Assembly: GCA_013141175.1 (NCBI GenBank)
Contig: JABFRN010000001.1
Span: forward strand, 62,001 to 126,000
DNA: 64,000 bases
Reading direction: 5' to 3'
Source: Lysobacter sp.
GTDB taxonomy: Bacteria > Pseudomonadota > Gammaproteobacteria > Xanthomonadales > Xanthomonadaceae
The notes beneath the pieces are model-generated. The model made no database searches and was not told the origin of the DNA. It saw nothing but the letters and a program-made list of their open reading frames with translations. Positions 1 through 64,000 of this stretch are shown here, one piece after another; the first letter of the stretch is position 1; each line of letters starts with the position of its first letter. Both the position numbers and the translations under genes were made by a program.

Positions 1-406
1 CGTGGGCGTAGCCGCCGCGGCGCTTCCAGCCGATCCACACCGTACCGACGGGTTTGTCGGGCGCACCACCGCCGGGGCCGGCGATGCCGGTGACCGCGAC
101 CGCGATGCTGGCGCCTGCATGCACCAGCGCACCGGACACCATTTCGATCACGGTTTCGCGGCTGACCGCACCGTGCACCTCGAGGGTTTCCGGACGCACG
201 CCGAGCATCGCCTGCTTGGCTTCGTAGCTGTAGGCGACCATGCCGCAGTCGAACCAGTCGGACGAGCCGGCGATATCGGTGACGGTCTTGGCGATCCAGC
301 CGCCGGTGCAGCTTTCGGCGGTGACGAGGGTGTGGCGCGAGGCGCGGAAACGGGCGCCCAGACTTTCGGCGTGTTCGCGAAGTTCGGCGTCGGTGGGAAA
401 CGTCAT
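1..406 (-). CDS. pncC: CinA C-terminal domain / nicotinamide-nucleotide amidohydrolase, partial (3' end beyond window)
   Basis: The first 135 codons of a CinA C-terminal-domain (PncC) protein, reading leftwards out of the window. This family deamidates nicotinamide mononucleotide to nicotinate mononucleotide in pyridine nucleotide salvage. The visible part has the family hallmarks in order: AESCTGG near residues 34-40, a [12 protein letters not shown] block, and [10 protein letters not shown] with the PVGTVW block before the edge. It starts with the domain itself, so it is the stand-alone short form, not the long CinA with a molybdopterin-binding half. The ATG at 404-406 is the only start that leaves the domain intact. 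In many gammaproteobacteria this gene lies next to recA or mutS; mutS is 4.6 kb away here, separated by two accessory genes. Confidence 0.9.
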
Positions 407-477
407 GCGGGCGCGGTCCGAGACGGCGCATGCGGAGCGCCCTGTCCGGCATGATAACGGCCAGCGGCGCCGCAAAA

Positions 478-505
478 GCAATGGCCCGCGCATGCGGGCC
501 ATTGC
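478..505 (-). terminator. Rho-independent terminator of the cytochrome-like lipoprotein gene
   Basis: A perfect 12-bp stem (GCAATGGCCCGC / GCGGGCCATTGC) with a 4-base loop lies 24 bases past the stop codon at 530. Read on the minus strand it is followed by TTTT, the usual terminator form. It separates the lipoprotein gene from pncC, which is transcribed the same way. Confidence 0.75.
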
Positions 506-529
506 CGTCACTGTGACCGGTGGAAGCGA

Positions 530-1987
530 CTATTTCTTCTCCACCGCTGGCGCTGCGGATGCCGGCACCGCACCGGTGTCCTGGACCACGCAGTTGCCGT
601 TGCTGTCCGCGCCGAACAGGCTCGGGCAGATATGGCTCACATCCAGCGGATCGGTCTGCGAGAACCCATGGCAACCGAAGCAGTTCGGCGCCCAGGACGT
701 GTCGCCCTGCTGGAAGGTTTCCATGCTCATGTTGGTCAGCTCCAGCGAACCGCGCTGCAGACTGGTCGCATCGCCGGGCACGATCTTGTCGCCGGACTGT
801 TCGTGCACGGTGTACGCCACCGGCGGATTGCCGGAGTCCGCGCCGCCCTTGGTCCAGATCGCGCCGATCAGGGTGTAGTGCTTCCAGACCGCCATCGGAT
901 CGGTGTCGGGAAGCACGGTCAGCATGCCCTGCGGACCGACCAGCTGATCGTTGAGCTGCTGGATGGCCAGCAGATTGGCGGCATTGTCGTTGCCGTTGAT
1001 CGACGTGCCCGGCTGGTTGCCATTGGCGAACTGGCGGCAGATGTTGTTCGGCGCATTGGTCGCTGGCGGCGTGCCCTGGAAGGGGTCGGGCGTATCGAAG
1101 TTGAACTGCGCGCAAGCGGTGTTGGGCGGCCCGGAGGTCGGCTGCGGGTGCGCGGTGAGACATTGCGCTGCGTCGCTGCTGGCGAAGGCCCAGCCATTGG
1201 CCGGGGCGGCGCTGGTGCCATCGCACAGCGGAGCATTGTCCTTGTGCTCGAACGTGGCCCAGATCATCTCCGGATGCTTCGACGTCCAGTTGGCGATATG
1301 GAAACCCACCACGCCCAGCGTTACCGGCGTGGTGCTGCCGGGCAGCGTGGCTTGCATCGTGTAGTAGGTGGGATCGGGCTTCGGCAGGATCATCCACGAG
1401 ACCTTGATTTCGAAGGTGCCTTCGGTGAAGCCTTTCTGGGTGGCCTGGCACTCGGCGCGCGAATACCAGATGTTGTAGCGCAGGATGTTGCCGTTCCGGT
1501 CGTACAGCGCGTTGCCGTCGGCCTGCGCGTCCTCGAAGTCCTGTGGTTTGTCGGCACGCATCGCGAGCATCTTCGCGGCGCTGGCGCGGCCGAGCATTTC
1601 GGGCAGCGAGCATTGCCCGCCTGAAACGTTGGGATTGTGCAGGCGGTTGGTCTCGAACACGCGTTCGCCGGCCATGGTCGGCGACGGGGATACTTCGGCG
1701 AGAAACCACTGCCACGAGAACTGGTAGAAATCGCAGAAGGATTCCGTGGCCGCGACCTCCAGCGGTGGATTCGGATTGCTGATCCAGCTGCCATTGGCCT
1801 GGCAGACGGAGGCATCGGCTTTCGGCGGTGCGACGGCCAGTTCGGGCTTCGCCGCAGGCTCTTCCGGTTTGGCGCCGCAGCCCGACAAGGCGAAGCCCAG
1901 CATGATCGTGGCGGCAAGCGCATGAGGGGCATGACGACTGCGGATGTCTCGGGTGGTACTGGACTGATTGAACAAACGTCTGGACAT
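530..1987 (-). CDS. Putative cytochrome c-like lipoprotein, unknown function
   Basis: A 485-residue protein of a family I cannot name. The N-terminus has a basic stretch, a hydrophobic segment and a lipobox (ALSGC, Cys37), so it should be a lipoprotein exported to the periplasmic face. Near the C-terminus a single CFGCH motif (residues 436-440) fits covalent haem c attachment, with a later Cys pair that could form a disulfide. The middle is rich in Trp, Asn, Pro and Cys and has no repeats. The gene has its own terminator (478-505) and follows a TonB receptor gene on the same strand, but a terminator at 2194-2226 lies between them, so they are probably separate units. An axial Met is not obvious, so haem binding is an inference from one motif. 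Confidence 0.6.
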   Translation of the reverse strand: MSRRLFNQSSTTRDIRSRHAPHALAATIMLGFALSGCGAKPEEPAAKPELAVAPPKADASVCQANGSWISNPNPPLEVAATESFCDFYQFSWQWFLAEVSPSPTMAGERVFETNRLHNPNVSGGQCSLPEMLGRASAAKMLAMRADKPQDFEDAQADGNALYDRNGNILRYNIWYSRAECQATQKGFTEGTFEIKVSWMILPKPDPTYYTMQATLPGSTTPVTLGVVGFHIANWTSKHPEMIWATFEHKDNAPLCDGTSAAPANGWAFASSDAAQCLTAHPQPTSGPPNTACAQFNFDTPDPFQGTPPATNAPNNICRQFANGNQPGTSINGNDNAANLLAIQQLNDQLVGPQGMLTVLPDTDPMAVWKHYTLIGAIWTKGGADSGNPPVAYTVHEQSGDKIVPGDATSLQRGSLELTNMSMETFQQGDTSWAPNCFGCHGFSQTDPLDVSHICPSLFGADSNGNCVVQDTGAVPASAAPAVEKK

Positions 1988-2193
1988 CGAACATTCTCCT
2001 TGGCTACGAGCCGTGTCTTCGGAACCCCGGCTGCCCGGAATTCCGTGCTTTTCGAGCGCAAGGCGGATCGCGTACGGATCCGGCGCTCGAATTCCCGCAC
2101 TGCGGACACGGTCGAGACCGCGCCGGCAGCGAATCGATTCCTGTGGAATTCCCCGCGCCGAGCATGCGCGCGTCGTCAGGCAGCCGCAACCTG

Positions 2194-2226
2194 CAAAAAC
2201 AGACGGCCCGCGCGAGGCGGGCCGTC
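2194..2226 (-). terminator. Rho-independent terminator after the TonB-dependent receptor gene
   Basis: A 10-bp perfect stem (GACGGCCCGC / GCGGGCCGTC) with a 5-base loop begins 27 bases past the receptor's stop codon. On the minus strand it is followed by TGTTTTTG. It would end receptor transcription before the lipoprotein gene. Confidence 0.8.
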
Positions 2227-2252
2227 GTCTTGCTGCGAACGGGTTTCGGGGA

Positions 2253-4763
2253 TCAGTAGCGGAGGCGCAACGTCAGGCCATAGGTTCGCGGCGCACCTAG
2301 GAACGCATTCCAGGTACCGGTCTGCAGCGGCGCATCGATCGCGACCTGGTAGTACTCGGCATCGGTGATGTTCTGCGACCACAGTTCGACGTTCCAGCGG
2401 TCGTTGCGCGAACCGATGGTGAAACGCGCATTGCCCAGTACATAGGCGTCCTGCTGCTTCTGCGGATCCAGATCGGAGCCGGTGTTGTAGTCGGACATGT
2501 ACTTCGCACCGAGGTGCGCACCTGCTTTCAGACTGCCGCCGATCCGCCAGTCGTAGCCGACCGAACCGGTGACGGACCATTTCGGAGCGAAGCTCGTACG
2601 GCTGCCCGGCAGCAAGGCCAGATCGGTATCGGGCAACAGGTCGTTGCCGTACTTGGTATCGGCATAGGTCAGGCCGCTCTGCACCATCCAGCCCCCGGTC
2701 TGCCAGAGCAGTTCGGCGTCGAGGCCCTGCGAAGTCACCTTCGGGACCGAACGCACCACGAAGCTGGTACCGAGGAAGCTGTTGAGCTGGAAGTCGGAAT
2801 ACTCCTGATGGAACAGCGTGGCATTGAGCAGCAGGTTGCCGCCGAGCCATGTGGTCTTCGTGCCCAGCTCGTAGCTGTTGACGAACTCGGCCGGGAACGA
2901 GGTGTCGTTCACCGGGACGATGCCCGAAGTGCCGCTGGACAGCCCGGTGTTCGACTGCACGCGATCGAGGTTGAAGCCACCGGCCTTGTAGCCGCGTGCG
3001 GCCGAGAAATAGCCCATGACGTGCTCGTTGAAGCGATAGGCCGCCTTGAACGTGCCGGACCATTCCTTCTCGTCCCGGCTCTGATCGGTGCTGCGGCCGT
3101 TGTGACGGACGTTGGTCCACGGCAGGCAGGCGAACCCGACCACCTGCGGTGCCGCTGCCGAAGCCTGCGCCACGCTCAGTCCGCGGGCGACCAGCGCGGC
3201 CACGACCTGCGCCGGATTGCCCAGCATCGCCGCGCAGCCGAGGCCGCCGTTCGGATTGCTGTAACGCGACGCCAGTTCTTTCTTCTCGCGGGTGTAGCGC
3301 AGACCGACGGTCAGGTCGAGCGCATCGGTGGCGTGCCAGGTGTTGTTGGTGAACAGACCGATGCTCTTGGACTCCTGCTGGTAACGGTCGGCGGCGGCAT
3401 GGCCGGCGAACACGGTGCCGAACGGCCGGCCCGAGGCCTGCGACAGGAACAGCGGCGCGGTGGGGCTGGCGCCCAGCGCCGGATTGATCCGCGAGAGCAG
3501 CGCGATCGACAGATAGGGCTCATACGCCGAGCCGACACGGTACGCCTCGTTGCGGGTCAGGCTTTCGTCCGCATAGAAAGCGCCGACCAGCCAGTCGAGC
3601 TTGTCGGTGGCGCCGGTCAGCCGGATTTCCTGACTGAAGGTGTCGAAGCCGGTGTAATTGTCGCCCTTGGTCGGATTGCGGTACAGCAGGTCCGCAGTGC
3701 TGTAATCGAAGTCGATGCCGTTGGTGGATTCCCACTTGCGCTGCGCGGTGATCGAAGTGAGCGTCGCGCCGCCGAACCACGGCGTCTGCCAGTCGACCTG
3801 GCCGCTGACGCCCTGGTCCTTGATGTATTGCGCGGTGCTGCGGTTGGACCACGCATGGCGACTGAACGGATCGGCGACGGGGATGACGCCGGTATCGGGC
3901 GACAGCGCATCGAGGATCGCGGCAGTGGGGCCGCGGATGATGGTCACGCTGCCGCAGCAGTTCTCGTCGCGGTTGCTGAAATCGCCGCTCAGCAGGATAT
4001 CGAGCGTATCGGACGGTTCGAGCAGCAACTGGCCGCGGAACGTGTGGAAGTTCTGATCCTGATCCTGCTTGTCCGTGCGCGGGCCGGCGCCGGTGTGCAC
4101 ATCCAGATAACCATCGCGCTTGCGCTTGGCTGCATAGATGCGGAAAGCGGCCATGTCGTTGATGGCATCGTTGTACGAGCCGGATACGCCGAATGCGCCG
4201 TAACTGCCGACGGTGACCTCGGCCTCGGCGCGCTGCTGGTAACCCGGGCGCTTGGTGATCACGTTGATGACGCCGGCCGAGGTGTTCTTGCCGAACAGCG
4301 TGCCCTGCGGGCCCTTCAGCACTTCGATGCGTTCGAGTTCACCCAGATCGGTGAAGCCGACACCGTTGCGCGGGCGGTACACGCCATCGATGACGATGCC
4401 GACCGATGATTCCAGACCGGCGTTGTCGCCGACCGTACCGACGCCGCGGATGCGTGCGACGGTCTGCGACTCGCTTTGGGTGCTGGTCACGGTCAGACCG
4501 GGAACGATGTGCTGCAGATCCTTGATATCGCGAACGCCGTTTTCTTCCAGCATCTGCTCCGAAAGCGCCGTCACCACGACCGGGACGTCCTGCAGCGCTT
4601 CCTCGCGCTTCTGTGCAGTCACCGTGATCTGGTCGAGCGTCGTTGCCTCTTCCTCTCCCGGACCGGCATCCTGGGCCAGCGCGAGCGGCGCCTGGACCAG
4701 ACCGATGAGCGCGAGCAGCAGCGCCCGGGTGAGTGTTGAATGTTGCGGTGCACGATAAGCCAT
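2253..4763 (-). CDS. TonB-dependent outer membrane receptor
   Basis: An 836-residue TonB-dependent receptor. Residues 1-30 are a signal peptide ending ALALA-Q, followed by a TonB-box-like stretch DQITVTA at about 44-50. Next comes the plug domain, with DVPVVVTALS, RGVGT, VIDGVY and the LERIEVLKGPQGTLFGKN signature. A 22-strand-type beta-barrel follows, ending in LRLRY with an aromatic last residue. It belongs to the large group close to FecA/OMR receptors found in xanthomonads and sphingomonads, many of which import sugars, aromatics or siderophores; the substrate cannot be read here. The ATG at 4763 is chosen because it starts the signal peptide and has a GGGGG ribosome site. The longer reading frame from 4841 adds 26 residues that spoil the signal peptide. 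Confidence 0.92.
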   Translation of the reverse strand: MAYRAPQHSTLTRALLLALIGLVQAPLALAQDAGPGEEEATTLDQITVTAQKREEALQDVPVVVTALSEQMLEENGVRDIKDLQHIVPGLTVTSTQSESQTVARIRGVGTVGDNAGLESSVGIVIDGVYRPRNGVGFTDLGELERIEVLKGPQGTLFGKNTSAGVINVITKRPGYQQRAEAEVTVGSYGAFGVSGSYNDAINDMAAFRIYAAKRKRDGYLDVHTGAGPRTDKQDQDQNFHTFRGQLLLEPSDTLDILLSGDFSNRDENCCGSVTIIRGPTAAILDALSPDTGVIPVADPFSRHAWSNRSTAQYIKDQGVSGQVDWQTPWFGGATLTSITAQRKWESTNGIDFDYSTADLLYRNPTKGDNYTGFDTFSQEIRLTGATDKLDWLVGAFYADESLTRNEAYRVGSAYEPYLSIALLSRINPALGASPTAPLFLSQASGRPFGTVFAGHAAADRYQQESKSIGLFTNNTWHATDALDLTVGLRYTREKKELASRYSNPNGGLGCAAMLGNPAQVVAALVARGLSVAQASAAAPQVVGFACLPWTNVRHNGRSTDQSRDEKEWSGTFKAAYRFNEHVMGYFSAARGYKAGGFNLDRVQSNTGLSSGTSGIVPVNDTSFPAEFVNSYELGTKTTWLGGNLLLNATLFHQEYSDFQLNSFLGTSFVVRSVPKVTSQGLDAELLWQTGGWMVQSGLTYADTKYGNDLLPDTDLALLPGSRTSFAPKWSVTGSVGYDWRIGGSLKAGAHLGAKYMSDYNTGSDLDPQKQQDAYVLGNARFTIGSRNDRWNVELWSQNITDAEYYQVAIDAPLQTGTWNAFLGAPRTYGLTLRLRY

Positions 4764-5028
4764 GTATTCCCCCTCGCCATGTGTCGTTGAATTCGTAATC
4801 GTTACGTGATCGTTGATCGACCATCGGCGGAACGCGTCCAAGCGTATTGGATGTCAGGGCAAAGGCGACCTCCCGGGCGACCCCCACGCAGACCAAGCCA
4901 AGGCTTGTCCATCTATGCCATTGTTGAATTGACAACCGCGTGGCGACGGTATCACAGCTTTCCGCCACTGTAAGCATGACCGAACGCAGGGGGGGCGGGC
5001 GCTGGCATACTAGTCGCTCTGCCCTCCG

Positions 5029-7698
5029 GTGCACGACGCGCGCCCGGGCCCCGACTGCAGTTTTCCCGTGCCCGACCCCACTTCCATTCCCGCATCTCCG
5101 GTGCGCATCGCCAGCGACCAGCACACTCCGCTCATGCGCCAGTTCTTCGCCGCCAAGGCGGAGCATCCGGATGTGCTGCTGTTTTTCCGGATGGGCGATT
5201 TCTACGAAATGTTCTACGACGATGCGCGCAAGGCCGCGCGTCTGCTCGACATCACTTTGACGCAGCGCGGCAATTCTGCCGGTCAGCCCATTCCGATGGC
5301 CGGCGTGCCGGTGCATGCGTACGAAGGCTACCTCGCGCGTCTGGTCGCGCTGGGCGAGTCGGTCGCGATCTGCGAACAGATCGGCGACCCGGCGCTGGCG
5401 AAAGGTCTGGTCGAACGCAAGGTCGTGCGCATCGTCACGCCGGGCACGGTCACCGATGAAGCGCTGCTGCAGGATCGCCGCGATACGCTGCTGATGGCCG
5501 TATCGCGCGGAAAAAACGGCTACGGACTTGCATGGGCGGATCTTGCCGGTGGACGTTTCCTGGTCAATGAAGTGAACAGCGAGGACATGCTGGAAGCCGA
5601 ACTCGCGCGTCTCGATCCCGCCGAGCTGCTGATCCCCGATGAAGACGGCTGGCCGCTATCGCTGACCACCCGTCACGGCATCCGCCGCCGTGCGCCATGG
5701 CTGTTCGACACCGACAGCGGACGCCGGCAGTTGCTGAAATTTTTCAACCTGTTCGATCTCACCGGCTTCGGTATCGACAACAAACCGTTGGCCATCGCGG
5801 CAGCAGGCGCACTGCTCGGTTACGTCGAAGAAACCCAGAAGCAGCGGCTGCCGCATCTCACCGCGATCCGCCTCGAAACCAGCGACGGCGCGATCGCGAT
5901 GAATGCAGCGACGCGGCGCCATCTCGAACTCGACACCCGCGTCGATGGGGATACCCGGCACACCCTGCTCGGCGTGCTCGACAGCACCATCACCCCGATG
6001 GGCGGACGTCTGCTGCGGCGCTGGCTGCACCGCCCGCTGCGCGACCGCCGGATCGTGAGCGAACGCCATGACGCAGTGCAGCAGCTGTTTGCGCAGCGCG
6101 CGGACACCAGCGTGCGCGAGGCATTTCGCGGCCTGGGCGATATCGAACGCATTCTGTCCCGGGTGGCCCTTCGCAGCGCGCGCCCGCGCGACCTCTCCAC
6201 CCTGCGCGACGCCCTGCTGCTGATGCCCAAAGTGCGCGACGCGCTGTCGGGCATCGATTCGCCGCGACTGCAGGCGCTGTGCGCCGAACTGGGCGAACAC
6301 GACGCGCAGGCGGCGTGGATGGCCAGCGCGATCGTGCCGCAGCCGCCGGTGCTGGCCCGCGACGGCGGCGTGATCGCCGAAGGCTACGACGCCGAACTGG
6401 ACGAACTGCGCATGCTGAGCACGCATGCCGACCAGTTCCTGATCGATCTGGAAGCGCGCGAACGCGCGAGCAGCGGCATCGCCACGCTGAAGGTCGGCTA
6501 CAACCGCGTCCACGGCTACTTCATCGAGATCAGCAAAGGCCAGGCCGACAAGGCGCCTGTCCACTACACGCGCCGGCAGACGCTGACCGGCGCCGAGCGC
6601 TACATCACCGAAGAGCTGAAACAGTTCGAAGACAAGGTGCTGTCGGCGAAAGACCGCTCGCTCACGCGCGAAAAGCTGCTGTATGAAGGCATCCTCGACG
6701 AGCTGAATCGCGACCTCGAACCATTGAAGCGCGCAGCGGGTGCACTGAGCGAACTCGATGTGCTCGCCTGTTTCGCCGAGCGCGCGCGTGAACTCGACTG
6801 GTCGCAGCCGCAGTTGGTCGAAGACGCACGCCTGCACATCGAACGCGGCCGTCACCCGGTCGTCGAAGCGGTGCGCGACGAACCATTCGAACCGAACGAT
6901 CTGTCGCTCAACGGCGACGACGGCAGCGCGGCACGGCGCATGCTGGTGATCACCGGCCCGAACATGGGCGGCAAATCCACCTACATGCGCCAGAACGCGC
7001 TGATCGTGCTGCTCGCGCACATCGGCAGCTTCGTGCCCGCGTCGAAAGCGCAGATCGGCCCGATCGACCGCATCCTCACCCGCATCGGCGCGGGCGACGA
7101 TCTCGCGCGCGGGCAATCGACCTTCATGGTCGAGATGAGCGAAACCAGCTACATCCTGCATCACGCCACCGCGCAGTCGCTGGTGCTGATGGACGAAATC
7201 GGCCGCGGCACCTCGACCTACGACGGTCTCGCGCTGGCCGAAGCCTGCGCGAAGCATCTGGCCGCGACCAATCGCGCCTACACGCTGTTCGCCACGCATT
7301 ATTTCGAACTCACCGCCCTCGCCCAACCCGGCAGCGGTATCGCCAACGTGCATCTGGACGCGGTGGAGCACCACGACCAACACGGCGGCGACACCCTGGT
7401 GTTCATGCACGCGGTGAAAGACGGCCCCGCCGACCGCAGCTTCGGCCTGCAGGTCGCAGCGCTGGCCGGCCTGCCGAAGAGCGTCGTGCGCGAAGCGCGC
7501 GGGCGACTGGCGGAACTGGAACAGCGGCGCAGCGATCCCGCACCGGTGCTCACCCCGCAGGCATTGGATGCATCGCAGCAGATCGGTTTGTTCGCGTCGT
7601 CGTCCGCTGCGCTGGATGCGCTGGCGGCGATCGATCCCGACGAACTCACCCCGAAGCAGGCGCTGGAGGCGCTGTATCGGTTGAAGGCATTGGAGTGA
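5029..7698 (+). CDS. mutS: DNA mismatch repair protein MutS
   Basis: MutS recognises mismatches and small loops and recruits MutL through ATP-driven clamp formation. The mismatch-wedge motif F-Y-E is at residues 58-60 (RMGDFYEMF). The lever and clamp domains follow, and the C-terminal ATPase has the Walker [10 protein letters not shown] near residue 644, then [11 protein letters not shown], the Walker [17 protein letters not shown] and the FATHYFELT switch. The last part ends in the helical dimerisation region [17 protein letters not shown]. The start is uncertain: GTG codons at 5029, 5068 and 5101 are all in frame and none has a good ribosome site. The ATG at 5134 would cut the conserved HTPLMRQ segment and is unlikely. 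It is divergent from the receptor gene, with about 265 bases between them. Confidence 0.97.
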
Positions 7699-7757
7699 TG
7701 CTTTCGCAGGGTGTATCCAGCCATACGGCTGTAGAACACCAGGCCCGACGAAAGCGG

Positions 7758-7779
7758 TCGGCGCTGAAGCGCCTCCTAC
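7758..7779 (-). repeat. GTAGGAG-type REP-like hairpin repeat, single copy
   Basis: Read on the minus strand this starts GTAGGAGGCGCTTCAGCGCC and ends CGA. It is a short hairpin flanked by GTAGGAG and CGA, the same plan as the pair at 59907-59971. The copies share flanks and differ in the stem. Confidence 0.6.
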
Positions 7780-8018
7780 AGGCGCCGGGCGTCACCTACA
7801 GGACCAATACCCTGTCATCCCGAACGCCCGCACAGCGGGCGGAGGGACCTGCTGTTCGCGCGCCACAACATGCCGGATTGAAACATCGTGTTGTGGCGAC
7901 AGCTGCAACTCATTGGTCAAAAAAGCGATTTTCGTCCATCACCGGAAACGCGACAGCGGTTTTCGGAGGTGGGCTTGTGACCATTCGTAGCCCTGCAGCG
8001 GGCATTCACCCTCCCCGG

Positions 8019-8048
8019 CCCTCCCCTTCGCTGCGCGAAAAGGGAGGG
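8019..8048. repeat. Intergenic hairpin (CCCTCCCC / GGGAGGG)
   Basis: CCCTCCCCTTCGC is followed after two or three bases by a near-exact reverse complement, GCGAAAAGGGAGGG, with one bulged base. Similar elements are common between genes in xanthomonads. There is no poly-T tail in either direction, so I treat it as a repeat, not a terminator. Confidence 0.5.
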
Positions 8049-8188
8049 AGAACAGCGGCGGCATCGCGCAGGTTTGTTGTGCTGCGACGGGCCTTGGAGG
8101 TGCGGGCACGCACAGTACCGCTGCCCGATGCGTCTCAAGGCGCACCACTCCGCTCCATTACACTCTGCCGGCTGACAGGAGAGCATGC

Positions 8189-11100
8189 GTGACCATCGGA
8201 ATCTTCATCGCAGGATTGTTGTTCGGCGTCTTTTTGACGGTCTGGCTGCGGCGCACCCCGAGCGAGGCCGCAACACCGGACGCGACCGCAAACTCCACAA
8301 CGACCGAAGCCGCGCTGCCGGCGCCGGATGCCGCTGCGCCGGAAGAAACACCGCGCGATCGCCTGTACCGGCTGCGGGGCGAGATCGAGGCGGACGACGA
8401 GCGCGTCAAGCGGCCGGAGGATCTGCTGCAGTTGCCGCAGTTCCGCGAGGGCGTGGCGCTGTTGACGGGGAATGCCTTCGATGCGAAAGCGGTGCTGGAT
8501 CAGCTGGAAAGCGACAGCGGCGCGCTGGGTTGCATGATCTATGTGGCGCTGCGCGAACGCGCCGATATCGATGCCGCCGCTGCGCTGGCGGCCACGCCGC
8601 CGCCGGGCTGGTATCAACTGCGCTTCATGATCGATTACCTGCAGTCGCGTGAGGACGCCACCGCCCTGCCCGGGCTGCTGCGGCACCTGCGCCAATGGTG
8701 GTACGAGCAGCCGCCGCTGCGGCAGCGGCTGCGCGAGTATCTGCAGTGGGCGGGCGCGCATCCGCCGGGCAGCGTCGGGACGATGACCCTGGACACGCTG
8801 CAGGAATACGAGCTGGAGCAACTGGCCGAGGGCCTGAAGTCGTTCGCCGAACCGGTGCTGGCGCCGTATCTCGCGCAGGTGACGGACGAAGTGGCGCGGC
8901 GGCGCGAGCGGCGCACGCTGGGTGGCGTGGGCCGGCTGTGGACGCCGCCGCAAAACACGAGCGGCGGCATCGTCGATCACCCGGAACTCGATCGCCAGAT
9001 CGCGCAACTGTACGAATTGCTGCAGGCCACGCCGCCGGTGTCGGTGCTGATTTCCGGCGAACAGGGCGTTGGCAAATCGGTGCTGGTCGATCGTCTGTTC
9101 GCGCGCCTGCAGACTGAAGGCTGGCTGCTGTTCGAAGCCTCCGCCGCCGAAGTGCTGGCGGGACAGAAATACATCGGCGAACTGGAAGAGCGCGTGCGCG
9201 AGATGCTGACTGCGCTCGACCGTCCGCGTGCGCTGTGGCGGGTGCAGGATTTCTACGACCTGCTGCACAAGGGCGGGCACAGCCAGGACCCGCGCGGCAT
9301 TCTCGACATGCTGTTGCCGGCGCTGGAACGCGGCCAGGTGCGGATGATCGGCGAACTGTCGCCGGCGCAGCTCGCGCAGCTGCTGATCGCGCGTCCGACG
9401 CTGCGACATCTGGTGAAGACCGTGGCCCTGCTGTCGCCCGACACCGACGGCATGCGTACATTGCTGTCGCGCTGGAGTGCCACGCGCGAAGCGGAACTGG
9501 GCACGCCGGTGATCGATGCGCGTGCGCTGGACGAAGCGCAGCGCATGGCCGCGCAGTTCTTCCCCGAGCAGCGCGAACCTGGACGCACGCTGCGTCTGCT
9601 CGAAGAGAGCCTGCGCGTCGCGTGCAGCGCGGACGCGCGCGAGCTGCCGTTGACCACGGATGCGCTGCTGCGCGGCATCGCGCGGCGCAGCGGTCTGCCG
9701 CTGGATGTGATCGACGACAGCAAGAGTCTCGACCTCGATACGCTGCGCGCGTTCTTCCGCAAGCGCGTGATCGGTCAGGACGAAGCGGTGGAATGCCTGG
9801 TCGACCGCATCGCGATGCTCAAGGCCGGGCTGATCGACAGCAGTCGGCCGATCGGCGTGTTCCTGTTCGCCGGCCCCACCGGCACCGGCAAGACCGAACT
9901 GGCGAAGACGCTGGGCGAATTGCTGTTCGGCAGCAGCGAACGCCTGCTGCGTCTGGACATGAGCGAATTCCAGTCCGAAGACGCCGCGTGGCGGCTCACC
10001 GACGTATCGAACGACGGCAGCACGCGCTCGCTGGTCGCGCGCATCCGCGAGCAGCCGTTCTCGGTGGTGCTGCTGGACGAATTCGAAAAAGCGCACCCGC
10101 GCGTGTGGGACATGTTCCTGCAGGTGTTCGACGACGGCCGCCTGAGCGACCGCAACGGCAACGTCGCCGATTTCCGCCACAGCATCATCATCCTCACCAG
10201 CAACGCCGGCTCCACCTTGAGCCGCAGCGCCGGCCCGGGATTCACCTCGGCCGCCGGCGGTTATTCGCGCGGCGCGGTCGAGAAGGCACTGTTCGAAACC
10301 TTCCGTCGCGAGTTCCTCAACCGCCTCGATCGCATCGTGCTGTTCACGCCGCTGGACCGCGCGCTGATGCGCGACATCCTGCACAAGGAACTGCAGCGCG
10401 CGATGGGCCGTCGCGGGCTGCGGAATCGCGACTGGGCGGTGGAATGGGAACCGTCGGCGATCGAATTCCTGCTCGACCGCGGCTTCACCCCGGACCTCGG
10501 CGCACGTCCGCTGCGCCGCGCGATCGAACAGCATCTGCTCGCGCCGCTGGCGCGCAGCATCGTCGAGCACCGCACGCCGCAGGGCGACCAGTTCCTGTTC
10601 GTGCGCAGCGCGGGCGATCGTCTGGACGTGGAGTTCATCGACCCCGACCGCACGGCCATGGATGCCGCATCCGCGTCCTCCGGCACTACGGCCTTTGCGC
10701 GCGGGGATCTCGATGCGCAGGATCTGCGCGATCTGATCTACACGCCCGAAAGCTCGGCGGCCCATCTCATCGCGCTGCACGCGCATCTGCAGCGACGCGC
10801 CGAAGCGGTCGCCGCCGCTTCGTGGCAGCAGGCCCGCGATGCCGATTTCGCGGCGATGAACGATCGCGAGTTCTGGTCGCGCGCGGAGCGCTTCGACGTG
10901 CTGGACCGCATCGAACGCCGCGACCGCATCCAAAGCGCGCTCGAAACCGCGCAGCGGCTCGACGAACGCCTCGCCCGCGACGGCGCCAATTCCGTTGTCA
11001 TCGCACGGTATGCGCAGTTGCTCTGGCTGTTGGAGCACGCGATCACGGCGGTGGAAGATCGCGAGCCGCAGGATGCGGTCTGCGTCGTCGCCGCGAGCGC

Positions 11101-11545
11101 ATCCGATCTCAAACGCGATCCGGCGCAAACGCGACTGTGGTGGCAGCAGACGCTGGGCATGTACATGGCCTGGTCCGAACGCCGCAACATGCGCGTCGAA
11201 ACGCTCGAACAGGATGCGGAGCACGGACGCGCACGCTTCGCGGTCAGCGGCTTCGGCGCTTATCGACTGCTCGCCGCTGAACACGGGCTGCACGTGCTGG
11301 AACAGGAAGCGACCGATATCGATGGCGGCACGCGACGTTATTCGATCTCGGTACGCGTCGCGCAGGACCCTCCGGGCCGTACGCGGCCGACGCTGCAGGC
11401 GGCGGATGAAGAACCGCGCGTCTGTCGCCGCTATCGCGCAGCGCCTTCGCCGCTGGTGCGCGATGCCGTGCGCGGCTGGCGCAGCGGCCGGCTCGATCGC
11501 GTCCTCGCCGGTGAGTTCGATGTGATCCGCGTCGACAGCGATTGA
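8189..11545 (+). CDS. Membrane-anchored double AAA+ Clp-like ATPase fused to an RF2-like (PCRF) domain
   Basis: A 1118-residue protein. Residues 3-20 form one membrane segment, followed by a low-complexity linker and an unassigned region to about 260. The first AAA+ module has Walker A GEQGVGKS (290-297), but its Walker B aligns with RVQDF, so the usual Glu is missing. The second has Walker A GPTGTGKT (562-569), Walker B LLDEFEK (about 628) and the SNAG sensor. The Walker A spacing matches ClpA, without the ClpB middle domain. I see no IGL/IGF loop for ClpP docking. Residues about 885-1060 read like RF2: REFWSRAER, then MYMAWSERRNMRVETLE, then AYRLLAAEHGLHVLE. The last 40 residues match the end of RF2. 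The GGQ domain is absent, and the SPF stop-codon motif is replaced by ATD. GTG start with AGGAGA six bases upstream. Confidence 0.85.
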   Translation: MTIGIFIAGLLFGVFLTVWLRRTPSEAATPDATANSTTTEAALPAPDAAAPEETPRDRLYRLRGEIEADDERVKRPEDLLQLPQFREGVALLTGNAFDAKAVLDQLESDSGALGCMIYVALRERADIDAAAALAATPPPGWYQLRFMIDYLQSREDATALPGLLRHLRQWWYEQPPLRQRLREYLQWAGAHPPGSVGTMTLDTLQEYELEQLAEGLKSFAEPVLAPYLAQVTDEVARRRERRTLGGVGRLWTPPQNTSGGIVDHPELDRQIAQLYELLQATPPVSVLISGEQGVGKSVLVDRLFARLQTEGWLLFEASAAEVLAGQKYIGELEERVREMLTALDRPRALWRVQDFYDLLHKGGHSQDPRGILDMLLPALERGQVRMIGELSPAQLAQLLIARPTLRHLVKTVALLSPDTDGMRTLLSRWSATREAELGTPVIDARALDEAQRMAAQFFPEQREPGRTLRLLEESLRVACSADARELPLTTDALLRGIARRSGLPLDVIDDSKSLDLDTLRAFFRKRVIGQDEAVECLVDRIAMLKAGLIDSSRPIGVFLFAGPTGTGKTELAKTLGELLFGSSERLLRLDMSEFQSEDAAWRLTDVSNDGSTRSLVARIREQPFSVVLLDEFEKAHPRVWDMFLQVFDDGRLSDRNGNVADFRHSIIILTSNAGSTLSRSAGPGFTSAAGGYSRGAVEKALFETFRREFLNRLDRIVLFTPLDRALMRDILHKELQRAMGRRGLRNRDWAVEWEPSAIEFLLDRGFTPDLGARPLRRAIEQHLLAPLARSIVEHRTPQGDQFLFVRSAGDRLDVEFIDPDRTAMDAASASSGTTAFARGDLDAQDLRDLIYTPESSAAHLIALHAHLQRRAEAVAAASWQQARDADFAAMNDREFWSRAERFDVLDRIERRDRIQSALETAQRLDERLARDGANSVVIARYAQLLWLLEHAITAVEDREPQDAVCVVAASASDLKRDPAQTRLWWQQTLGMYMAWSERRNMRVETLEQDAEHGRARFAVSGFGAYRLLAAEHGLHVLEQEATDIDGGTRRYSISVRVAQDPPGRTRPTLQAADEEPRVCRRYRAAPSPLVRDAVRGWRSGRLDRVLAGEFDVIRVDSD

Positions 11546-11599
11546 ACCATGGGATGCGGACGACGGGCTTCACACCGTCGTCCGCACCACTTCAACGTC

Positions 11600-11812
11600 T
11601 CACTCCGAACATGCGGCCACGCAGGCACGGTAGAGCACATTGCAGTGCCTGCTGTTCCACTGCGGATCGCCCACGACCTGCGCCCTGCAATCGTTCAATT
11701 GCTCCTGGCAACTGGCCAGGCAACTCGGGTCGTAGCCGTACGCGGACATCGATGCGCCAACCCCCAGGCCGAGCGCAAAGATCGACGTGAACACGAATCC
11801 ATAACGTTTCAT
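11600..11812 (-). CDS. Small cysteine-rich exported protein
   Basis: A 70-residue protein with a clear signal peptide (MKRYGFVF, then a hydrophobic core ending near SAYG). The mature part is about 45 residues with six cysteines in a Cys-x3-Cys-x6-Cys then Cys-x6-Cys-x3-Cys pattern, which would suit a small disulfide-bonded fold. I do not recognise the family. The ATG at 11810-11812 has AGGA nine bases upstream; longer frames add sequence without a signal. It is convergent with the Clp-RF2-like gene (54-base gap) and divergent from the DUF937 gene, with about 290 bases between. A second small exported protein at 45983-46249 is not obviously related. Confidence 0.65.
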   Translation of the reverse strand: MKRYGFVFTSIFALGLGVGASMSAYGYDPSCLASCQEQLNDCRAQVVGDPQWNSRHCNVLYRACVAACSE

Positions 11813-12105
11813 CTTGAATTCCTCCATGTGTGGATGAACGGACGCATCGGTCTGCGGACGGCCATGCGCGATCCGTGCCCGACGTCCACAGGCAGTATAG
11901 GGGCCTTGGGCTTGCATCCCGTACGCTCGAAAAAGCGATCGGGCGATTGATATTCCGTATCGTCCGCCCGGACGGGCGTGCGCATGGCGGTTCGACCATC
12001 GTCGACGGAAAAAAACACCTCCAGACCCCTATCGCTCCGCGCCATCACGGTAAAGTGAAGGCCCCGGCGCACACCGCCGATTCATCGCAATGAAGGACTT
12101 CCGCC

Positions 12106-12753
12106 ATGAGCAACCTGACCAACGATCTGCTCGCCCAACTCCAGGGCGCCCCGTTGCAGCAGATTTCCCGGCAACTCGGCATCGACCAGAATCAGGCGGC
12201 CGGCGCGGTCAGCGCGGCGCTGCCGCTGCTGATGGGCGCGTTGGGCAAGAACGCCAGCCAGCCGCAGGGCGCGGAGGCGCTGTTCGGCGCACTGCAGCGC
12301 GACCATACCGGTGGCGGCGGCATCGGCGATCTGCTCGGCATGGTGCTGGGCGGCGCGCAGAGCCGGCAGACCGACGGCGCTGGCATGCTCGGGCATATTC
12401 TCGGTGGCCAGCAGGGCCGCGCCGAACAGCATCTGGGCGAAGCGACCGGGCTGGGCGGCGATCGCGCCGGCATGCTGATGAAGATTCTCGCGCCGATCGT
12501 GATGGCGTATCTCGCCAAGCGCATGTTCGGCGGCAACGAAAGCGGCGGCGGTCAGGCGATGGGCCTGGGCGGCGGCAACCCGACGGCCGACATCCTGGGC
12601 GCCGTTCTCGGTCAGGAACAGCAACAAGTGCGCCAGCAGGGCGGCCTGGCAGGCGGCCTGCTCGGCGCGGTGCTCGACAAGGACGGCGACGGCGATGTCG
12701 ACCTGAGCGACATGCTGAAACTGGGCGGCGGTCTGCTCGGCGGCAATCGCTGA
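12106..12753 (+). CDS. DUF937 family protein
   Basis: A 215-residue DUF937 protein of unknown function. It shows the family pattern of an N-terminal helical part (LLAQLQGAPLQQISRQLG, then AAGAVSAALPLLMGAL), followed by glycine-rich segments LGMVLGG, MLGHILGG and DILGAVLG. A short hydrophobic helix (MLMKILAPIVMAYLAKRMFG, about 125-144) may touch the membrane. Near the end DKDGDGDVDLSDML looks like a calcium-binding EF-hand/dockerin loop, which is common in this family. No signal peptide is visible, so it is probably cytoplasmic. A hairpin at 12774-12795 follows the stop codon. Confidence 0.85.
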   Translation: MSNLTNDLLAQLQGAPLQQISRQLGIDQNQAAGAVSAALPLLMGALGKNASQPQGAEALFGALQRDHTGGGGIGDLLGMVLGGAQSRQTDGAGMLGHILGGQQGRAEQHLGEATGLGGDRAGMLMKILAPIVMAYLAKRMFGGNESGGGQAMGLGGGNPTADILGAVLGQEQQQVRQQGGLAGGLLGAVLDKDGDGDVDLSDMLKLGGGLLGGNR

Positions 12754-12773
12754 GATTTCTTTTGTGATTCGGA

Positions 12774-12795
12774 GCGGCGCGCAGTTGTGCGCCGC
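12774..12795 (+). terminator. Hairpin after the DUF937 gene, possible terminator
   Basis: GCGGCGCGCA and TGTGCGCCGC form a 10-base stem with one G-T pair and a 2-base loop, 20 bases after the stop codon. No T-run follows, so termination here is only likely. Confidence 0.4.
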
Positions 12796-12914
12796 CCGAT
12801 TCCGCAAGTCCAGGCACCGCCATCGCACACGTCGCATTGACGGTGTTTGGCCCGCGTGCGCAGAATCCAAGCCACACCCCAGTCTGGGGTTTCTCATGAT
12901 GATCGAGCGGAGCA

Positions 12915-15332
12915 ATGGATTCTCCTGTCAGCACGAAACGCTTCCGCATCGCATTTTCCTTTGCTGGGGAAAAACGCGAATTCGTACAACAGGTTGCTGA
13001 CTTGCTTGCCGAGCGATTCGGGCAGGGAAAGATCCTCTACGACAAATATCACGAGGCGGAATTTGCGGTATTCGACCTCGGGATCAAGTTGCCCAAGCTA
13101 TACGGCGAGCAGTCCGACCTCATCGTTCCTGTCCTCTGTCCTGACTACGACGCGAAGCGGTGGACCGGATGGGAGTGGGTCCACATCTACGGCCTGCTCA
13201 CGAAAGCAGACGGTCATCGTGTAATGCCCAGTCGGTTCGAATATGCAAAAGCCGACGGCCTGAGTCCGGCTTCCGGCTTCATCGACCTCGACGACAAAAC
13301 CCCCGACGAATTCGTCACCCTCATCCTCGAACGCCTCGCGCTCAACGAAGGCCACCCGAAGGATTACTACACCAAACCCGCCGTCGTTGTTGCATCCGCG
13401 CCAAAAACGCTCATTCCCCACAACCTGCCCGCGCTGCAGCCGTTCTTCGGCCGCGAAGACGAGTTAAGAAAAATCGCCGACGCTCTCGACCCGGATTCAC
13501 GCACCTGGGGCGCATTGATCGATGGTCCGGGCGGGATGGGCAAGACTTCGCTCGCGGTCCGCGCCGCTTACGATGCCCCGCCGGAAATCTTCGACAAGAT
13601 CGTCTACATCTCGCTGAAGAGCCGCGAGCTGGACGACGACGGCCTGCGCGACCTCAGCGGCTTTCTGGTCAGCGGTCTGGTCGAGCTGTTCGGCGAACTC
13701 GCCCGCGAGCTGGGCCGCGACGATATCGTCAAGGTCGCGGAAGACCAGCGTCCGCGCCTGCTGCTGGACGCCCTGCGCGGCACGCAGACGCTGTTGGTCC
13801 TCGACAATCTGGAAAGCCTGCTCAAACCCGAGCGCGACATCCTCTTCACCTTCGTCAAGAAACTGCCCGCCGGCTGCAAGGCCATCCTCACCAGCCGTGG
13901 ACGCATCGGCTCCGGCGCAGAGGAGTTGATCCTCGAAAAACTCGGCCAACAAGCCGCGCTCGACACGCTGGCCGAACTCGCCACGCACAACCCGCACCTC
14001 GCCAGAACCAGCGAAGCCGAGCGCCTTGTGCTGTATCGAGAGACCGGCGGCAAGCCGCTGCTGCTGCGCTGGACCGCCGGACAGATCGGGCGCGGCCACT
14101 GCCTCACGTTCACCGATGCGCTCGATTTCCTGCGCTCCTGCCCGCCGGGCAACGACCCGCTGGAATTCATCTTCGGCGATCTGGTGGAGGACTTCAGCGA
14201 GGCCGAGACCCGGGCGCTCTGCGCGCTCACTTACTTCACTCTACCGGTCAAGTTGGAGAACGTCGCCGCCAACGCCGGGCTGCCGGAACCGGAGACCGAC
14301 CGCGCCCTGCGCAGCCTCGTCAATCGCTCTCTCGCCGTACCGACCGATGAGCTGACCGCTTTCACACTCGTGCCTATGGCTGCGGACTTCCTGCGCAAGA
14401 AAAAACCCGAGGTGGTGGCGGACGCCGGTGACCGGCTGGAACAGCGCGCCTACGCGCTGATCATCGAAAACGGCTACCGGAACCACGATCGCTTCCCCGC
14501 ACTAGAAGCCGCATGGCCCGGCATTGCCCCTGCACTGGCGCTGTTTCTCGCGGGCGACAACAAGCGCCTGCAAACGGTTTGCTTTGCTATTCAACAATTC
14601 CTGAATTTTCAGGGGCGCTGGGATGAATGGCTAGCCCTTAACGAGAAAGCCGAAACCAAAGCCGTAGCCGCTGCCGATCATGTCAACGCCGGCTGGCGCA
14701 CTTATCACGCCGGCTCAGTTCACGTTCTACGCAAGCAGCCCGATGCCGTGCTTGCCTGTGCCGACCGCACCGAAGCACACTCTATTGCGGCGAAGGCGGG
14801 CGCCCATATGCGGGCCACTGCCATTCTACTGCGTGGCACCGGCTATCAATTGAAAGGCGAATACCCCGCCGCCATCGCCGCCTATAAAGAGGCACTCTTA
14901 TTGTTCCGCAACCTCGCCGCCGAGAGCGAGGAAGTGGCAGCAACCCTGAATGATCTCGCATCGGCCGAAGGAATGTCTGGCAATTACGGCACTGCCGAGA
15001 AGCATTGCCGCGAGGCGCTCCGCATGGCCCGAGCCATCGGTGACGCCGAAGGCGTGGCCGTCTTCACCGGCAATCTGGCTGATCTGGCCATCGACCGCCA
15101 GGACTGGCCAGCCGCCGAAATCCTCGCGCGCGAAGCCCTGCCCTTGTCCGAAGCCGTCCACCGCCAAGAATTGATCGCGGAAGACAACCGCCGCCTCGCC
15201 AAAGCCCTCTTAAGCCAAGGAAAAGCCGCCGAGGCCCTGCCCCATGCCCAGCGGGCAGTGGAGATCTACACCCGACTCGGCTCCCCCGACCTAGCCGAGG
15301 CCAAAGCCACTCTCGCCGAGTGCGGTGGCTGA
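12915..15332 (+). CDS. TIR-STAND (NB-ARC-like) NTPase with TPR repeats, putative defence receptor
   Basis: An 805-residue protein in three parts. Residues about 9-140 are a bacterial TIR domain: FRIAFSFAGEKREFV, LYDKYHEAEF, SDLIVPVLC, and a W-x2-W-E-W segment in the place of the NAD-cleaving Glu. Residues about 175-500 are a STAND/NB-ARC ATPase: FFGREDEL, Walker A GPGGMGKT (204-211), Walker B LLVLDN (293-298), LTSRGR sensor, then a winged-helix part. Residues about 520-800 are TPR-type helical repeats, the usual sensing arm. Such proteins resemble plant and animal immune receptors, and several bacterial relatives act against phage by depleting NAD; the function here is inferred. The gene stands alone between DUF937 and katG, and the 5' part and downstream gap look less GC-rich than the surroundings, which hints at transfer. 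Confidence 0.85.
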   Translation: MDSPVSTKRFRIAFSFAGEKREFVQQVADLLAERFGQGKILYDKYHEAEFAVFDLGIKLPKLYGEQSDLIVPVLCPDYDAKRWTGWEWVHIYGLLTKADGHRVMPSRFEYAKADGLSPASGFIDLDDKTPDEFVTLILERLALNEGHPKDYYTKPAVVVASAPKTLIPHNLPALQPFFGREDELRKIADALDPDSRTWGALIDGPGGMGKTSLAVRAAYDAPPEIFDKIVYISLKSRELDDDGLRDLSGFLVSGLVELFGELARELGRDDIVKVAEDQRPRLLLDALRGTQTLLVLDNLESLLKPERDILFTFVKKLPAGCKAILTSRGRIGSGAEELILEKLGQQAALDTLAELATHNPHLARTSEAERLVLYRETGGKPLLLRWTAGQIGRGHCLTFTDALDFLRSCPPGNDPLEFIFGDLVEDFSEAETRALCALTYFTLPVKLENVAANAGLPEPETDRALRSLVNRSLAVPTDELTAFTLVPMAADFLRKKKPEVVADAGDRLEQRAYALIIENGYRNHDRFPALEAAWPGIAPALALFLAGDNKRLQTVCFAIQQFLNFQGRWDEWLALNEKAETKAVAAADHVNAGWRTYHAGSVHVLRKQPDAVLACADRTEAHSIAAKAGAHMRATAILLRGTGYQLKGEYPAAIAAYKEALLLFRNLAAESEEVAATLNDLASAEGMSGNYGTAEKHCREALRMARAIGDAEGVAVFTGNLADLAIDRQDWPAAEILAREALPLSEAVHRQELIAEDNRRLAKALLSQGKAAEALPHAQRAVEIYTRLGSPDLAEAKATLAECGG

Positions 15333-15445
15333 TGCGATGCACGCAACGGCACTCTCCACGGCTTCATGAAACGTCTCATTCCAGCTTAGTCCGCAGACTG
15401 GACTTTAACGCAACCTCTGTTTCGTGAGATCGAATTCCTTCAATC

Positions 15446-15462
15446 GATAGTCATAAACTATC
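15446..15462. promoter_or_regulatory. Candidate OxyR half-operator upstream of katG
   Basis: GATAG-TCATAAA-CTATC is a perfect dyad with the ATAG-N7-CTAT spacing of OxyR sites, 97 bases before the katG start codon in an AT-rich stretch. The outer half-sites expected on each side are poor matches. OxyR control of katG is well established in xanthomonads; binding here is inferred. Confidence 0.5.
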
Positions 15463-15540
15463 AAAACAGTCCAAACAATCAAATTCTCTTTATCGCGCCC
15501 CAGGCGTACGGTGGCTGCACTTTCCCCGATCGGGCCGTAG

Positions 15541-17772
<2,232 letters not shown>

Positions 17773-17852
17773 TGGTCTGGGCTGAACGCATCGATGATGC
17801 GTTCGATTACGGAATAACGGTGGATCTTGATCGATGCATCGCGAGATATTTG

Positions 17853-17880
17853 GCCGGCGTGTATAGCGCCGGCTTTTTTT
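17853..17880 (+). terminator. Rho-independent terminator of katG
   Basis: GCCGGCG and CGCCGGC form a 7-bp stem with a 7-base loop, followed directly by TTTTTTT, 80 bases after the katG stop codon. Confidence 0.85.
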
Positions 17881-17916
17881 GAATTTTCGACTGACGGAAA
17901 TATTTTCTTACCGTCG

Positions 17917-17934
17917 TTCCCGCGCACGCGGGAA
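17917..17934. repeat. TTCCCGCG-CA-CGCGGGAA palindromic repeat
   Basis: A perfect 8-bp palindrome with a 2-base centre, followed by TCCAGCG. Short palindromes built on TTCCCGCG and followed by TCCAG are widespread in GC-rich proteobacteria, and those in Neisseria (dRS3) look similar. Only one copy is seen here. Confidence 0.5.
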
Positions 17935-18032
17935 TCCAGCGTCTTTGCGGTGAGAAGACTGACTGTTGGCATTAGCTCTGGGCCAGCTCACCGAACCGCT
18001 TTGGTTATCGGTACGTGATGTTGCGCGGGTAG

Positions 18033-18596
18033 AGCCGGTCACCTTTTTCGCGCTGGGGCGCGAGTTACTTTCTTTGGCGCAAAGAAAGTAACCAAAGAAA
18101 GCATTTCAAGTCCAAATCTAAACTGCCGCCTGAGACGAAGCCGGGATTTTTCGATGAGACATCCTTGTCTCATCGAAAAACGGCGCACGTCCTGTGCGCC
18201 GCCCTCCGGGTCTACAACCTTGTCAGACGAAACGATAGTCTGGATATCGATGGGATGATGTAGACATCTGGAATTTTGACAACAAGCGTGCGACCTCACA
18301 ACGTGCTGCAGCTTCGATGCATGAAAGGCCACACAAGCGGCAGAACAATTGCTTGCATTACGGTAACGGGTAACGTCCCGATAATGTTGCAGACACGACA
18401 CGCTATCCCTTGATCAGAGACCCGGAGGGCGATGCACAGGATGTGCATCGTTTTTCGATGAGACAAGGATGTCTCATCGAAAAATCCCGGCTTCGCCTCA
18501 GATCGCAGTTTAGAACTGGACCTGAGTGTTTCTTTGGTTACTTTCTTTGCGCCAAAGAAAGTAACTCGCGCCCCAGCGCGAAAAAGATGACAGGCT
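18033..18596. repeat. Long inverted-repeat element with internal hairpins
   Basis: Two arms, 18033-18213 and 18418-18596, are inverted copies of each other around a 204-base centre with no gene. Each arm contains three hairpins in the same order: TTACTTTCTTTG / CAAAGAAAGTAA, then TTTTTCGATGAGACA / TGTCTCATCGAAAAA, then a third whose stem is GGCGCAC / GTGCGCC in the left arm and GATGCAC / GTGCATC in the right. The last difference replaces two base pairs on both sides of the stem, so pairing is kept. No transposase or target duplication is visible. It may be a non-autonomous mobile element or a structured intergenic repeat. Confidence 0.75.
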
Positions 18597-18741
18597 TTAC
18601 CCATGGACCATGACGGACAAAATCAGAAGCGGTGAATCGAATCGGTCGCGCTGTTTTCACTCACCCATGACTTCGGTGACATGCACCGCACCGCCCGCCG
18701 GGCGATGCTGGCGTTCCGATGACGCTACCCGGAGCCATCGC

Positions 18742-19371
18742 TTGTCGCCGACACGACGAAAGATACAAGGCTCGAGCCTGTGGTGCGGCGTGCTGGTCCC
18801 GCTGGTGTACTTCGGTGCGCAGGTCGCCGCCGCGCCGTTCCATCCCGATTACAGCTTCCTGGTGAACTCGGCCAGCCAGCTCGGTTCGGACGCATCAACA
18901 CTTCCGGCATTGCTCAACGGCGGCGCGATCCTGAGCGGCGTGCTCGGGCTGCTGTCGGCCTACGGCATCGGCACGGGGCTGCAAGCGGCCGGTGCAAAAC
19001 CGTGGTTCGCGTGGCTCTGTGCGGCGTGCAGCGTGTCGGTCGGCGCGGCGGCGATCTGGGCGGGCTTGCATCCGATGCCCGACCCGCAGCACGACCCGGG
19101 CGCGCTCGGCATCGGAATGTTTCTTGGACCACTGGCGCTGATTGCGGCGTTCTGGAACGTGCGCGACGGCCGCGCGATGCGCGGCTATCTTTGGTTCACG
19201 CTGGTCGCGTTCGCCGCGTTGGTGCCGGTCATGAGCGGGATCACCCTGGTCGATCTGAATCGCTATGGCGGCCTGATGCAGCGGATCGCGGCGCTGGTAC
19301 TTTATCTGCCGCCCGCGGTGACGGCATGGTGGCTGATGCGTGTGGGCGTTCAACCAAGCACGCGCCACTGA
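18742..19371 (+). CDS. DUF998 family membrane protein
   Basis: A multi-pass membrane protein of the DUF998 family, function unknown. Six hydrophobic segments are visible, starting at LWCGVLVPLVYFGAQ. The family feature between segments is the HPDYSFLVNSASQLG-type loop, followed later by GLHPMPD and a final VLYLPPAVTAWWLM helix. The start is chosen at TTG 18742 because GGAG lies seven bases before it and the protein then begins close to the first membrane helix. ATG at 18667 and GTG/ATG-type starts near 18610 are also in frame but add an arginine-rich stretch that does not look conserved. The gene begins just past the inverted-repeat element, whose right arm may hold its promoter. Confidence 0.75.
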   Translation: MSPTRRKIQGSSLWCGVLVPLVYFGAQVAAAPFHPDYSFLVNSASQLGSDASTLPALLNGGAILSGVLGLLSAYGIGTGLQAAGAKPWFAWLCAACSVSVGAAAIWAGLHPMPDPQHDPGALGIGMFLGPLALIAAFWNVRDGRAMRGYLWFTLVAFAALVPVMSGITLVDLNRYGGLMQRIAALVLYLPPAVTAWWLMRVGVQPSTRH

Positions 19372-19561
19372 GCCCATCGCGAGCGCCACTTCGATTGCAT
19401 TGCTGGCCGACAGCTACCACAGCGACGCACTCTACGCGCTTGGTGCACTGCGTCCGCATCGTTGCCGGCCAGACAACTCCCAATAGCAATTCGTCGCTGA
19501 CCGTCTACGAACGAAAATCGCGTTGCTGCAAGTGACCGGACGATCACGACCAGGACCCGTC

Positions 19562-20377
19562 ATGCCCATCGACTTCTGCCCCGGCTACACCACGACCCCG
19601 TTCAAGACGCTCGCACGCAATTACCCGGGTGCGGACATCTACCCCACCGACGACTTCCGCACCGAATGGGGCCCGATCCTCCATCGCGGCCGGCTCAACG
19701 GCACTGCGCGGGTGCTGGTCATCGGCCAGGATCCGGCGCAGTCCGAAGCGGTGGTGCGCCGCATCCTGGTCGGCAACGCCGGAAAACGCGTGCAGGGCTT
19801 TCTGCACAAGCTCGGCATCCGCAAGCGTTACGTCATCCTCAACACCTACGTCTACAGCGTGTTCGGGCAGCAGGCCGGCAATGCGCATATCCACGACCCC
19901 GCGATCGCCGCATACCGCAATCTCTGGATCGCCGGCGTGCTGGACAAGAGTCCGATCGATGCGGTGGTCGCGTTCGGCGGGCTCGCCCGTCAGGCGTGGG
20001 AAGCGTGGCTGGATTCGCCCGCCGCCATCGGCCGGCCGGCGCTGCACTTCGAACATCTGCCGCATCCCACCTCGCCTACCGCTGGCGGCGCGAGCGAGGC
20101 GCAGGCAGCAGCGGCCACCGCGACGATGCTGGCGAAGTACAACGCGGCGATCCAGCGCATCCGTCCGCTCCTCGGTGCGATCGACGCCGTCGCATCGCCG
20201 CTCTACGGCAACGCCTTCACCAACGACGATCTGCCCGACATTCCGATGGCGGATCTGCCACCGGGCACGCCGGCATGGATGTCGACCGAAGAAGAATGGG
20301 CCAAGCGTGTCGGCGACACCGCGGCGATCAAACGGCGCACGATCCAGATCGTCGTGCCGCCGTCGGTGCCTCTGTAA
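19562..20377 (+). CDS. Uracil-DNA glycosylase superfamily protein
   Basis: A 271-residue protein with the UDG-superfamily fold signatures: VLVIGQDPAQSEA (motif 1, about 55-67), the following Asn-containing strand VILNTYVYSVFG, a central VVAFGG strand, and LPHPTSPTAGG (motif 2, the DNA-intercalation loop region). In known members these loops hold the base-flipping and water-activating residues. The C-terminal 70 residues are not part of the usual domain. It may excise deaminated bases, but no close named subfamily is recognised, so activity is uncertain. The ATG at 19562 is chosen because it precedes the conserved part directly. Convergent with the membrane sensor gene, with a shared strong terminator at 20382-20414. 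Confidence 0.7.
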   Translation: MPIDFCPGYTTTPFKTLARNYPGADIYPTDDFRTEWGPILHRGRLNGTARVLVIGQDPAQSEAVVRRILVGNAGKRVQGFLHKLGIRKRYVILNTYVYSVFGQQAGNAHIHDPAIAAYRNLWIAGVLDKSPIDAVVAFGGLARQAWEAWLDSPAAIGRPALHFEHLPHPTSPTAGGASEAQAAAATATMLAKYNAAIQRIRPLLGAIDAVASPLYGNAFTNDDLPDIPMADLPPGTPAWMSTEEEWAKRVGDTAAIKRRTIQIVVPPSVPL

Positions 20378-20381
20378 CGAC

Positions 20382-20414
20382 GGAGCCGGCGCACCACGAG
20401 GCTGCGCCGGCTCC
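20382..20414. terminator. Bidirectional terminator hairpin
   Basis: GGAGCCGGCGCA and TGCGCCGGCTCC form a perfect 12-bp stem with a 9-base loop, between two convergent genes. No long T-run exists on either side, so it is a likely but not certain terminator for both. Confidence 0.6.
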
Positions 20415-20438
20415 AAGACACTTCGTGCTTCCGAAGTA

Positions 20439-21377
20439 TCAGCTGTACTGCGAACTCTTCACCAGCAGATGCTTGGCGAACTGCCCGTGCAGATAACCGA
20501 TGCCGCGCGCCACATGCAGGGTCACGAACAGCAGCAGCACGCCTGCGACGAACACCAGCGGCAGCGAGATATAACCGAGCGATGTGCCCAGGACGCCATT
20601 CTCCATGCCCAGCAGCGACCAGTTGTCGTAACTCTGGTTCACCGTTGCATAGCCGATCAGCACCATGACCGGCGCCGCGATGAACGACAGCGACACGCTG
20701 AGCAATGTGACCGCCAGGGTGAAATAGATGATGCCCAGCGGCAGCATCAGCACCATGTACAGCAGCGTGGTCCAGGTGCGCGGGTCGGACAGCATTTCGC
20801 CGATCCGCGCCATCCACGGTTTGCCGCGACTGTTGTACAGCGGCCGGCGCGGCATGCGCTCGCCGAGCATCACTTCGACGATGCGGCCTTCGAGCAGCGA
20901 GAACATCCGGGTCGATCCCAGGAACAGGATCGCGAACGGAATTCCGATGATCAGCACCGCCAGACCCGCCGACAGCGAAATGCCGGTGACCACCCAGGTG
21001 AAATAGAAAATACCGGTCGCCATCGACAGCAGCATGTAGAACAGCGCGGCGTAGGTGCGCGGCTCGGCGATCACGCCGAAGAACTTGCCGAACAGCGAAC
21101 GGTGCTGGCGCGGCGGCGGTGCGCGCAGTGCGGTCTGCACTTTCACTTCGGTATCGCGATAGATGTCGGCGACTTCGTCGGGCGCGCCATAACTCGATGC
21201 GACCTGGGCGATCACCTCGGCCTCGCTTTTCTCGGGGTTCTCGGCCATTTCCGAGCGCAGGTATTCCTCGGCGTCGTACAGCGCGTCCTGGACCAGCGCC
21301 GGGTCGGCGCCGGCCAGCGAACGCCGCAGGTGTTCGAGGTAATCGGGGATATTGGTCGGCAGCGGACGGGCATTCAT
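20439..21377 (-). CDS. HAAS/putative-sensor membrane protein, PadR partner
   Basis: A 312-residue membrane protein. Residues about 10-75 are an acidic helical HAAS-type signalling domain (YLEHLRRSLAGADPALVQDALYD at its start). Two homologous membrane blocks follow, each preceded by an EPRTYAALFYMLL- or DPRTWTTLLYMVL-like segment and containing paired long hydrophobic helices, as in the 'putative sensor' family. Its start codon overlaps the stop of the PadR gene by ATGA, so the two are co-translated. Such pairs are usually regulator plus membrane partner, but the signal is unknown. The ATG at 21375-21377 is chosen over the longer frame from 21425 because of this overlap. Confidence 0.8.
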   Translation of the reverse strand: MNARPLPTNIPDYLEHLRRSLAGADPALVQDALYDAEEYLRSEMAENPEKSEAEVIAQVASSYGAPDEVADIYRDTEVKVQTALRAPPPRQHRSLFGKFFGVIAEPRTYAALFYMLLSMATGIFYFTWVVTGISLSAGLAVLIIGIPFAILFLGSTRMFSLLEGRIVEVMLGERMPRRPLYNSRGKPWMARIGEMLSDPRTWTTLLYMVLMLPLGIIYFTLAVTLLSVSLSFIAAPVMVLIGYATVNQSYDNWSLLGMENGVLGTSLGYISLPLVFVAGVLLLFVTLHVARGIGYLHGQFAKHLLVKSSQYS

Positions 21378-21772
21378 GATTGGGTTCCTTTCAGAACGGT
21401 ATCGACGGAATCTCGGGTGGCGCACCAGGCGTTGCTCCAGGCGGAGAGGATCTCGCGGCCGAAGGGCGTGATGCTGTAGTAACGACGCGGCGGGCCGCTG
21501 ATCGAGGGTTCGATCTGGCTCTCCAGCAACGCAGCGCCTTCCAGATTGCGCAGCACCGGGTACAGCGCGCTCTGTTTGCCGCTCAGCACGCCATCGCCCT
21601 GACGCTCCAGGGTCTTGGCGATCTGGTAGCCGTACATCGGCTCGTTGGCGGTGCCCAGCACCGCGAGCAGCGCCAGCGATACGGTGCCGGCCGACAGTTC
21701 CTTCTGGAACTTCCGCAGCAGCGCTTCGGTGGTGTCATCGGGGGTTCCGTCGGCGAGCGGTGGCGAGTGCAT
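21374..21772 (-). CDS. PadR family transcriptional regulator
   Basis: A 132-residue PadR-type repressor. The winged helix-turn-helix is complete: LALLAVLGTANEPMYGYQIAKTL, then LSGKQSALYPVLRNLE (recognition helix), then the wing GPPRRYYSIT, followed by the C-terminal dimerisation helix. PadR proteins usually repress their own operon; here the partner is the downstream sensor gene, with which it overlaps by four bases. A GAGG ribosome site lies about ten bases before the ATG. The divergent spacer to the cyclophilin gene (21773-21940) includes an imperfect dyad (ATCCA ... TGGAT, 21817-21840) that could be its operator; this is weak. Confidence 0.9.
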   Translation of the reverse strand: MHSPPLADGTPDDTTEALLRKFQKELSAGTVSLALLAVLGTANEPMYGYQIAKTLERQGDGVLSGKQSALYPVLRNLEGAALLESQIEPSISGPPRRYYSITPFGREILSAWSNAWCATRDSVDTVLKGTQS

Positions 21773-21940
21773 GGCGGCCTCTGCGGTGATCAGCTTGATA
21801 TCGTGGAGATCACTCTATCCATAACTTGAACATAGTGGATGTGCCGGAGGTCACTGCGACTGCCGGCCTCGTCATCGTCACTGGCCCATGCCCCGCTTCT
21901 GGGCCAGAATCGGCGGTCAATCGAAGGGGAATCCGCTGCC

Positions 21941-22924
21941 GTGAGCCCGATCCGCATCCGTCTTTCCCCAGCTCTTCTGCGTGCCGCGCTGCTGAGTGCC
22001 GCACTGTCGACCGCTGCCCTCACCGCTTCCGCGCAGACGCCCCCCGCCAATCCGTCCGCGCCCAAAACCAAGTCGATGCAGGAACTGCTGGACAGCTCGA
22101 AGCCCGGAGACTGGCGCACGCTCGATCCGGCGCGGACGCTGTACATGGATTTCGCCGCCGGCCGCGTGGTGATCGAACTGGCGCCCGACTTCGCGCCGGC
22201 GCATGTCGCCAACATCCGGGCGCTGGCGAAAGGCCGCTACTGGGACGGCCTGAGCATCAACCGTTCGCAGGACAATTTCGTGGTCCAGTGGGGCGATCCG
22301 GCCGAAACCGAGGCCGCGCGCAAACCGCTGCCGAAAGGCGCGAAGCCGAAACTGCCGGCCGAATTCACCCGCCCCCTGAAGAATCTGGCGTTCACCCGCC
22401 TGCCCGACGTCGACGGCTGGGCGTCGGAAGTCGGTTTCAGCAACGGCTTCCCGATCGGCCTGGACCGCAGCGAAGGCGGCATCGCGTGGCTCGCGCACTG
22501 TTACGGCATGGTCGGCGCCGGTCGCGATACCCCCGCCGATTCCAGCACCGGCGCCGAGCTCTACGTCGTCACCGGGCAGTCGCCGCGCCAGCTCGATCGC
22601 AACATCACCACCGTCGGCCGCGTCGTGCAGGGCATCGAACTGCTCAGCGTGCTGCCGCGCGGCACCGGCGGATTGGGTTTCTACGAGAAGCCCGAACAGC
22701 GCTTGCCGATCCGGTCGATGCGCGTCGCCGCCGATCTCAAACCCGCCGAACGCCTGAAACTGCAGGTGCTGCGCACCGACACGCCGCTGTTCGAGGCCAT
22801 CGTGGAAGCCCGCCGCAACCGCCGCGACGATTTCTACAAACGCCCTGCCGGACACATCGATCTGTGCAACGTGCCGCTGCCGGTGCGTACCGCGCCGGAA
22901 CCCGCAGCGAAGCCGAAACGCTGA
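21941..22924 (+). CDS. Periplasmic cyclophilin-type peptidyl-prolyl isomerase
   Basis: A 327-residue exported cyclophilin. Residues 1-31 are a signal peptide ending ASAQ. The cyclophilin domain follows: [29 protein letters not shown], then the active-site region [14 protein letters not shown], where the catalytic Arg and Gln keep their places although the usual FHRV is changed. [13 protein letters not shown] and [15 protein letters not shown] close the domain. It should catalyse proline isomerisation of envelope proteins. The family is usually about 190 residues; the extra sequence is a loop after the active site and a C-terminal tail. GTG at 21941 is chosen because GAAGGGGA precedes it and the signal peptide starts there. 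Confidence 0.85.
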
Positions 22925-23000
22925 CGCCTACGACCAATCGCCAATCGCCGGCTCCCCGACGACAACCTACGATCACGGCGATTCCCCGCCGGTCCATCGC

Positions 23001-23756
23001 ATGCGCCTCGCCCTGCTCGCCGATCTGCACGCCAACCGCGAGGCGGTCGACGCCTGTCTCGCGAAACTGCGCAGGTTGGGCTTCGATCGCGCGGTGATCC
23101 TCGGCGATATCGTCGGCTACGGTGCCGATCCCGAATGGACGATCGATACCGTGCAATCGCTGGTCGCCGACGGCGGTCTTGCGATCTACGGCAACCACGA
23201 TGAAGCCGTACTGCGCGACGCGCAGAACGACACCGCATCCACGAAGCATCCACATGCGCAGGCCGCGATCGACTGGACCCGCGGCCGTCTCGACGAAGAC
23301 CAGCGCGCGTTCCTCGCCGCGCTGCCGCTGAGCATCGAAGACGAAGACCGTCTTTACGTGCACGCCAACGCGTGGGCGCCGCTGCAGTGGGGGTACGTCT
23401 CGAATGCACTGGCCGCCGCGCAGAGCATTGCCGCCACGAAGCAGCGGGTCACGTTCTGCGGCCACGTCCACGAGCCGGCGCTGTACCACTCGCAGCCCGA
23501 GGGCGGCGCGCGCCGTTTCTCGCCTTCGCCCGGTACCGCGATGCCGCTGATCGGCAGCCGGCGCTGGCTGGCGCTGCCCGGATCGGTCGGGCAGCCGCGC
23601 GACGGCAATCCCGCCGCATGCTGCGGCTTGTTCGATACCGCGAAAGGCACGCTGACCACTCTGCGCGTGGCCTACGACCATCACACCGCCGCGCGCAAGA
23701 TCGTCGCTGCCGGCATGCCCGAATCCTTGGCGAAACGTCTGGTCGAAGGTCAATGA
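23001..23756 (+). CDS. Calcineurin-like metallophosphoesterase (YfcE/MJ0936 type)
   Basis: A 251-residue metallophosphoesterase with all metal-binding blocks: ADLHAN (Asp8, His10), LGDIVGYG, YGNHDEAV, and GHVHEP. The GDIVGYG form belongs to the small phosphodiesterases that act on cAMP-like or model substrates in vitro; a few relatives act as protein phosphatases. It has no signal peptide. Its stop codon is one base from the start of a Ser/Thr kinase gene, so both are probably made from one mRNA at matched levels. That pairing suggests, without proof, that the enzyme counteracts the kinase. Confidence 0.9.
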   Translation: MRLALLADLHANREAVDACLAKLRRLGFDRAVILGDIVGYGADPEWTIDTVQSLVADGGLAIYGNHDEAVLRDAQNDTASTKHPHAQAAIDWTRGRLDEDQRAFLAALPLSIEDEDRLYVHANAWAPLQWGYVSNALAAAQSIAATKQRVTFCGHVHEPALYHSQPEGGARRFSPSPGTAMPLIGSRRWLALPGSVGQPRDGNPAACCGLFDTAKGTLTTLRVAYDHHTAARKIVAAGMPESLAKRLVEGQ

Positions 23757-23757
23757 C

Positions 23758-25170
23758 ATGCCCGTACCGCTGAAACCCGGTTTATCGATCGACGGCTTCG
23801 AATTGATCGCACCGCTGCACGAGGGCGGCATGGCCACCTTGTGGCGCGTCTCGCATCCGGACCACACGATGCCGCTGCTGATGAAGCTTGCGCGGATCGG
23901 TTACGGCGAAGCGGCGACCCAGATCGTCGGTTTCGAAGTCGAGCGCATGATCCTGCAGCAGCTGACCGGCCCGTACGTACCGCGCTACGTCGCCGGCGGC
24001 GAGTACCAGGATCAGCCGTGGCTGGTGATGGAACACCTGGCCGGCGAAACCCTGCGGCCACTGCTGGAAAAGACGCCGCTGCCGCCACAGCAGGTCGCCG
24101 AACTGGGCGCGCTGGCCGCGACCGCGATCCACGCCCTGCACCAGCAGGAAGTGATCCATCTCGATATCAAACCGAGCAATCTGCTGCGCCGTCCCGACGG
24201 CAGCGTCGCGTTGATCGATTTCGGGCTGTCGCATCACGCGCATCTGCCGGATCTGCTCAGCGAACAGTTCAACGTCCCGATCGGCACGGCGCCCTACATC
24301 GCGCCGGAACAGGTGCTGGGCCAGCGCGACGATCCGCGCAGCGATCTGTTCGCGCTCGGCGTGACGCTCTATCACCTCGCCACCGGCGAACGCCCGTTCG
24401 GCAACCCCGGTAGCCCGGCAGGACTGCGCCGCCGGCTGTATCGCGACCCGGTGCCGCCGCGCGCGATCCGTGCGGACATCCCGCGCTGGCTGCAGGAGCT
24501 GATCCTGCGCTGTCTCGAAGTGGATCCCGACGCGCGCCACGCCACCGCCGCGCAGCTCGCGCACGATCTGCAGCATCCCGAACAGGTCGTTTTGACCGAA
24601 CGCGCCGACCGCAGCCATCGCGATGGCCGGCTCACTGTGATGCGCCGCTGGTGGCGGAACTTCGGTCGCGATCGTGGACCGCGAAAGGCGGTCAGCGACC
24701 ATCTCGACCAGGCGCCGCTGCTGATGGTCGCGATCGATCTGAAACACGAGGACGCGGCGCTCTGCGCCGCATTGCGCGGCAATCTGCAGCGGATCGTGTC
24801 GACGTTTCCGCATTCACGGCTCGCCTGCGTGACCGTGATGCGCACCGCGCGCATCGGCCTGGACAGCAATCTCGACGCCGAAGGCCGCAACCGCCACGTC
24901 AAACGGCTGATCGCGCTGCGCGACTGGATCCGTCCGCTCGGTCTGGACGAGCATCGCGTGACCGTGCATGTGCTGGAACACAGCGACCCCGCGCACGCGC
25001 TGCTGGACTACGCGCGCGACAACGGCGTGGATCATCTGATCATGGGTGCGCGCGGGGTAACCGGCATGCGCCGCATTCTCGGCAGCGTCTCCGCACACGT
25101 GGTCGCGGAAGCGCCATGCACGGTCACGGTGGTGCGCGCGCCGGCATTATCGGAAGAGACAAAAGACTGA
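23758..25170 (+). CDS. Ser/Thr protein kinase fused to a UspA domain
   Basis: A 470-residue fusion. Residues about 10-275 are a Hanks-type kinase: glycine loop LHEGGMATLW, Lys43, catalytic HLDIKPSN (His134-Leu135-Asp136, so HLD instead of HRD), DFG at 154-156, activation segment ending GTAPYIAPEQ, and SDLFALGVTLYHLATGERPF. Residues about 315-465 are a universal stress protein domain with the nucleotide-binding signature GARGVTGMRRILGSVS. No membrane segment separates them, so the protein is cytoplasmic, unlike PASTA kinases. It lies one base after the metallophosphoesterase gene. A stress-responsive signalling pair is plausible; partners are unknown. A terminator hairpin overlaps the stop codon. 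Confidence 0.9.
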   Translation: MPVPLKPGLSIDGFELIAPLHEGGMATLWRVSHPDHTMPLLMKLARIGYGEAATQIVGFEVERMILQQLTGPYVPRYVAGGEYQDQPWLVMEHLAGETLRPLLEKTPLPPQQVAELGALAATAIHALHQQEVIHLDIKPSNLLRRPDGSVALIDFGLSHHAHLPDLLSEQFNVPIGTAPYIAPEQVLGQRDDPRSDLFALGVTLYHLATGERPFGNPGSPAGLRRRLYRDPVPPRAIRADIPRWLQELILRCLEVDPDARHATAAQLAHDLQHPEQVVLTERADRSHRDGRLTVMRRWWRNFGRDRGPRKAVSDHLDQAPLLMVAIDLKHEDAALCAALRGNLQRIVSTFPHSRLACVTVMRTARIGLDSNLDAEGRNRHVKRLIALRDWIRPLGLDEHRVTVHVLEHSDPAHALLDYARDNGVDHLIMGARGVTGMRRILGSVSAHVVAEAPCTVTVVRAPALSEETKD

Positions 25171-25190
25171 AGCCTGCGATCGGGCTTCAG
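25167..25190. terminator. Terminator between convergent kinase and isocitrate dehydrogenase genes
   Basis: CTGAAGCC and GGCTTCAG form an 8-bp stem with an 8-base loop that includes the kinase stop codon. On the minus strand it is followed by TCTTTTGTC, a fair terminator for the dehydrogenase gene. Confidence 0.6.
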
Positions 25191-25203
25191 TCGGTGTCGG
25201 CGG

Positions 25204-26211
25204 TTACAGCCGGCTGGCGATCGCCTTGGCGAAGGACATCGTCGTGCCGGTACCGCCGAGATCCGGGGTGACCGAATCCTTGGCTTCCAGCGTGGCGACG
25301 ATCGCGTTGCGCAGGCGCACGGCGTTCTCGGGCTGGCCGACGTGATCGAGCATCTGGCCGATCGCGAGCAGCAGCGCGCAGGGATTGGCGACGCCCTTGC
25401 CGGCGATGTCCGGCGCCGAGCCGTGCACGGCCTCGAAGATCGCGGCTTCGGTGCCGATGTTCGCGCCGGGCGCCAAACCCAGGCCGCCGACAAGACCGGC
25501 GCAGAGGTCGGAAATGATGTCGCCGAACAGATTGGTGGTGACGATGATGTCGAACTGCTCCGGACGCATCACCAGCTGCATGCAGGTGTTGTCCACGATC
25601 ATTTCGTTGCAGAGGATGTCCGGGTATTCGGCGGCGACAACGCGCGCGGTGCGCAGGAACAGGCCCGAGGTCGACTTCAGGATGTTGGCCTTGTGGACGA
25701 CCGTGATCTTCTTGCGGCCGGTCCTGCGCGCCAGCTCGAAGGCGTAGCGGACGATGCGCTCGGAGCCGCGACGGGTGATCTTCTGGGTCAGCATCGCGGT
25801 TTCGCCGTCCTCGGACAGCGACTGGCCTTCGCCGATGTACGCGCCTTCGGTGTTCTCGCGGACCGTGATCAGGTCGACACCGGTCGGAAAGCGCGATTTG
25901 GTATTCGGGAACGACTTCGCGGGGCGCACGTTGGCGTACAGGTCGAAGCGTTTGCGCAGCTCGACGTTGATCGAGCTGAAGCCCTCGCCGACCGGCGTGG
26001 TCAGCGGGCTCTTGAGGGCGATGCGGTTGCGGCGGATCGAATCCAGCGTCGCCTGCGGCAGCAGTTCGCCGTGTTTCTCCAGCGCGACCATGCCGGCGTC
26101 GGCTTCTTCATAGGTCAGGCCAGTGTTCATGGTGTCGAGCACGGACAAGGCCGCGTCCATGATCTCGGGGCCGATGCCATCGCCGCGGATGACGGTAATC
26201 GTTTGGGTCAT
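25204..26211 (-). CDS. NAD-dependent isocitrate dehydrogenase
   Basis: A 335-residue member of the beta-decarboxylating dehydrogenase family that oxidises isocitrate to 2-oxoglutarate in the TCA cycle. Visible signatures are ITVIRGDGIGPEIM, the substrate-loop region LKSPLTTPVGEGFSSINVELRK, RENTEGAYIGEG, the catalytic-lysine strand VVHKANILK, and the metal-binding NLFGDIISDL followed by GSAPDIAGKG. The Ser-Ser-x-Asn-x-x-x-Arg substrate loop fits isocitrate better than isopropylmalate. The short length matches the NAD-linked form used by xanthomonads, not the larger NADP enzyme. The long upstream frame is ignored; ATG at 26209-26211 begins the conserved MTQTITVIRGD. It stands alone. Confidence 0.9.
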   Translation of the reverse strand: MTQTITVIRGDGIGPEIMDAALSVLDTMNTGLTYEEADAGMVALEKHGELLPQATLDSIRRNRIALKSPLTTPVGEGFSSINVELRKRFDLYANVRPAKSFPNTKSRFPTGVDLITVRENTEGAYIGEGQSLSEDGETAMLTQKITRRGSERIVRYAFELARRTGRKKITVVHKANILKSTSGLFLRTARVVAAEYPDILCNEMIVDNTCMQLVMRPEQFDIIVTTNLFGDIISDLCAGLVGGLGLAPGANIGTEAAIFEAVHGSAPDIAGKGVANPCALLLAIGQMLDHVGQPENAVRLRNAIVATLEAKDSVTPDLGGTGTTMSFAKAIASRL

Positions 26212-26438
26212 GGTGTGTTCCAGGCAGTCTTCAGTGCAGGCGATCCAGCGTACTGACCCGACGCATGGCGCGCGGATCGTGCGATTCGTGAGCAGCGGGA
26301 CGCGGCCTTCGACGGAAAGCCGGACACGCGGCAAAGCCTGCGAATTATGCCGGAACGCCCGGAAACCTGCTGGAAGCCGCACTCAGACGATGGTCGAAGG
26401 CGCCGCGATGATCGAGGCGCAGCGTCTACTCCGCAGCA

Positions 26439-26837
26439 TCAGCCGTGATCGTGTGCCGGCGTGGCCGCAGCTTCACCCTGTTCGAGCCTGTCGAGGAAAT
26501 CCACCGCGCGGCGCAGATGCGGGATCACGATGGAGCCGCCGACCACCAGTCCGACCGAGAAGGTCTCGAACATCTCGTCGCGCGTGACACCGGCTTCCTT
26601 GCACTGCGCGACGTGATAGCTGATGCAGTCGTCGCAGCGCAGCACCAGCGAAGCGACCAGCCCAAGCAGCTCCTTGGTTTTCACATCGAGCGCGCCGGCC
26701 TGGTATGTCTGGGTATCGAGCGCGAAGAAGCGGCGCACGACCTGATTGGGCTCGGCCAGGATCCGCTCGTTCATGCGCTTGCGGAAAGCGGTGAACTCGG
26801 CAAGACGGTCTTGTTCGTTTTCGCCCGCACCGCTCAT
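26439..26837 (-). CDS. AhpD-like carboxymuconolactone decarboxylase family protein
   Basis: A 132-residue CMD-family protein. It has the AhpD-type redox motif C-D-D-C with a following His (Cys68, Cys71, His75 in RCDDCISYH), so it is more likely a thiol peroxidase or disulfide reductase than a decarboxylase. The downstream helix VTRDEMFETFSVGLVVGGSIVIPH is typical. The tail ends in a His/Asp-rich stretch. Its ATG overlaps the stop of the glutaredoxin gene by four bases, which supports a shared thiol-redox role. No signal peptide. The ATG at 26835-26837 is chosen because it fits that overlap and the family's length. Confidence 0.88.
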   Translation of the reverse strand: MSGAGENEQDRLAEFTAFRKRMNERILAEPNQVVRRFFALDTQTYQAGALDVKTKELLGLVASLVLRCDDCISYHVAQCKEAGVTRDEMFETFSVGLVVGGSIVIPHLRRAVDFLDRLEQGEAAATPAHDHG

Positions 26838-27118
26838 GCGCCTTCCCCGGACAGCAGCGGCTCGAACCTGCCGGCGCGATGCAGGGCCATCATGTCGTCG
26901 AAACCGCCGACGTGCACATCGCCGACGAATATCTGCGGCACGCTGGTGCGCTTGGCGCGGGCCATCATCCGTTCGCGCTCGGCGGGATCCGTGTCGATCC
27001 GGATCTCGGTCCAGTCCAGGCCCTTGCTTTTCAGGAAGTTCTTGGCGGATATGCAATACGGACAGATCGCGCTGGTGTAGATAGTGATCGGCGCGGTCTG
27101 GGGCATGTTGTCGCTCAA
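26834..27118 (-). CDS. grxC: Glutaredoxin 3
   Basis: A 94-residue dithiol glutaredoxin. The active site is CPYC (Cys19-Cys22), followed by the conserved KNFLKSKGL helix, the cis-proline strand TSVPQIFVGD and the glutathione-binding VGGFDDMMAL. It reduces protein and glutathione mixed disulfides in the cytoplasm. Two starts are possible: TTG at 27118, with AGGAG six bases upstream, or ATG at 27106, with no good ribosome site; I prefer the TTG. It is the first gene of a two-gene operon with the AhpD-like protein. The 255-base spacer to the divergent bepA gene holds the promoters of both. Confidence 0.93.
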   Translation of the reverse strand: MSDNMPQTAPITIYTSAICPYCISAKNFLKSKGLDWTEIRIDTDPAERERMMARAKRTSVPQIFVGDVHVGGFDDMMALHRAGRFEPLLSGEGA

Positions 27119-27373
27119 AACGGTCTCCTCGCTGCACAGCGCTGCGGTCGGTATGTGGCGATCATGATGGGGGCCCCCTCCCTTGTTTTCCACCCGTGTC
27201 GCGAAACGCTGCGATGCAGGGAACGACAGCGGCCTGCCGGGGTCGAATCGAAGCGTGGGGTGAGGATTAACAGCGCATTCACGCCCTCGCGGTCGTTAAC
27301 CGGCATGCTGTCCCACGAAATCCGCTGCTCCAAGCACTCCGCTGTCCCATGACATCGCTACTGGAACCCGCCC

Positions 27374-28954
27374 ATGCGTTTGCCGGTCGTCATCGCCGCA
27401 CTGACATTCTCCCTCGCCGCCGTCTGCGCCCCTGCGCAGGACAACCGGCTGCCGGATATCGGCTCATCGGCCAACGAACTGCTCAACCCGACCCGACAGG
27501 CCGAATACGGCAGCATGATGCTCAGCCAACTGCGGCACTACGGCTATGTGCTGGACGATCCGCTGATCGACGGTTGGCTGCAGTCGGTGGGCCATCGCCT
27601 CGCAGCGGCCAGCGACAAACCGCAGCATCCCTTCACCTTCTTCATGTTGAAGGACCGGCAGTTCAACGCGTTCGCCACCCTCGGCGGTTACATCGGGACC
27701 AACGCCGGACTGGTGCTGGCGGCGGAAACCGAAGACGAAGTCGCCGGCGTGCTGTCGCACGAAGTCTCTCACGTCACCCAGACCCACGTGCTGCGCAGCG
27801 TCGAGCGCGCGCAGAAGGACAGCGTGCCGATCCTGCTGGCGATGCTCGGCGCGATCGCGGTCGCGCAGTCCTCGGGCGGCAATTCCTCCGACGACGCCTC
27901 GATGGCCGCACTGGCCTCGGCCCAGGCGCTGATGGCCCAACGGCAGATCGACTACACCCGATCCAACGAATCCGAAGCCGATCGCCTCGGAATCCAGACC
28001 CTGGCGCGAAGCGGCTACGACCCGAACGCGATGGCCAGCATGTTCACCCGCATGCAGTCGATTTCCCGCGTGAACCAGGGCGGAGAACGCGAACGCGCCC
28101 CGGACTACCTGCGCACCCACCCTGTCAACACCACCCGCATCAGCGAAGCCAAACAACGGGCCGAAGACTTGATCTCCAAGCCGGCCGCCTTCAATCCGGG
28201 CGACACCATCACCAGCGAGAATCCGCTGATTCCCTCCAGCCTGCGCGTGTCCGGTCCGGCACGGCCCAACGACAACGTGCAGTTCGGCTGGGCGCGCGAA
28301 CGGATCCGGGTGTTCAGCGCGAATACCCCGAGCGCTGCGATCGAAGAGTACGAACGCCACCGCCGATCCAAGCCGCTGAGCGACGCGCAGCGCTACGGGC
28401 TGGCGATCGCCCGCGAACGCAACGGGGATTACGCCGTGTCCGCGAAGGAGCTGATGCCGCTGCTGGCGAAATATCCGACCGATCCGTGGGTGGTGATCGC
28501 CATGGCCGAAAGCGAAGCCCGTGGCGGCAACCTCAGCGGTGCCGACGCCCGGATGGACGCCTTGCTGGAGAGAATGCCCGGCCATCGCGCAGCGGCGCTC
28601 AGCTATGCCCAACTCCTTGCGGAGCGCAACGATGCCGGTGCCGGCAAGCGCGCGCAATCGGTGCTCAGGCCGCTGCTGATCGGCAGCCAGGAGGATCCCG
28701 TCTTCCAGAGCACCTTCGCCCGCGCCAGCGAAGTCGCTGGCGACCCGGTTCGCGCCGGCGAAGCCTATGCCGAAGCCGAATTCCTCAACGGCCGGCCGGA
28801 ACGCGCCCTGATCCAGCTCAACACCCTGCTCAAGCGACCGGAGCTGGATTATTACGCCCGCGCCCGTGTCGAAGCGCGGATCGCTGCGATCACGCCGGCC
28901 GTCCTGGAGCTGAAACGCCTCGGCGTACGCGACGAGGCGTTGGAGCGGCGTTGA
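27374..28954 (+). CDS. bepA: Periplasmic M48 metalloprotease/chaperone, BepA-like
   Basis: A 526-residue M48 zinc protease with C-terminal TPR repeats, the architecture of BepA (YfgC), which helps assemble LptD and degrades stalled outer membrane proteins. Residues 1-20 are a signal peptide. The zinc site is HEVSH (His129, Glu130, His133) with the third ligand in NESEADRLG (Glu201). The sequence before it (FNAFATLGGYIGTNAGLV) is typical of the family. Residues about 300-520 are TPR-like helices. It stands alone, divergent from grxC. The gene name rests on domain order and motifs. Confidence 0.9.
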   Translation: MRLPVVIAALTFSLAAVCAPAQDNRLPDIGSSANELLNPTRQAEYGSMMLSQLRHYGYVLDDPLIDGWLQSVGHRLAAASDKPQHPFTFFMLKDRQFNAFATLGGYIGTNAGLVLAAETEDEVAGVLSHEVSHVTQTHVLRSVERAQKDSVPILLAMLGAIAVAQSSGGNSSDDASMAALASAQALMAQRQIDYTRSNESEADRLGIQTLARSGYDPNAMASMFTRMQSISRVNQGGERERAPDYLRTHPVNTTRISEAKQRAEDLISKPAAFNPGDTITSENPLIPSSLRVSGPARPNDNVQFGWARERIRVFSANTPSAAIEEYERHRRSKPLSDAQRYGLAIARERNGDYAVSAKELMPLLAKYPTDPWVVIAMAESEARGGNLSGADARMDALLERMPGHRAAALSYAQLLAERNDAGAGKRAQSVLRPLLIGSQEDPVFQSTFARASEVAGDPVRAGEAYAEAEFLNGRPERALIQLNTLLKRPELDYYARARVEARIAAITPAVLELKRLGVRDEALERR

Positions 28955-28999
28955 CCGCCTGGCCTTGACGGGTCCGCATCACGACATCAAGATGCGGTG

Positions 29000-29251
29000 A
29001 TGCGGACCACCATCGATCTTCCCGAAGACCTCCATCGGATCGCGACCAGCCTCGCCCGGCACACCGGTCGCAGCCTGGGGCAGACCGTGGCCGAATTGAT
29101 GCGGCGCGGCTTGGCCACGCCCGAACAGCCGGATCGCATCGGCGAGGCGGCAGTGGTCTATCGGCTGCATCCGCTCACCGGCCTGCCCGTCGTCGCTTCC
29201 CGCCAACCGGTGACCGGGGACGATGTCGAAGCCCTGGACGACGAACCATGA
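29000..29251 (+). CDS. VapB-type ribbon-helix-helix antitoxin
   Basis: An 83-residue protein beginning MRTTIDLPEDLHRIA, a ribbon-helix-helix DNA-binding start, with the helical GRSLGQTVAELMRRGL following. The C-terminal half (VYRLHPLTGLPVV) should bind and block the toxin. It overlaps the PIN-domain gene by ATGA, the standard antitoxin-toxin order, and is expected to repress its own promoter. GTG at 28997 directly before the ATG is an alternative start. Confidence 0.85.
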   Translation: MRTTIDLPEDLHRIATSLARHTGRSLGQTVAELMRRGLATPEQPDRIGEAAVVYRLHPLTGLPVVASRQPVTGDDVEALDDEP

Positions 29252-29649
29252 CCCATCTGCTCGATGGCAATGTGCTGGTCGCGCTGGTCGATCGTTCTCA
29301 CGTACACCACGCCGCTGCGGTCGAATGGTTCGCTTCGCATACCGGCGGCTTCGCCACCTGCCCGATCACCCAGGGCACTTTGATCCGGCTGCTGCTGCGG
29401 TTCGGCGCGGTCGCGGACGCCAACGGTGCGGTCGCGGTCCTGACCCGGCTGACCGCGCATCCCCGGCACGCGTTCTGGGGCGACGACATCGGCTACGCCG
29501 ACATCTCGTGGGCCGGCGTGCTCGGGCACCGGCAAGTGACCGACAGTTATCTCGCGGGCCTCGCACGGCATCATCGTGGCCGTCTGGCGACATTCGATCG
29601 CGGTTTCGCCGCGTTGCATACCGACATCGCCGACGCGATCGGCGTCTGA
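29248..29649 (+). CDS. VapC-type PIN domain ribonuclease toxin
   Basis: A 133-residue PIN-domain protein. Acidic residues in the expected places are Asp6 (LLDGNV), Asp99 (VTDSYL) and Asp117 (TFDRGF); the usual second acidic residue is replaced by the TQGTLIRLL segment (about 41-49), typical of a subgroup of VapC proteins. VapC toxins cut tRNA or rRNA when their antitoxin is degraded. It is translationally coupled to the antitoxin gene. It sits between bepA and phoB, with no other mobile genes nearby. Confidence 0.88.
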   Translation: MTHLLDGNVLVALVDRSHVHHAAAVEWFASHTGGFATCPITQGTLIRLLLRFGAVADANGAVAVLTRLTAHPRHAFWGDDIGYADISWAGVLGHRQVTDSYLAGLARHHRGRLATFDRGFAALHTDIADAIGV

Positions 29650-29699
29650 ATCCGCGGCAGATGTTGCGGCTGCCATCGCACATGTCCGCGGTCACGATT

Positions 29700-29717
29700 C
29701 AGTCATAAAAATGTCGT
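29700..29717 (+). promoter_or_regulatory. Candidate Pho box upstream of phoB
   Basis: CAGTCATAAAAATGTCGT matches the Pho box pattern (CTGTCAT-A4-CTGTCAT type) at 14 of 18 positions, with the two TGTC-like halves 11 bases apart. It ends 71 bases before the phoB start codon. Autoregulation of phoB through such a site is known in enterobacteria and pseudomonads; here it is inferred. Confidence 0.55.
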
Positions 29718-29788
29718 CTACTGTGGCCGTACCCAGTGCGGCCGAAGCCGCCCCGCGGTGCATTACAGCCAGCCCAACCGAGCATGTC

Positions 29789-30478
29789 ATGCAAAAGCGC
29801 ATCCTGATCGTCGACGACGAACCCGCGATCCGCGACATGGTCGCCTTCGCCCTGCGCAAGGGCGAGTACGACCCGGTCCACGCAGGCGACGCCCGTGAGG
29901 CGCAGGCCGCGATCGCCGAGCGCGTGCCCGACCTGATCCTCCTCGACTGGATGCTCCCCGGCACCAGCGGACTTGAACTGGCGCGGCGCTGGCGTCGCGA
30001 TGCGCTGACCCGCGAGATCCCGATCATCATGCTCACCGCGCGCGGCGAGGAAAACGATCGCGTCGGCGGCCTCGAAGCCGGTGTCGACGATTACGTCGTC
30101 AAACCCTTCTCGGCACGCGAACTGCTGGCGCGCATCCGCGCGGTCCTGCGCCGCTCGCGCGAGGACGACGAGGACGGCAGCGTCCAGGTCGGCAGCCTGC
30201 GCATCGACGGCGCCTCGCATCGCGTCTATGCCGGAGACGCGCAGATCCAGATCGGGCCGACCGAATACAGGCTGCTGCATTTCTTCATGACCCACGCCGA
30301 GCGCGTCTACACCCGCAACCAGCTGCTCGACCACGTCTGGGGCGGCAACACCTACGTCGAAGAACGCACGGTCGATGTGCATATCCGCCGGCTGCGCCGC
30401 GCATTGGAACCGGTTCAACTCGACAACATGGTCCAGACCGTGCGCGGCTCGGGTTATCGCTTTTCGGCGACGCTGTGA
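29789..30478 (+). CDS. phoB: Phosphate regulon response regulator PhoB
   Basis: A 229-residue OmpR-family regulator. The receiver domain has the acidic pocket VDDE, phosphoacceptor Asp53 (LLDWMLPG), MLTARG and the VVKPFSARELLARI end. The winged-helix DNA-binding domain follows (TEYRLLHFF, NQLLDHVWGG, RTVDVHIRRLR, VRGSGYRF). MQKRILIVDDE is the conserved start, at ATG 29789. It precedes phoR, ppk1 and ppx on the same strand, and a candidate Pho box lies upstream. When phosphate is low, PhoR phosphorylates PhoB, which activates phosphate uptake genes. Confidence 0.96.
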   Translation: MQKRILIVDDEPAIRDMVAFALRKGEYDPVHAGDAREAQAAIAERVPDLILLDWMLPGTSGLELARRWRRDALTREIPIIMLTARGEENDRVGGLEAGVDDYVVKPFSARELLARIRAVLRRSREDDEDGSVQVGSLRIDGASHRVYAGDAQIQIGPTEYRLLHFFMTHAERVYTRNQLLDHVWGGNTYVEERTVDVHIRRLRRALEPVQLDNMVQTVRGSGYRFSATL

Positions 30479-30492
30479 GCGCTGCGCACGCC

Positions 30493-30552
30493 TTGTACGA
30501 AAGAGCTTTGTACGAACGCGCTTTGTACGAACGAGCTTTATACGAACGATTC
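30493..30552. repeat. Four tandem copies of a 15-bp repeat between phoB and phoR
   Basis: TTGTACGAAAGAGCT, TTGTACGAACGCGCT, TTGTACGAACGAGCT and TTATACGAACGATTC lie end to end in the 89-base gap between phoB and phoR. The TACGAA core is constant. Copy number is odd for such a short operon spacer; it may affect phoR translation or be a protein-binding array. Confidence 0.85.
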
Positions 30553-30567
30553 CCATAGACTCAGCCG

Positions 30568-31899
30568 ATGCCGAACGACACTCGCTCCGCATGGCTCAAG
30601 ACCCTCGGCCAGCTCGCGCTGGTCCTGCTCGTGGCGCTTGCGATCGGCCTTGCCATCGGCAAGCCCTGGCCGGTGATCACTGTCGCCGCGCTGTGCGTGG
30701 TGGGCTGGCATTACTGGAAACTGCGCCAGGTGCTGTTGCGCCTGACCGCGCGGCAGCGGTTCACGCCATCGGCCGGCGACAGTGTCTGGAACGAACTCGA
30801 TCGCCTGATGTTCCGCGGCCAGAGCGAGATGCGCGGGCGCAAGCGCCGCCTGATCGACATGCTCCGCGCCTATCGCGCCGCCGCCGCCGCGCTGCCCGAC
30901 GCCATCGTCGTGGTCGAGCGCAACAGCCAGCGCATCCAATGGTTCAATGAAGCGGCAACACGCCTGCTGGGCCTGCGCTACCCGCACGACCTCGGCGCCG
31001 CACTCAGCGATCGCCTGCAGCCGCTGCCGGTCGCGCATTGGTTGGCGAGCGGGCGTTACGCCGAACCGCTGCTCGATACGCCCTCGCCCGCACGACCGGA
31101 TCTGCGCCTGAGCCTGCGCTTGATCCCCTATTCCGACGAGCTCTGGCTGCTGGTCGCGCGCGACGTCAGCAAACTGATGCACCTCGAACAGATGCGGCGG
31201 GATTTCGTCGCCAACGTCTCGCACGAGCTGCGCACGCCGCTGACCGTGGTGCACGGTTATCTGGACATGCTCGATCCCGCCGAAAAGCCGGACTGGGCGC
31301 CCATGCTCACCGAAATGCAGCGTCAATCGCAGCGCATGACCCAACTGGTCGAAGACCTGTTGATGCTGTCGCGGCTCGAAGCGCAGGAACAGCTGCCCGA
31401 GGAAGTGGTTTCGATGGTGCCGATGCTGACCACGCTGAAGCGCGAGGCGGAAGCGCTGAGCCAGCGCCGGCATACGATCACGATCGAAGACGACGCCGGT
31501 GTTGATCTCTGGGGCTCGACCAAGGAACTGCACAGCGCCTTCTCGAATCTGGTCGGCAATGCGATCCGCTACACTCCCGCAGGCGGCCAGATCAAGATCC
31601 GCTTCTCCAGCGACCGCGACGGCGGCCCCCTGCTTTCGGTCGAGGATACCGGCTACGGCATTCCCGCCGCGCATCTTCCACGCATCACCGAACGCTTCTA
31701 CCGCGTCTCCACCAGCCGTTCGCGCGAAAGCGGCGGTACCGGCCTCGGCCTTTCGATCGTGAAGCACGTGCTGAATCTGCATCAGGCGCGACTGGAGATC
31801 GAAAGCGAAGTCGGTCGGGGCAGCCGCTTCGTCTGCCATTTCGGCCGCGACCGCGTCCGCGACCGCGACGCCATCCATTTTTCCGAAGATCACGCATGA
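30568..31899 (+). CDS. phoR: Phosphate regulon sensor histidine kinase PhoR
   Basis: A 443-residue membrane kinase. Two membrane helices lie in residues about 9-42, followed by a PAS domain (about 85-185). The kinase core has phosphoacceptor His219 (NVSHELRTPLTVVHGY), N box LVGNAIRYTP, G1 box VEDTGYGIP, and G2 box GGTGLGLSIVKH. There is no large periplasmic domain, as in other PhoR proteins that sense through the PstSCAB transporter and PhoU. Its stop codon overlaps the ppk1 start by ATGA. It is separated from phoB by the tandem repeat array. Confidence 0.95.
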   Translation: MPNDTRSAWLKTLGQLALVLLVALAIGLAIGKPWPVITVAALCVVGWHYWKLRQVLLRLTARQRFTPSAGDSVWNELDRLMFRGQSEMRGRKRRLIDMLRAYRAAAAALPDAIVVVERNSQRIQWFNEAATRLLGLRYPHDLGAALSDRLQPLPVAHWLASGRYAEPLLDTPSPARPDLRLSLRLIPYSDELWLLVARDVSKLMHLEQMRRDFVANVSHELRTPLTVVHGYLDMLDPAEKPDWAPMLTEMQRQSQRMTQLVEDLLMLSRLEAQEQLPEEVVSMVPMLTTLKREAEALSQRRHTITIEDDAGVDLWGSTKELHSAFSNLVGNAIRYTPAGGQIKIRFSSDRDGGPLLSVEDTGYGIPAAHLPRITERFYRVSTSRSRESGGTGLGLSIVKHVLNLHQARLEIESEVGRGSRFVCHFGRDRVRDRDAIHFSEDHA

Positions 31900-34019
31900 G
31901 TCCACGCACGTCAGCACGCACCAGCGCACGCACCCCGCCTGCGCCAGAACCGCATCAGGAGATCGCCGATCCGCTGCGCGACCCTGCCTTGTATCTCAAT
32001 CGCGAACTGTCGCAGCTCGACTTCAATTTCCGGGTGATGGCGCAGGCGCAGGACGGCGCGGTGCCACTGCTCGAACGGCTGCGCTATCTCTGCATTTCCT
32101 GCACCAATCTCGACGAATTCTTCGAGATCCGCGCCGCGACCGTGCGCCAGGCGCAGGACTTCGGGATGCCGCTGGCCGCCGACGGCATTCCGCACGCGAC
32201 CCTGCTCAAGCGCATCCACGATCGCGCCGCAGCGCTGGTGGACGCGCAGTACCGCTGCTGGAATGAAGTGCTGCGGCCCGCGCTGAGCGAATCCGGGGTG
32301 CGCGTGCTGCATCGCCAGCACTGGAACGCACGCCAGACCCGCTGGCTGCGCGCGTATTTCCGCGACGAGATCATGCCGGTGCTGTCGCCGCTGGGCCTCG
32401 ATCCCGCGCATCCGTTCCCGAAGATCCTCAACAAATCGCTGAACATCGTGGTGGTGCTGAAGGGCAAGGACGCGTTCGGTCGCGCCGGCCATCTCGCCAT
32501 CGTTCGCGCGCCTCGCTCGCTGCCGCGCATCATCCAGTTGCCGGAGCGCGCCTCGGGCGGCGAGCACGATTTCGTGTTCCTGTCCGCGGTGCTGTCGGCA
32601 TTCGTCGACGAATTGTTCCCCGGCATGGACGTGAAGGGCGCGTACCAGTTCCGCGTGACCCGCAATTCCGAATTGATCGTCGATGAGGAAGAAGTCGAGA
32701 ACCTCGCGCTGGCGCTGCGCGATGAGCTGGTCGGTCGCGGCTACCTGCGCGCGATGCGGCTGGAGATCGCTTCGGACTGCCCAAAACCCATCGTGCGCAC
32801 GCTGCTGCAGAATTTCGAACTGCCCGAGAACGCGGTCTACCGCATCCAGGGCCCGGTGAATCTCAACCGCGCCATCGAAATCTACGATCTGGTGCAGCGC
32901 CCGGACCTGAAATTCCCGCCGTATCAATCGCGGCAGCTCAAGGACATGGAAACCATCTTCGAGCGCGCCGCTGCGGGCGACCTGCTGATGCATCATCCCT
33001 TCGATGCGTTCACGCCCGTGCTGGAACTCATCCGGCAGGCGGCCGAAGACCCGAACGTGCTGGCGATCAAACAGACGCTGTACCGCGCGGGGAAGGATTC
33101 GCCGATCGTCGAGCACCTGATCCAGGCCGCGCGCAACGGCAAGGACGTGACCGTGGTGATCGAACTGCGCGCGCGTTTCGACGAAGAGGCCAACCTGCGT
33201 CTCGCCGACCGGCTGCAGGACGCGGGCGTGCAGGTGGTCTACGGCGTGGTCGGCTACAAGACCCACGCCAAGATGCTGCTGATCGTGCGCCGCGAGGGCC
33301 GCAAACTCGTCCGCTACACGCACTTGGGCACCGGCAACTATCACGCGGGCACATCGCGCGCCTACACCGACTTCGGACTGATCACCGCCAACCCGGAAAT
33401 CGGCAGCGACGTCCATCAGATCTTCCAGCAGATTTCGGGCCTTGCGCCTGCGATCAAGCTCAAGCGCCTGCTGCAGTCGCCGTTCACGCTGCACGCCAGT
33501 GTATTGGCGCGGATCGAGCACGAAGCGAAGCTGGCGGCAACCGGCAAAACGGGGCGGATCGTCGCCAAGATGAATGCGCTCAACGAGCCGCAGGTGATCC
33601 GCGCGCTGTATCGCGCTTCGCAGGCCGGCGTGCGCATCGACCTGGTCGTGCGCGGCGCCTGCACCCTGCGTCCGGGCATGCCCGGCGTGTCCGAGAACAT
33701 CCGCGTGCGCTCGATCGTCGGTCGCTTCCTCGAACACAGCCGCGTCTGGTGGTTCGGCAATGACGGCCAGCCGCAATTGTTCTGCTCCAGCGCCGACTGG
33801 CTGGAGCGCAACCTGCTGCGCCGGGTCGAAATCGGGTTTCCGATCCTCGATCCGGAACTGGCCGCCCGGGTCAAGGAGGAGTCGCTCGACAACTATCTCC
33901 TCGACAACCTCAACGCCTGGGAGCTGCAGGCCGACGGCAACTACCGGCAGCTGACCCCCGAAGCCGATGCGATGCCGCATTCGGCGCAATCGACGCTGCT
34001 GGCCAAACTGTGCGGTTGA
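31896..34019 (+). CDS. ppk1: Polyphosphate kinase 1
   Basis: A 707-residue PPK1, which reversibly makes polyphosphate from ATP. The N-terminal part begins with LYLNRELSQLDFNFRV. The catalytic region has PFPKILNKSLNI, DLLMHHPFDAFTPVLELI, then KTHAKMLLIVR with His457 as the likely autophosphorylated His, HLGTGNYHAG, and RSIVGRFLEHSRVWWFGN. The first 30 residues are a Ser/Arg/Pro-rich extension outside the family core. Start and phoR stop overlap by four bases, so translation is coupled. In this position polyphosphate synthesis should follow phosphate signalling. Confidence 0.97.
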   Translation: MSPRTSARTSARTPPAPEPHQEIADPLRDPALYLNRELSQLDFNFRVMAQAQDGAVPLLERLRYLCISCTNLDEFFEIRAATVRQAQDFGMPLAADGIPHATLLKRIHDRAAALVDAQYRCWNEVLRPALSESGVRVLHRQHWNARQTRWLRAYFRDEIMPVLSPLGLDPAHPFPKILNKSLNIVVVLKGKDAFGRAGHLAIVRAPRSLPRIIQLPERASGGEHDFVFLSAVLSAFVDELFPGMDVKGAYQFRVTRNSELIVDEEEVENLALALRDELVGRGYLRAMRLEIASDCPKPIVRTLLQNFELPENAVYRIQGPVNLNRAIEIYDLVQRPDLKFPPYQSRQLKDMETIFERAAAGDLLMHHPFDAFTPVLELIRQAAEDPNVLAIKQTLYRAGKDSPIVEHLIQAARNGKDVTVVIELRARFDEEANLRLADRLQDAGVQVVYGVVGYKTHAKMLLIVRREGRKLVRYTHLGTGNYHAGTSRAYTDFGLITANPEIGSDVHQIFQQISGLAPAIKLKRLLQSPFTLHASVLARIEHEAKLAATGKTGRIVAKMNALNEPQVIRALYRASQAGVRIDLVVRGACTLRPGMPGVSENIRVRSIVGRFLEHSRVWWFGNDGQPQLFCSSADWLERNLLRRVEIGFPILDPELAARVKEESLDNYLLDNLNAWELQADGNYRQLTPEADAMPHSAQSTLLAKLCG

Positions 34020-34030
34020 GCGGTATGCAG

Positions 34031-34094
34031 GCAGGGCGGGCTTCAGCCCGCTGTTTTCCGGCAGACCCGGCGGCGGGCGGATGCCCGCGCTGCC
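34031..34094. repeat. GGGCGGGC-type hairpin repeats between ppk1 and ppx
   Basis: Two hairpins in the ppk1-ppx gap: GGGCGGGCTTCAGCCCGC (34034-34051) and GGCGGGCGGATGCCCGC (34071-34087). They resemble degraded copies of the GTAGGGCGGG repeat found as pairs at 37551 and 58971. They may also weaken read-through from ppk1. Confidence 0.5.
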
Positions 34095-34219
34095 GACTGT
34101 GCGGCTAAAGTCTTAGCGCGGCGCATCGAAAGCCGACGCGCGATCGGTTCCGTTCGCGGGAGCATGTTGGTAGGCTGCGCGGGCGTTCGCACAGCAACGT
34201 CCCGCTACAGGCCCACCGC

Positions 34220-35755
34220 TTGAACCGATCCGCTTCTCCCGACCGTGCGACCGCCGCCCCATCGCTGGACGGCGACTTTCTTGCCGCCATCGATCTGGGC
34301 TCGAACAGCTTCCACATGGTCGTGGCGCGCACCGTGCTGGGCCAGTTGCGGATCATCGACCGCCTGCGCGAGAGCGTGCGCCTCGCCGATGGTCTGGACG
34401 GCAAGGGCGGATTGAACGCGGAAGCCCGCGAGCGCGCACTCGACTGCCTGTCGCGCTTCGGCCAACGCATCCGCGACCTCCCGCCGCACTGCGTCCGCGC
34501 GATCGCCACCAACACGGTGCGCGCGCTGCGCGAACCGCAGGCATTCCTCGCCGCAGCGGAGCACGCGTTGGGCCACGGTATCGAAGTGGTGTCCGGTCGC
34601 GAAGAAGCGCGACTGATCTACCTCGGTGTCGCCCACGCGCAGCCTCCAAAACCGATGCAGCGGCGCCTGGTGATCGACATCGGCGGCGGTTCCACCGAAT
34701 GCATCATCGGCTCGGGCTTCGACACCATCGAACGCGAAAGCCTGCAGATCGGCTGCGTCGCCAGCACCCGGCGCTTCTTTCCCAACGGCAAACTGTCGAA
34801 AAAGCGCTGGAAAGACGCGTTGACCGAAATCGAAGCGGAATTCCAGCAGTTCGCAGGGCTGTATCGGGCGCTCGGCTGGCAGGAAGCGATCGGCTCCTCC
34901 GGCACCAACAAGGCCATCGGCGACATCTGCGCCGCGATGAAACTCACCAAAGGCGCGGTGACCGCCGAAGCGCTGCCGATCGTGCGCGACCGCATGCTCG
35001 CCGCCGACCGGATCGAGGACATCCAGTTGCCGGGATTGCCCGACGACCGCAAACCGATCATCGCCGGCGGCATTCTGGTGCTCGAAGCGGCGTTCGAAAC
35101 GCTGGGCCTCGAACGGATGATGGTCAGCAAGGCGGCGATGCGCGAAGGCGTGCTCTACGACATGCTCGGTCGCGGCGGCGTGGACGATCCGCGCGATATT
35201 TCCATCGACGCGCTGATGCAGCGCTACGGCGTCGACCGCACCCAGGCCAAGCGCGTGGAAGACACCGTGCTGCGCTTGTTCGGCCAGGTCGCGACGCGCT
35301 GGAGCCTCGGCGACGACGAACGGCGGATGCTGGCCTGGGCCGCGCGCGTGCACGAAATCGGACTCGCCATCGCGCACAGCCAGTATCACGTCCATGGCGC
35401 CTACCTGCTGGAACACTCGGACATCGCCGGGTTTTCGCGGCAGGAACAACTCTTCCTGGCCGCGCTGGTACGCAACCACCGCCGCAACATCTCGAACAAG
35501 TCGCTGGACGCCCTGCCGGACCGCCTGCAGGCCCCGGTGCGTCGCTGCGCCGCGCTGCTGCGTATCGCGGTGCTGCTGCATCGTTCGCACGAGGTCGAAT
35601 CGATCCCGAAACTGGAACTGCGCGTGCTCGGCATCACCGTTGCCATCTCGATGTCGAGCAGTTGGTTGGACAAGCGCCCCCTGCTGCGTTCGGATCTCGA
35701 ACACGAACCCGAAGGCATCGCCGGGCTCGGCATCGAGCTGCATCTCGACGTCTGA
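34220..35755 (+). CDS. ppx: Exopolyphosphatase (Ppx/GppA family)
   Basis: A 511-residue Ppx/GppA phosphatase that shortens polyphosphate from the end and may hydrolyse pppGpp. The actin-like ATPase fold shows AAIDLGSNSFHMVVA, VRAIATNTVRAL, SGREEARLIYLGV and VIDIGGGSTECIIG. The C-terminal half is an HD-like helical domain (AARVHEIGLAIAHSQYHVHGAYLLEHSDI). TTG at 34220 is used as the start since no ATG precedes the conserved part. About 200 bases with hairpin repeats separate it from ppk1, but same-strand order ppk1-ppx is standard. Confidence 0.95.
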   Translation: MNRSASPDRATAAPSLDGDFLAAIDLGSNSFHMVVARTVLGQLRIIDRLRESVRLADGLDGKGGLNAEARERALDCLSRFGQRIRDLPPHCVRAIATNTVRALREPQAFLAAAEHALGHGIEVVSGREEARLIYLGVAHAQPPKPMQRRLVIDIGGGSTECIIGSGFDTIERESLQIGCVASTRRFFPNGKLSKKRWKDALTEIEAEFQQFAGLYRALGWQEAIGSSGTNKAIGDICAAMKLTKGAVTAEALPIVRDRMLAADRIEDIQLPGLPDDRKPIIAGGILVLEAAFETLGLERMMVSKAAMREGVLYDMLGRGGVDDPRDISIDALMQRYGVDRTQAKRVEDTVLRLFGQVATRWSLGDDERRMLAWAARVHEIGLAIAHSQYHVHGAYLLEHSDIAGFSRQEQLFLAALVRNHRRNISNKSLDALPDRLQAPVRRCAALLRIAVLLHRSHEVESIPKLELRVLGITVAISMSSSWLDKRPLLRSDLEHEPEGIAGLGIELHLDV

Positions 35756-35867
35756 GCCGCGCTTCAGCACGCGCGCCATCCCGGGGCGCGTCATCGCGCT
35801 GTCACCCGGACGCCACCGTCGTTTCATCGACAGGCTTCAATCTTCGTCAAACCGAAGAGCGACGCCG

Positions 35868-37043
35868 ATGCGCTACGCGATCGTCACCGAAACCTACCCG
35901 CCGGAGATCAATGGCGTCGCGTTGACCGTGCAGAGTCTCGAACATGGGCTGCGCGAACGCGGACACACCGTCGGCGTGGTACGCCCGCGACAGAAGCGAC
36001 ACAACCGGCCTGCCCCCCACGAATATCTGGTGCCAGGCCTTTCACTCCCCCGTTATCCCGGCTTGCGCTTCGGCCTGCCGGCGACCAGAACACTCGTCTC
36101 CCTGTGGAACCTGCACCGCCCGGATGCGATCTATGTGGCCACGGAAGGCCCATTGGGGTGGTCGGCGCTGCGCGCGGCGCGGTCGCTGCATATTCCTGCG
36201 GCGACCGGCTTCCACACGCGGTTCGATCGCTACATGCGCGACTATGGCGTGCCGTTCCTGCAGCCGTTGGCATTGCGTTGGATGCGTCGCTTCCATAACA
36301 GCGCGAGCGCAACGCTGGTGCCGACCGAGGAATTGCAGGACGAGCTGCGTTCGATGGATTTTCTGCACCCGGTGAGGTTGCCGCGCGCGGTAGACAGCAC
36401 GCAATTCCATCCCATGCATCGCGACGATCCGCTGCGGGCGTCCTGGGGGCTGCGTGCCGAGGATCTTGCAGTGATCCATCTCGGACGGATCGCACCGGAG
36501 AAGAATCTCGGTCTCGCGGTGCGCGCATTCCGTGAGATCCAGAAACAGTGCCCCGCCGCGCGCTTCGTCTGGGTCGGCGACGGACCCGCGCGCGAAACGC
36601 TTGCGAAGGAGAATCCCGACTTCGTGTTCTGCGGCCTGCAGCGTGGCGAAGCGTTGGCGCGGCATTTCGCGAGCAGCGACCTTTTCCTGTTTCCCAGCCG
36701 CAGCGAAACCTACGGCAATGTCACCCTCGAAGCGATGGCCAGCGGCGTACCCACCGTCGCCTTCGATTACGGCGCGGCGCGCGAATGCCTGCGCGACGGC
36801 GAGCACGGCGCCGCCGTCGCGAACGACAGCGCGGACGGCGACGATGCATTCGTTCGCGCATCCGTGCGGATCGCCACGGACGGAAACCTGCGCGCGCAGA
36901 TGCGGCTGGCCGCACGCGATGCGATCAGCGTCCTGCGCCCCGAACAGGTCGCCGCCGATTTCGACACGATCCTCCAACGCCTGGCCCATGCGGGGAAACG
37001 TCATGAACAACAGCTTGTTGCGTCGCCGGTTGCGCACGAATGA
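35868..37043 (+). CDS. GT4 family glycosyltransferase
   Basis: A 391-residue GT-B fold glycosyltransferase. The N-terminal Rossmann part starts MRYAIVTETYPPEINGVALTV, typical of lipid and mannose GT4 enzymes. The C-terminal part has LGRIAPEKNLGLAVRAF, WVGDGPARETL and the nucleotide-sugar motif SRSETYGNVTLEAMASGVP with the E-x7-E pair. Close relatives transfer mannose, glucose or sulfoquinovose to lipids, but the donor and acceptor cannot be fixed. No membrane helix is visible. It overlaps the PAP2 phosphatase gene by 41 bases, which suggests a shared membrane-lipid pathway. Confidence 0.88.
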   Translation: MRYAIVTETYPPEINGVALTVQSLEHGLRERGHTVGVVRPRQKRHNRPAPHEYLVPGLSLPRYPGLRFGLPATRTLVSLWNLHRPDAIYVATEGPLGWSALRAARSLHIPAATGFHTRFDRYMRDYGVPFLQPLALRWMRRFHNSASATLVPTEELQDELRSMDFLHPVRLPRAVDSTQFHPMHRDDPLRASWGLRAEDLAVIHLGRIAPEKNLGLAVRAFREIQKQCPAARFVWVGDGPARETLAKENPDFVFCGLQRGEALARHFASSDLFLFPSRSETYGNVTLEAMASGVPTVAFDYGAARECLRDGEHGAAVANDSADGDDAFVRASVRIATDGNLRAQMRLAARDAISVLRPEQVAADFDTILQRLAHAGKRHEQQLVASPVAHE

Positions 37044-37554
37044 ATCGGAGTGGTGCCTGCGCGCGAACGCGCTGTGCGGACGCCTCGCGACCAGGCGCTT
37101 CTTCTCGCTGATCAGCCGCCTCGGAGATGGCGTGTTCTGGTACGCGCTGATGGCCGGACTGGCGTTGTTCGGCGGCAACAACGGGATGCTCGCGGCACTG
37201 CATCTCGCCGCGATCGGCCTGGTGTCATTGGCCCTTTACAAGGCATTGAAGCGCTGGACGCGCCGCCCCCGCCCCTGCGCTTCCGATCTGCGTATCCGCG
37301 CCTGGGTCGCGCCGCTGGATGAATTCAGCTTTCCCTCGGGCCACACGCTGCACGCGGTGGCCTTCACCATCGTCAGCTTGTCCTGCTTTCCCGGGCTGGC
37401 ATGGCTGCTGATTCCGTTCACCGCCAGCGTCGCCGTCTCGCGCGTGGTACTCGGCCTGCACTACCCGAGCGACGTGCTCGCGGCGACGGGCATCGGAAGT
37501 GCTTTGGCGTTGGGCTCGATCTGGCTGCGCGAGAACGCGATGATGCACGCGTAG
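37003..37554 (+). CDS. PAP2 family membrane phosphatase
   Basis: A 183-residue integral membrane phosphatase with all three PAP2 motifs: the Lys-x6-Arg-Pro block (KRWTRRPRP, about 83-91), PSGH (111-114) and SRVVLGLHYPSD (Ser146, Arg147, His153, Asp157). Members dephosphorylate lipid phosphates such as undecaprenyl pyrophosphate or phosphatidic acid at the outer face. The gene starts 41 bases inside the glycosyltransferase. Its TAG stop lies within the GTAGGGCGGG repeat at 37551. Confidence 0.9.
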   Translation: MNNSLLRRRLRTNESEWCLRANALCGRLATRRFFSLISRLGDGVFWYALMAGLALFGGNNGMLAALHLAAIGLVSLALYKALKRWTRRPRPCASDLRIRAWVAPLDEFSFPSGHTLHAVAFTIVSLSCFPGLAWLLIPFTASVAVSRVVLGLHYPSDVLAATGIGSALALGSIWLRENAMMHA

Positions 37555-37671
37555 GGCGGGCCCTGGCCCGCCGTTGCAATATTGCAGTTGCGGATCGAAT
37601 GATCGAAGCCACTCCGGTCATGGTTTGAAGCGAGCGGAAACGCCGCAACGGCGGGCCAAGGCCCGCCCTAC
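37551..37671. repeat. Inverted pair of GTAGGGCGGG REP-like repeats
   Basis: Two 27-base units face each other, 37551-37577 and 37645-37671. Each starts GTAGGGCGGGCC, has a hairpin centre and ends GGCCCGCCGTTGC; they differ at one base. The TAG in GTAGG is the stop codon of the PAP2 gene on the left and of the nitrilase gene on the right. Confidence 0.8.
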
Positions 37672-38552
37672 GAACAGCGCTCGACCGTCGCCTGCAACAA
37701 CTGCGGCGCGAGCTGCCCACGCCAATCGCGATCGTTCGCGACCTGCGCCTGTGCACGGCTGCCGTCGAGCTGCGCGACATCGATATCGGCATACGACCAG
37801 CCTGCGCCCTCATTGCTCGCGACCAGGATGCCGTCGACCGGGAAACCGACATCCATCGGCGCGTACACCGCCGCTTCGCCGGTATTGATATCCAGCGCAG
37901 GGCTCCACTCGGCTGCTCCGGTGGTCACCGCCTTGGCGACGAAACTGCGGTTTTCCAGCGCGCGCGCAAGGCATCCCACGCGCACGCGCGTTGCGCCCGC
38001 CAAGGTATCGGTGCAACTGGGCACCAACAGCAAGTGCGCGCCGGCCTCGCACTGCGCACGTACCGGCAGCGGGAATTCGATGTCGTAGCAGATCGCGATC
38101 CCCGCGCGCACGCCGTCGAAATCGAACACTTTCAGCGCATCGCCACCATCGATCACTCCGGTCTTCTTCTCGAAGCCGGTCAGCTGCAGCTTGTCCTGCC
38201 AGACCGCGCCGCCCTCCGGCGAAAACAGATCCGCACGATTACGGTAACGGCCGTTCCCGGTGTCGAGCAGGAACGTACCGGCGACGATGCGCATGCCGGT
38301 CTCTTGCGACAGCGCCGAATACAGAGCGAGCCATGCCCCGCGATAACGTTGGATCGCGGCGAGCGAAGCATGCAAGTCGTCCCGGATCGGTGCCTCGAAG
38401 ATCGCGCCCAGTTCCAGCGACAGGTATTCCGGCAGCACGGCGATGTTTGCACCCGCAGAAGCGGCCTCACGAAGCCAGAGGCTCTGCTTTTCCGCGAAAT
38501 CGTCAAAACGTCGCGGCGCGCCGATGGGATATTTCGCAACCGCGATCTTCAT
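37668..38552 (-). CDS. Carbon-nitrogen hydrolase (nitrilase superfamily)
   Basis: A 294-residue nitrilase-superfamily enzyme with the catalytic triad Glu42 (LPEYLSLE), Lys121 (QDKLQLTGFEK) and Cys155 (ICYDIEFPLPVR). The family cleaves amides or nitriles; ICYDIEFP resembles the plant Nit/amidase branch. The substrate is unknown. Its ATG overlaps the stop codon of the GNAT gene by four bases, and similar nitrilase-GNAT pairs occur in other bacteria. The stop codon TAG is part of a REP-like repeat. Confidence 0.9.
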   Translation of the reverse strand: MKIAVAKYPIGAPRRFDDFAEKQSLWLREAASAGANIAVLPEYLSLELGAIFEAPIRDDLHASLAAIQRYRGAWLALYSALSQETGMRIVAGTFLLDTGNGRYRNRADLFSPEGGAVWQDKLQLTGFEKKTGVIDGGDALKVFDFDGVRAGIAICYDIEFPLPVRAQCEAGAHLLLVPSCTDTLAGATRVRVGCLARALENRSFVAKAVTTGAAEWSPALDINTGEAAVYAPMDVGFPVDGILVASNEGAGWSYADIDVAQLDGSRAQAQVANDRDWRGQLAPQLLQATVERCS

Positions 38553-39178
38553 GCGTCAGGCGCCTGTTCCAGGGCGCGCGTCCAGAACGTCAGTGCATGT
38601 TCGATCTCTCCGCGACCGGTCTCGTTCCAGTGCAGGCGCATCGTCATCTCCGGCCGGCGCGCGTAGCCGCGCTTTGTCCAGAACACCTCGTTGCCGCGAT
38701 GTCCTTCCGGGCGACGCGGGTCGTCGGCATCGCGATCCACCGCGCAGAAAGCGGCAAGTTCGAAACGGTCGAGCGCGCGCGCATGCGCTTCGCGATGATC
38801 GAAGAACGCATGACCGATGCCGCGACCGCGATATGCCGGCAGCAGGACGGATTCGCCGAAATAGAACACCTTGGACACATCGATGCCTGCCGCTTCGAAC
38901 GGTGCGCGGAACTCGGCCGAGTCGTCCGCCAGCGGCAATCCGGTGGAGGCGCCGATCACCGCGTCGCCATCGAAGGCAAGCACGAAGACGCTGTCGGCGG
39001 AGCGGGCATAGGCATCGAGATACTCGCGTTCGTAGCCGGGATCGCCGTCGTAGAGGTACGGCCAGTCGCGGAACACGGCGATCCGCAGCGCGGCGACCGC
39101 GTCGAGATGCGGATGGATCTCGACGCCTGCGACACGGCGGATCTGGATGCGGGAATGATCGGGCGCATTCGAAGTCAT
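38549..39178 (-). CDS. GNAT family N-acetyltransferase
   Basis: A 209-residue acetyltransferase. The acetyl-CoA site is in YFGESVLLPAYRGRGIGHAFFDHREAHA (about 102-130), with the R-G-x-G-I-G phosphate-binding loop. The N-terminal half has the FRDWPYLYDGDPGYEREYL segment seen in relatives placed next to nitrilases. The substrate is unknown. It is the first gene of a two-gene operon with the nitrilase. Divergence or termination on its upstream side is by the creD terminator at 39202-39228. Confidence 0.88.
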   Translation of the reverse strand: MTSNAPDHSRIQIRRVAGVEIHPHLDAVAALRIAVFRDWPYLYDGDPGYEREYLDAYARSADSVFVLAFDGDAVIGASTGLPLADDSAEFRAPFEAAGIDVSKVFYFGESVLLPAYRGRGIGHAFFDHREAHARALDRFELAAFCAVDRDADDPRRPEGHRGNEVFWTKRGYARRPEMTMRLHWNETGRGEIEHALTFWTRALEQAPDA

Positions 39179-39201
39179 GCGTCGATTCTATGCCAAAGAA
39201 A

Positions 39202-39228
39202 ACGCCGCGGGCATGAGGCCCGCGGCGT
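39202..39228 (-). terminator. Terminator of creD
   Basis: ACGCCGCGGGC and GCCCGCGGCGT form a perfect 11-bp stem with a 5-base loop, 22 bases after the creD stop. On the minus strand TTTTC follows at once. Confidence 0.8.
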
Positions 39229-39249
39229 CCAGGAACAACGTGGAAACGA

Positions 39250-40629
39250 TCAGCTGCGCGGCAGCGGCGGCGGATTCGCCGTGCCGACGCTGTACCAGTC
39301 GATCTTGCGGGTGACCACCATGATCGCGGCGAGGATCAGGAACAGCAGGCCCGCACCAAGCACCATCGCGTTGTCCTCGGAGATCAGCAGCCCGTACAGC
39401 GCGCCGTACAGCGTGGACAGCATCGCGGCGAAGCCGAAACCGCGCAGCCAGGAGCGCAGCACATGACTGACGTAATAGCCCAGCAGGCCGATGCACGCCG
39501 CGCTGGCGACGAGATACGCCTTGCCGAATTCCATGTGCTCGGACAGCGCCACCAGCAGCAGGAAGAAGATCGCCAGCGCCAGGCCGACCAGGCCGTACTG
39601 GATCGGGTGGATCCGCAGCTGCTTGATCAGCTCGAACATGAAGAAGCCGACGAAGGTCAGCAGCACGAACAGGATGCCGTACTTGCTGGCGCGATCGGCC
39701 TGCGAATAGATGTTGACCGGTTCGACCAGCGACACGCCGATGGCATCCAGGCCCGACACCGTTTCGGCATTGTTCTCGGCATCCGCCGATCCAGCGGGCG
39801 CCATGCCAGGCACCCGCGAACCGCCGATGTACTGCGCCTGCGCATTGGTCGCCAGCGAAGAGATTTCCCACTCCGCATGGAAGCCCTTGCCGTCGATCGT
39901 GCGCTTGCGCGGCAGGAAATCGCCGTTGAACAGCGGATGCGGCCACGGCGAGTCGATGGTGATGATGTTGCGTTTGGCCAACGGCGCGATCGCCAGCGAT
40001 TCCGTGCCTTCGAGGGTGAAATCGAGTTGGCTGTCGAGGACGATCGCACCGCCGGCCACGGTCACCGGTAGTCGCGCGTGCAGACCGCCGCCGTCGCCGC
40101 TGCCCGGGCCCTGCAGCAGTTCGACGTCCTTGCCGTTGATCGTGAGCGTCTGCAGACCGACCACGCCGCGGACATCGGCGATGGCGTAGCTGAGATACGG
40201 CTGCCCGATCCTGCGCGGCGCGAGCGCGTCGGCGTCGCTGGGAACGGTGGCCTTGAATTCCGCATGGAGCCGAGTCGCGAATTCGTATTTGCGCACTTCA
40301 TGCAGGCCGATCTTGCGCACGATCGGTTTCATCGTGCCCTTGGCTTCCAGGGTCTCCGGGAAGAACATCCAGAGCCCGCTGTCTTCGCGCCGCACCTTGC
40401 GGGTGAACCCCTGGTTGTCCTTCTCCTCGACTTCGACCAGCTCGGTGTACGGCACCATCAGCACCGGCCCCGAGAGCGCCTGCGCGCCCGCCGAACTGCG
40501 CGCGACGGTCTGCACCGCCTCACGACGGTAATTCTGCCGGTCCTGGATGGTGCCGCGGATCATCAGCAGCGGAACGAGAATGGCGATGGTCAATCCAATC
40601 ACCATGAGAATCTTCAGGAACAATCGCAT
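39250..40629 (-). CDS. creD: Inner membrane protein CreD
   Basis: A 459-residue CreD family protein. One membrane helix lies at the N-terminus (ILMVIGLTIAILVPLLMI), then a large periplasmic beta-rich part, then a cluster of five or six helices from about residue 310. Motifs typical of CreD are GTIQDRQNYRREAV, SWPHPLFNGDFLP-like PWPHPLFNGDFLP, and FVLLTFVGFFMFE. CreD is the most strongly induced target of CreBC and has been linked to envelope integrity and beta-lactam response in Stenotrophomonas and Pseudomonas. ATG at 40627-40629 has GGAGG five bases upstream. A cre tag lies 67 bases further up. Confidence 0.95.
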   Translation of the reverse strand: MRLFLKILMVIGLTIAILVPLLMIRGTIQDRQNYRREAVQTVARSSAGAQALSGPVLMVPYTELVEVEEKDNQGFTRKVRREDSGLWMFFPETLEAKGTMKPIVRKIGLHEVRKYEFATRLHAEFKATVPSDADALAPRRIGQPYLSYAIADVRGVVGLQTLTINGKDVELLQGPGSGDGGGLHARLPVTVAGGAIVLDSQLDFTLEGTESLAIAPLAKRNIITIDSPWPHPLFNGDFLPRKRTIDGKGFHAEWEISSLATNAQAQYIGGSRVPGMAPAGSADAENNAETVSGLDAIGVSLVEPVNIYSQADRASKYGILFVLLTFVGFFMFELIKQLRIHPIQYGLVGLALAIFFLLLVALSEHMEFGKAYLVASAACIGLLGYYVSHVLRSWLRGFGFAAMLSTLYGALYGLLISEDNAMVLGAGLLFLILAAIMVVTRKIDWYSVGTANPPPLPRS

Positions 40630-40695
40630 GTCGGCCTCCGACGTTGTGGACGGCGCCAGTGTCGACAAGGCATGCGGGGCGGCGATGGCGGCTGT

Positions 40696-40711
40696 GTGAA
40701 GCCGAAGTGAA
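40696..40711 (-). promoter_or_regulatory. CreB-binding 'cre tag' upstream of creD
   Basis: On the minus strand this reads TTCAC-TTCGGC-TTCAC, an exact match to the TTCAC-N6-TTCAC direct repeat bound by CreB in E. coli and by BlrA in Aeromonas. It lies in the creC-creD gap, 67 bases before the creD start codon. Confidence 0.8.
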
Positions 40712-40760
40712 GCAGCAGGAGGATTCCCTGTGGGCGATTCGCTCGACGGATCCGCTTCGA

Positions 40761-42224
40761 TCAGAGGGCGGGCAAACTCAAGCTGGCCGCTGCGCCGCCG
40801 CCTTCGCGATTGGCCAATGCGACGCCGCCGCCATGCAGCTCCACCGCCTCGGCGACGAAACATAGCCCCAGGCCGCTGCTGCGGCTGCTGCCGTCCGGGC
40901 GCGGCAGCGAGTAGAAGCGCTCGAATGTACGTTCCAGCGCGTAGTCCGGCACGCCCGGGCCCCGATCCAGCACCTCGACGATGAGACCGCCCGCTTCGCG
41001 CCGCAGATGCAGCTCGACCTCGCTGCCGCTCGGCGCGAAATCCGCCGCGTTGTCGAGCAGATTGAGCAGCGACTGCCGCAGCAGGAACGGATCGCCGGAG
41101 ACACGCAGGCCACGCGCGTCGGCATCTGCGACGATGCTCAACCTCAGCGACGCCTGCGCGTATTTCGGCGCGATCCGTTCCGCGGCTTCGTCGGCGATGA
41201 CGCGCATATCGACCGGCTGCGGCTGCTCGATCCGCTGCCGATGCTCCACCGCCGCCAGCGCCAGCAGCTTGTCGATCATCTCGGCCATGCGCTCGCTCTG
41301 GGCGCGGATCGTCGCGACGAAACGCGCGCGGTCCGTCGCAGGCATCGGCGCAATGGCGCTGTCGGCGGTCTGCAGCAGTTCGGCGCTGCCGCGGATCGCC
41401 GCGAGCGGGCTTTTGAGTTCGTGGGTCAGCGCGTGGACGTACTGCTCGACGTACTGCTTGCCTTCGAGTCTGGCGCGCATGGTTTCCAGCGCACGGCCGA
41501 GATCGCCGAATTCACCCGCGCTGTCGGGCGGAGTCGCGCGTTCGCCGGCAGTGACCGCATCGGCGTAACGGCGCAGCGCGCCGAGCTGGCGCGACAGCCA
41601 CCACGCCGCCAGCAGACCGATCACCAATGCCGCGCCGAGCAGCACCGACCCCCAGCGCAGGATCACGCCCTGGCTGCGGGCGATGAACGGCGCGATGGTC
41701 TGGTTGGGCTTGGCGACGGTCAGCACGCCGACGATGCGAGAGGTTCCGCCGTCGCGGACGATGATCGGCGCGGCCACATGCATGACCGAACTGGCTTCGT
41801 CGTTCGGGTCGCTGCGCGAGGAGCGCGCTCCATAACGACCGCGCAAGGTGAGATGGACATCGTTCCAGCGCGAATAATCCTTGCCGACATCCTGTCCGCT
41901 GGAATCGAACACGACGATCCCCCGCGCATCGGTGACATAGATGCGGGTGCTGACCTTGCGCTTGGTGAAGCCCCAGATTTCGGCGCCGAGGTCGCGATCG
42001 GTCAGCGCGCGCACGTGCGCGGCGAAACGGCCGTCGTCGATGCGTCCGGCGATCAGATCGTCCTTGGCCTGCTCCGCCAGCAGATTGGCGGTATCGACGA
42101 GGGTGTCTTCCATCGCCTGGCGCACGCCGGGCTTCACTTCCTGCAGGAACACGCGACCCAGCAGCAGCGCGGCCAGCGCCACGATCAGGAAATAACCGAG
42201 CAGGATGCGAAGACCGATCCTCAT
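40761..42224 (-). CDS. creC: Sensor histidine kinase CreC
   Basis: A 487-residue kinase. Two membrane helices (about 7-27 and 190-210) bracket a periplasmic sensor domain with the IYVTDARGIVVFDSSGQDVGKDYSRWNDV segment start typical of CreC. HAMP-like linker, then His of HALTHELKSPLAAIRGSAELL, N box LLNLLDNAADFAP, and G boxes DRGPGVP and SSGLGLCFV. It phosphorylates CreB; signals linked to it include cell-wall stress. It begins 27 bases after creB ends, so they form one operon; creD follows after a 131-base gap with its own control site. Confidence 0.94.
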   Translation of the reverse strand: MRIGLRILLGYFLIVALAALLLGRVFLQEVKPGVRQAMEDTLVDTANLLAEQAKDDLIAGRIDDGRFAAHVRALTDRDLGAEIWGFTKRKVSTRIYVTDARGIVVFDSSGQDVGKDYSRWNDVHLTLRGRYGARSSRSDPNDEASSVMHVAAPIIVRDGGTSRIVGVLTVAKPNQTIAPFIARSQGVILRWGSVLLGAALVIGLLAAWWLSRQLGALRRYADAVTAGERATPPDSAGEFGDLGRALETMRARLEGKQYVEQYVHALTHELKSPLAAIRGSAELLQTADSAIAPMPATDRARFVATIRAQSERMAEMIDKLLALAAVEHRQRIEQPQPVDMRVIADEAAERIAPKYAQASLRLSIVADADARGLRVSGDPFLLRQSLLNLLDNAADFAPSGSEVELHLRREAGGLIVEVLDRGPGVPDYALERTFERFYSLPRPDGSSRSSGLGLCFVAEAVELHGGGVALANREGGGAAASLSLPAL

Positions 42225-42251
42225 GTCGTGATGTTCACGTCCGCGCCGCCG

Positions 42252-42971
42252 TCATCCACCGATGTCCAGCGAATAGCCCAGGCCGCGATGGGTACGGATC
42301 GGATCGTCCTGCTCATTCAGGCTGCGCAGCTTCGCGCGCAGGGTCTTGATATGCGTGTCGACGGTGCGGTCGCCGCTTTCCAGTGCATCCGCCCACACCC
42401 GGTCCATCAACTGCGTCCGCGACAGCACCGCACCCGGACGGTGCATGAGGACTTCGAGCAGCCCGTATTCGTAGCGGGTGAGATCGAGCGCATGGCCGCA
42501 GTAGCGGATGCGCTTGCCTTCGCGATCGATCTCGAACGTCCCCTGCGCCTGCCAGCTCGCGGTCTCGGTCTGCACGCGCCGACGCAGCCGCGCGCGCACC
42601 CGCGCCACCAGTTCGCGCGGCGAGAAAGGCTTCACCACATAGTCGTCGGCGCCCAGCTCCAGACCGACCACGCGGTCGATCTCGCTGTCGCGCGCGGTGA
42701 GGAAGATCACCGGCACTTCGCTGAAGGTCCGCAGCGTACGGCAGACCTCGAAGCCGGTGATGTCCGGCAGGCCGACATCCAGCACCACCAGATCGATCCC
42801 GCCAGCGCGCACTTTCGGCGCGACTTCGCCCCCCAGCAGCACGTGCTCGGCCGTGAAACCCTCGCTGCGCAGCGCATAGAGCACGGTCTCGGCGATCGCG
42901 GTTTCGTCTTCGGCGATGAGGATGGTCGGCGTGGCGGCCATGGCGGGCGTCGGAAAGGCGGCGTCGGGCAT
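42252..42971 (-). CDS. creB: Two-component response regulator CreB
   Basis: A 239-residue OmpR-type regulator. Receiver: IAEDETAIAETVLYALRSEGF, phosphoacceptor Asp65 (VVLDVGLPD), FLTARD and VVKPFSPRELVARV. Winged helix: LTRYEYGLLEVLMHRPG, LMDRVW, RTVDTHIKTLRAKL and HRGLGYSL. ATG at 42971 or 42941 could be the start; neither has a clear ribosome site. It binds the cre tag ahead of creD. It diverges from rlmJ with 74 bases between, so promoters overlap. Confidence 0.94.
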   Translation of the reverse strand: MPDAAFPTPAMAATPTILIAEDETAIAETVLYALRSEGFTAEHVLLGGEVAPKVRAGGIDLVVLDVGLPDITGFEVCRTLRTFSEVPVIFLTARDSEIDRVVGLELGADDYVVKPFSPRELVARVRARLRRRVQTETASWQAQGTFEIDREGKRIRYCGHALDLTRYEYGLLEVLMHRPGAVLSRTQLMDRVWADALESGDRTVDTHIKTLRAKLRSLNEQDDPIRTHRGLGYSLDIGG

Positions 42972-43045
42972 TGTAGGCCGTTCACGGCCGGGGATTCGCA
43001 TACCATGACGGGCTCGCATCCGCGCCGCCGCATGAACCACACCGC

Positions 43046-43906
43046 ATGAATTACCGTCACGCCTTCCACGCCGGCAACCACGCCGATGCGCTCAAGCACG
43101 TCGCGCTGCTGGCCCTGTGCGACGCGCTGGCCGCGAAACCGGCGCCGCTGTATGCGCTGGATACCCATGCCGGCGCCGGCGTGTATCTGCTGGATGGGGC
43201 AGAAGCGATGAAGACCGGCGAAGCCAGCGGCGGCATCAACCGGCTTCTGGACAAGCCGCCGCAGGATCCCGCGATCGCCCGTTATCTCGCGGCGGTCGCC
43301 ACCTGTCGCGCGGAGACCGGCCAGCCCCTCGCCTACCCCGGCTCGCCGTGGCTGCTGGCGCATGCGCTGCGCGACCAGGACCGCATCGCCTGCTGCGAAT
43401 TGCGCGACGAGGAAGCGGCGCTGTTGAAACACAATCTCGGCTGCGACATGCGGATCGCCGTGCATGCCCGCGACGGCTACGCGGCGATGTGTGCGCTGCT
43501 GCCGCCGAAGATCGGCACGACGAAATTCGCGCGCGGCCTGGTGCTGATCGATCCGCCCTACGAAACCCAGCTCGACGAGTTCGACACCGCGCGGACCGCG
43601 CTGAAGGATGCGCTGGAACGCTGGCCGCAGGCCGTGTATGCACTGTGGTATCCGATCAAACGACGCAGCACGCTGATGCCGTTCTATCGCAGCGCCGCGA
43701 CGCTGCACGCGAAATCGGTCCTGCTGTGCGAACTGCTGGTGCGCGCGGACGACTCGCCGCTGCGGATGAACGGCAGCGGCCTGTTGATCCTCAATGCGCC
43801 GTGGCAGTTCGACCGCCGGCTGCAGGCCAGCGTCGGGGCGCTTCGCAATGCGCTCGGCGAGCCCGGCGCGTCTTCCCGGGTCGAATGGCTGCGCGAAGCG
43901 GCCTGA
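43046..43906 (+). CDS. rlmJ: 23S rRNA (adenine-2030-N6) methyltransferase RlmJ
   Basis: A 286-residue RlmJ (YhiR) enzyme that methylates A2030 of 23S rRNA. Family marks are the start [18 protein letters not shown], the SAM loop [11 protein letters not shown], and DPPY at 169-172 (LIDPPYE), the N6-adenine methyltransferase motif, followed by WYPIKRR. It diverges from creB and stands alone. Confidence 0.95.
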
Positions 43907-43988
43907 ACGCTGGCGTGGCGATCCGCCCGATCTCCGGCGACGCGGCGTCTATGCGAAAATCCTAGGCCCGTTTCCACTGACCTTCGCC

Positions 43989-44948
43989 ATGGCCGGTTCC
44001 AGCCTGTTCGCCCTGATCGACGACATCGCCACCTTGCTCGACGACGTGTCGGTGATGACCAAGGTCGCCACCCAGAAGACCGCCGGTGTCCTCGGCGACG
44101 ATCTGGCGCTCAACGCGCAACAGGTTTCCGGCGTCAACGCCGACCGCGAATTGCCGGTGGTGTGGGCCGTGGCGAAGGGCTCCATGGTCAACAAGGCGAT
44201 CCTGGTGCCGGCCGCGCTGGCGATCAGCGCCCTGGAGCACTGGCTGCATTCGCGCGGGATGAATGTCCCGTTGATCACGCCGCTGCTCATGCTCGGCGGT
44301 GCGTTCCTCTGCTACGAAGGCGTGGAGAAGCTGGCGCACAAGTTCCTTCACAGCAAGGCCGAGGACGACAAGCACCACGTCGAACTGATCGAAGCGGTCG
44401 CCGACGAACAGGTCGACATGGTCGCGTTCGAAAAAGACAAGATCAAAGGCGCGATCCGCACCGATTTCATCCTGTCGGCCGAAATCATCGTGATTTCGCT
44501 GGGCACGGTGGCGCAGCAGGATTTGACGCGGCAGCTGGCCGTGCTGGTGGCGATCGCGCTGATCATGACCGTCGGCGTGTACGGCCTGGTCGGCGGCATC
44601 GTCAAGCTGGACGATCTCGGTCTGCTGCTCAATCGCGACACGCGTGAAAGCGGATTGGCGAAACTCAAGCGCAGTCTCGGCGGCATGATCCTGCGTGGCG
44701 CGCCGTACCTGATGAAATTCCTGTCGATCGCCGGTACCGCGGCCATGTTTCTGGTCGGCGGCAGCATCCTGGTCCATGGCATCGCGCCGCTGCACCACTT
44801 CATCGAAGCCTACAACGCCGGGAGCTTCGGCTGGCTGGTGACGATGCTGTTCGATGCGGCCGTGGGTATCGGCGCGGGTGCGATCGTGGTCGCCGCGGTC
44901 ACTGCGGTTTCCAGGCTGCGCAAGCCCAATGCGCCGAAACCTGCCTGA
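43989..44948 (+). CDS. DUF808 family membrane protein (YedI-like)
   Basis: A 319-residue DUF808 protein. The N-terminal half begins [38 protein letters not shown] in its first part, which is the conserved block of this family, and has a further KLAHKFLHS segment. Several membrane helices are seen: residues about 78-92, 97-112, 155-190, 255-270 and 285-305. Its function is unknown; E. coli YedI is a related inner membrane protein. It lies 82 bases after rlmJ and is convergent with the MmcQ-like gene. Confidence 0.9.
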
Positions 44949-44966
44949 CCCTCGGTTGCCACGCCC

Positions 44967-45329
44967 TCAGTTCCTGGACACGTCCATTGCGGCCAGTCGT
45001 CGCTGCTCAGCCTTGGGCAACTTGGCGCGCACCAGCTCATAACTGCGACGCAACAGCGCATGCAACTCCGCCTCGGCCAAGACGCGCGGCTCGACGACGC
45101 TGACCCAGCGGGCCCGGGCCAGATAGGGCGCGGGGATCACGCCGGGACGTTCCGTCAGCTCAAGGAACCGCTCATCCTCGACTTTGAAGCTCAGGCGACC
45201 GCTGCCGCCGGTATCCAGCACGCAGAACATCTTGCCGACCACGGAAAACACGAGGTCCGCACCCCATTTGATGTCTTCGGTGACGCCGGGCCAGGCACCG
45301 GCCACGGCGCGTAACGATTCGGGCTTCAT
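44967..45329 (-). CDS. MmcQ/YjbR family protein
   Basis: A 120-residue MmcQ/YjbR-like protein. The fold's marks are the AVAGAWPGVTEDIKWGADLVFSV stretch at the start, VGKMFCVL, LSFKVED, and the ending pattern LHALLRRSYELVRAKL. Relatives are sometimes called DNA-binding but have no proven function. It is convergent with the DUF808 gene (18 bases apart) and divergent from the GNAT gene with 42 bases between. Confidence 0.88.
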   Translation of the reverse strand: MKPESLRAVAGAWPGVTEDIKWGADLVFSVVGKMFCVLDTGGSGRLSFKVEDERFLELTERPGVIPAPYLARARWVSVVEPRVLAEAELHALLRRSYELVRAKLPKAEQRRLAAMDVSRN

Positions 45330-45371
45330 GCCTAGAGCATAGCTTCATCTTCCCCGTGCCAAGATAGGGCA

Positions 45372-45926
45372 GTGAAACACCGCGACCGACTCCCACCCTG
45401 GCACGAGTACAAACGGCTGCTCAATGGCCGTGAGGTACTGATCCGGCCGATCCGGCCCGAAGACGCGGAGCCGCTACGCCTCGGTTTCGGCCTGCTGCGC
45501 CCCGATGAGATCCGCCAGCGCTTTCTCTACGCGATCAAGGAATTGACCCCGGAGACCGCCGACAAGCTCTGTCGACCGGACCCGGAACGCGAATTCGCGC
45601 TGGTGGTGTCCGAACCGATGCCTGCCGGCGAAGCGCTGATCGGCGCAGTGGCGAGAGTCGCGATCACACCGGATACCCGCGAAGCCGAGTTCGCCATTCT
45701 CGTCAGCCATTTCATCAGCGGCATGGGCCTCGGCCGGCACTTGATGCTGCGACTGGTGCGTTGGGCACGACGCAAGCAACTCACGCGACTCTACGGCGAG
45801 GTGCTGGAGCACAACACCGCGATGCTGGCGCTCGTGCATTCGCTGGGCTTCCATCGCGAAACCTCGGACTCGCCGGGGCTCGTGCGGGTGACGCTGGACC
45901 TGGCGCAGGCTCCGGTATCCGGATAA
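45372..45926 (+). CDS. GNAT family acetyltransferase (Pat/YfiQ-like domain)
   Basis: A 184-residue acetyltransferase. It begins with a Trp-containing leader, then VLIRPIRPEDAEPLRLGFGLLRPDEIRQRF, close to the acetyltransferase domain of the protein acetylase Pat/YfiQ. The CoA loop is SHFISGMGLGRHLMLRLVRWA, and the end HNTAMLALVHSLGFHRE is typical. The large acyl-CoA synthetase half of YfiQ is absent, so this is the short form, and its substrate is unknown. GTG at 45372 is the start. Confidence 0.88.
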   Translation: MKHRDRLPPWHEYKRLLNGREVLIRPIRPEDAEPLRLGFGLLRPDEIRQRFLYAIKELTPETADKLCRPDPEREFALVVSEPMPAGEALIGAVARVAITPDTREAEFAILVSHFISGMGLGRHLMLRLVRWARRKQLTRLYGEVLEHNTAMLALVHSLGFHRETSDSPGLVRVTLDLAQAPVSG

Positions 45927-45931
45927 ACGAC

Positions 45932-45967
45932 GACGGCGCGCATATCGTCCCGACCGGACGCGCCGTC
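45932..45967. terminator. Hairpin between convergent GNAT and small exported protein genes
   Basis: GACGGCGCG and CGCGCCGTC form a 9-bp stem with an 18-base loop, 5 bases after the GNAT stop. No T-run is seen on either strand, so its role as a two-way terminator is only likely. Confidence 0.45.
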
Positions 45968-45982
45968 ATCGTCCCAGCACGA

Positions 45983-46249
45983 TCAGAAGGGCATTTCGAT
46001 CTGATCGACCTGATCGCAGCGATACATCCGCTGGCTTGAACCGGCGCCGGTTTCGCCTACCAGCGGGAATCCGCAGGCGCCGACGGCCTCGACCCCGACC
46101 AGACTGCCGTTGCTGTCGTAATGGCTGGTGACGGATATCTGCTCCCATGGCCAATAGGCCAGGGCCGACAGCGATACCGCCGCAGTGGCCAGGAACGTGG
46201 CCGCCAGTACGAAACGACGGGACGTGGACTTGCGCATCGGGTGAGTCAT
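45983..46249 (-). CDS. Small exported protein, unknown function
   Basis: An 88-residue protein with a basic start and a signal peptide (FVLAATFLATAAVSLSALA, cleavage near residue 31). The mature part of about 57 residues has two cysteines (in GACGF and YRCDQ) that may pair, and a tryptophan pair WPWEQ at its start. I do not recognise a family. GGAGGAAGG lies just before the ATG at 46247-46249. Convergent with the GNAT gene and divergent from mfd. Confidence 0.6.
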   Translation of the reverse strand: MTHPMRKSTSRRFVLAATFLATAAVSLSALAYWPWEQISVTSHYDSNGSLVGVEAVGACGFPLVGETGAGSSQRMYRCDQVDQIEMPF

Positions 46250-46409
46250 GGCCTTCCTCCATAAAGAACGTCGGGAACACGGGGAACAACGGGGTCGCGA
46301 CACCGGTGCCATCTTCCGGCAGGCGGCGCGGTCGAAGCAGCAGGGGCGCCGACCCGACGCATCATAGCGGCGGCTTCCGACAGGAAACACGACCTGCGCC
46401 CGGAGATCC

Positions 46410-49984
<3,575 letters not shown>

Positions 49985-49988
<4 letters not shown>

Positions 49989-50527
49989 CGCACGCATCGC
50001 TACGCACACGGATCACGGCGCTGGCATTGTCGGCACTGGCCTTCGGCTGCGCGACGTTTCCCTCCCCCACCACGACACCCGCTGCAACAGCAGGCGAAAC
50101 GATTTTCGTGGTTGTTCGTCACGCCGAAAAAGCCACGGACGACCCGAAAGATCCGACGCTGACCGCATCGGGCCATGCGCGGGCGCAGCGTGTGGCCGGG
50201 CGCCTGGCCGATGCGCGCGTGTCGGCGGTGTACGCCACCGGCTATCGACGCACGCAGTCGACTGCCGCGCCGACCGCGCGCGCACATGGTCTTGACGTTC
50301 GCACCTACGATGCATCGACGGCTGCTGCGGAACTCGCTGCGCGACTGCGGAGCGCCCATGCCTCGGGATGGGTTCTGGTGGTCGGTCACAGCAACACCGT
50401 TCCCGCGATCGCGGGCGCATTGTGCGGATGCGAAGTCGCGCCGCTGCGCGAGGACGAATACGACCGCTGGATCAGGATCCGCACGGATCGCGACGGTACG
50501 ACGACACTGGAAGAAGAGCGTTACTGA
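49985..50527 (+). CDS. Histidine phosphatase family lipoprotein
   Basis: A 180-residue phosphoglycerate-mutase-like protein. An N-terminal signal with lipobox LAFGC (Cys22) makes it a lipoprotein. The catalytic pair is Arg45-His46 in VRHAEK, and VVGHSNTVPAI holds the second active His. A RHAEK-type domain of this size resembles SixA-like or sugar-phosphate phosphatases. It starts inside the end of mfd (four-base overlap). The substrate is unknown; being periplasmic, it should act on exported phosphate esters. Confidence 0.85.
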
Positions 50528-50600
50528 AATACCGGAAGTCGATCGTCGCTGATTTCGACGCGGGGCGGCCCCCACGAATACGGAGGATTCGACGGTTGAT

Positions 50601-51638
50601 TCAGAGGCCGAGCATGCGCTTGGGATCGTAATCGATGCCGGTGATGTAACGGCGGCCCGCATGCGCCTTGATGTGGACGACGATATCGATGGTCAGCATC
50701 AGCAGGCGCTTGATCACTTCGAATTCCAGACCGGAGCCCTCGGTCGACGCCTTGACCATCAATCCGAGCTGGTCCCAGGTCTGCGCAGTGCTGCCGGCAT
50801 GGCAGCTCGTGATCGAGCCCGGATGGCCGGACGCGCAGTTGCGGATGAAGTAGAACGCCTCGTCGCCGCGAAGCTCGGCCAGGATGATCCGGTCGGGCTT
50901 CATGCGCAGACAGGCTTCCATGCATGTCTTGGCGGTGACGTTGCTGGCGCTCTGGCCGCCCTTGGAATACAGCAGATGCACGATGTTCGGCTGTTCGATG
51001 AACAGTTCGCGGGCGTCTTCGATGGTGACCAGGCGCTCTTCGTGCGGAATATGGCCCACCAGCGATTTCATGAACGTGGTCTTGCCGCTGCCGGTCGCGC
51101 CGGCGACCACCACATTCTTCTTGTACAGCACCGCTTTCTTGAAGAATTCCGCGTAGTTCCGCTCCGCGCGCAACTCCAGCAGCTCGCGGTCGTGATCGCT
51201 GATTTCCGGAGCGCCCTCGAGGATCTGTTTGAAGAAGCCGCTTTCCTCGTAGCTCTGCAGCGTGAAGTTCCGCTTGGCCGGCAAGCGGATGGTGATCGAT
51301 GTCTTGCCTGCATCGCATGCCGGCGGGATCACGAACTGGGCACGCTGGCCGGTCGGGAACGTCAGCGACACCACCGGATCGACGTCGGTGATGCGCTGGC
51401 CGGTATTGCTTTCGTTGACGACGGCGGTGCAGAACTGCCGCGCCCGCTCGAAAGTGAGCGACGGCACTTCGACGTGCCGCCACCCTTTGTTCGTCTCCAG
51501 GTACAGCTCACCTGGCTTGTTGATGCAGATTTCGGTGACTTCCGGGGAGCTCATGTACTCGAGGATGCCGAGCACACTGTACTGGTACTCCAGAAAATCG
51601 TTGGAAACGTTGGCGATCGGTGAGTTGTCGATATCCAT
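50601..51638 (-). CDS. virB11: Type IV secretion ATPase VirB11
   Basis: A 345-residue hexameric traffic ATPase on the inner face of the membrane that powers pilus assembly and substrate transfer. The N-terminal domain (about 1-150) has TEICINKPGELYLET and QRITDVDPVVSLTFPTGQRA in part. The ATPase domain has Walker A GATGSGKT (180-187), Asp box TIEDARELFI, and the Walker B area RIILAELRGDEAF with CHAGSTAQT. It is the last gene of the virB7-11 run, 41 bases after virB10. No virB1-6 follow; the next gene downstream is on the opposite strand. Confidence 0.95.
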   Translation of the reverse strand: MDIDNSPIANVSNDFLEYQYSVLGILEYMSSPEVTEICINKPGELYLETNKGWRHVEVPSLTFERARQFCTAVVNESNTGQRITDVDPVVSLTFPTGQRAQFVIPPACDAGKTSITIRLPAKRNFTLQSYEESGFFKQILEGAPEISDHDRELLELRAERNYAEFFKKAVLYKKNVVVAGATGSGKTTFMKSLVGHIPHEERLVTIEDARELFIEQPNIVHLLYSKGGQSASNVTAKTCMEACLRMKPDRIILAELRGDEAFYFIRNCASGHPGSITSCHAGSTAQTWDQLGLMVKASTEGSGLEFEVIKRLLMLTIDIVVHIKAHAGRRYITGIDYDPKRMLGL

Positions 51639-51679
51639 GGAGACGGGTCAGTACTGCTGTTGATCGCTAGTGGAAGCGA

Positions 51680-52969
51680 TCAACGACGCGCAACAACGCC
51701 GGAGAAATCGACGTCGCCCGCGACATAGATATTCAGCACCGTGCCTTGATTGATCGTGACCGTGGCCGGACGGGCCAGCGACTTGCTCAACACCTGGTTG
51801 GCCAATCGCTCCGTCGTCTTCGCGGTATTGCTCTCGAAGGGTTGGGTGACGATGTTGCCGCCAGTGGTGACCGAGTCGGTCGCGGGACCTTCCGTCGCAG
51901 CGTAGTATTTGAAGACGTCGCTGATGAGGCTGATCATCAGGGCGGAACTCAACTTGCTGAACCAGTGCCCGTTGTAATCGCCCGGATGGCCGGAGCCGCC
52001 GAGATTGTCGACACCGGGGCCTTCGAGGGTGACGTCCAGGCCGTTCGGCGTCGTGATGCGGTCCCAGATGACGGCGACACGCGGGCCGGTGGGCTCGCCC
52101 TGATAGCGTCCGAGCGCTTTCGATCCCTTCGGAAGCAGCAGTTTGCGTCCGTTGATCGAATACACGGGCTCGGTGACGATGCACGAGGTGTAGCCCGGGT
52201 AGTCGGTGACGATCCGCGTCTCGAGCACGCAACGAATGTAGGTGCCACGGACCAGCAGCGTGTCGGGATTACGCAGGTATTGGGCGATGCTCACCTTGGT
52301 GGCGGTGTCGCGCGCCTGTCCGGCCGCCGCCTGCGGCGCACCACCGTTGGCCTGCTGCTGGGCGCTCCTCAGGTTGTCGAGCATGGCGTCCAGCACCTGT
52401 GCGTTCTGGTCCTGCCCCGGGGGGCCGCCAGCACCACTGATGCGCCCGCCACCTTCTCCGCCGGCACCCATGCGGCGCTCGGCCAATGTCGGGCCCTGCG
52501 GCCCGGCGGGCGCAGGCGGATCGCGATAGTCATCGCGCGGTCCCGTGCGGTTCTGCGCGGCGCGCGTCGGCTCTTCCGGCGGCAACGGCGGCAGTTCCTG
52601 GATCGGTACCGGCTGCGGTTCCTGCTGCAGTTCGGCGAAGTCGGGGCTTCCGGCCGTATTCGTGCCTTTCGGCAGTTCCGGAATGACGACTTTTTCCTCG
52701 CGCGGCTTCTCGACGGCCTCTTCCTTGTCGGAAGAAGCATTCTTGATGACGATGATCGTCATCAATACCAGCAGCGCAACGATACCGGCGAGGAACATCA
52801 AGGCCTTGCGGTTGACGCGCTGCGAGTCGACGGATTTGAGCTGCGGGGCGCCTGCATCGAGATCAGGCTGGTCCTGCGACTGCTGGGCGCTGTAATAAGG
52901 ATTGCTGCCCTGGTTGTCGGAATAGTTGCCGGACTGGCCCGGCGGGTTCGGCGGCAGATTCTGGTTCAC
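51680..52969 (-). CDS. virB10: Type IV secretion core protein VirB10
   Basis: A 429-residue VirB10 that spans both membranes and forms the outer-membrane pore. A cytoplasmic N-terminal 54 residues rich in Asn/Gln/Ser is followed by a membrane helix (ALMFLAGIVALLVLMTIIVI, about 56-75), then a Pro-rich periplasmic linker (QPVPIQELPPLPPEEP). The C-terminal beta-barrel domain (about 215-429) has KVSIAQYLRNPDTLLVRGTYI-type start, TEPVYSINGRKLLLPKGSK and the antenna helix region HWFSKLSSALMISLISDVFKYY. Its ATG overlaps the end of virB9 by four bases. Confidence 0.96.
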   Translation of the reverse strand: MNQNLPPNPPGQSGNYSDNQGSNPYYSAQQSQDQPDLDAGAPQLKSVDSQRVNRKALMFLAGIVALLVLMTIIVIKNASSDKEEAVEKPREEKVVIPELPKGTNTAGSPDFAELQQEPQPVPIQELPPLPPEEPTRAAQNRTGPRDDYRDPPAPAGPQGPTLAERRMGAGGEGGGRISGAGGPPGQDQNAQVLDAMLDNLRSAQQQANGGAPQAAAGQARDTATKVSIAQYLRNPDTLLVRGTYIRCVLETRIVTDYPGYTSCIVTEPVYSINGRKLLLPKGSKALGRYQGEPTGPRVAVIWDRITTPNGLDVTLEGPGVDNLGGSGHPGDYNGHWFSKLSSALMISLISDVFKYYAATEGPATDSVTTGGNIVTQPFESNTAKTTERLANQVLSKSLARPATVTINQGTVLNIYVAGDVDFSGVVARR

Positions 52970-53757
52970 TTTTGCTTGTTCCTTCTCAGACCGACGACGT
53001 TCTTCCCGTGACGGATGACCAGGAAGGGATAGGTGCCATGGACGACGAGGGTACTGTCCTCGACTGTCGTATTGACCAGGAAATCCTCACCGCCCTCGCG
53101 TTCGCGGCCATACACGGCCGGGAAATCGCCAGTCGGGAAACGGTTGATGTTCGCCAAATTGATATACGTGAACTGTCCGTCATCGTAGACGTTGACCGGC
53201 ACCAGCCACTTGTTCTTGGTTCGGGTCGAATACGAATAATCGAAATAATACGCGCGATCCTTGTCGAGCGAAGTCTCGATCTCGCTGGTCCGCGGCTTCG
53301 GCGCGTTCCCCGCCTTGCTGGCCGCCAACTGCTCGGCCGAGAACGCCGTGTTGTTCGGATAGCTGAAGGTGATCTTGTAATGCACGCCGGCACGTTTCGC
53401 CTGTTCCAACGCCGTCCAATCGGTCGCGACGACCTTGAGCTCGAACAGATAGGAGTGGGTGGCGGTACGCACCATCATGTTGGTGTCGACGTCGACATTC
53501 TTCGGCTTCAGATAGAAGACATTCTCGCGCCGGTTCAACTCCCAGCCCGAATTGAAACCGGTGCTGTAGTCGAGAATCTCTTCGCTCTGACTGAGCTCGA
53601 TCTGGGTGGTGATGCCCAGACCCGTCCGCACCTCGTAGATCCGGTCCGGTTCGTATTCGTATTCGACGATGACCTGTGCGAATGCCGGCGTCGCCAGCGT
53701 CATCGACGCCAGGACACAGAGCAATACCGCATAGCAAGAGCGATGCAAGCGACTCAT
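52966..53757 (-). CDS. virB9: Type IV secretion core protein VirB9
   Basis: A 263-residue VirB9 with a signal peptide ending in TPAFAQ (about residue 27). The N-terminal domain has YEYEPDRIYEVRTGLGITTQIEL and NVFYLKPKNVDVDTNMMVRT segments, a linker near 150-165, and the C-terminal domain TRTKNKWLVPVNVYDDGQFTYI with FLVNTTVEDSTLVVHGTYPFLV-like end. VirB9 pairs with VirB7 and VirB10 in the outer-membrane core complex. It overlaps both neighbours by ATGA, so virB8-9-10 are tightly coupled. Confidence 0.95.
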   Translation of the reverse strand: MSRLHRSCYAVLLCVLASMTLATPAFAQVIVEYEYEPDRIYEVRTGLGITTQIELSQSEEILDYSTGFNSGWELNRRENVFYLKPKNVDVDTNMMVRTATHSYLFELKVVATDWTALEQAKRAGVHYKITFSYPNNTAFSAEQLAASKAGNAPKPRTSEIETSLDKDRAYYFDYSYSTRTKNKWLVPVNVYDDGQFTYINLANINRFPTGDFPAVYGREREGGEDFLVNTTVEDSTLVVHGTYPFLVIRHGKNVVGLRRNKQK

Positions 53758-54788
53758 CTGTTGCCTACTCCATTGACTTGATTGGGGGCCTGCACGGCCG
53801 GAGCCTGCGGCTGACCTGCCGGCGGATATGTGCCTGCAGGAACGGCTGGATTCTGCGGCTGCGGCTGCGCTGTGGGAACGCCGCCTTCGCCGAAATCAGG
53901 AGCGGCCGGATAGCCTTGGACCGGCTGACCTTGCACGGGTTGGCCCTGGGCCGGATAGGCCTGGGCGGGTTGGCCGGGATAGGGCTGTGCGCCGGGCTGC
54001 GCCGGGTAGGCGGCCACGGGCTGCTGCTGCGCCGTAACGGGGACCTCGGCGGGCGGAGATGGCGCGAAATCGTTGTCCACCGTGTATTCGGTGACCTGGA
54101 AACCCAGTGGATTGACGTAGCGCTGCTTCTCGTCCATCTCCAGGTTCGCTTTGTAAGTGAACTCGAGCCGGGCGATCTTGCTGTCGAGCGGCTCGGTCGC
54201 ACCGTTCTTCTTGTTGTAGATCGAACGCTGGTAGCGGACGGTCGCGCTCTTGCGGGCATTCTCGCCCTGCCCTCTCTGATCCAACTGGATGCTGAGGATC
54301 TTCACCCGGATCGAGCGGTCCTTTCCGTAGACCTTGTATGGGCTTTCCAGATTGTCGGCCGCGTGGATGGCCGCGTAACCGGCACGCACGTTCGACGAAG
54401 ACATGCTGTTGATCAGCGTCCAATCGCGCAATGCCATCATCGCGGAGTCGAACGATTCGCGTCCGATGATGTACTGCGCGACGTTGCTGCGATTCAGCGC
54501 TTCGCTCTGGGTGATGCTCTTCGGGCTGCTGAAGTCGCCGCGCAGGGTCGCCACCGTGGCTTGTCCGGTGAAGGCATCGGCCATGATCAGATAAGGCACT
54601 TCTTTTTTCAGCGGGAGGATGTAGATGAAACCTCCCAACATGATCAGGACCATGAAGATCGCGACCCACGCGATCATCCAGGCGCGCTTTTCGCTGCGCT
54701 TTGCGATATCGGCAATACTGACCTCGAAATTGATGCTTTTCGCGGTGGCGTTATCGATCTGTGGCGTGTTTTTTTGCTTGCCGAACAT
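53754..54788 (-). CDS. virB8: Type IV secretion protein VirB8 with Pro/Gln-rich tail
   Basis: A 344-residue VirB8, an inner-membrane scaffold of the secretion system. A cytoplasmic start is followed by one membrane helix (about 36-58) and the periplasmic NTF2-like domain (about 60-235) with VPYLIMADAFTGQATVATL and YQRSIYNKKNGATEPLDSKIARLEF-type stretches. The last 100 residues are low-complexity, rich in Pro, Gln, Ala and Tyr with repeated PAQ/GQPVQG units; ordinary VirB8 proteins end near residue 240. The tail could bind partners in the periplasm. It starts 96 bases after virB7. Confidence 0.93.
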   Translation of the reverse strand: MFGKQKNTPQIDNATAKSINFEVSIADIAKRSEKRAWMIAWVAIFMVLIMLGGFIYILPLKKEVPYLIMADAFTGQATVATLRGDFSSPKSITQSEALNRSNVAQYIIGRESFDSAMMALRDWTLINSMSSSNVRAGYAAIHAADNLESPYKVYGKDRSIRVKILSIQLDQRGQGENARKSATVRYQRSIYNKKNGATEPLDSKIARLEFTYKANLEMDEKQRYVNPLGFQVTEYTVDNDFAPSPPAEVPVTAQQQPVAAYPAQPGAQPYPGQPAQAYPAQGQPVQGQPVQGYPAAPDFGEGGVPTAQPQPQNPAVPAGTYPPAGQPQAPAVQAPNQVNGVGNR

Positions 54789-54884
54789 TCTGAAGCCTGT
54801 GACCGGATATGTGAGAGGGAACGAGCGCGCGTCGAGACCGTTCGGCAGTCGGCGGCCGGCATGAAGCCGGAACGCCGCGACCGG

Positions 54885-55298
54885 TCAGGGCGCGGGTGCC
54901 CCGCTGGCGTCGCCGGACGAAATACGTACGACGATTTCGCCACCGCTCACGGCGACGGAAACCTGTTGCGACGCGTAAGCGGCGTTGAGCTGCGAAACCG
55001 CTTCCTGCAGGCTCGGCGTGCGGATGTCGGCAACCGCGGCATACAGGGTGTAGTCCATCGGATGACGATAGGTGAGCACCATGTCGGAGTCGTGAGCCCA
55101 GCGCTCCAGCATCTTTTTCAGCGTGCCGTCCATCGGAGAGGCATAGAACAGATAGGCGTCCTGGAGCGGGATCGCCTGCGTTTCTTCGGAGAAGCGATTG
55201 ACGGTCTTCCAACGGCCGCCGAAATCGGGCGCCGGGCGCGAGGCGCAACTGGACAGAACCATGGCGAGCGCCGCAGCGAGCAGGAACTTGGACAGCAT
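54885..55298 (-). CDS. virB7: Type IV secretion lipoprotein VirB7 with N0-like domain
   Basis: A 137-residue lipoprotein: signal MLSKFLLAAALAMVLSSC with lipobox Cys18. The usual VirB7 is about 50 residues; here an extra globular part (about 55-130) follows, ending in the LQEAVSQLNAAYASQQVSVAV region. This matches the N0-like domain described for Xanthomonas VirB7, where it forms an outer ring of the core complex. It heads the virB7-11 run. GTG at 55331 could start the gene earlier, but would spoil the signal peptide. Upstream lies a 593-base gap that should hold the promoter. Confidence 0.85.
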   Translation of the reverse strand: MLSKFLLAAALAMVLSSCASRPAPDFGGRWKTVNRFSEETQAIPLQDAYLFYASPMDGTLKKMLERWAHDSDMVLTYRHPMDYTLYAAVADIRTPSLQEAVSQLNAAYASQQVSVAVSGGEIVVRISSGDASGAPAP

Positions 55299-55891
55299 CG
55301 AATTGGAGAGCTTCGAGATTGAATGTTTCACACGCCACCCGGAGAAAGATCGAGAAAATTGAGTGAATCGAACGCCGCCCCGCGACCGTGACCGGGCGGA
55401 ACGAACACATGTTCTGGACGGATGCAGCCCAATAGACTGCCGGAACCGCCATGCGCCCCCGACATGGACTCTACAAGAAAAAGACACCAGACACGGCGCG
55501 GCCGTATGCGGTTGGACGGAATCCTTATTGTCACGACAGATCAGGCCCCCTCCTCGCACCGATCATCGTCGCAGCGGCTCGTTCAACAACGAATCTCTGC
55601 GACGTCCTTCCAGCTGTTCATCCTGTGTGCTTCCCGACACCGTTCCCGCCATTGACCGATTGGTTGGCGGGACCGACAGCCTGGAACGCATCCTTTATGG
55701 CTGCGTGTGGGGAACATATCCCGATCTTGTATGAATGGTCAAGAAATCCTCGACGGAAAATCCAGCAAAAACGCGATCGATGCACGATTCGGCCATTCTG
55801 TGACGGTTGCAAGCATTGCCGACGGGCAGGCTGAACAGGCGGCACCTCGCTTGCCCGGAGCACTGCGACGGCCCAGGAACAGGTCGAACGC
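55299..55891. other. Intergenic region upstream of virB7
   Basis: 593 bases between virB7 and lolD, both on the minus strand. The virB promoter should lie here. Several open frames cross it, none with family features or convincing ribosome sites. A near-symmetrical GAACACATGTTC (55403-55414) lies about 105 bases before virB7. The lolD end of the gap (55740-55891) shows nothing recognisable. Confidence 0.5.
55403..55414. promoter_or_regulatory. Possible operator GAACACATGTTC upstream of virB7
   Basis: GAACA-CA-TGTTC has perfect 5-base arms around a 2-base centre, 105 bases before the virB7 start. Its form resembles dyads bound by dimeric repressors. No regulator can be assigned. Confidence 0.25.
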
Positions 55892-56617
55892 TCATCGCAG
55901 CGGACGCAAGCGCCCGTCGTGAAGCTCCAGCACCCGATCGAGCCTGCGCGCCAGCGCGTGATCGTGGGTGACCAGCACCAGGCTGGTGCCATGGTCGCGA
56001 TTGAGGGCCAACATCAGGTCGAAGACGGTCGCGGCGGTCTTTTCGTCGAGATTGCCCGTGGGTTCGTCGCCGAGCACGCAGGCCGGGCGGTTGACCAGTG
56101 CCCGCGCCACTGCGGCACGCTGGCGCTCGCCTCCCGACAGTTCGCCGGGCTTGTGCTCCAGGCGGTGCCCCAGTCCGACCGATACCAGCAGCGCGCGGGC
56201 ACGATCGGAGGCCTCGGCCACCGGCGATCCGTTCAGCAGGACCGGCAGCATCACGTTTTCCAGGGCAGTGAATTCCGGCAGCAGGTGGTGGAACTGATAG
56301 ACGAAGCCCAATGCGCGATTGCGCAACCGGCCACGGTCTGCGTCGGAAAGCGCGCTCATCTTCTGGCCGGCGACATACACCTCTCCGGCCGTCGGCATGT
56401 CCAATCCGCCGAGCAAATGCAGCAACGTGCTCTTCCCGGAGCCCGAGACGCCGACGATGGCGACCGTTTCACCGGGATGGACGAGCAGGTCCAGCGCCTC
56501 GAAGACATGCGTGCGCAGCGTGCCTTCGGCATAGGTCTTGGCCAGGCCTTCGCAGCGGATCACCGCATCTGCGGGCAAAGTACCCGCGACTGATTTCATC
56601 TCCTCGCGATCACTCAT
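55892..56617 (-). CDS. lolD: Lipoprotein-releasing system ATPase LolD
   Basis: A 241-residue ABC ATPase of the LolCDE complex, which extracts outer-membrane lipoproteins from the inner membrane. Walker [11 protein letters not shown] loop [10 protein letters not shown], signature [15 protein letters not shown], Walker [13 protein letters not shown] and H loop VTHDHALA are all present. The [17 protein letters not shown] stretch is typical of LolD. Its start codon lies eight bases inside the end of lolC. The ATG at 56617 is chosen for that overlap. Confidence 0.95.
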
Positions 56618-57857
56618 AGCGCAGCGCCTCCGCGGGTGCGGTCCGGGCCGCGCGCCATGCGGGGTAAAGCGTGGCAAGGAAGGCCATCGCCAGCGCCACC
56701 AGCGCGATCACGGTCACATCGAAGCCCTTCAGTTCGGTCGGCAGGCCCGTGATGTAGTAGACGTCCTCGGGCATCAGGACGACGTTGAAGACACGCTCGA
56801 TCAGTTTCAGGAGATGTTCGAGGTTGAGGGTCAACAGGATCCCGCCAAGCACACCCGCGACAGTGCCGATGGTGCCGATCATGGAGCCCTGCACCATGAA
56901 CACCTGCATGACCCCGCGCGGGGTCAGGCCGAGCGTGCGCAGTATCGCGATATCGGCTTGCTTGTCGGTCACCAGCATCACCTGCGAATTCACCAGCGTG
57001 AACGCGCCCATCAGGATGATGAGCGACAGCAGGATCGCCATCATGGTTTTTTCGAGCTTCAGCGCGCGGAACATGTTGGCGTTCTCGCTGGTCCAGTCGC
57101 TGACCCGATACGCGCCGCGCAAGCGCAGGGCGAGGTCGCGCGCGACCTGCCAGGCCAGATCCATGTCGTGCAGTTTCAAGCGCACGCCGGTCACGCCCTC
57201 GCCCATGCGCAGCAGGCGCTGGGCGTCGGAGATGTGGATCACCGCGAGATTGCGGTCGAATTCCTGATGACCCGCCTCGAACAGGCCGCTCACCGTGAAT
57301 CGCTTCATCTGCGGCACCGCACCGAGCGGCGTGCTCTGGAATTCCGGGGTATAGACGATCACGGTGTCGCCGACGGCCACCCCCAGCCACAGCGCGAGCT
57401 CACGTCCGAGAACGATATTGAACTCACCCGGCACCAGGGACTTCAACGAAGTGCCCTCGACCATCTTGTCGGCGATCACCGAAACACTGCCCTCGCGCGC
57501 CGGGTCGATCCCGCGCAGCAAGGCGCCTTCCTCGCGCGGCCCCTGCAGCATCACCGGCCGCTCGATATAGGGTGCGGCCCCGGCGACACGGGGATCCTTG
57601 CGCGCCTCGTCGATGGCATGCGGCCAGTCGTACAACGGCTCGCCATCGGCGCTGACCGTGGCATGCGCCGCCATCTGCAGCATGCGGTCGCGGATTTCGC
57701 GCTGGAAGCCGCTCATCACCGCAAGCGTGGTGATCAGCGCAGCCACGCCCAGCGCGATGCCCAGCATCGACGCCAGCGAAATGAAGGAGATGAAGCCATT
57801 GCGGCGCTTGGCGCGCAGATAGCGCAGGCCGATGGCGACAGGTATGGGTTTGAACAT
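56610..57857 (-). CDS. lolC: Lipoprotein-releasing permease LolC/LolE
   Basis: A 415-residue ABC permease with four membrane helices, one at the start and three at the end, and a large periplasmic domain between. The family marks are [34 protein letters not shown] at the N-terminus in short blocks and [16 protein letters not shown] before the last helices. Only one permease gene is present, so it may form a homodimer (LolF-like) or pair with a product encoded elsewhere. It is preceded by ygfX by 24 bases and overlaps lolD. Confidence 0.94.
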
Positions 57858-57881
57858 GGCAGCCCAGGCAGCGAGTGTCGG

Positions 57882-58319
57882 CTATGGTGCCATCGATGGC
57901 GGCGACTGCCCATTGCCGCCCGGGCGGAGGGCCAGCCGCAGTTCACGGCGTTGCGCGGGACTGAGGGTGTCGGGCCACAGGCTGCGGCGCACGAATCGCC
58001 CCTCTGCACTGCGCCAGGTCACGAATGCGAGCGGGCCGCGCCAATCCACTTGCAGCATCTGGACGGCCTGCCCATCGATGGTGGCCGCACCTTCACTGTC
58101 GATCACGACCGGCAAGACCGGCTGTTTCGCTTCGCGCCAGGCGAGATACGCACCGCAAGCGGCGGCGCATGCCGCCAACGGCCATGCCGCCCAACGCGGC
58201 ATCTCCGAGGCCAGAACCGCGAACGGCGCGAGAACGGCCATCGACAGCATCGCGCCGATCAGCCAGCGCGACGGCCTCAGTTCAAACCGGCAGGGCGCGG
58301 ATGCGTTCGACGAGCGCAT
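57882..58319 (-). CDS. ygfX: YgfX-like membrane protein, SdhE partner
   Basis: A 145-residue protein with two adjacent hydrophobic segments ([18 protein letters not shown] and [19 protein letters not shown], about 17-55) and a short soluble domain. This form and its position after sdhE match YgfX (CptA), once called a toxin partner of SdhE/CptB, whose role remains unsettled. The match is by position and topology more than by sequence. It overlaps sdhE by 38 bases. Confidence 0.7.
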
Positions 58320-58539
58320 GCAGACCGGGATCCTCAGCGATTTCGTAACCGAGGAACCAGCGCCAGAGCCGGTCGTCCTCGCAGGCGAGCAGCCGCTCGA
58401 AGGTCGCACGATCGTCGGCCGACGCGGCGAGCCAGGCACGATCGAGATAACGGGTGAACAGTTGATCCAGCTCGCGCATGCCGCGCCGGCAGCGCCAGCG
58501 CAATCGCTGCAGCTCGGCGGAGGCCGCAGCGTCGCTCAT
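58282..58539 (-). CDS. sdhE: FAD assembly factor SdhE
   Basis: An 85-residue SdhE, which promotes covalent attachment of FAD to SdhA. The conserved R-G-x-x-E motif is at residues 19-23 (RRGMRELD), and the rest, [34 protein letters not shown], is typical. It lies downstream of sdhCDAB and the MAPEG gene and overlaps both neighbours, so its supply is tied to the enzyme. Confidence 0.92.
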
Positions 58540-58958
58540 CCGGCGATCAAGCCATAACCAAGCACGCACCACAGCGCCAGCAACACGAACACGCTGAGCG
58601 CATAGGCGCGGAAACGATGCATGACCTTGTTGTAGCCGCAGTGGATCGCGCTGTGCAGCACACGCGCGGCCACGTAAGCCCATGCGAGCCCGAGCACCAG
58701 CGAAGAGACCTGAGCGGTCAGCGCCGCGACCACCAGCGCCAGATAGAACAGCACCGGCATTTCGAACAGATTGCGGAAGTTGTCGGCGGGCGCGACGTCG
58801 GTGTAGAGCGCTGCCGCCTGCTGCGATGTCGCCACTTTCTGCGGGTGGATGCGGTCGCGCTTCATCTGCGCGACGCGGCGGCTGAACATCACCGCCAACA
58901 CGATGAACGTCAGCGCCACCATGGCGAGCGCGGGGAGGAAGATCGCATGACTCGACAC
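58536..58958 (-). CDS. MAPEG family membrane protein
   Basis: A 140-residue MAPEG protein with four membrane helices. The conserved [16 protein letters not shown] stretch (about 60-75) and the [12 protein letters not shown] loop are family marks. Eukaryotic members conjugate glutathione to lipids; bacterial members are mostly unstudied. A GTG start at 58956-58958 gives the full first helix. It overlaps the sdhE start by ATGA. Its link to complex II is positional only. Confidence 0.88.
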
Positions 58959-58970
58959 GGTTCACCTCTT

Positions 58971-59086
58971 GGGGCGGGCTCAAGCCCGCCATTGCGGCAT
59001 TGACAGGACCAACATCGGAATCGAAGCGACGTTGCTTGGCGCTGCGACACATCACCAACGCAACGTCGGGCCAGGGCCCGACCTAC
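58971..59086. repeat. Inverted pair of GTAGG REP-like repeats between sdhB and the MAPEG gene
   Basis: The left unit is GGGGCGGGCTCAAGCCCGCC then ATTGC (58971-58995). The right unit, read on the minus strand, begins GTAGGTCGGGCCC and ends GGCCCGACGTTGC (59060-59086). Compared with the pair at 37551, one stem base pair is changed on both sides (G-C to T-A). The TAG of the right unit is the sdhB stop codon. Confidence 0.75.
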
Positions 59087-59868
59087 ACCTGCCGCGCCAG
59101 CATCATCTTCTTGATTTCGCCGATCGCCTGCGCCGGGTTCAATCCCTTCGGGCAGGTCCGCGCGCAATTCATGATGGTGTGGCAACGATAGAGCTTGAAC
59201 GGGTCTTCGAGATCGTCCAGGCGCGCGCCGGTGTCTTCGTCACGGCTGTCGATCAGCCAGCGGTAGGCTTGCAACAGGATCGCCGGACCGAGGTAGCGGT
59301 CGCCGTTCCACCAGTAGCTGGGGCAGCTGGTGCTGCAGCACGCGCAGAGAATGCACTCGTACAGACCGTCGAGCTTGGCGCGATCTTCCTTCGACTGCAG
59401 CCGCTCCTTGTCCGGTGGCGGCGGGGTCTGGCTGCGGATCCACGGCTTGATCGACGCGTACTGCGCGTAGAAGTGGGTCAGGTCCGGCACCAGATCCTTG
59501 ATCACCGACATGTGCGGCAACGGATAGATCGGCACTTCCTTGTTGTCGCAGTCGTCGATCGCCTTGGTGCAGGCCAGCGTGTTGGTGCCGTCGATGTTCA
59601 TCGCGCACGATCCGCAGATGCCTTCACGACAGGAACGACGGAATGTCAGCGTCGGATCGACCTCGTTCTTGATCTTGATCAGCGCGTCCAGGACCATCGG
59701 GCCGCAGGTATCCAGATCGACTTCGTAGGTGTCCGTGCGCGGGTTCTCGCCGTCGTCCGGGTTCCAGCGGTAGATCTTGAATTCGCGCGTACGCTTGGCG
59801 CCGGCCGGCGCGGAAAAGCGCTTGCCCTTGTGGATCTTGGAATTCTTCGGAAGAGTGAACTCGGCCAT
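59083..59868 (-). CDS. sdhB: Succinate dehydrogenase iron-sulfur subunit
   Basis: A 261-residue SdhB that carries electrons from SdhA to ubiquinone through three clusters. The Cys motifs are present: the 2Fe-2S loop [16 protein letters not shown] with NTLAC, then [16 protein letters not shown] and [17 protein letters not shown] for the 4Fe-4S and 3Fe-4S clusters. The first 25 residues form a basic extension not seen in E. coli. The gap to sdhA (108 bases) carries a repeat pair, and its own stop codon lies in the next repeat. Confidence 0.97.
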
Positions 59869-59906
59869 CGTACGTTTCCTGCTACCTCACCGGCATTCCG
59901 GCGTTT

Positions 59907-59971
59907 GTAGGAGCGGCTTCCGCCGCGAATGTGTTGGATTGAACGGCAATCGCGACTGCAGTCGCTCCTAC
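59907..59971. repeat. Inverted pair of GTAGGAGCG hairpin repeats between sdhA and sdhB
   Basis: The left unit starts GTAGGAGCGGCTTCCGCCGC and ends GA (59907-59928). The right unit is the reverse form, ending GTCGCTCCTAC (59950-59971). Flanks GTAGGAGCG and CGCGA are the same, while the stems differ (GGC/GCC versus GAC/GTC), so pairing is kept. Confidence 0.8.
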
Positions 59972-59976
59972 GGGGA

Positions 59977-61767
59977 TCAATAGACGCGCGGCTTGGGCGG
60001 AACGACTTCGACATCGTCGCTCAGCGTGTACATGTGCACCGGGCGGTAGTCGATGCGGGTATTGCCGGCATCGTCCACCCAGCACAAGGTGTGCTTGTGC
60101 CACTGCTGGTCGTCGCGGTCCGGGAAGTCCTCGCGCGCGTGGGCGCCGCGGGATTCCTTGCGGTTTTCAGCGGAAACAATCGTGGTCAAGGCCTGGCCGA
60201 GCAGGTTCTGCAGCTCGAAGGTTTCGACCAGATCCGAGTTCCAGACCAGCGAACGGTCGCTGACCTTCACATCGGCGAACAGGGCATTGATCTCGCGGAT
60301 CTTGCGCACGCCATCCGACAGCGTTTCGCCGGTACGGAACACAGCGGCGTCGTTCTGCATCGTGCGCTGCATCTTGTCGCGGATCACCGCCGTCGGCGTG
60401 CCGCCGCTGGCATTGCGCAACTTGTCGAGGTTCGCCAGCGACTTGTCGCAGGCATCGCCGGCAAGCGTCTTGTGCGTCGCGCCCGGCTTGATCGTTTCGG
60501 CGCAGCGATTGGCGACCGCGCGTCCGAACACGACCAGGTCGAGCAGCGAGTTCGAGCCCAGACGGTTCGCACCATGCACCGACACGCAGGCGGCTTCGCC
60601 GATGGCGTACAGGCCCGGCACCACCTCATCGGGATTGCCGTTCTTCAACTGCACGACTTCGCCGTGGTAGTTGGTCGGAATGCCGCCCATGTTGTAGTGC
60701 ACGGTCGGAATGACCGGGATCGGCTGCTTTTCCACATCGACACCGGCGAAGATCCGCGCGCTTTCGGCGATGCCGGGCAGCTTTTCGTGGATGTCTTTCG
60801 GGTCGAGATGGGTGAGATCGAGGTGGATGTGATCGGCATCCGCGCCGACGCCGCGACCTTCGCGGATTTCGATGGTCATCGAGCGCGAAACCACGTCGCG
60901 CGACGCCAGATCCTTCGCATTCGGCGCGTAGCGCTCCATGAAACGCTCGCCCTTGCTGTTGCGCAGGATGCCGCCTTCGCCGCGCACGCCTTCGGTGATC
61001 AGGCAACCGGCACCGTAGATGCCGGTGGGGTGGAACTGCACGAACTCCATGTCCTGCAGGCCAAGGCCGGCGCGCAGGGCCATGCCGCCGCCATCGCCGG
61101 TGCAGGTGTGCGCGGAAGTCGCCGAGAAATATGCGCGACCATAACCGCCGGTCGCCAGTACCACGCCCTGCGAACGGAACAGGTGCAACGTGCCTTCGGC
61201 CATGTCGAGCGCGAGCACGCCGCGGCAGGCGCCCTCCTCGTCCATGATCAGATCGAGCGCGAAGTATTCGATCATGAAGCGCGCATCGTGGGCGAGCGAC
61301 TGCTGGTAGAGGGTATGCAGGATCGCGTGACCGGTGCGGTCGGCGGCGGCGCAGGTGCGTTGCGCGGTGCCCTTGCCGTAGTGCGTGGTCATGCCGCCGA
61401 ACGGACGCTGGTAGATCTTGCCGTCTTCGGTGCGCGAGAACGGCACGCCCTGGTGTTCGAGTTCGATGATCGCCGGAATGGCTTCACGACACATGTATTC
61501 GATGGCGTCCTGGTCGCCCAGCCAGTCCGAACCCTTGATGGTGTCGTAGAAATGGAAGCGCCAGTCGTCTTCGCCCATGTTGCCGAGCGCGGCGGAGATC
61601 CCGCCCTGCGCCGCGACCGTGTGCGAGCGGGTCGGGAATACCTTGGTGATGCACGCGGTCTGCAGGCCTTTCTGGGCGAGTCCGAAGGTGGCGCGCAACC
61701 CGGCGCCACCGGCGCCGACCACGATCATGTCGTATTTGTGTTCGGTGATCTTGTATGCAGAGGTCAT
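59977..61767 (-). CDS. sdhA: Succinate dehydrogenase flavoprotein subunit
   Basis: A 596-residue SdhA, the FAD subunit that oxidises succinate. The Rossmann start has [17 protein letters not shown], and [15 protein letters not shown] carries the His for covalent FAD. Further marks are [30 protein letters not shown] and [20 protein letters not shown] with the active-site Arg. The C-terminal domain ends with the [12 protein letters not shown]-type block. ATG at 61765-61767 starts the conserved protein; the frame running to 62193 is the shadow of sdhD. sdhD lies 20 bases upstream. Confidence 0.97.
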
Positions 61768-61787
61768 GGCTGCCTTGTTGAGAGCCG

Positions 61788-62186
61788 TCAGGCCAGAAGG
61801 GCGATACGGCCGATCGCGTAGAGAGAAGCGAGCGCGCCCAGCGCGCAGGCGAACGTGATCAGCAACTGCAGGAAGATCTCGGTCGGACGATGGTGGAAAT
61901 AATCCTCGATCACCACCTGCAGCCCGAGCCGCGCGTGCCAGAACAGGCTGATCGCGAACAGCGCCAGGGCGATGGCGTTCATCGGCTTCGCCAGCGCGGC
62001 CTGCACCTGGGTGTGGTCGGCGCCGACCAGCGCGACGATCATGCCGAGGATCCACGGCGCGAGCAGCGCCAGAAACACGGCGGTGACGCGCTGCCACCAG
62101 AAATGAGCGGTGCCGGACTTCGCCGAACCCAGGCCATGGGCACGGCCGACCGGCGTACGGAAATCGGGTGAAGGGGACTTGCTCAT
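61788..62186 (-). CDS. sdhD: Succinate dehydrogenase membrane anchor SdhD
   Basis: A 132-residue anchor with three membrane helices. [20 protein letters not shown] covers the first, the conserved [16 protein letters not shown] carries the haem b His and the Asp-Tyr pair near the quinone site, and the last helix is [19 protein letters not shown]. It overlaps sdhC by ATGA. Confidence 0.93.
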
Positions 62187-62572
62187 GCGCCACCCCGCAT
62201 CGCGAAGAACCAGATCGCGGCGGTGGACACCACGGTCAGCGCCGCAACGGTGTAGCCGGATTTGTAGACCTGCGGAATCTGGAAACCCCAGCCCGCATCC
62301 CACAGCAGGTGACGGATCCCGTTGAGCAGGTGGTACATCAGCGCCAGCGAGAACCCGAACAGCGCCAGCTTGCCGAACGGCGAAGCGAGGCATGCTGCGG
62401 CGCGATCGTAGGCATCACCGCCCTGTGCCACCGCCAGCAACCACCACGCCAGCACGAACGCACCGAAGGAAAGGACGATGCCGCTGATGCGATGCAGGAT
62501 CGACATCACGGTGGTGATCTGCTTCCGGTAAATCTGCAGATGCGGCGACAAAGGACGTGCGCGGTTGCTCAT
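62183..62572 (-). CDS. sdhC: Succinate dehydrogenase cytochrome b556 subunit
   Basis: A 129-residue SdhC with three membrane helices. [27 protein letters not shown] in short blocks is the family's first signature; the second, [14 protein letters not shown], holds the haem b His. It starts 47 bases after the SDHAF4-like gene and overlaps sdhD. Confidence 0.94.
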
Positions 62573-62619
62573 TCGTGTGGCACCCAGATCGGGGAAGGGG
62601 TTGCACTTCAAAACGGTTT

Positions 62620-62787
62620 TCAGAAATCGATGCAGCGGCCGTTCTTTTCCCAGTCGCCGAAACGCGTCGGGTCGGGGCCATCGCGGCCCCCGATCTCCTT
62701 GGCACCGATGCACTGCTCCGGCACGGATGGCTCGGTCGGCACCGCATCGGGACGGGGTTCGGGAATGGGAACGGTTTCGCCTATCAT
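62620..62787 (-). CDS. SDHAF4-like (DUF1674) succinate dehydrogenase assembly factor
   Basis: A 55-residue gene too short for most ORF calls. Its C-terminus, GPDPTRFGDWEKNGRCIDF, is the signature of DUF1674/SDHAF4, which in eukaryotes binds FAD-loaded SDHA to guard it before assembly. The N-terminal half is Pro/Glu-rich and unconserved. AGGA lies eight bases before the ATG at 62785-62787. It heads the sdhCDAB run and is divergent from ygfZ with only 39 bases between. Confidence 0.9.
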   Translation of the reverse strand: MIGETVPIPEPRPDAVPTEPSVPEQCIGAKEIGGRDGPDPTRFGDWEKNGRCIDF

Positions 62788-62826
62788 GCGCTGATTCCTG
62801 AACTCGGTAGTTTAAGTCCCGCCCCC

Positions 62827-63762
62827 ATGCCGAACAACCCGCAAACGCTGTCGACGTCGTGGTTCGCCTTGCCCGACCATCGTCTAATGGCGCTGAACGG
62901 CCGTGATGCGGTCGCGTTCGCCCAAGCGCAAACCATGAACGATGTCGCTGCACTGCGCGACGGCGAGTGGCATTGGAACGGCTGGCTGACGCCAAAAGGG
63001 CGTGTGATCGCCCTGTTCGCGCTGATCCGGCTCGACGCCGATACGTTGTGGATGCTGCTGCCGGATGCGGACGCCGACGCAATGGCCACGCAACTGCGCC
63101 GTTTCGTGTTCCGCAGCAAGGTCGCGATCGCGGTTCGCGGAGATCTGCATGTCGCCGGCAGGCTCAGCGCGTCAGATCTGGCCTCAGGCAACCATTGGGC
63201 CGGTGATGCCACCGATCTGATCGAACTGGACTGCAGCGGCGATCTTGGCAACGGACACCCGGGCAGGAGCCTGCGGATCACGACCGCGGCGGCAGCGTCC
63301 GAGGATGCCGCAGGCATCGCGGCTTGGCACCGCGCCGACCTCGAACACGGTTGGCCGCGTCTGGAAGCCGGTCAATCCGGGCTGTGGACACCGCAGCAGC
63401 TCTCTCTGGAGCGGTTGCGCGCCTACAGCGTCAAGAAGGGCTGCTACCCCGGCCAGGAAATCGTCGCGCGTACCCACTTCCTGGGGCAGGCCAAGCGCGG
63501 ACTGGCGCTGATCCGTACGGCGATGCCGCTGTCGCCCGGGGCCGAACTTTCTTCGGGCGGTGTCGTGGTGGGGACAGTGATCAGCACCCGCAACGACACG
63601 GCGCTGGCGGTATTGCCGTTCGACCTCCACCCGCAAGCCATTGATCTCCAAGCCCTTGATGCCCAGGCCATCGCTTCGCTCGCGCCGCAGAAAGGCGAAA
63701 GCCCCGCGCTTGGCGGGGCTTTCTGGAAGATCGAGCCGCTGCGCCCCGGTCTGGCGCGCTGA
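62827..63762 (+). CDS. ygfZ: Folate-binding YgfZ protein (tRNA-modifying/Fe-S related)
   Basis: A 311-residue YgfZ, a GcvT-like folate-binding protein needed for some Fe-S enzymes. The signature Lys-Gly-Cys-Tyr-x-Gly-Gln-Glu is KGCYPGQEIVARTHFLG with Cys206. The ATG at 62827 precedes SWFALPDHRLMALNGRDAVAF, the usual first block. It diverges from the complex II run, which fits a shared need for Fe-S cluster upkeep. Its last codons overlap a strong hairpin (63697-63723). Confidence 0.92.
   Translation: MPNNPQTLSTSWFALPDHRLMALNGRDAVAFAQAQTMNDVAALRDGEWHWNGWLTPKGRVIALFALIRLDADTLWMLLPDADADAMATQLRRFVFRSKVAIAVRGDLHVAGRLSASDLASGNHWAGDATDLIELDCSGDLGNGHPGRSLRITTAAAASEDAAGIAAWHRADLEHGWPRLEAGQSGLWTPQQLSLERLRAYSVKKGCYPGQEIVARTHFLGQAKRGLALIRTAMPLSPGAELSSGGVVVGTVISTRNDTALAVLPFDLHPQAIDLQALDAQAIASLAPQKGESPALGGAFWKIEPLRPGLAR
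63697..63723 (-). terminator. Terminator-like hairpin inside the 3' end of ygfZ
   Basis: GAAAGCCCCGC and GCGGGGCTTTC form a perfect 11-bp stem with a 5-base loop, within ygfZ and 62 bases past the stop codon of the gene at the right edge, read on the minus strand. It may terminate that gene; in ygfZ it codes for residues about 291-299. Confidence 0.55.
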
Positions 63763-63784
63763 GCGGCCGGAACGCCATGCAACG

Positions 63785-64000
63785 TCAGATCAGCGAGCGT
63801 GTACCCATGCTCTGCCGGTCCTGTTCCTGCGTCATCTGATAGGACTGCTGGCGCTCCTGCGACTGCGTCTGCTGCTGGCGCTGCTCGTTCATGCGGTTGA
63901 TTTCCTGCAGATTCTGCTCGGCCGACTGGGTCAATTCCTGGGTCGGCACCGCATGGGTGCGTACGGTCGGGCTGTTCGGATCGCCTTGATAGAGGATCGC
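63785..64000 (-). CDS. Probable type IV effector, C-terminal XVIPCD-like tail (5' part beyond window)
   Basis: The last 71 codons of a gene entering from the right. The visible protein begins AILYQGDPNSPTVRTHAV, continues with a TQELTQSAEQNLQEIN segment and ends in a stretch very rich in glutamine (NEQRQQQTQSQERQQSYQ) before TRSLI. This layout, a VQGDP-like strand, a helix with an EQS-type motif and a Gln-rich tail, is that of XVIPCD, the VirD4-binding secretion signal of Xanthomonas type IV effectors. Such effectors usually carry a toxin domain further upstream, which lies outside this window, as would an immunity gene. It is convergent with ygfZ. Confidence 0.65.
   Translation of the reverse strand, partial: AILYQGDPNSPTVRTHAVPTQELTQSAEQNLQEINRMNEQRQQQTQSQERQQSYQMTQEQDRQSMGTRSLI

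Follow-up and report, generated by a model that had tools for sequence, protein, structure and literature searches.

Locus and domain architecture

The gene at 8189..11545 on the forward strand of the window (the whole stretch of 64,000 nt of the Lysobacter sp. contig JABFRN010000001.1 that was analysed) encodes a membrane-anchored double-AAA+ Clp-type ATPase, the last ~260 residues of which are homologous to release factor 2 (RF2). Its features are as follows.

8177..8181, + strand: AGGAG, probable Shine–Dalgarno sequence, 7 nt ahead of the start codon
8189..11545, + strand: whole gene, 1118 aa, GTG start, in the order TM anchor, HEAT-like domain, D1 (degenerate), D2 (active type), linker, RF2-derived domain
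8189..8245, + strand: N-terminal transmembrane segment, residues 1–19, then RR (Kyte–Doolittle 2.33)
8327..8980, + strand: all-helical N-domain, residues 47–264, HEAT/alphaRep-like, not Clp_N (AF2, profile search)
9056..9079, + strand: D1 Walker A GEQGVGKS, residues 290–297 (alignment)
9161..9178, + strand: D1 pore loop GQKYIG with Tyr328 (alignment, 52 members)
9230..9253, + strand: D1 Walker B position, degenerate ALWRVQDF (AVLFIDEI in own ClpA)
9872..9895, + strand: D2 Walker A GPTGTGKT, residues 562–569 (domain scan, alignment)
9992..10042, + strand: D2 pore-loop-1 stretch, residues 602–618, without the ClpA/ClpB GYVG and without an aromatic residue
10070..10090, + strand: D2 Walker B LLDEFEK, residues 628–634 (alignment, 52 members)
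10235..10243, + strand: PGF at the ClpP-docking tripeptide position, residues 683–685 (alignment with own ClpA and ClpB)
10352..10591, + strand: D2 small domain, ClpB_D2-small (domain scan)
10610..10744, + strand: variable linker from D2 to the RF2-derived domain, ~residues 808–852 (placed from alignments)
10751..11527, + strand: RF2-derived domain, ~residues 855–1113, domains 1, 2 and 4 without domain 3
11132..11299, + strand: PCRF match, residues 982–1037 (Pfam)
11423..11527, + strand: tail CRRYRAAPSPLVRDAVRGWRSGRLDRVLAGEFDVI, residues 1079–1113, aligned to the RF2 C-terminal tail

Long fusion frames were present in 11/11 genomes of the genus. The RF2-derived domain and the motor shared one frame in 55 of the 56 loci read, the exception (L065) being a contig-edge fragment.

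Homology of the C-terminal domain to RF2

The first-pass annotation had matched the C-terminus to RF2 by eye, and both profile and structure comparisons bore this out. The window protein matched Pfam PCRF (PF03462) with E=1.3e-5 (25.6 bits, cut-off 24), and 45 of 46 family members did so at E≤0.01, with no second Pfam family at that limit. A profile of these 46 sequences (alignment A3: 45 of the 57 loci plus the window) searched against PDB sequences recovered RF2 at E=5.8e-18 and RF1 at E=2.6e-12; release factors made up 39 of the 41 rows, and the remaining two had E-values of 0.77 and 0.91. By hhalign the family aligned with 21 RF2s at E=2.6e-17, and more weakly with RF1 (E=6.9e-9). The RF2 match was one alignment over columns 58–386 of 405, reaching the C-terminal tail and leaving 85 template columns, mostly domain 3, unaligned. 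The domain was modelled with a pLDDT of 95, and Foldseek returned 51 PDB matches at E≤1e-3, the best 50 of the 51 being class-I release-factor chains (chain names in whole-ribosome entries were taken from the profile search).

The presence of the tail (domain 4) rests on the profile–profile alignment and on the order of secondary-structure elements in the model, but the tail alone gave no significant HMMER match to RF2 in either direction. In a tree with RF1 and RF2 the family formed its own long branch beside both crowns (support 86, stem 1.45), so that the tree favours neither as its source.

Loss of catalytic and decoding motifs

Alignment with the 21 RF2s showed that the window-type proteins lack the GGQ domain and SPF, as had been claimed, and the GG motif as well. 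Among 76 columns that are ≥95 % invariant in the RF2s, 13 have the RF2 residue in ≥80 % of family members (W46, A127, M150, A187, L191, E194, G196, H198, V221, R323, Y325, D334 and G350, numbered on the genome's own prfB frame), 6 keep it at <80 %, 30 have another majority residue and 27 fall in gaps. The residues that were kept look like the core of the fold. Much of what is invariant in the RF2-derived domain across phyla lies in the tail, and the invariant tail residues W257, R258, G260 and R261 (A3 numbering) differ from RF2. With the GG motif, SPF and GGQ all lost, RF2-like binding to the A site becomes less likely, and the domain is predicted to have no peptide-release activity on ribosomes.

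A like motor with an RF2 part was found in 14 sister proteins from Planctomycetota (frames of 961–1393 aa). In 7 of the 14, one continuous RF2-profile match ran across domain 3 (E 3.6e-18 to 5.6e-36), yet the GGQ tripeptide was absent from the RF2 part of all 14, L147 being cut before that part. In the 13 readable sisters domain 3 is degenerate and without GGQ, and SPF and the GG motif are lost there too. Trees of motor D2 and of the release-factor part, the latter with L147 left out, both nested the window type inside a grade of sisters, a pattern expected if the fusion arose once and domain 3 was lost later. The supports in the two trees were modest (58–76), at 75 and 69 for the window type and 58 and 76 for the window type plus sisters. 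Since the sisters carry a degenerate GGQ domain, domain 3 probably decayed after the fusion.

Compared to prfB (RF2), the fusion shares domains 1 and 2 and the C-terminal tail by profile and predicted fold, but is without domain 3 with its GGQ, SPF and the GG motif, and is joined to a motor. PrfH, ArfB and other non-standard release factors belong to the same superfamily. According to passages of PMC6514570 and PMC1586002, GGQ is retained in these and either domain 1 or the decoding part has gone, whereas the fusion loses GGQ and keeps domain 1. No published description of the fusion family was found in the open literature, where work in subscription journals could be missed, in agreement with the earlier statement that no system of this form has been described.

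Membrane anchor, N-domain and AAA+ motor

Motor motifs were counted in an alignment of the window protein with 51 loci (n=52). Frames of ≤1050 aa (L065, L069, L076 and L077) and L097 (a 43-residue match with no frame) were dropped, and L084, the N-terminal half of which is out of frame, was removed from the full-length counts.

The proposed membrane anchor was upheld. Kyte–Doolittle hydropathy of the N-terminal helix was ≥1.6 in 45/52 members, with the window at 2.33; six had no clear membrane helix (<1.4), five of them labelled Krumholzibacteria/-bacteriota, and another was borderline at 1.51. These counts were made on stop-to-stop frames, so that some scored residues are possibly untranslated. 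The Planctomycetota sisters L137 and L147 had hydropathy peaks of 1.64 and 1.57, both inside the HEAT region.

The N-domain model (AF2) had a pLDDT of 94.1. Its profile matched the alphaRep structure 3ltm at 1.6e-8, and Foldseek gave weak matches, none at E≤1e-3. HEAT_2 (Pfam) preceded the motor in four of the eight sister proteins that were scanned, and a Pfam scan of 42 N-domains (E≤0.1) did not return Clp_N.

Two AAA+ modules, each with a Walker A, were present by domain scans and alignment. The D1 pore-loop position of Tyr328 is Y in 41 and F in 9 of the 52 members. The acidic pair of the D1 Walker B is missing, as first read (ALWRVQDF against AVLFIDEI in the genome's own ClpA), and this motif is degenerate in the Planctomycetota sisters too. 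The D2 Walker B has DE in 52/52 members. The D2 pore-loop-1 stretch contains any aromatic residue in just 3/52 and the GYVG of ClpA/ClpB is missing, which makes the threading power of this ring uncertain. Alignment with the genome's own ClpB has a gap where a coiled-coil M-domain would lie between D1 and D2.

Features shared with ClpA are two AAA+ modules, the D1 pore-loop tyrosine, D2 Walker A and B, NR-D and GAR regions, the position of the ClpP tripeptide and the absence of an M-domain. The fusion differs from ClpA in its membrane helix, a HEAT-like domain in place of Clp_N, the dead D1 Walker B, the lack of the D2 GYVG, the RF2-derived C-terminal domain and, in the window, a PGF tripeptide. 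The best NCBIfam score of the motor was to the ClpB/Hsp104 model TIGR03346 (281.9 bits, far under the cut-off of 1232.1); the fusion lacks the coiled-coil M-domain of this group, and no ClpP tripeptide is present in the genome's own ClpB. Membrane-anchored AAA+ proteases such as FtsH also have an N-terminal anchor ahead of an AAA+ unfoldase. The fusion differs from them in having a two-ring Clp-type motor and no protease domain in the chain.

ClpP-docking tripeptide

The signature of the ClpP-docking tripeptide is LIV-G-FL. Contrary to the first-pass annotation, which saw no ClpP loop, the loop is present and conserved in the family, with drift to PGF in the window's clade. At the tripeptide position, [LIV]GF was found in 21/21 members outside Lysobacterales and in 14/14 Planctomycetota sisters, and in 0/31 members of the Lysobacterales clade, where PGF occurs 28 times and AGF, PAF and MGF once each. 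In the alignment the window has PGF, its own ClpA (identified by a score above the ClpA cut-off of TIGR02639) has IGF and its own ClpB has no such tripeptide. The window's genome has one ClpP match. The loop on the second ring in the wider family suggests that the machine probably began by feeding ClpP as ClpA does; the PGF of the Lysobacterales clade may mean weaker docking or none.

Distribution and co-occurrence with prfB

The fusion was found in genomes labelled as several phyla. Its spread is patchy, at least 22/198 family genomes, at least 3/398 in the phylum and at least 10/80, tallies that are possibly low given that 6–30 first-look candidates were scored per genome. Carriage on a mobile element found no support: plasmids gave no match, and one pattern searched in viral contigs gave 27 matches and no relative. 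Two other long frames were rejected, as the 948-aa frame in G055 is a normal RF1 lengthened by the open frame in front of it and the 860-aa frame L148 a normal RF2. A defence system was also rejected: PADLOC matched DolB (8.2e-29), PDC-M37B and weaker models, all on the AAA+ part.

On the question of whether prfB always accompanies the fusion, a separate full prfB was found in 20/20 fusion genomes tested and an intact prfB in the window's genome. The RF2-derived domain is therefore no replacement for termination. At least 14 of the 20 encode short proteins of ArfB size (frames of 145–205 aa) that match the catalytic region of prfB.

Predicted function and alternatives

The explanation that best fits the calculated homology, motif losses, intermediates, architecture and spread, and which we regard as probable, is a Clp-family unfoldase in which a dead RF2 serves for docking or recognition, with ClpP downstream at least outside Lysobacterales. 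One N-terminal helix would hold a Clp/Hsp100-type unfoldase at the membrane, with the helical HEAT-like domain in front. The first ATPase ring probably grips substrate and no longer hydrolyses ATP, leaving the second ring to do the work. The module behind the motor would be the remnant of a complete RF2 from which the catalytic GGQ and the reading of stop codons went first, a stage apparently surviving in Planctomycetota, after which the window branch would have lost the whole GGQ domain. The dead release factor was presumably kept as a means of directing the unfoldase to one particular partner or substrate, and ClpP would serve as downstream peptidase at least outside Lysobacterales. The candidate partner is the ribosomal stalk or ribosome, or a protein unconnected with translation. 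The first reading thus survives in its RF2 ancestry, its loss of GGQ and SPF, its anchor and its degenerate D1 Walker B, and fails on the missing ClpP loop; of the two roles it had offered, reuse of the release-factor fold as a binding module would fit at least as well as ribosome targeting.

Such reuse, with the fold serving as an adaptor that has no link to the ribosome and recognizes a membrane or cytosolic client, falls only a little short of an even chance. The loss of the ribosome-facing motifs argues for it, and its putative binding site would be the family-specific tail P-PLVRD-RGWR-GRLDRVL-GDFD, rich in the domain's invariant residues and unlike RF2 at W, R, G and R. The patchy spread would suit an accessory client-specific factor, but retention over distant groups is unusual for one narrow client, and the gene neighbourhood offers no client candidate common to the family.

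RF2 domain 1 faces the L11/L7-L12 stalk base. A reviewer's passage in PMC1586002 touches on this placement. Ribosome-directed quality control, in which the RF2-derived domain docks on the ribosome (the stalk base via domain 1, the factor site or the empty A site), is consistent with the retention of domain 1, with the conserved order of domain 1, domain 2 and tail, with scores nearer RF2 than RF1 in both profile comparisons and with the free full RF2 of all 20 genomes tested, and we hold it as a tentative and rather unlikely alternative. An anchored unfoldase, with or without ClpP, would then extract or degrade nascent or bound proteins at stalled or terminating ribosomes. Against this, the GG motif, the anticodon SPF region and GGQ are all lost in the window type and readable sisters, what is kept resembles a fold core, and the ArfB-sized proteins give no sign of a rescue gap being filled. 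Its most specific form, a membrane-tethered ClpP-type protease whose dead release-factor decoy finds stalled, terminating or translocon-bound ribosomes and which extracts or degrades what it meets there, as a proteolytic quality-control branch built on a stepwise-decayed RF2 in distant bacterial groups, is speculative and rather unlikely.

The D2-small side is the face on which ClpA meets ClpP. Because the RF2-derived domain comes after D2-small, it could instead regulate the motor (oligomerization, a ring cap or a ClpP-side lid) in a remodelling chaperone that works without ClpP, at least in Lysobacterales, where none of the 31 sequences has [LIV]GF. We consider this improbable, as a ClpP-independent machine would not need the [LIV]GF kept elsewhere and a variable linker separates the domain from the ring. 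Chance resemblance without RF2 homology, or an assembly artefact joining two genes, is excluded for practical purposes by profile E-values to 1e-18, by structure matches the best 50 of 51 of which are all release factors and by fusion frames recurring across the genus and nearly all loci, despite the weak single-protein PCRF match and the non-significant tail.

Few translation proteins are as conserved as the release factors. In this widespread family one of them has been stripped of both functions and joined to an unfoldase, and intermediates persist in Planctomycetota; rarely can a translation factor be seen turning into something else. Should the domain still find ribosomes, Clp proteolysis would be tied directly to translation at the membrane; should it not, a release-factor fold would have been reused as an adaptor. 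Either way, a partner search is possible directly with one domain of ~260 residues.

Flanking genes

Comparison of ORFs at 56 loci (32 loci listed) gave no neighbour gene common to the family. Pfam annotation of 20 flanking proteins from 17 loci placed 15 in unlike families and 5 in none, with no shared partner. Among 24 loci outside Lysobacterales, shared neighbours were few, in pairs or trios. An Atg22-like transporter is shared by L070 and L072 (59 % identity), a nitroreductase-like protein by L082, L088 and L093 (49–71 %) and proteins of ~1000 aa by L077 and L090 (60–69 %), the L090 copy having no NCBIfam name; L086 and L087 share one weak neighbour. The flanks of L076 and L082, and of L080 and L086, are ~88 % alike or more, which marks each pair as close kin whatever their labels.

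Homology of the C-terminal domain to RF2

The fusion ORF (8189–11545, +) has a GTG start, with AGGAG 7 nt 5′ of it, and encodes 1118 residues. The first-pass annotation had read its C-terminus as RF2-like, and the resemblance is real. The window protein by itself was above the Pfam cut-off for PCRF (E=1.3e-5), and 45 of the 46 aligned family members matched PCRF and no other Pfam family (E≤0.01). Searched against PDB sequences, the profile of the 46 members recovered RF2 (5.8e-18) and RF1 (2.6e-12); release factors made up 39 of its 41 rows, the remaining two having E values of 0.77 and 0.91. An RF2 comparison set (n=21) was taken from 20 fusion genomes and the window's own. Alignment of the fusion family with these by hhalign gave E=2.6e-17 in one single alignment over RF2 columns 58–386 of 405, from the start of domain 1 to the C-terminal tail, with 85 template columns unaligned, most of them in domain 3. 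Against 14 RF1s the best stretch had E=6.9e-9 and the tail formed a separate alignment, weak alone (0.06); by HMMER the tail alone did not reach significance. The AlphaFold2 model of the RF2-derived domain (pLDDT 95.2) had 51 PDB matches at E≤1e-3, and the 50 listed were all class-I release factors, with modest TM-scores of 0.29–0.52 by query length. Two of the checks proposed with the original reading, profile comparison with RF2 and PCRF and an AlphaFold model, agree with it.

Loss and retention of RF2 motifs

The 76 columns at least 95 % invariant among the 21 RF2s were compared with the fusion family. At 13 the same residue was shared by 80 % or more of the family and at 6 the RF2 residue was present below that level; at 30 another residue was in the majority and 27 fell in gaps. 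The RF2-derived domain has no GG motif (in RF2 at the tip of the first helix in domain 2), no SPF and no GGQ domain, the last two losses having already been noticed from the window alone; the switch region, which adjoins the GGQ domain in RF2, is gone along with it. Retained were the domain-1 W, the M of MY, a later A-L-E-G-H and, in the tail, R-Y, D and G. In PMC1586002, a figure legend flags the GG, anticodon and GGQ motifs as important for function.

The window's own prfB has both SPF and GGQ, and prfB was over the curated cut-off in all 20 fusion genomes, which answers the earlier question of whether a separate prfB always accompanies the fusion for these genomes and the window's. In-frame stops were observed within the prfB match, one each, as TGA in genomes G227, G234 and G236 and as TAG in G228; TGA, unlike TAG, would be compatible with the classical +1 frameshift known for prfB. 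Frames of 145–205 aa (ArfB-sized) matching the prfB catalytic region were present in at least 14 of the 20, suggesting that rescue-type factors coexist with the fusion.

Distribution of the fusion

All 11 searched genomes of the genus (own plus 10) carried the fusion, in frames of 1140–1709 aa. In the taxonomic family, 22 of 198 genomes had a match (E≤1e-25), and a phylum sample of 398 genomes gave 19 matches at E≤1e-15, comprising 3 fusion-length frames (own included) and 16 RF2-sized frames (344–536 aa). The scan of GTDB species genomes yielded 57 loci, with a frame containing the domain in 56. The motor lies 5′ of the RF2-derived domain in one frame at 55 of these 56; the odd locus, L065, has the domain alone, at a contig edge. 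The loci are distributed across Lysobacter, Luteimonas, Xanthomonas, Pseudoxanthomonas, Tahibacter and Rudaea (as titled) and MAGs titled Planctomycetota, Krumholzibacteria, Calditrichia, Kapaibacterium, Acidobacteria, Rokuibacteriota, Deltaproteobacteria and Kiloniellales, these MAG taxa being record titles only and at least one locus, L076, seeming near L082 judged by its flanks. Among 80 genomes from the phylum that includes L083 (titled Krumholzibacteriota), 10 matched. The viral contigs and plasmids searched yielded no relative. At L084 (5487–8861) the fusion's N-terminal half is out of frame ahead of D2, the second AAA+ module, likely through a frameshift in assembly or gene.

Intermediates in Planctomycetota

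Of 294 genomes from the phylum that includes L075 (titled Planctomycetota), 34 matched at E≤1e-15, divided by score and frame length into 14 of the window type (L075 and L149 being those read in sequence), 14 of a second type (L134–L147) and 6 RF2s. The second type has two AAA+ modules, with Pfam HEAT_2 repeats in 4 and PCRF in all of the 8 scanned, and no N-terminal membrane helix of the window's kind was evident. Its release-factor part still covers domain 3, with a continuous RF2 match across it in 7 of the 14 proteins (E 3.6e-18 to 5.6e-36). In alignment with RF2 the region around GGQ is altered: the tripeptide was found in the RF2 part of none of the 14 (L147 ends before the site), with GGR in L146 and FGQ in L136 nearby, and SPF and the GG motif are also missing. 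These proteins form a sister family with HEAT repeats, a double AAA+ motor and an RF2 part whose vestigial GGQ domain lacks GGQ.

In both the D2 tree and the release-factor-part tree, the window type was nested in the second-type grade, with modest support. The simplest history is a single fusion followed by stepwise loss: one full release factor would have joined a Clp motor, catalysis and decoding would then have been lost, and domain 3 would have been deleted in the membrane-helix branch.

Motor and putative mechanism

D1, the first AAA+ module, has Walker A and, at the pore-loop aromatic position, Y in 41 members, F in 9, H in 1 and M in 1 (n=52). Its Walker B is replaced by RVQD, YVPD or similar, as expected from the degenerate motif first described. 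The D2 Walker B has DE in 52/52, and D2 lacks the GYVG loop, with any aromatic in that stretch in 3/52. The N-domain is helical and HEAT-like, with weak Foldseek support.

IGF loops are described in PMC7112952 as binding ClpP pockets. The genome's own ClpA and ClpB, both over the TIGR cut-offs of their families, were used as controls; no ClpP tripeptide was present at the aligned position of ClpB. At the position of the ClpA IGF, [LIV]GF was found in all 21 members outside Lysobacterales and all 14 sisters, which suggests that the fusion family was made to work with ClpP. Lysobacterales, including the window, had PGF in 28, AGF in 1, PAF in 1 and MGF in 1 (n=31), and the ClpP contact may have changed in this clade; PAF in L064, MGF in L066 and AGF in L079 read as further drift within it.

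Architecture, ancestry, lost motifs, spread and intermediates are established by the analysis. The RF2 remnant would be a docking module, D2 would power remodelling and, outside Lysobacterales, substrate would be passed to ClpP. Docking may be on the ribosome; the RF2 ancestry and the retained domain 1 speak for this, the loss of the residue sets for codon reading or release catalysis against it. For the docking module, the best candidate contact site, judged from conservation, is the near-invariant, family-specific tail.

No published description of the fusion was found in the open literature, in agreement with the initial statement that no such system was known. The words Clp and PCRF are absent from the main text of PMC6514570, a survey of release-factor evolution whose bacterial section covers RF1, RF2, ArfB and PrfH. 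Motor and RF2 part each belong to a known kind; new, as far as the open literature shows, is their combination, and with it a dead release factor fixed in an unfoldase.

Gene neighbourhood

The window covers positions 62001–126000 of a 4.16-Mb genome in one contig. The genes around the fusion are:

5029–7698, mutS, upstream
11600–11917 (−), ORF of 105 aa, convergent to the fusion gene; it has several cysteines and a signal-like stretch
12106–12753, DUF937 gene, downstream
12915–15332 (+), TIR/STAND/TPR gene, downstream

The last encodes an 805-aa, NLR-like protein with TIR_2, a STAND/NB-ARC-like NTPase and TPR, and is a possible defence gene. Among the loci compared, no neighbouring gene was common to the whole fusion family, one neighbour being shared in a few pairs or trios. 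The most tempting of these is an Atg22-like transporter 3′ of the fusion in both L070 (10245–11555) and L072 (8922–10247), the two MFS genes being related at 59 % identity.
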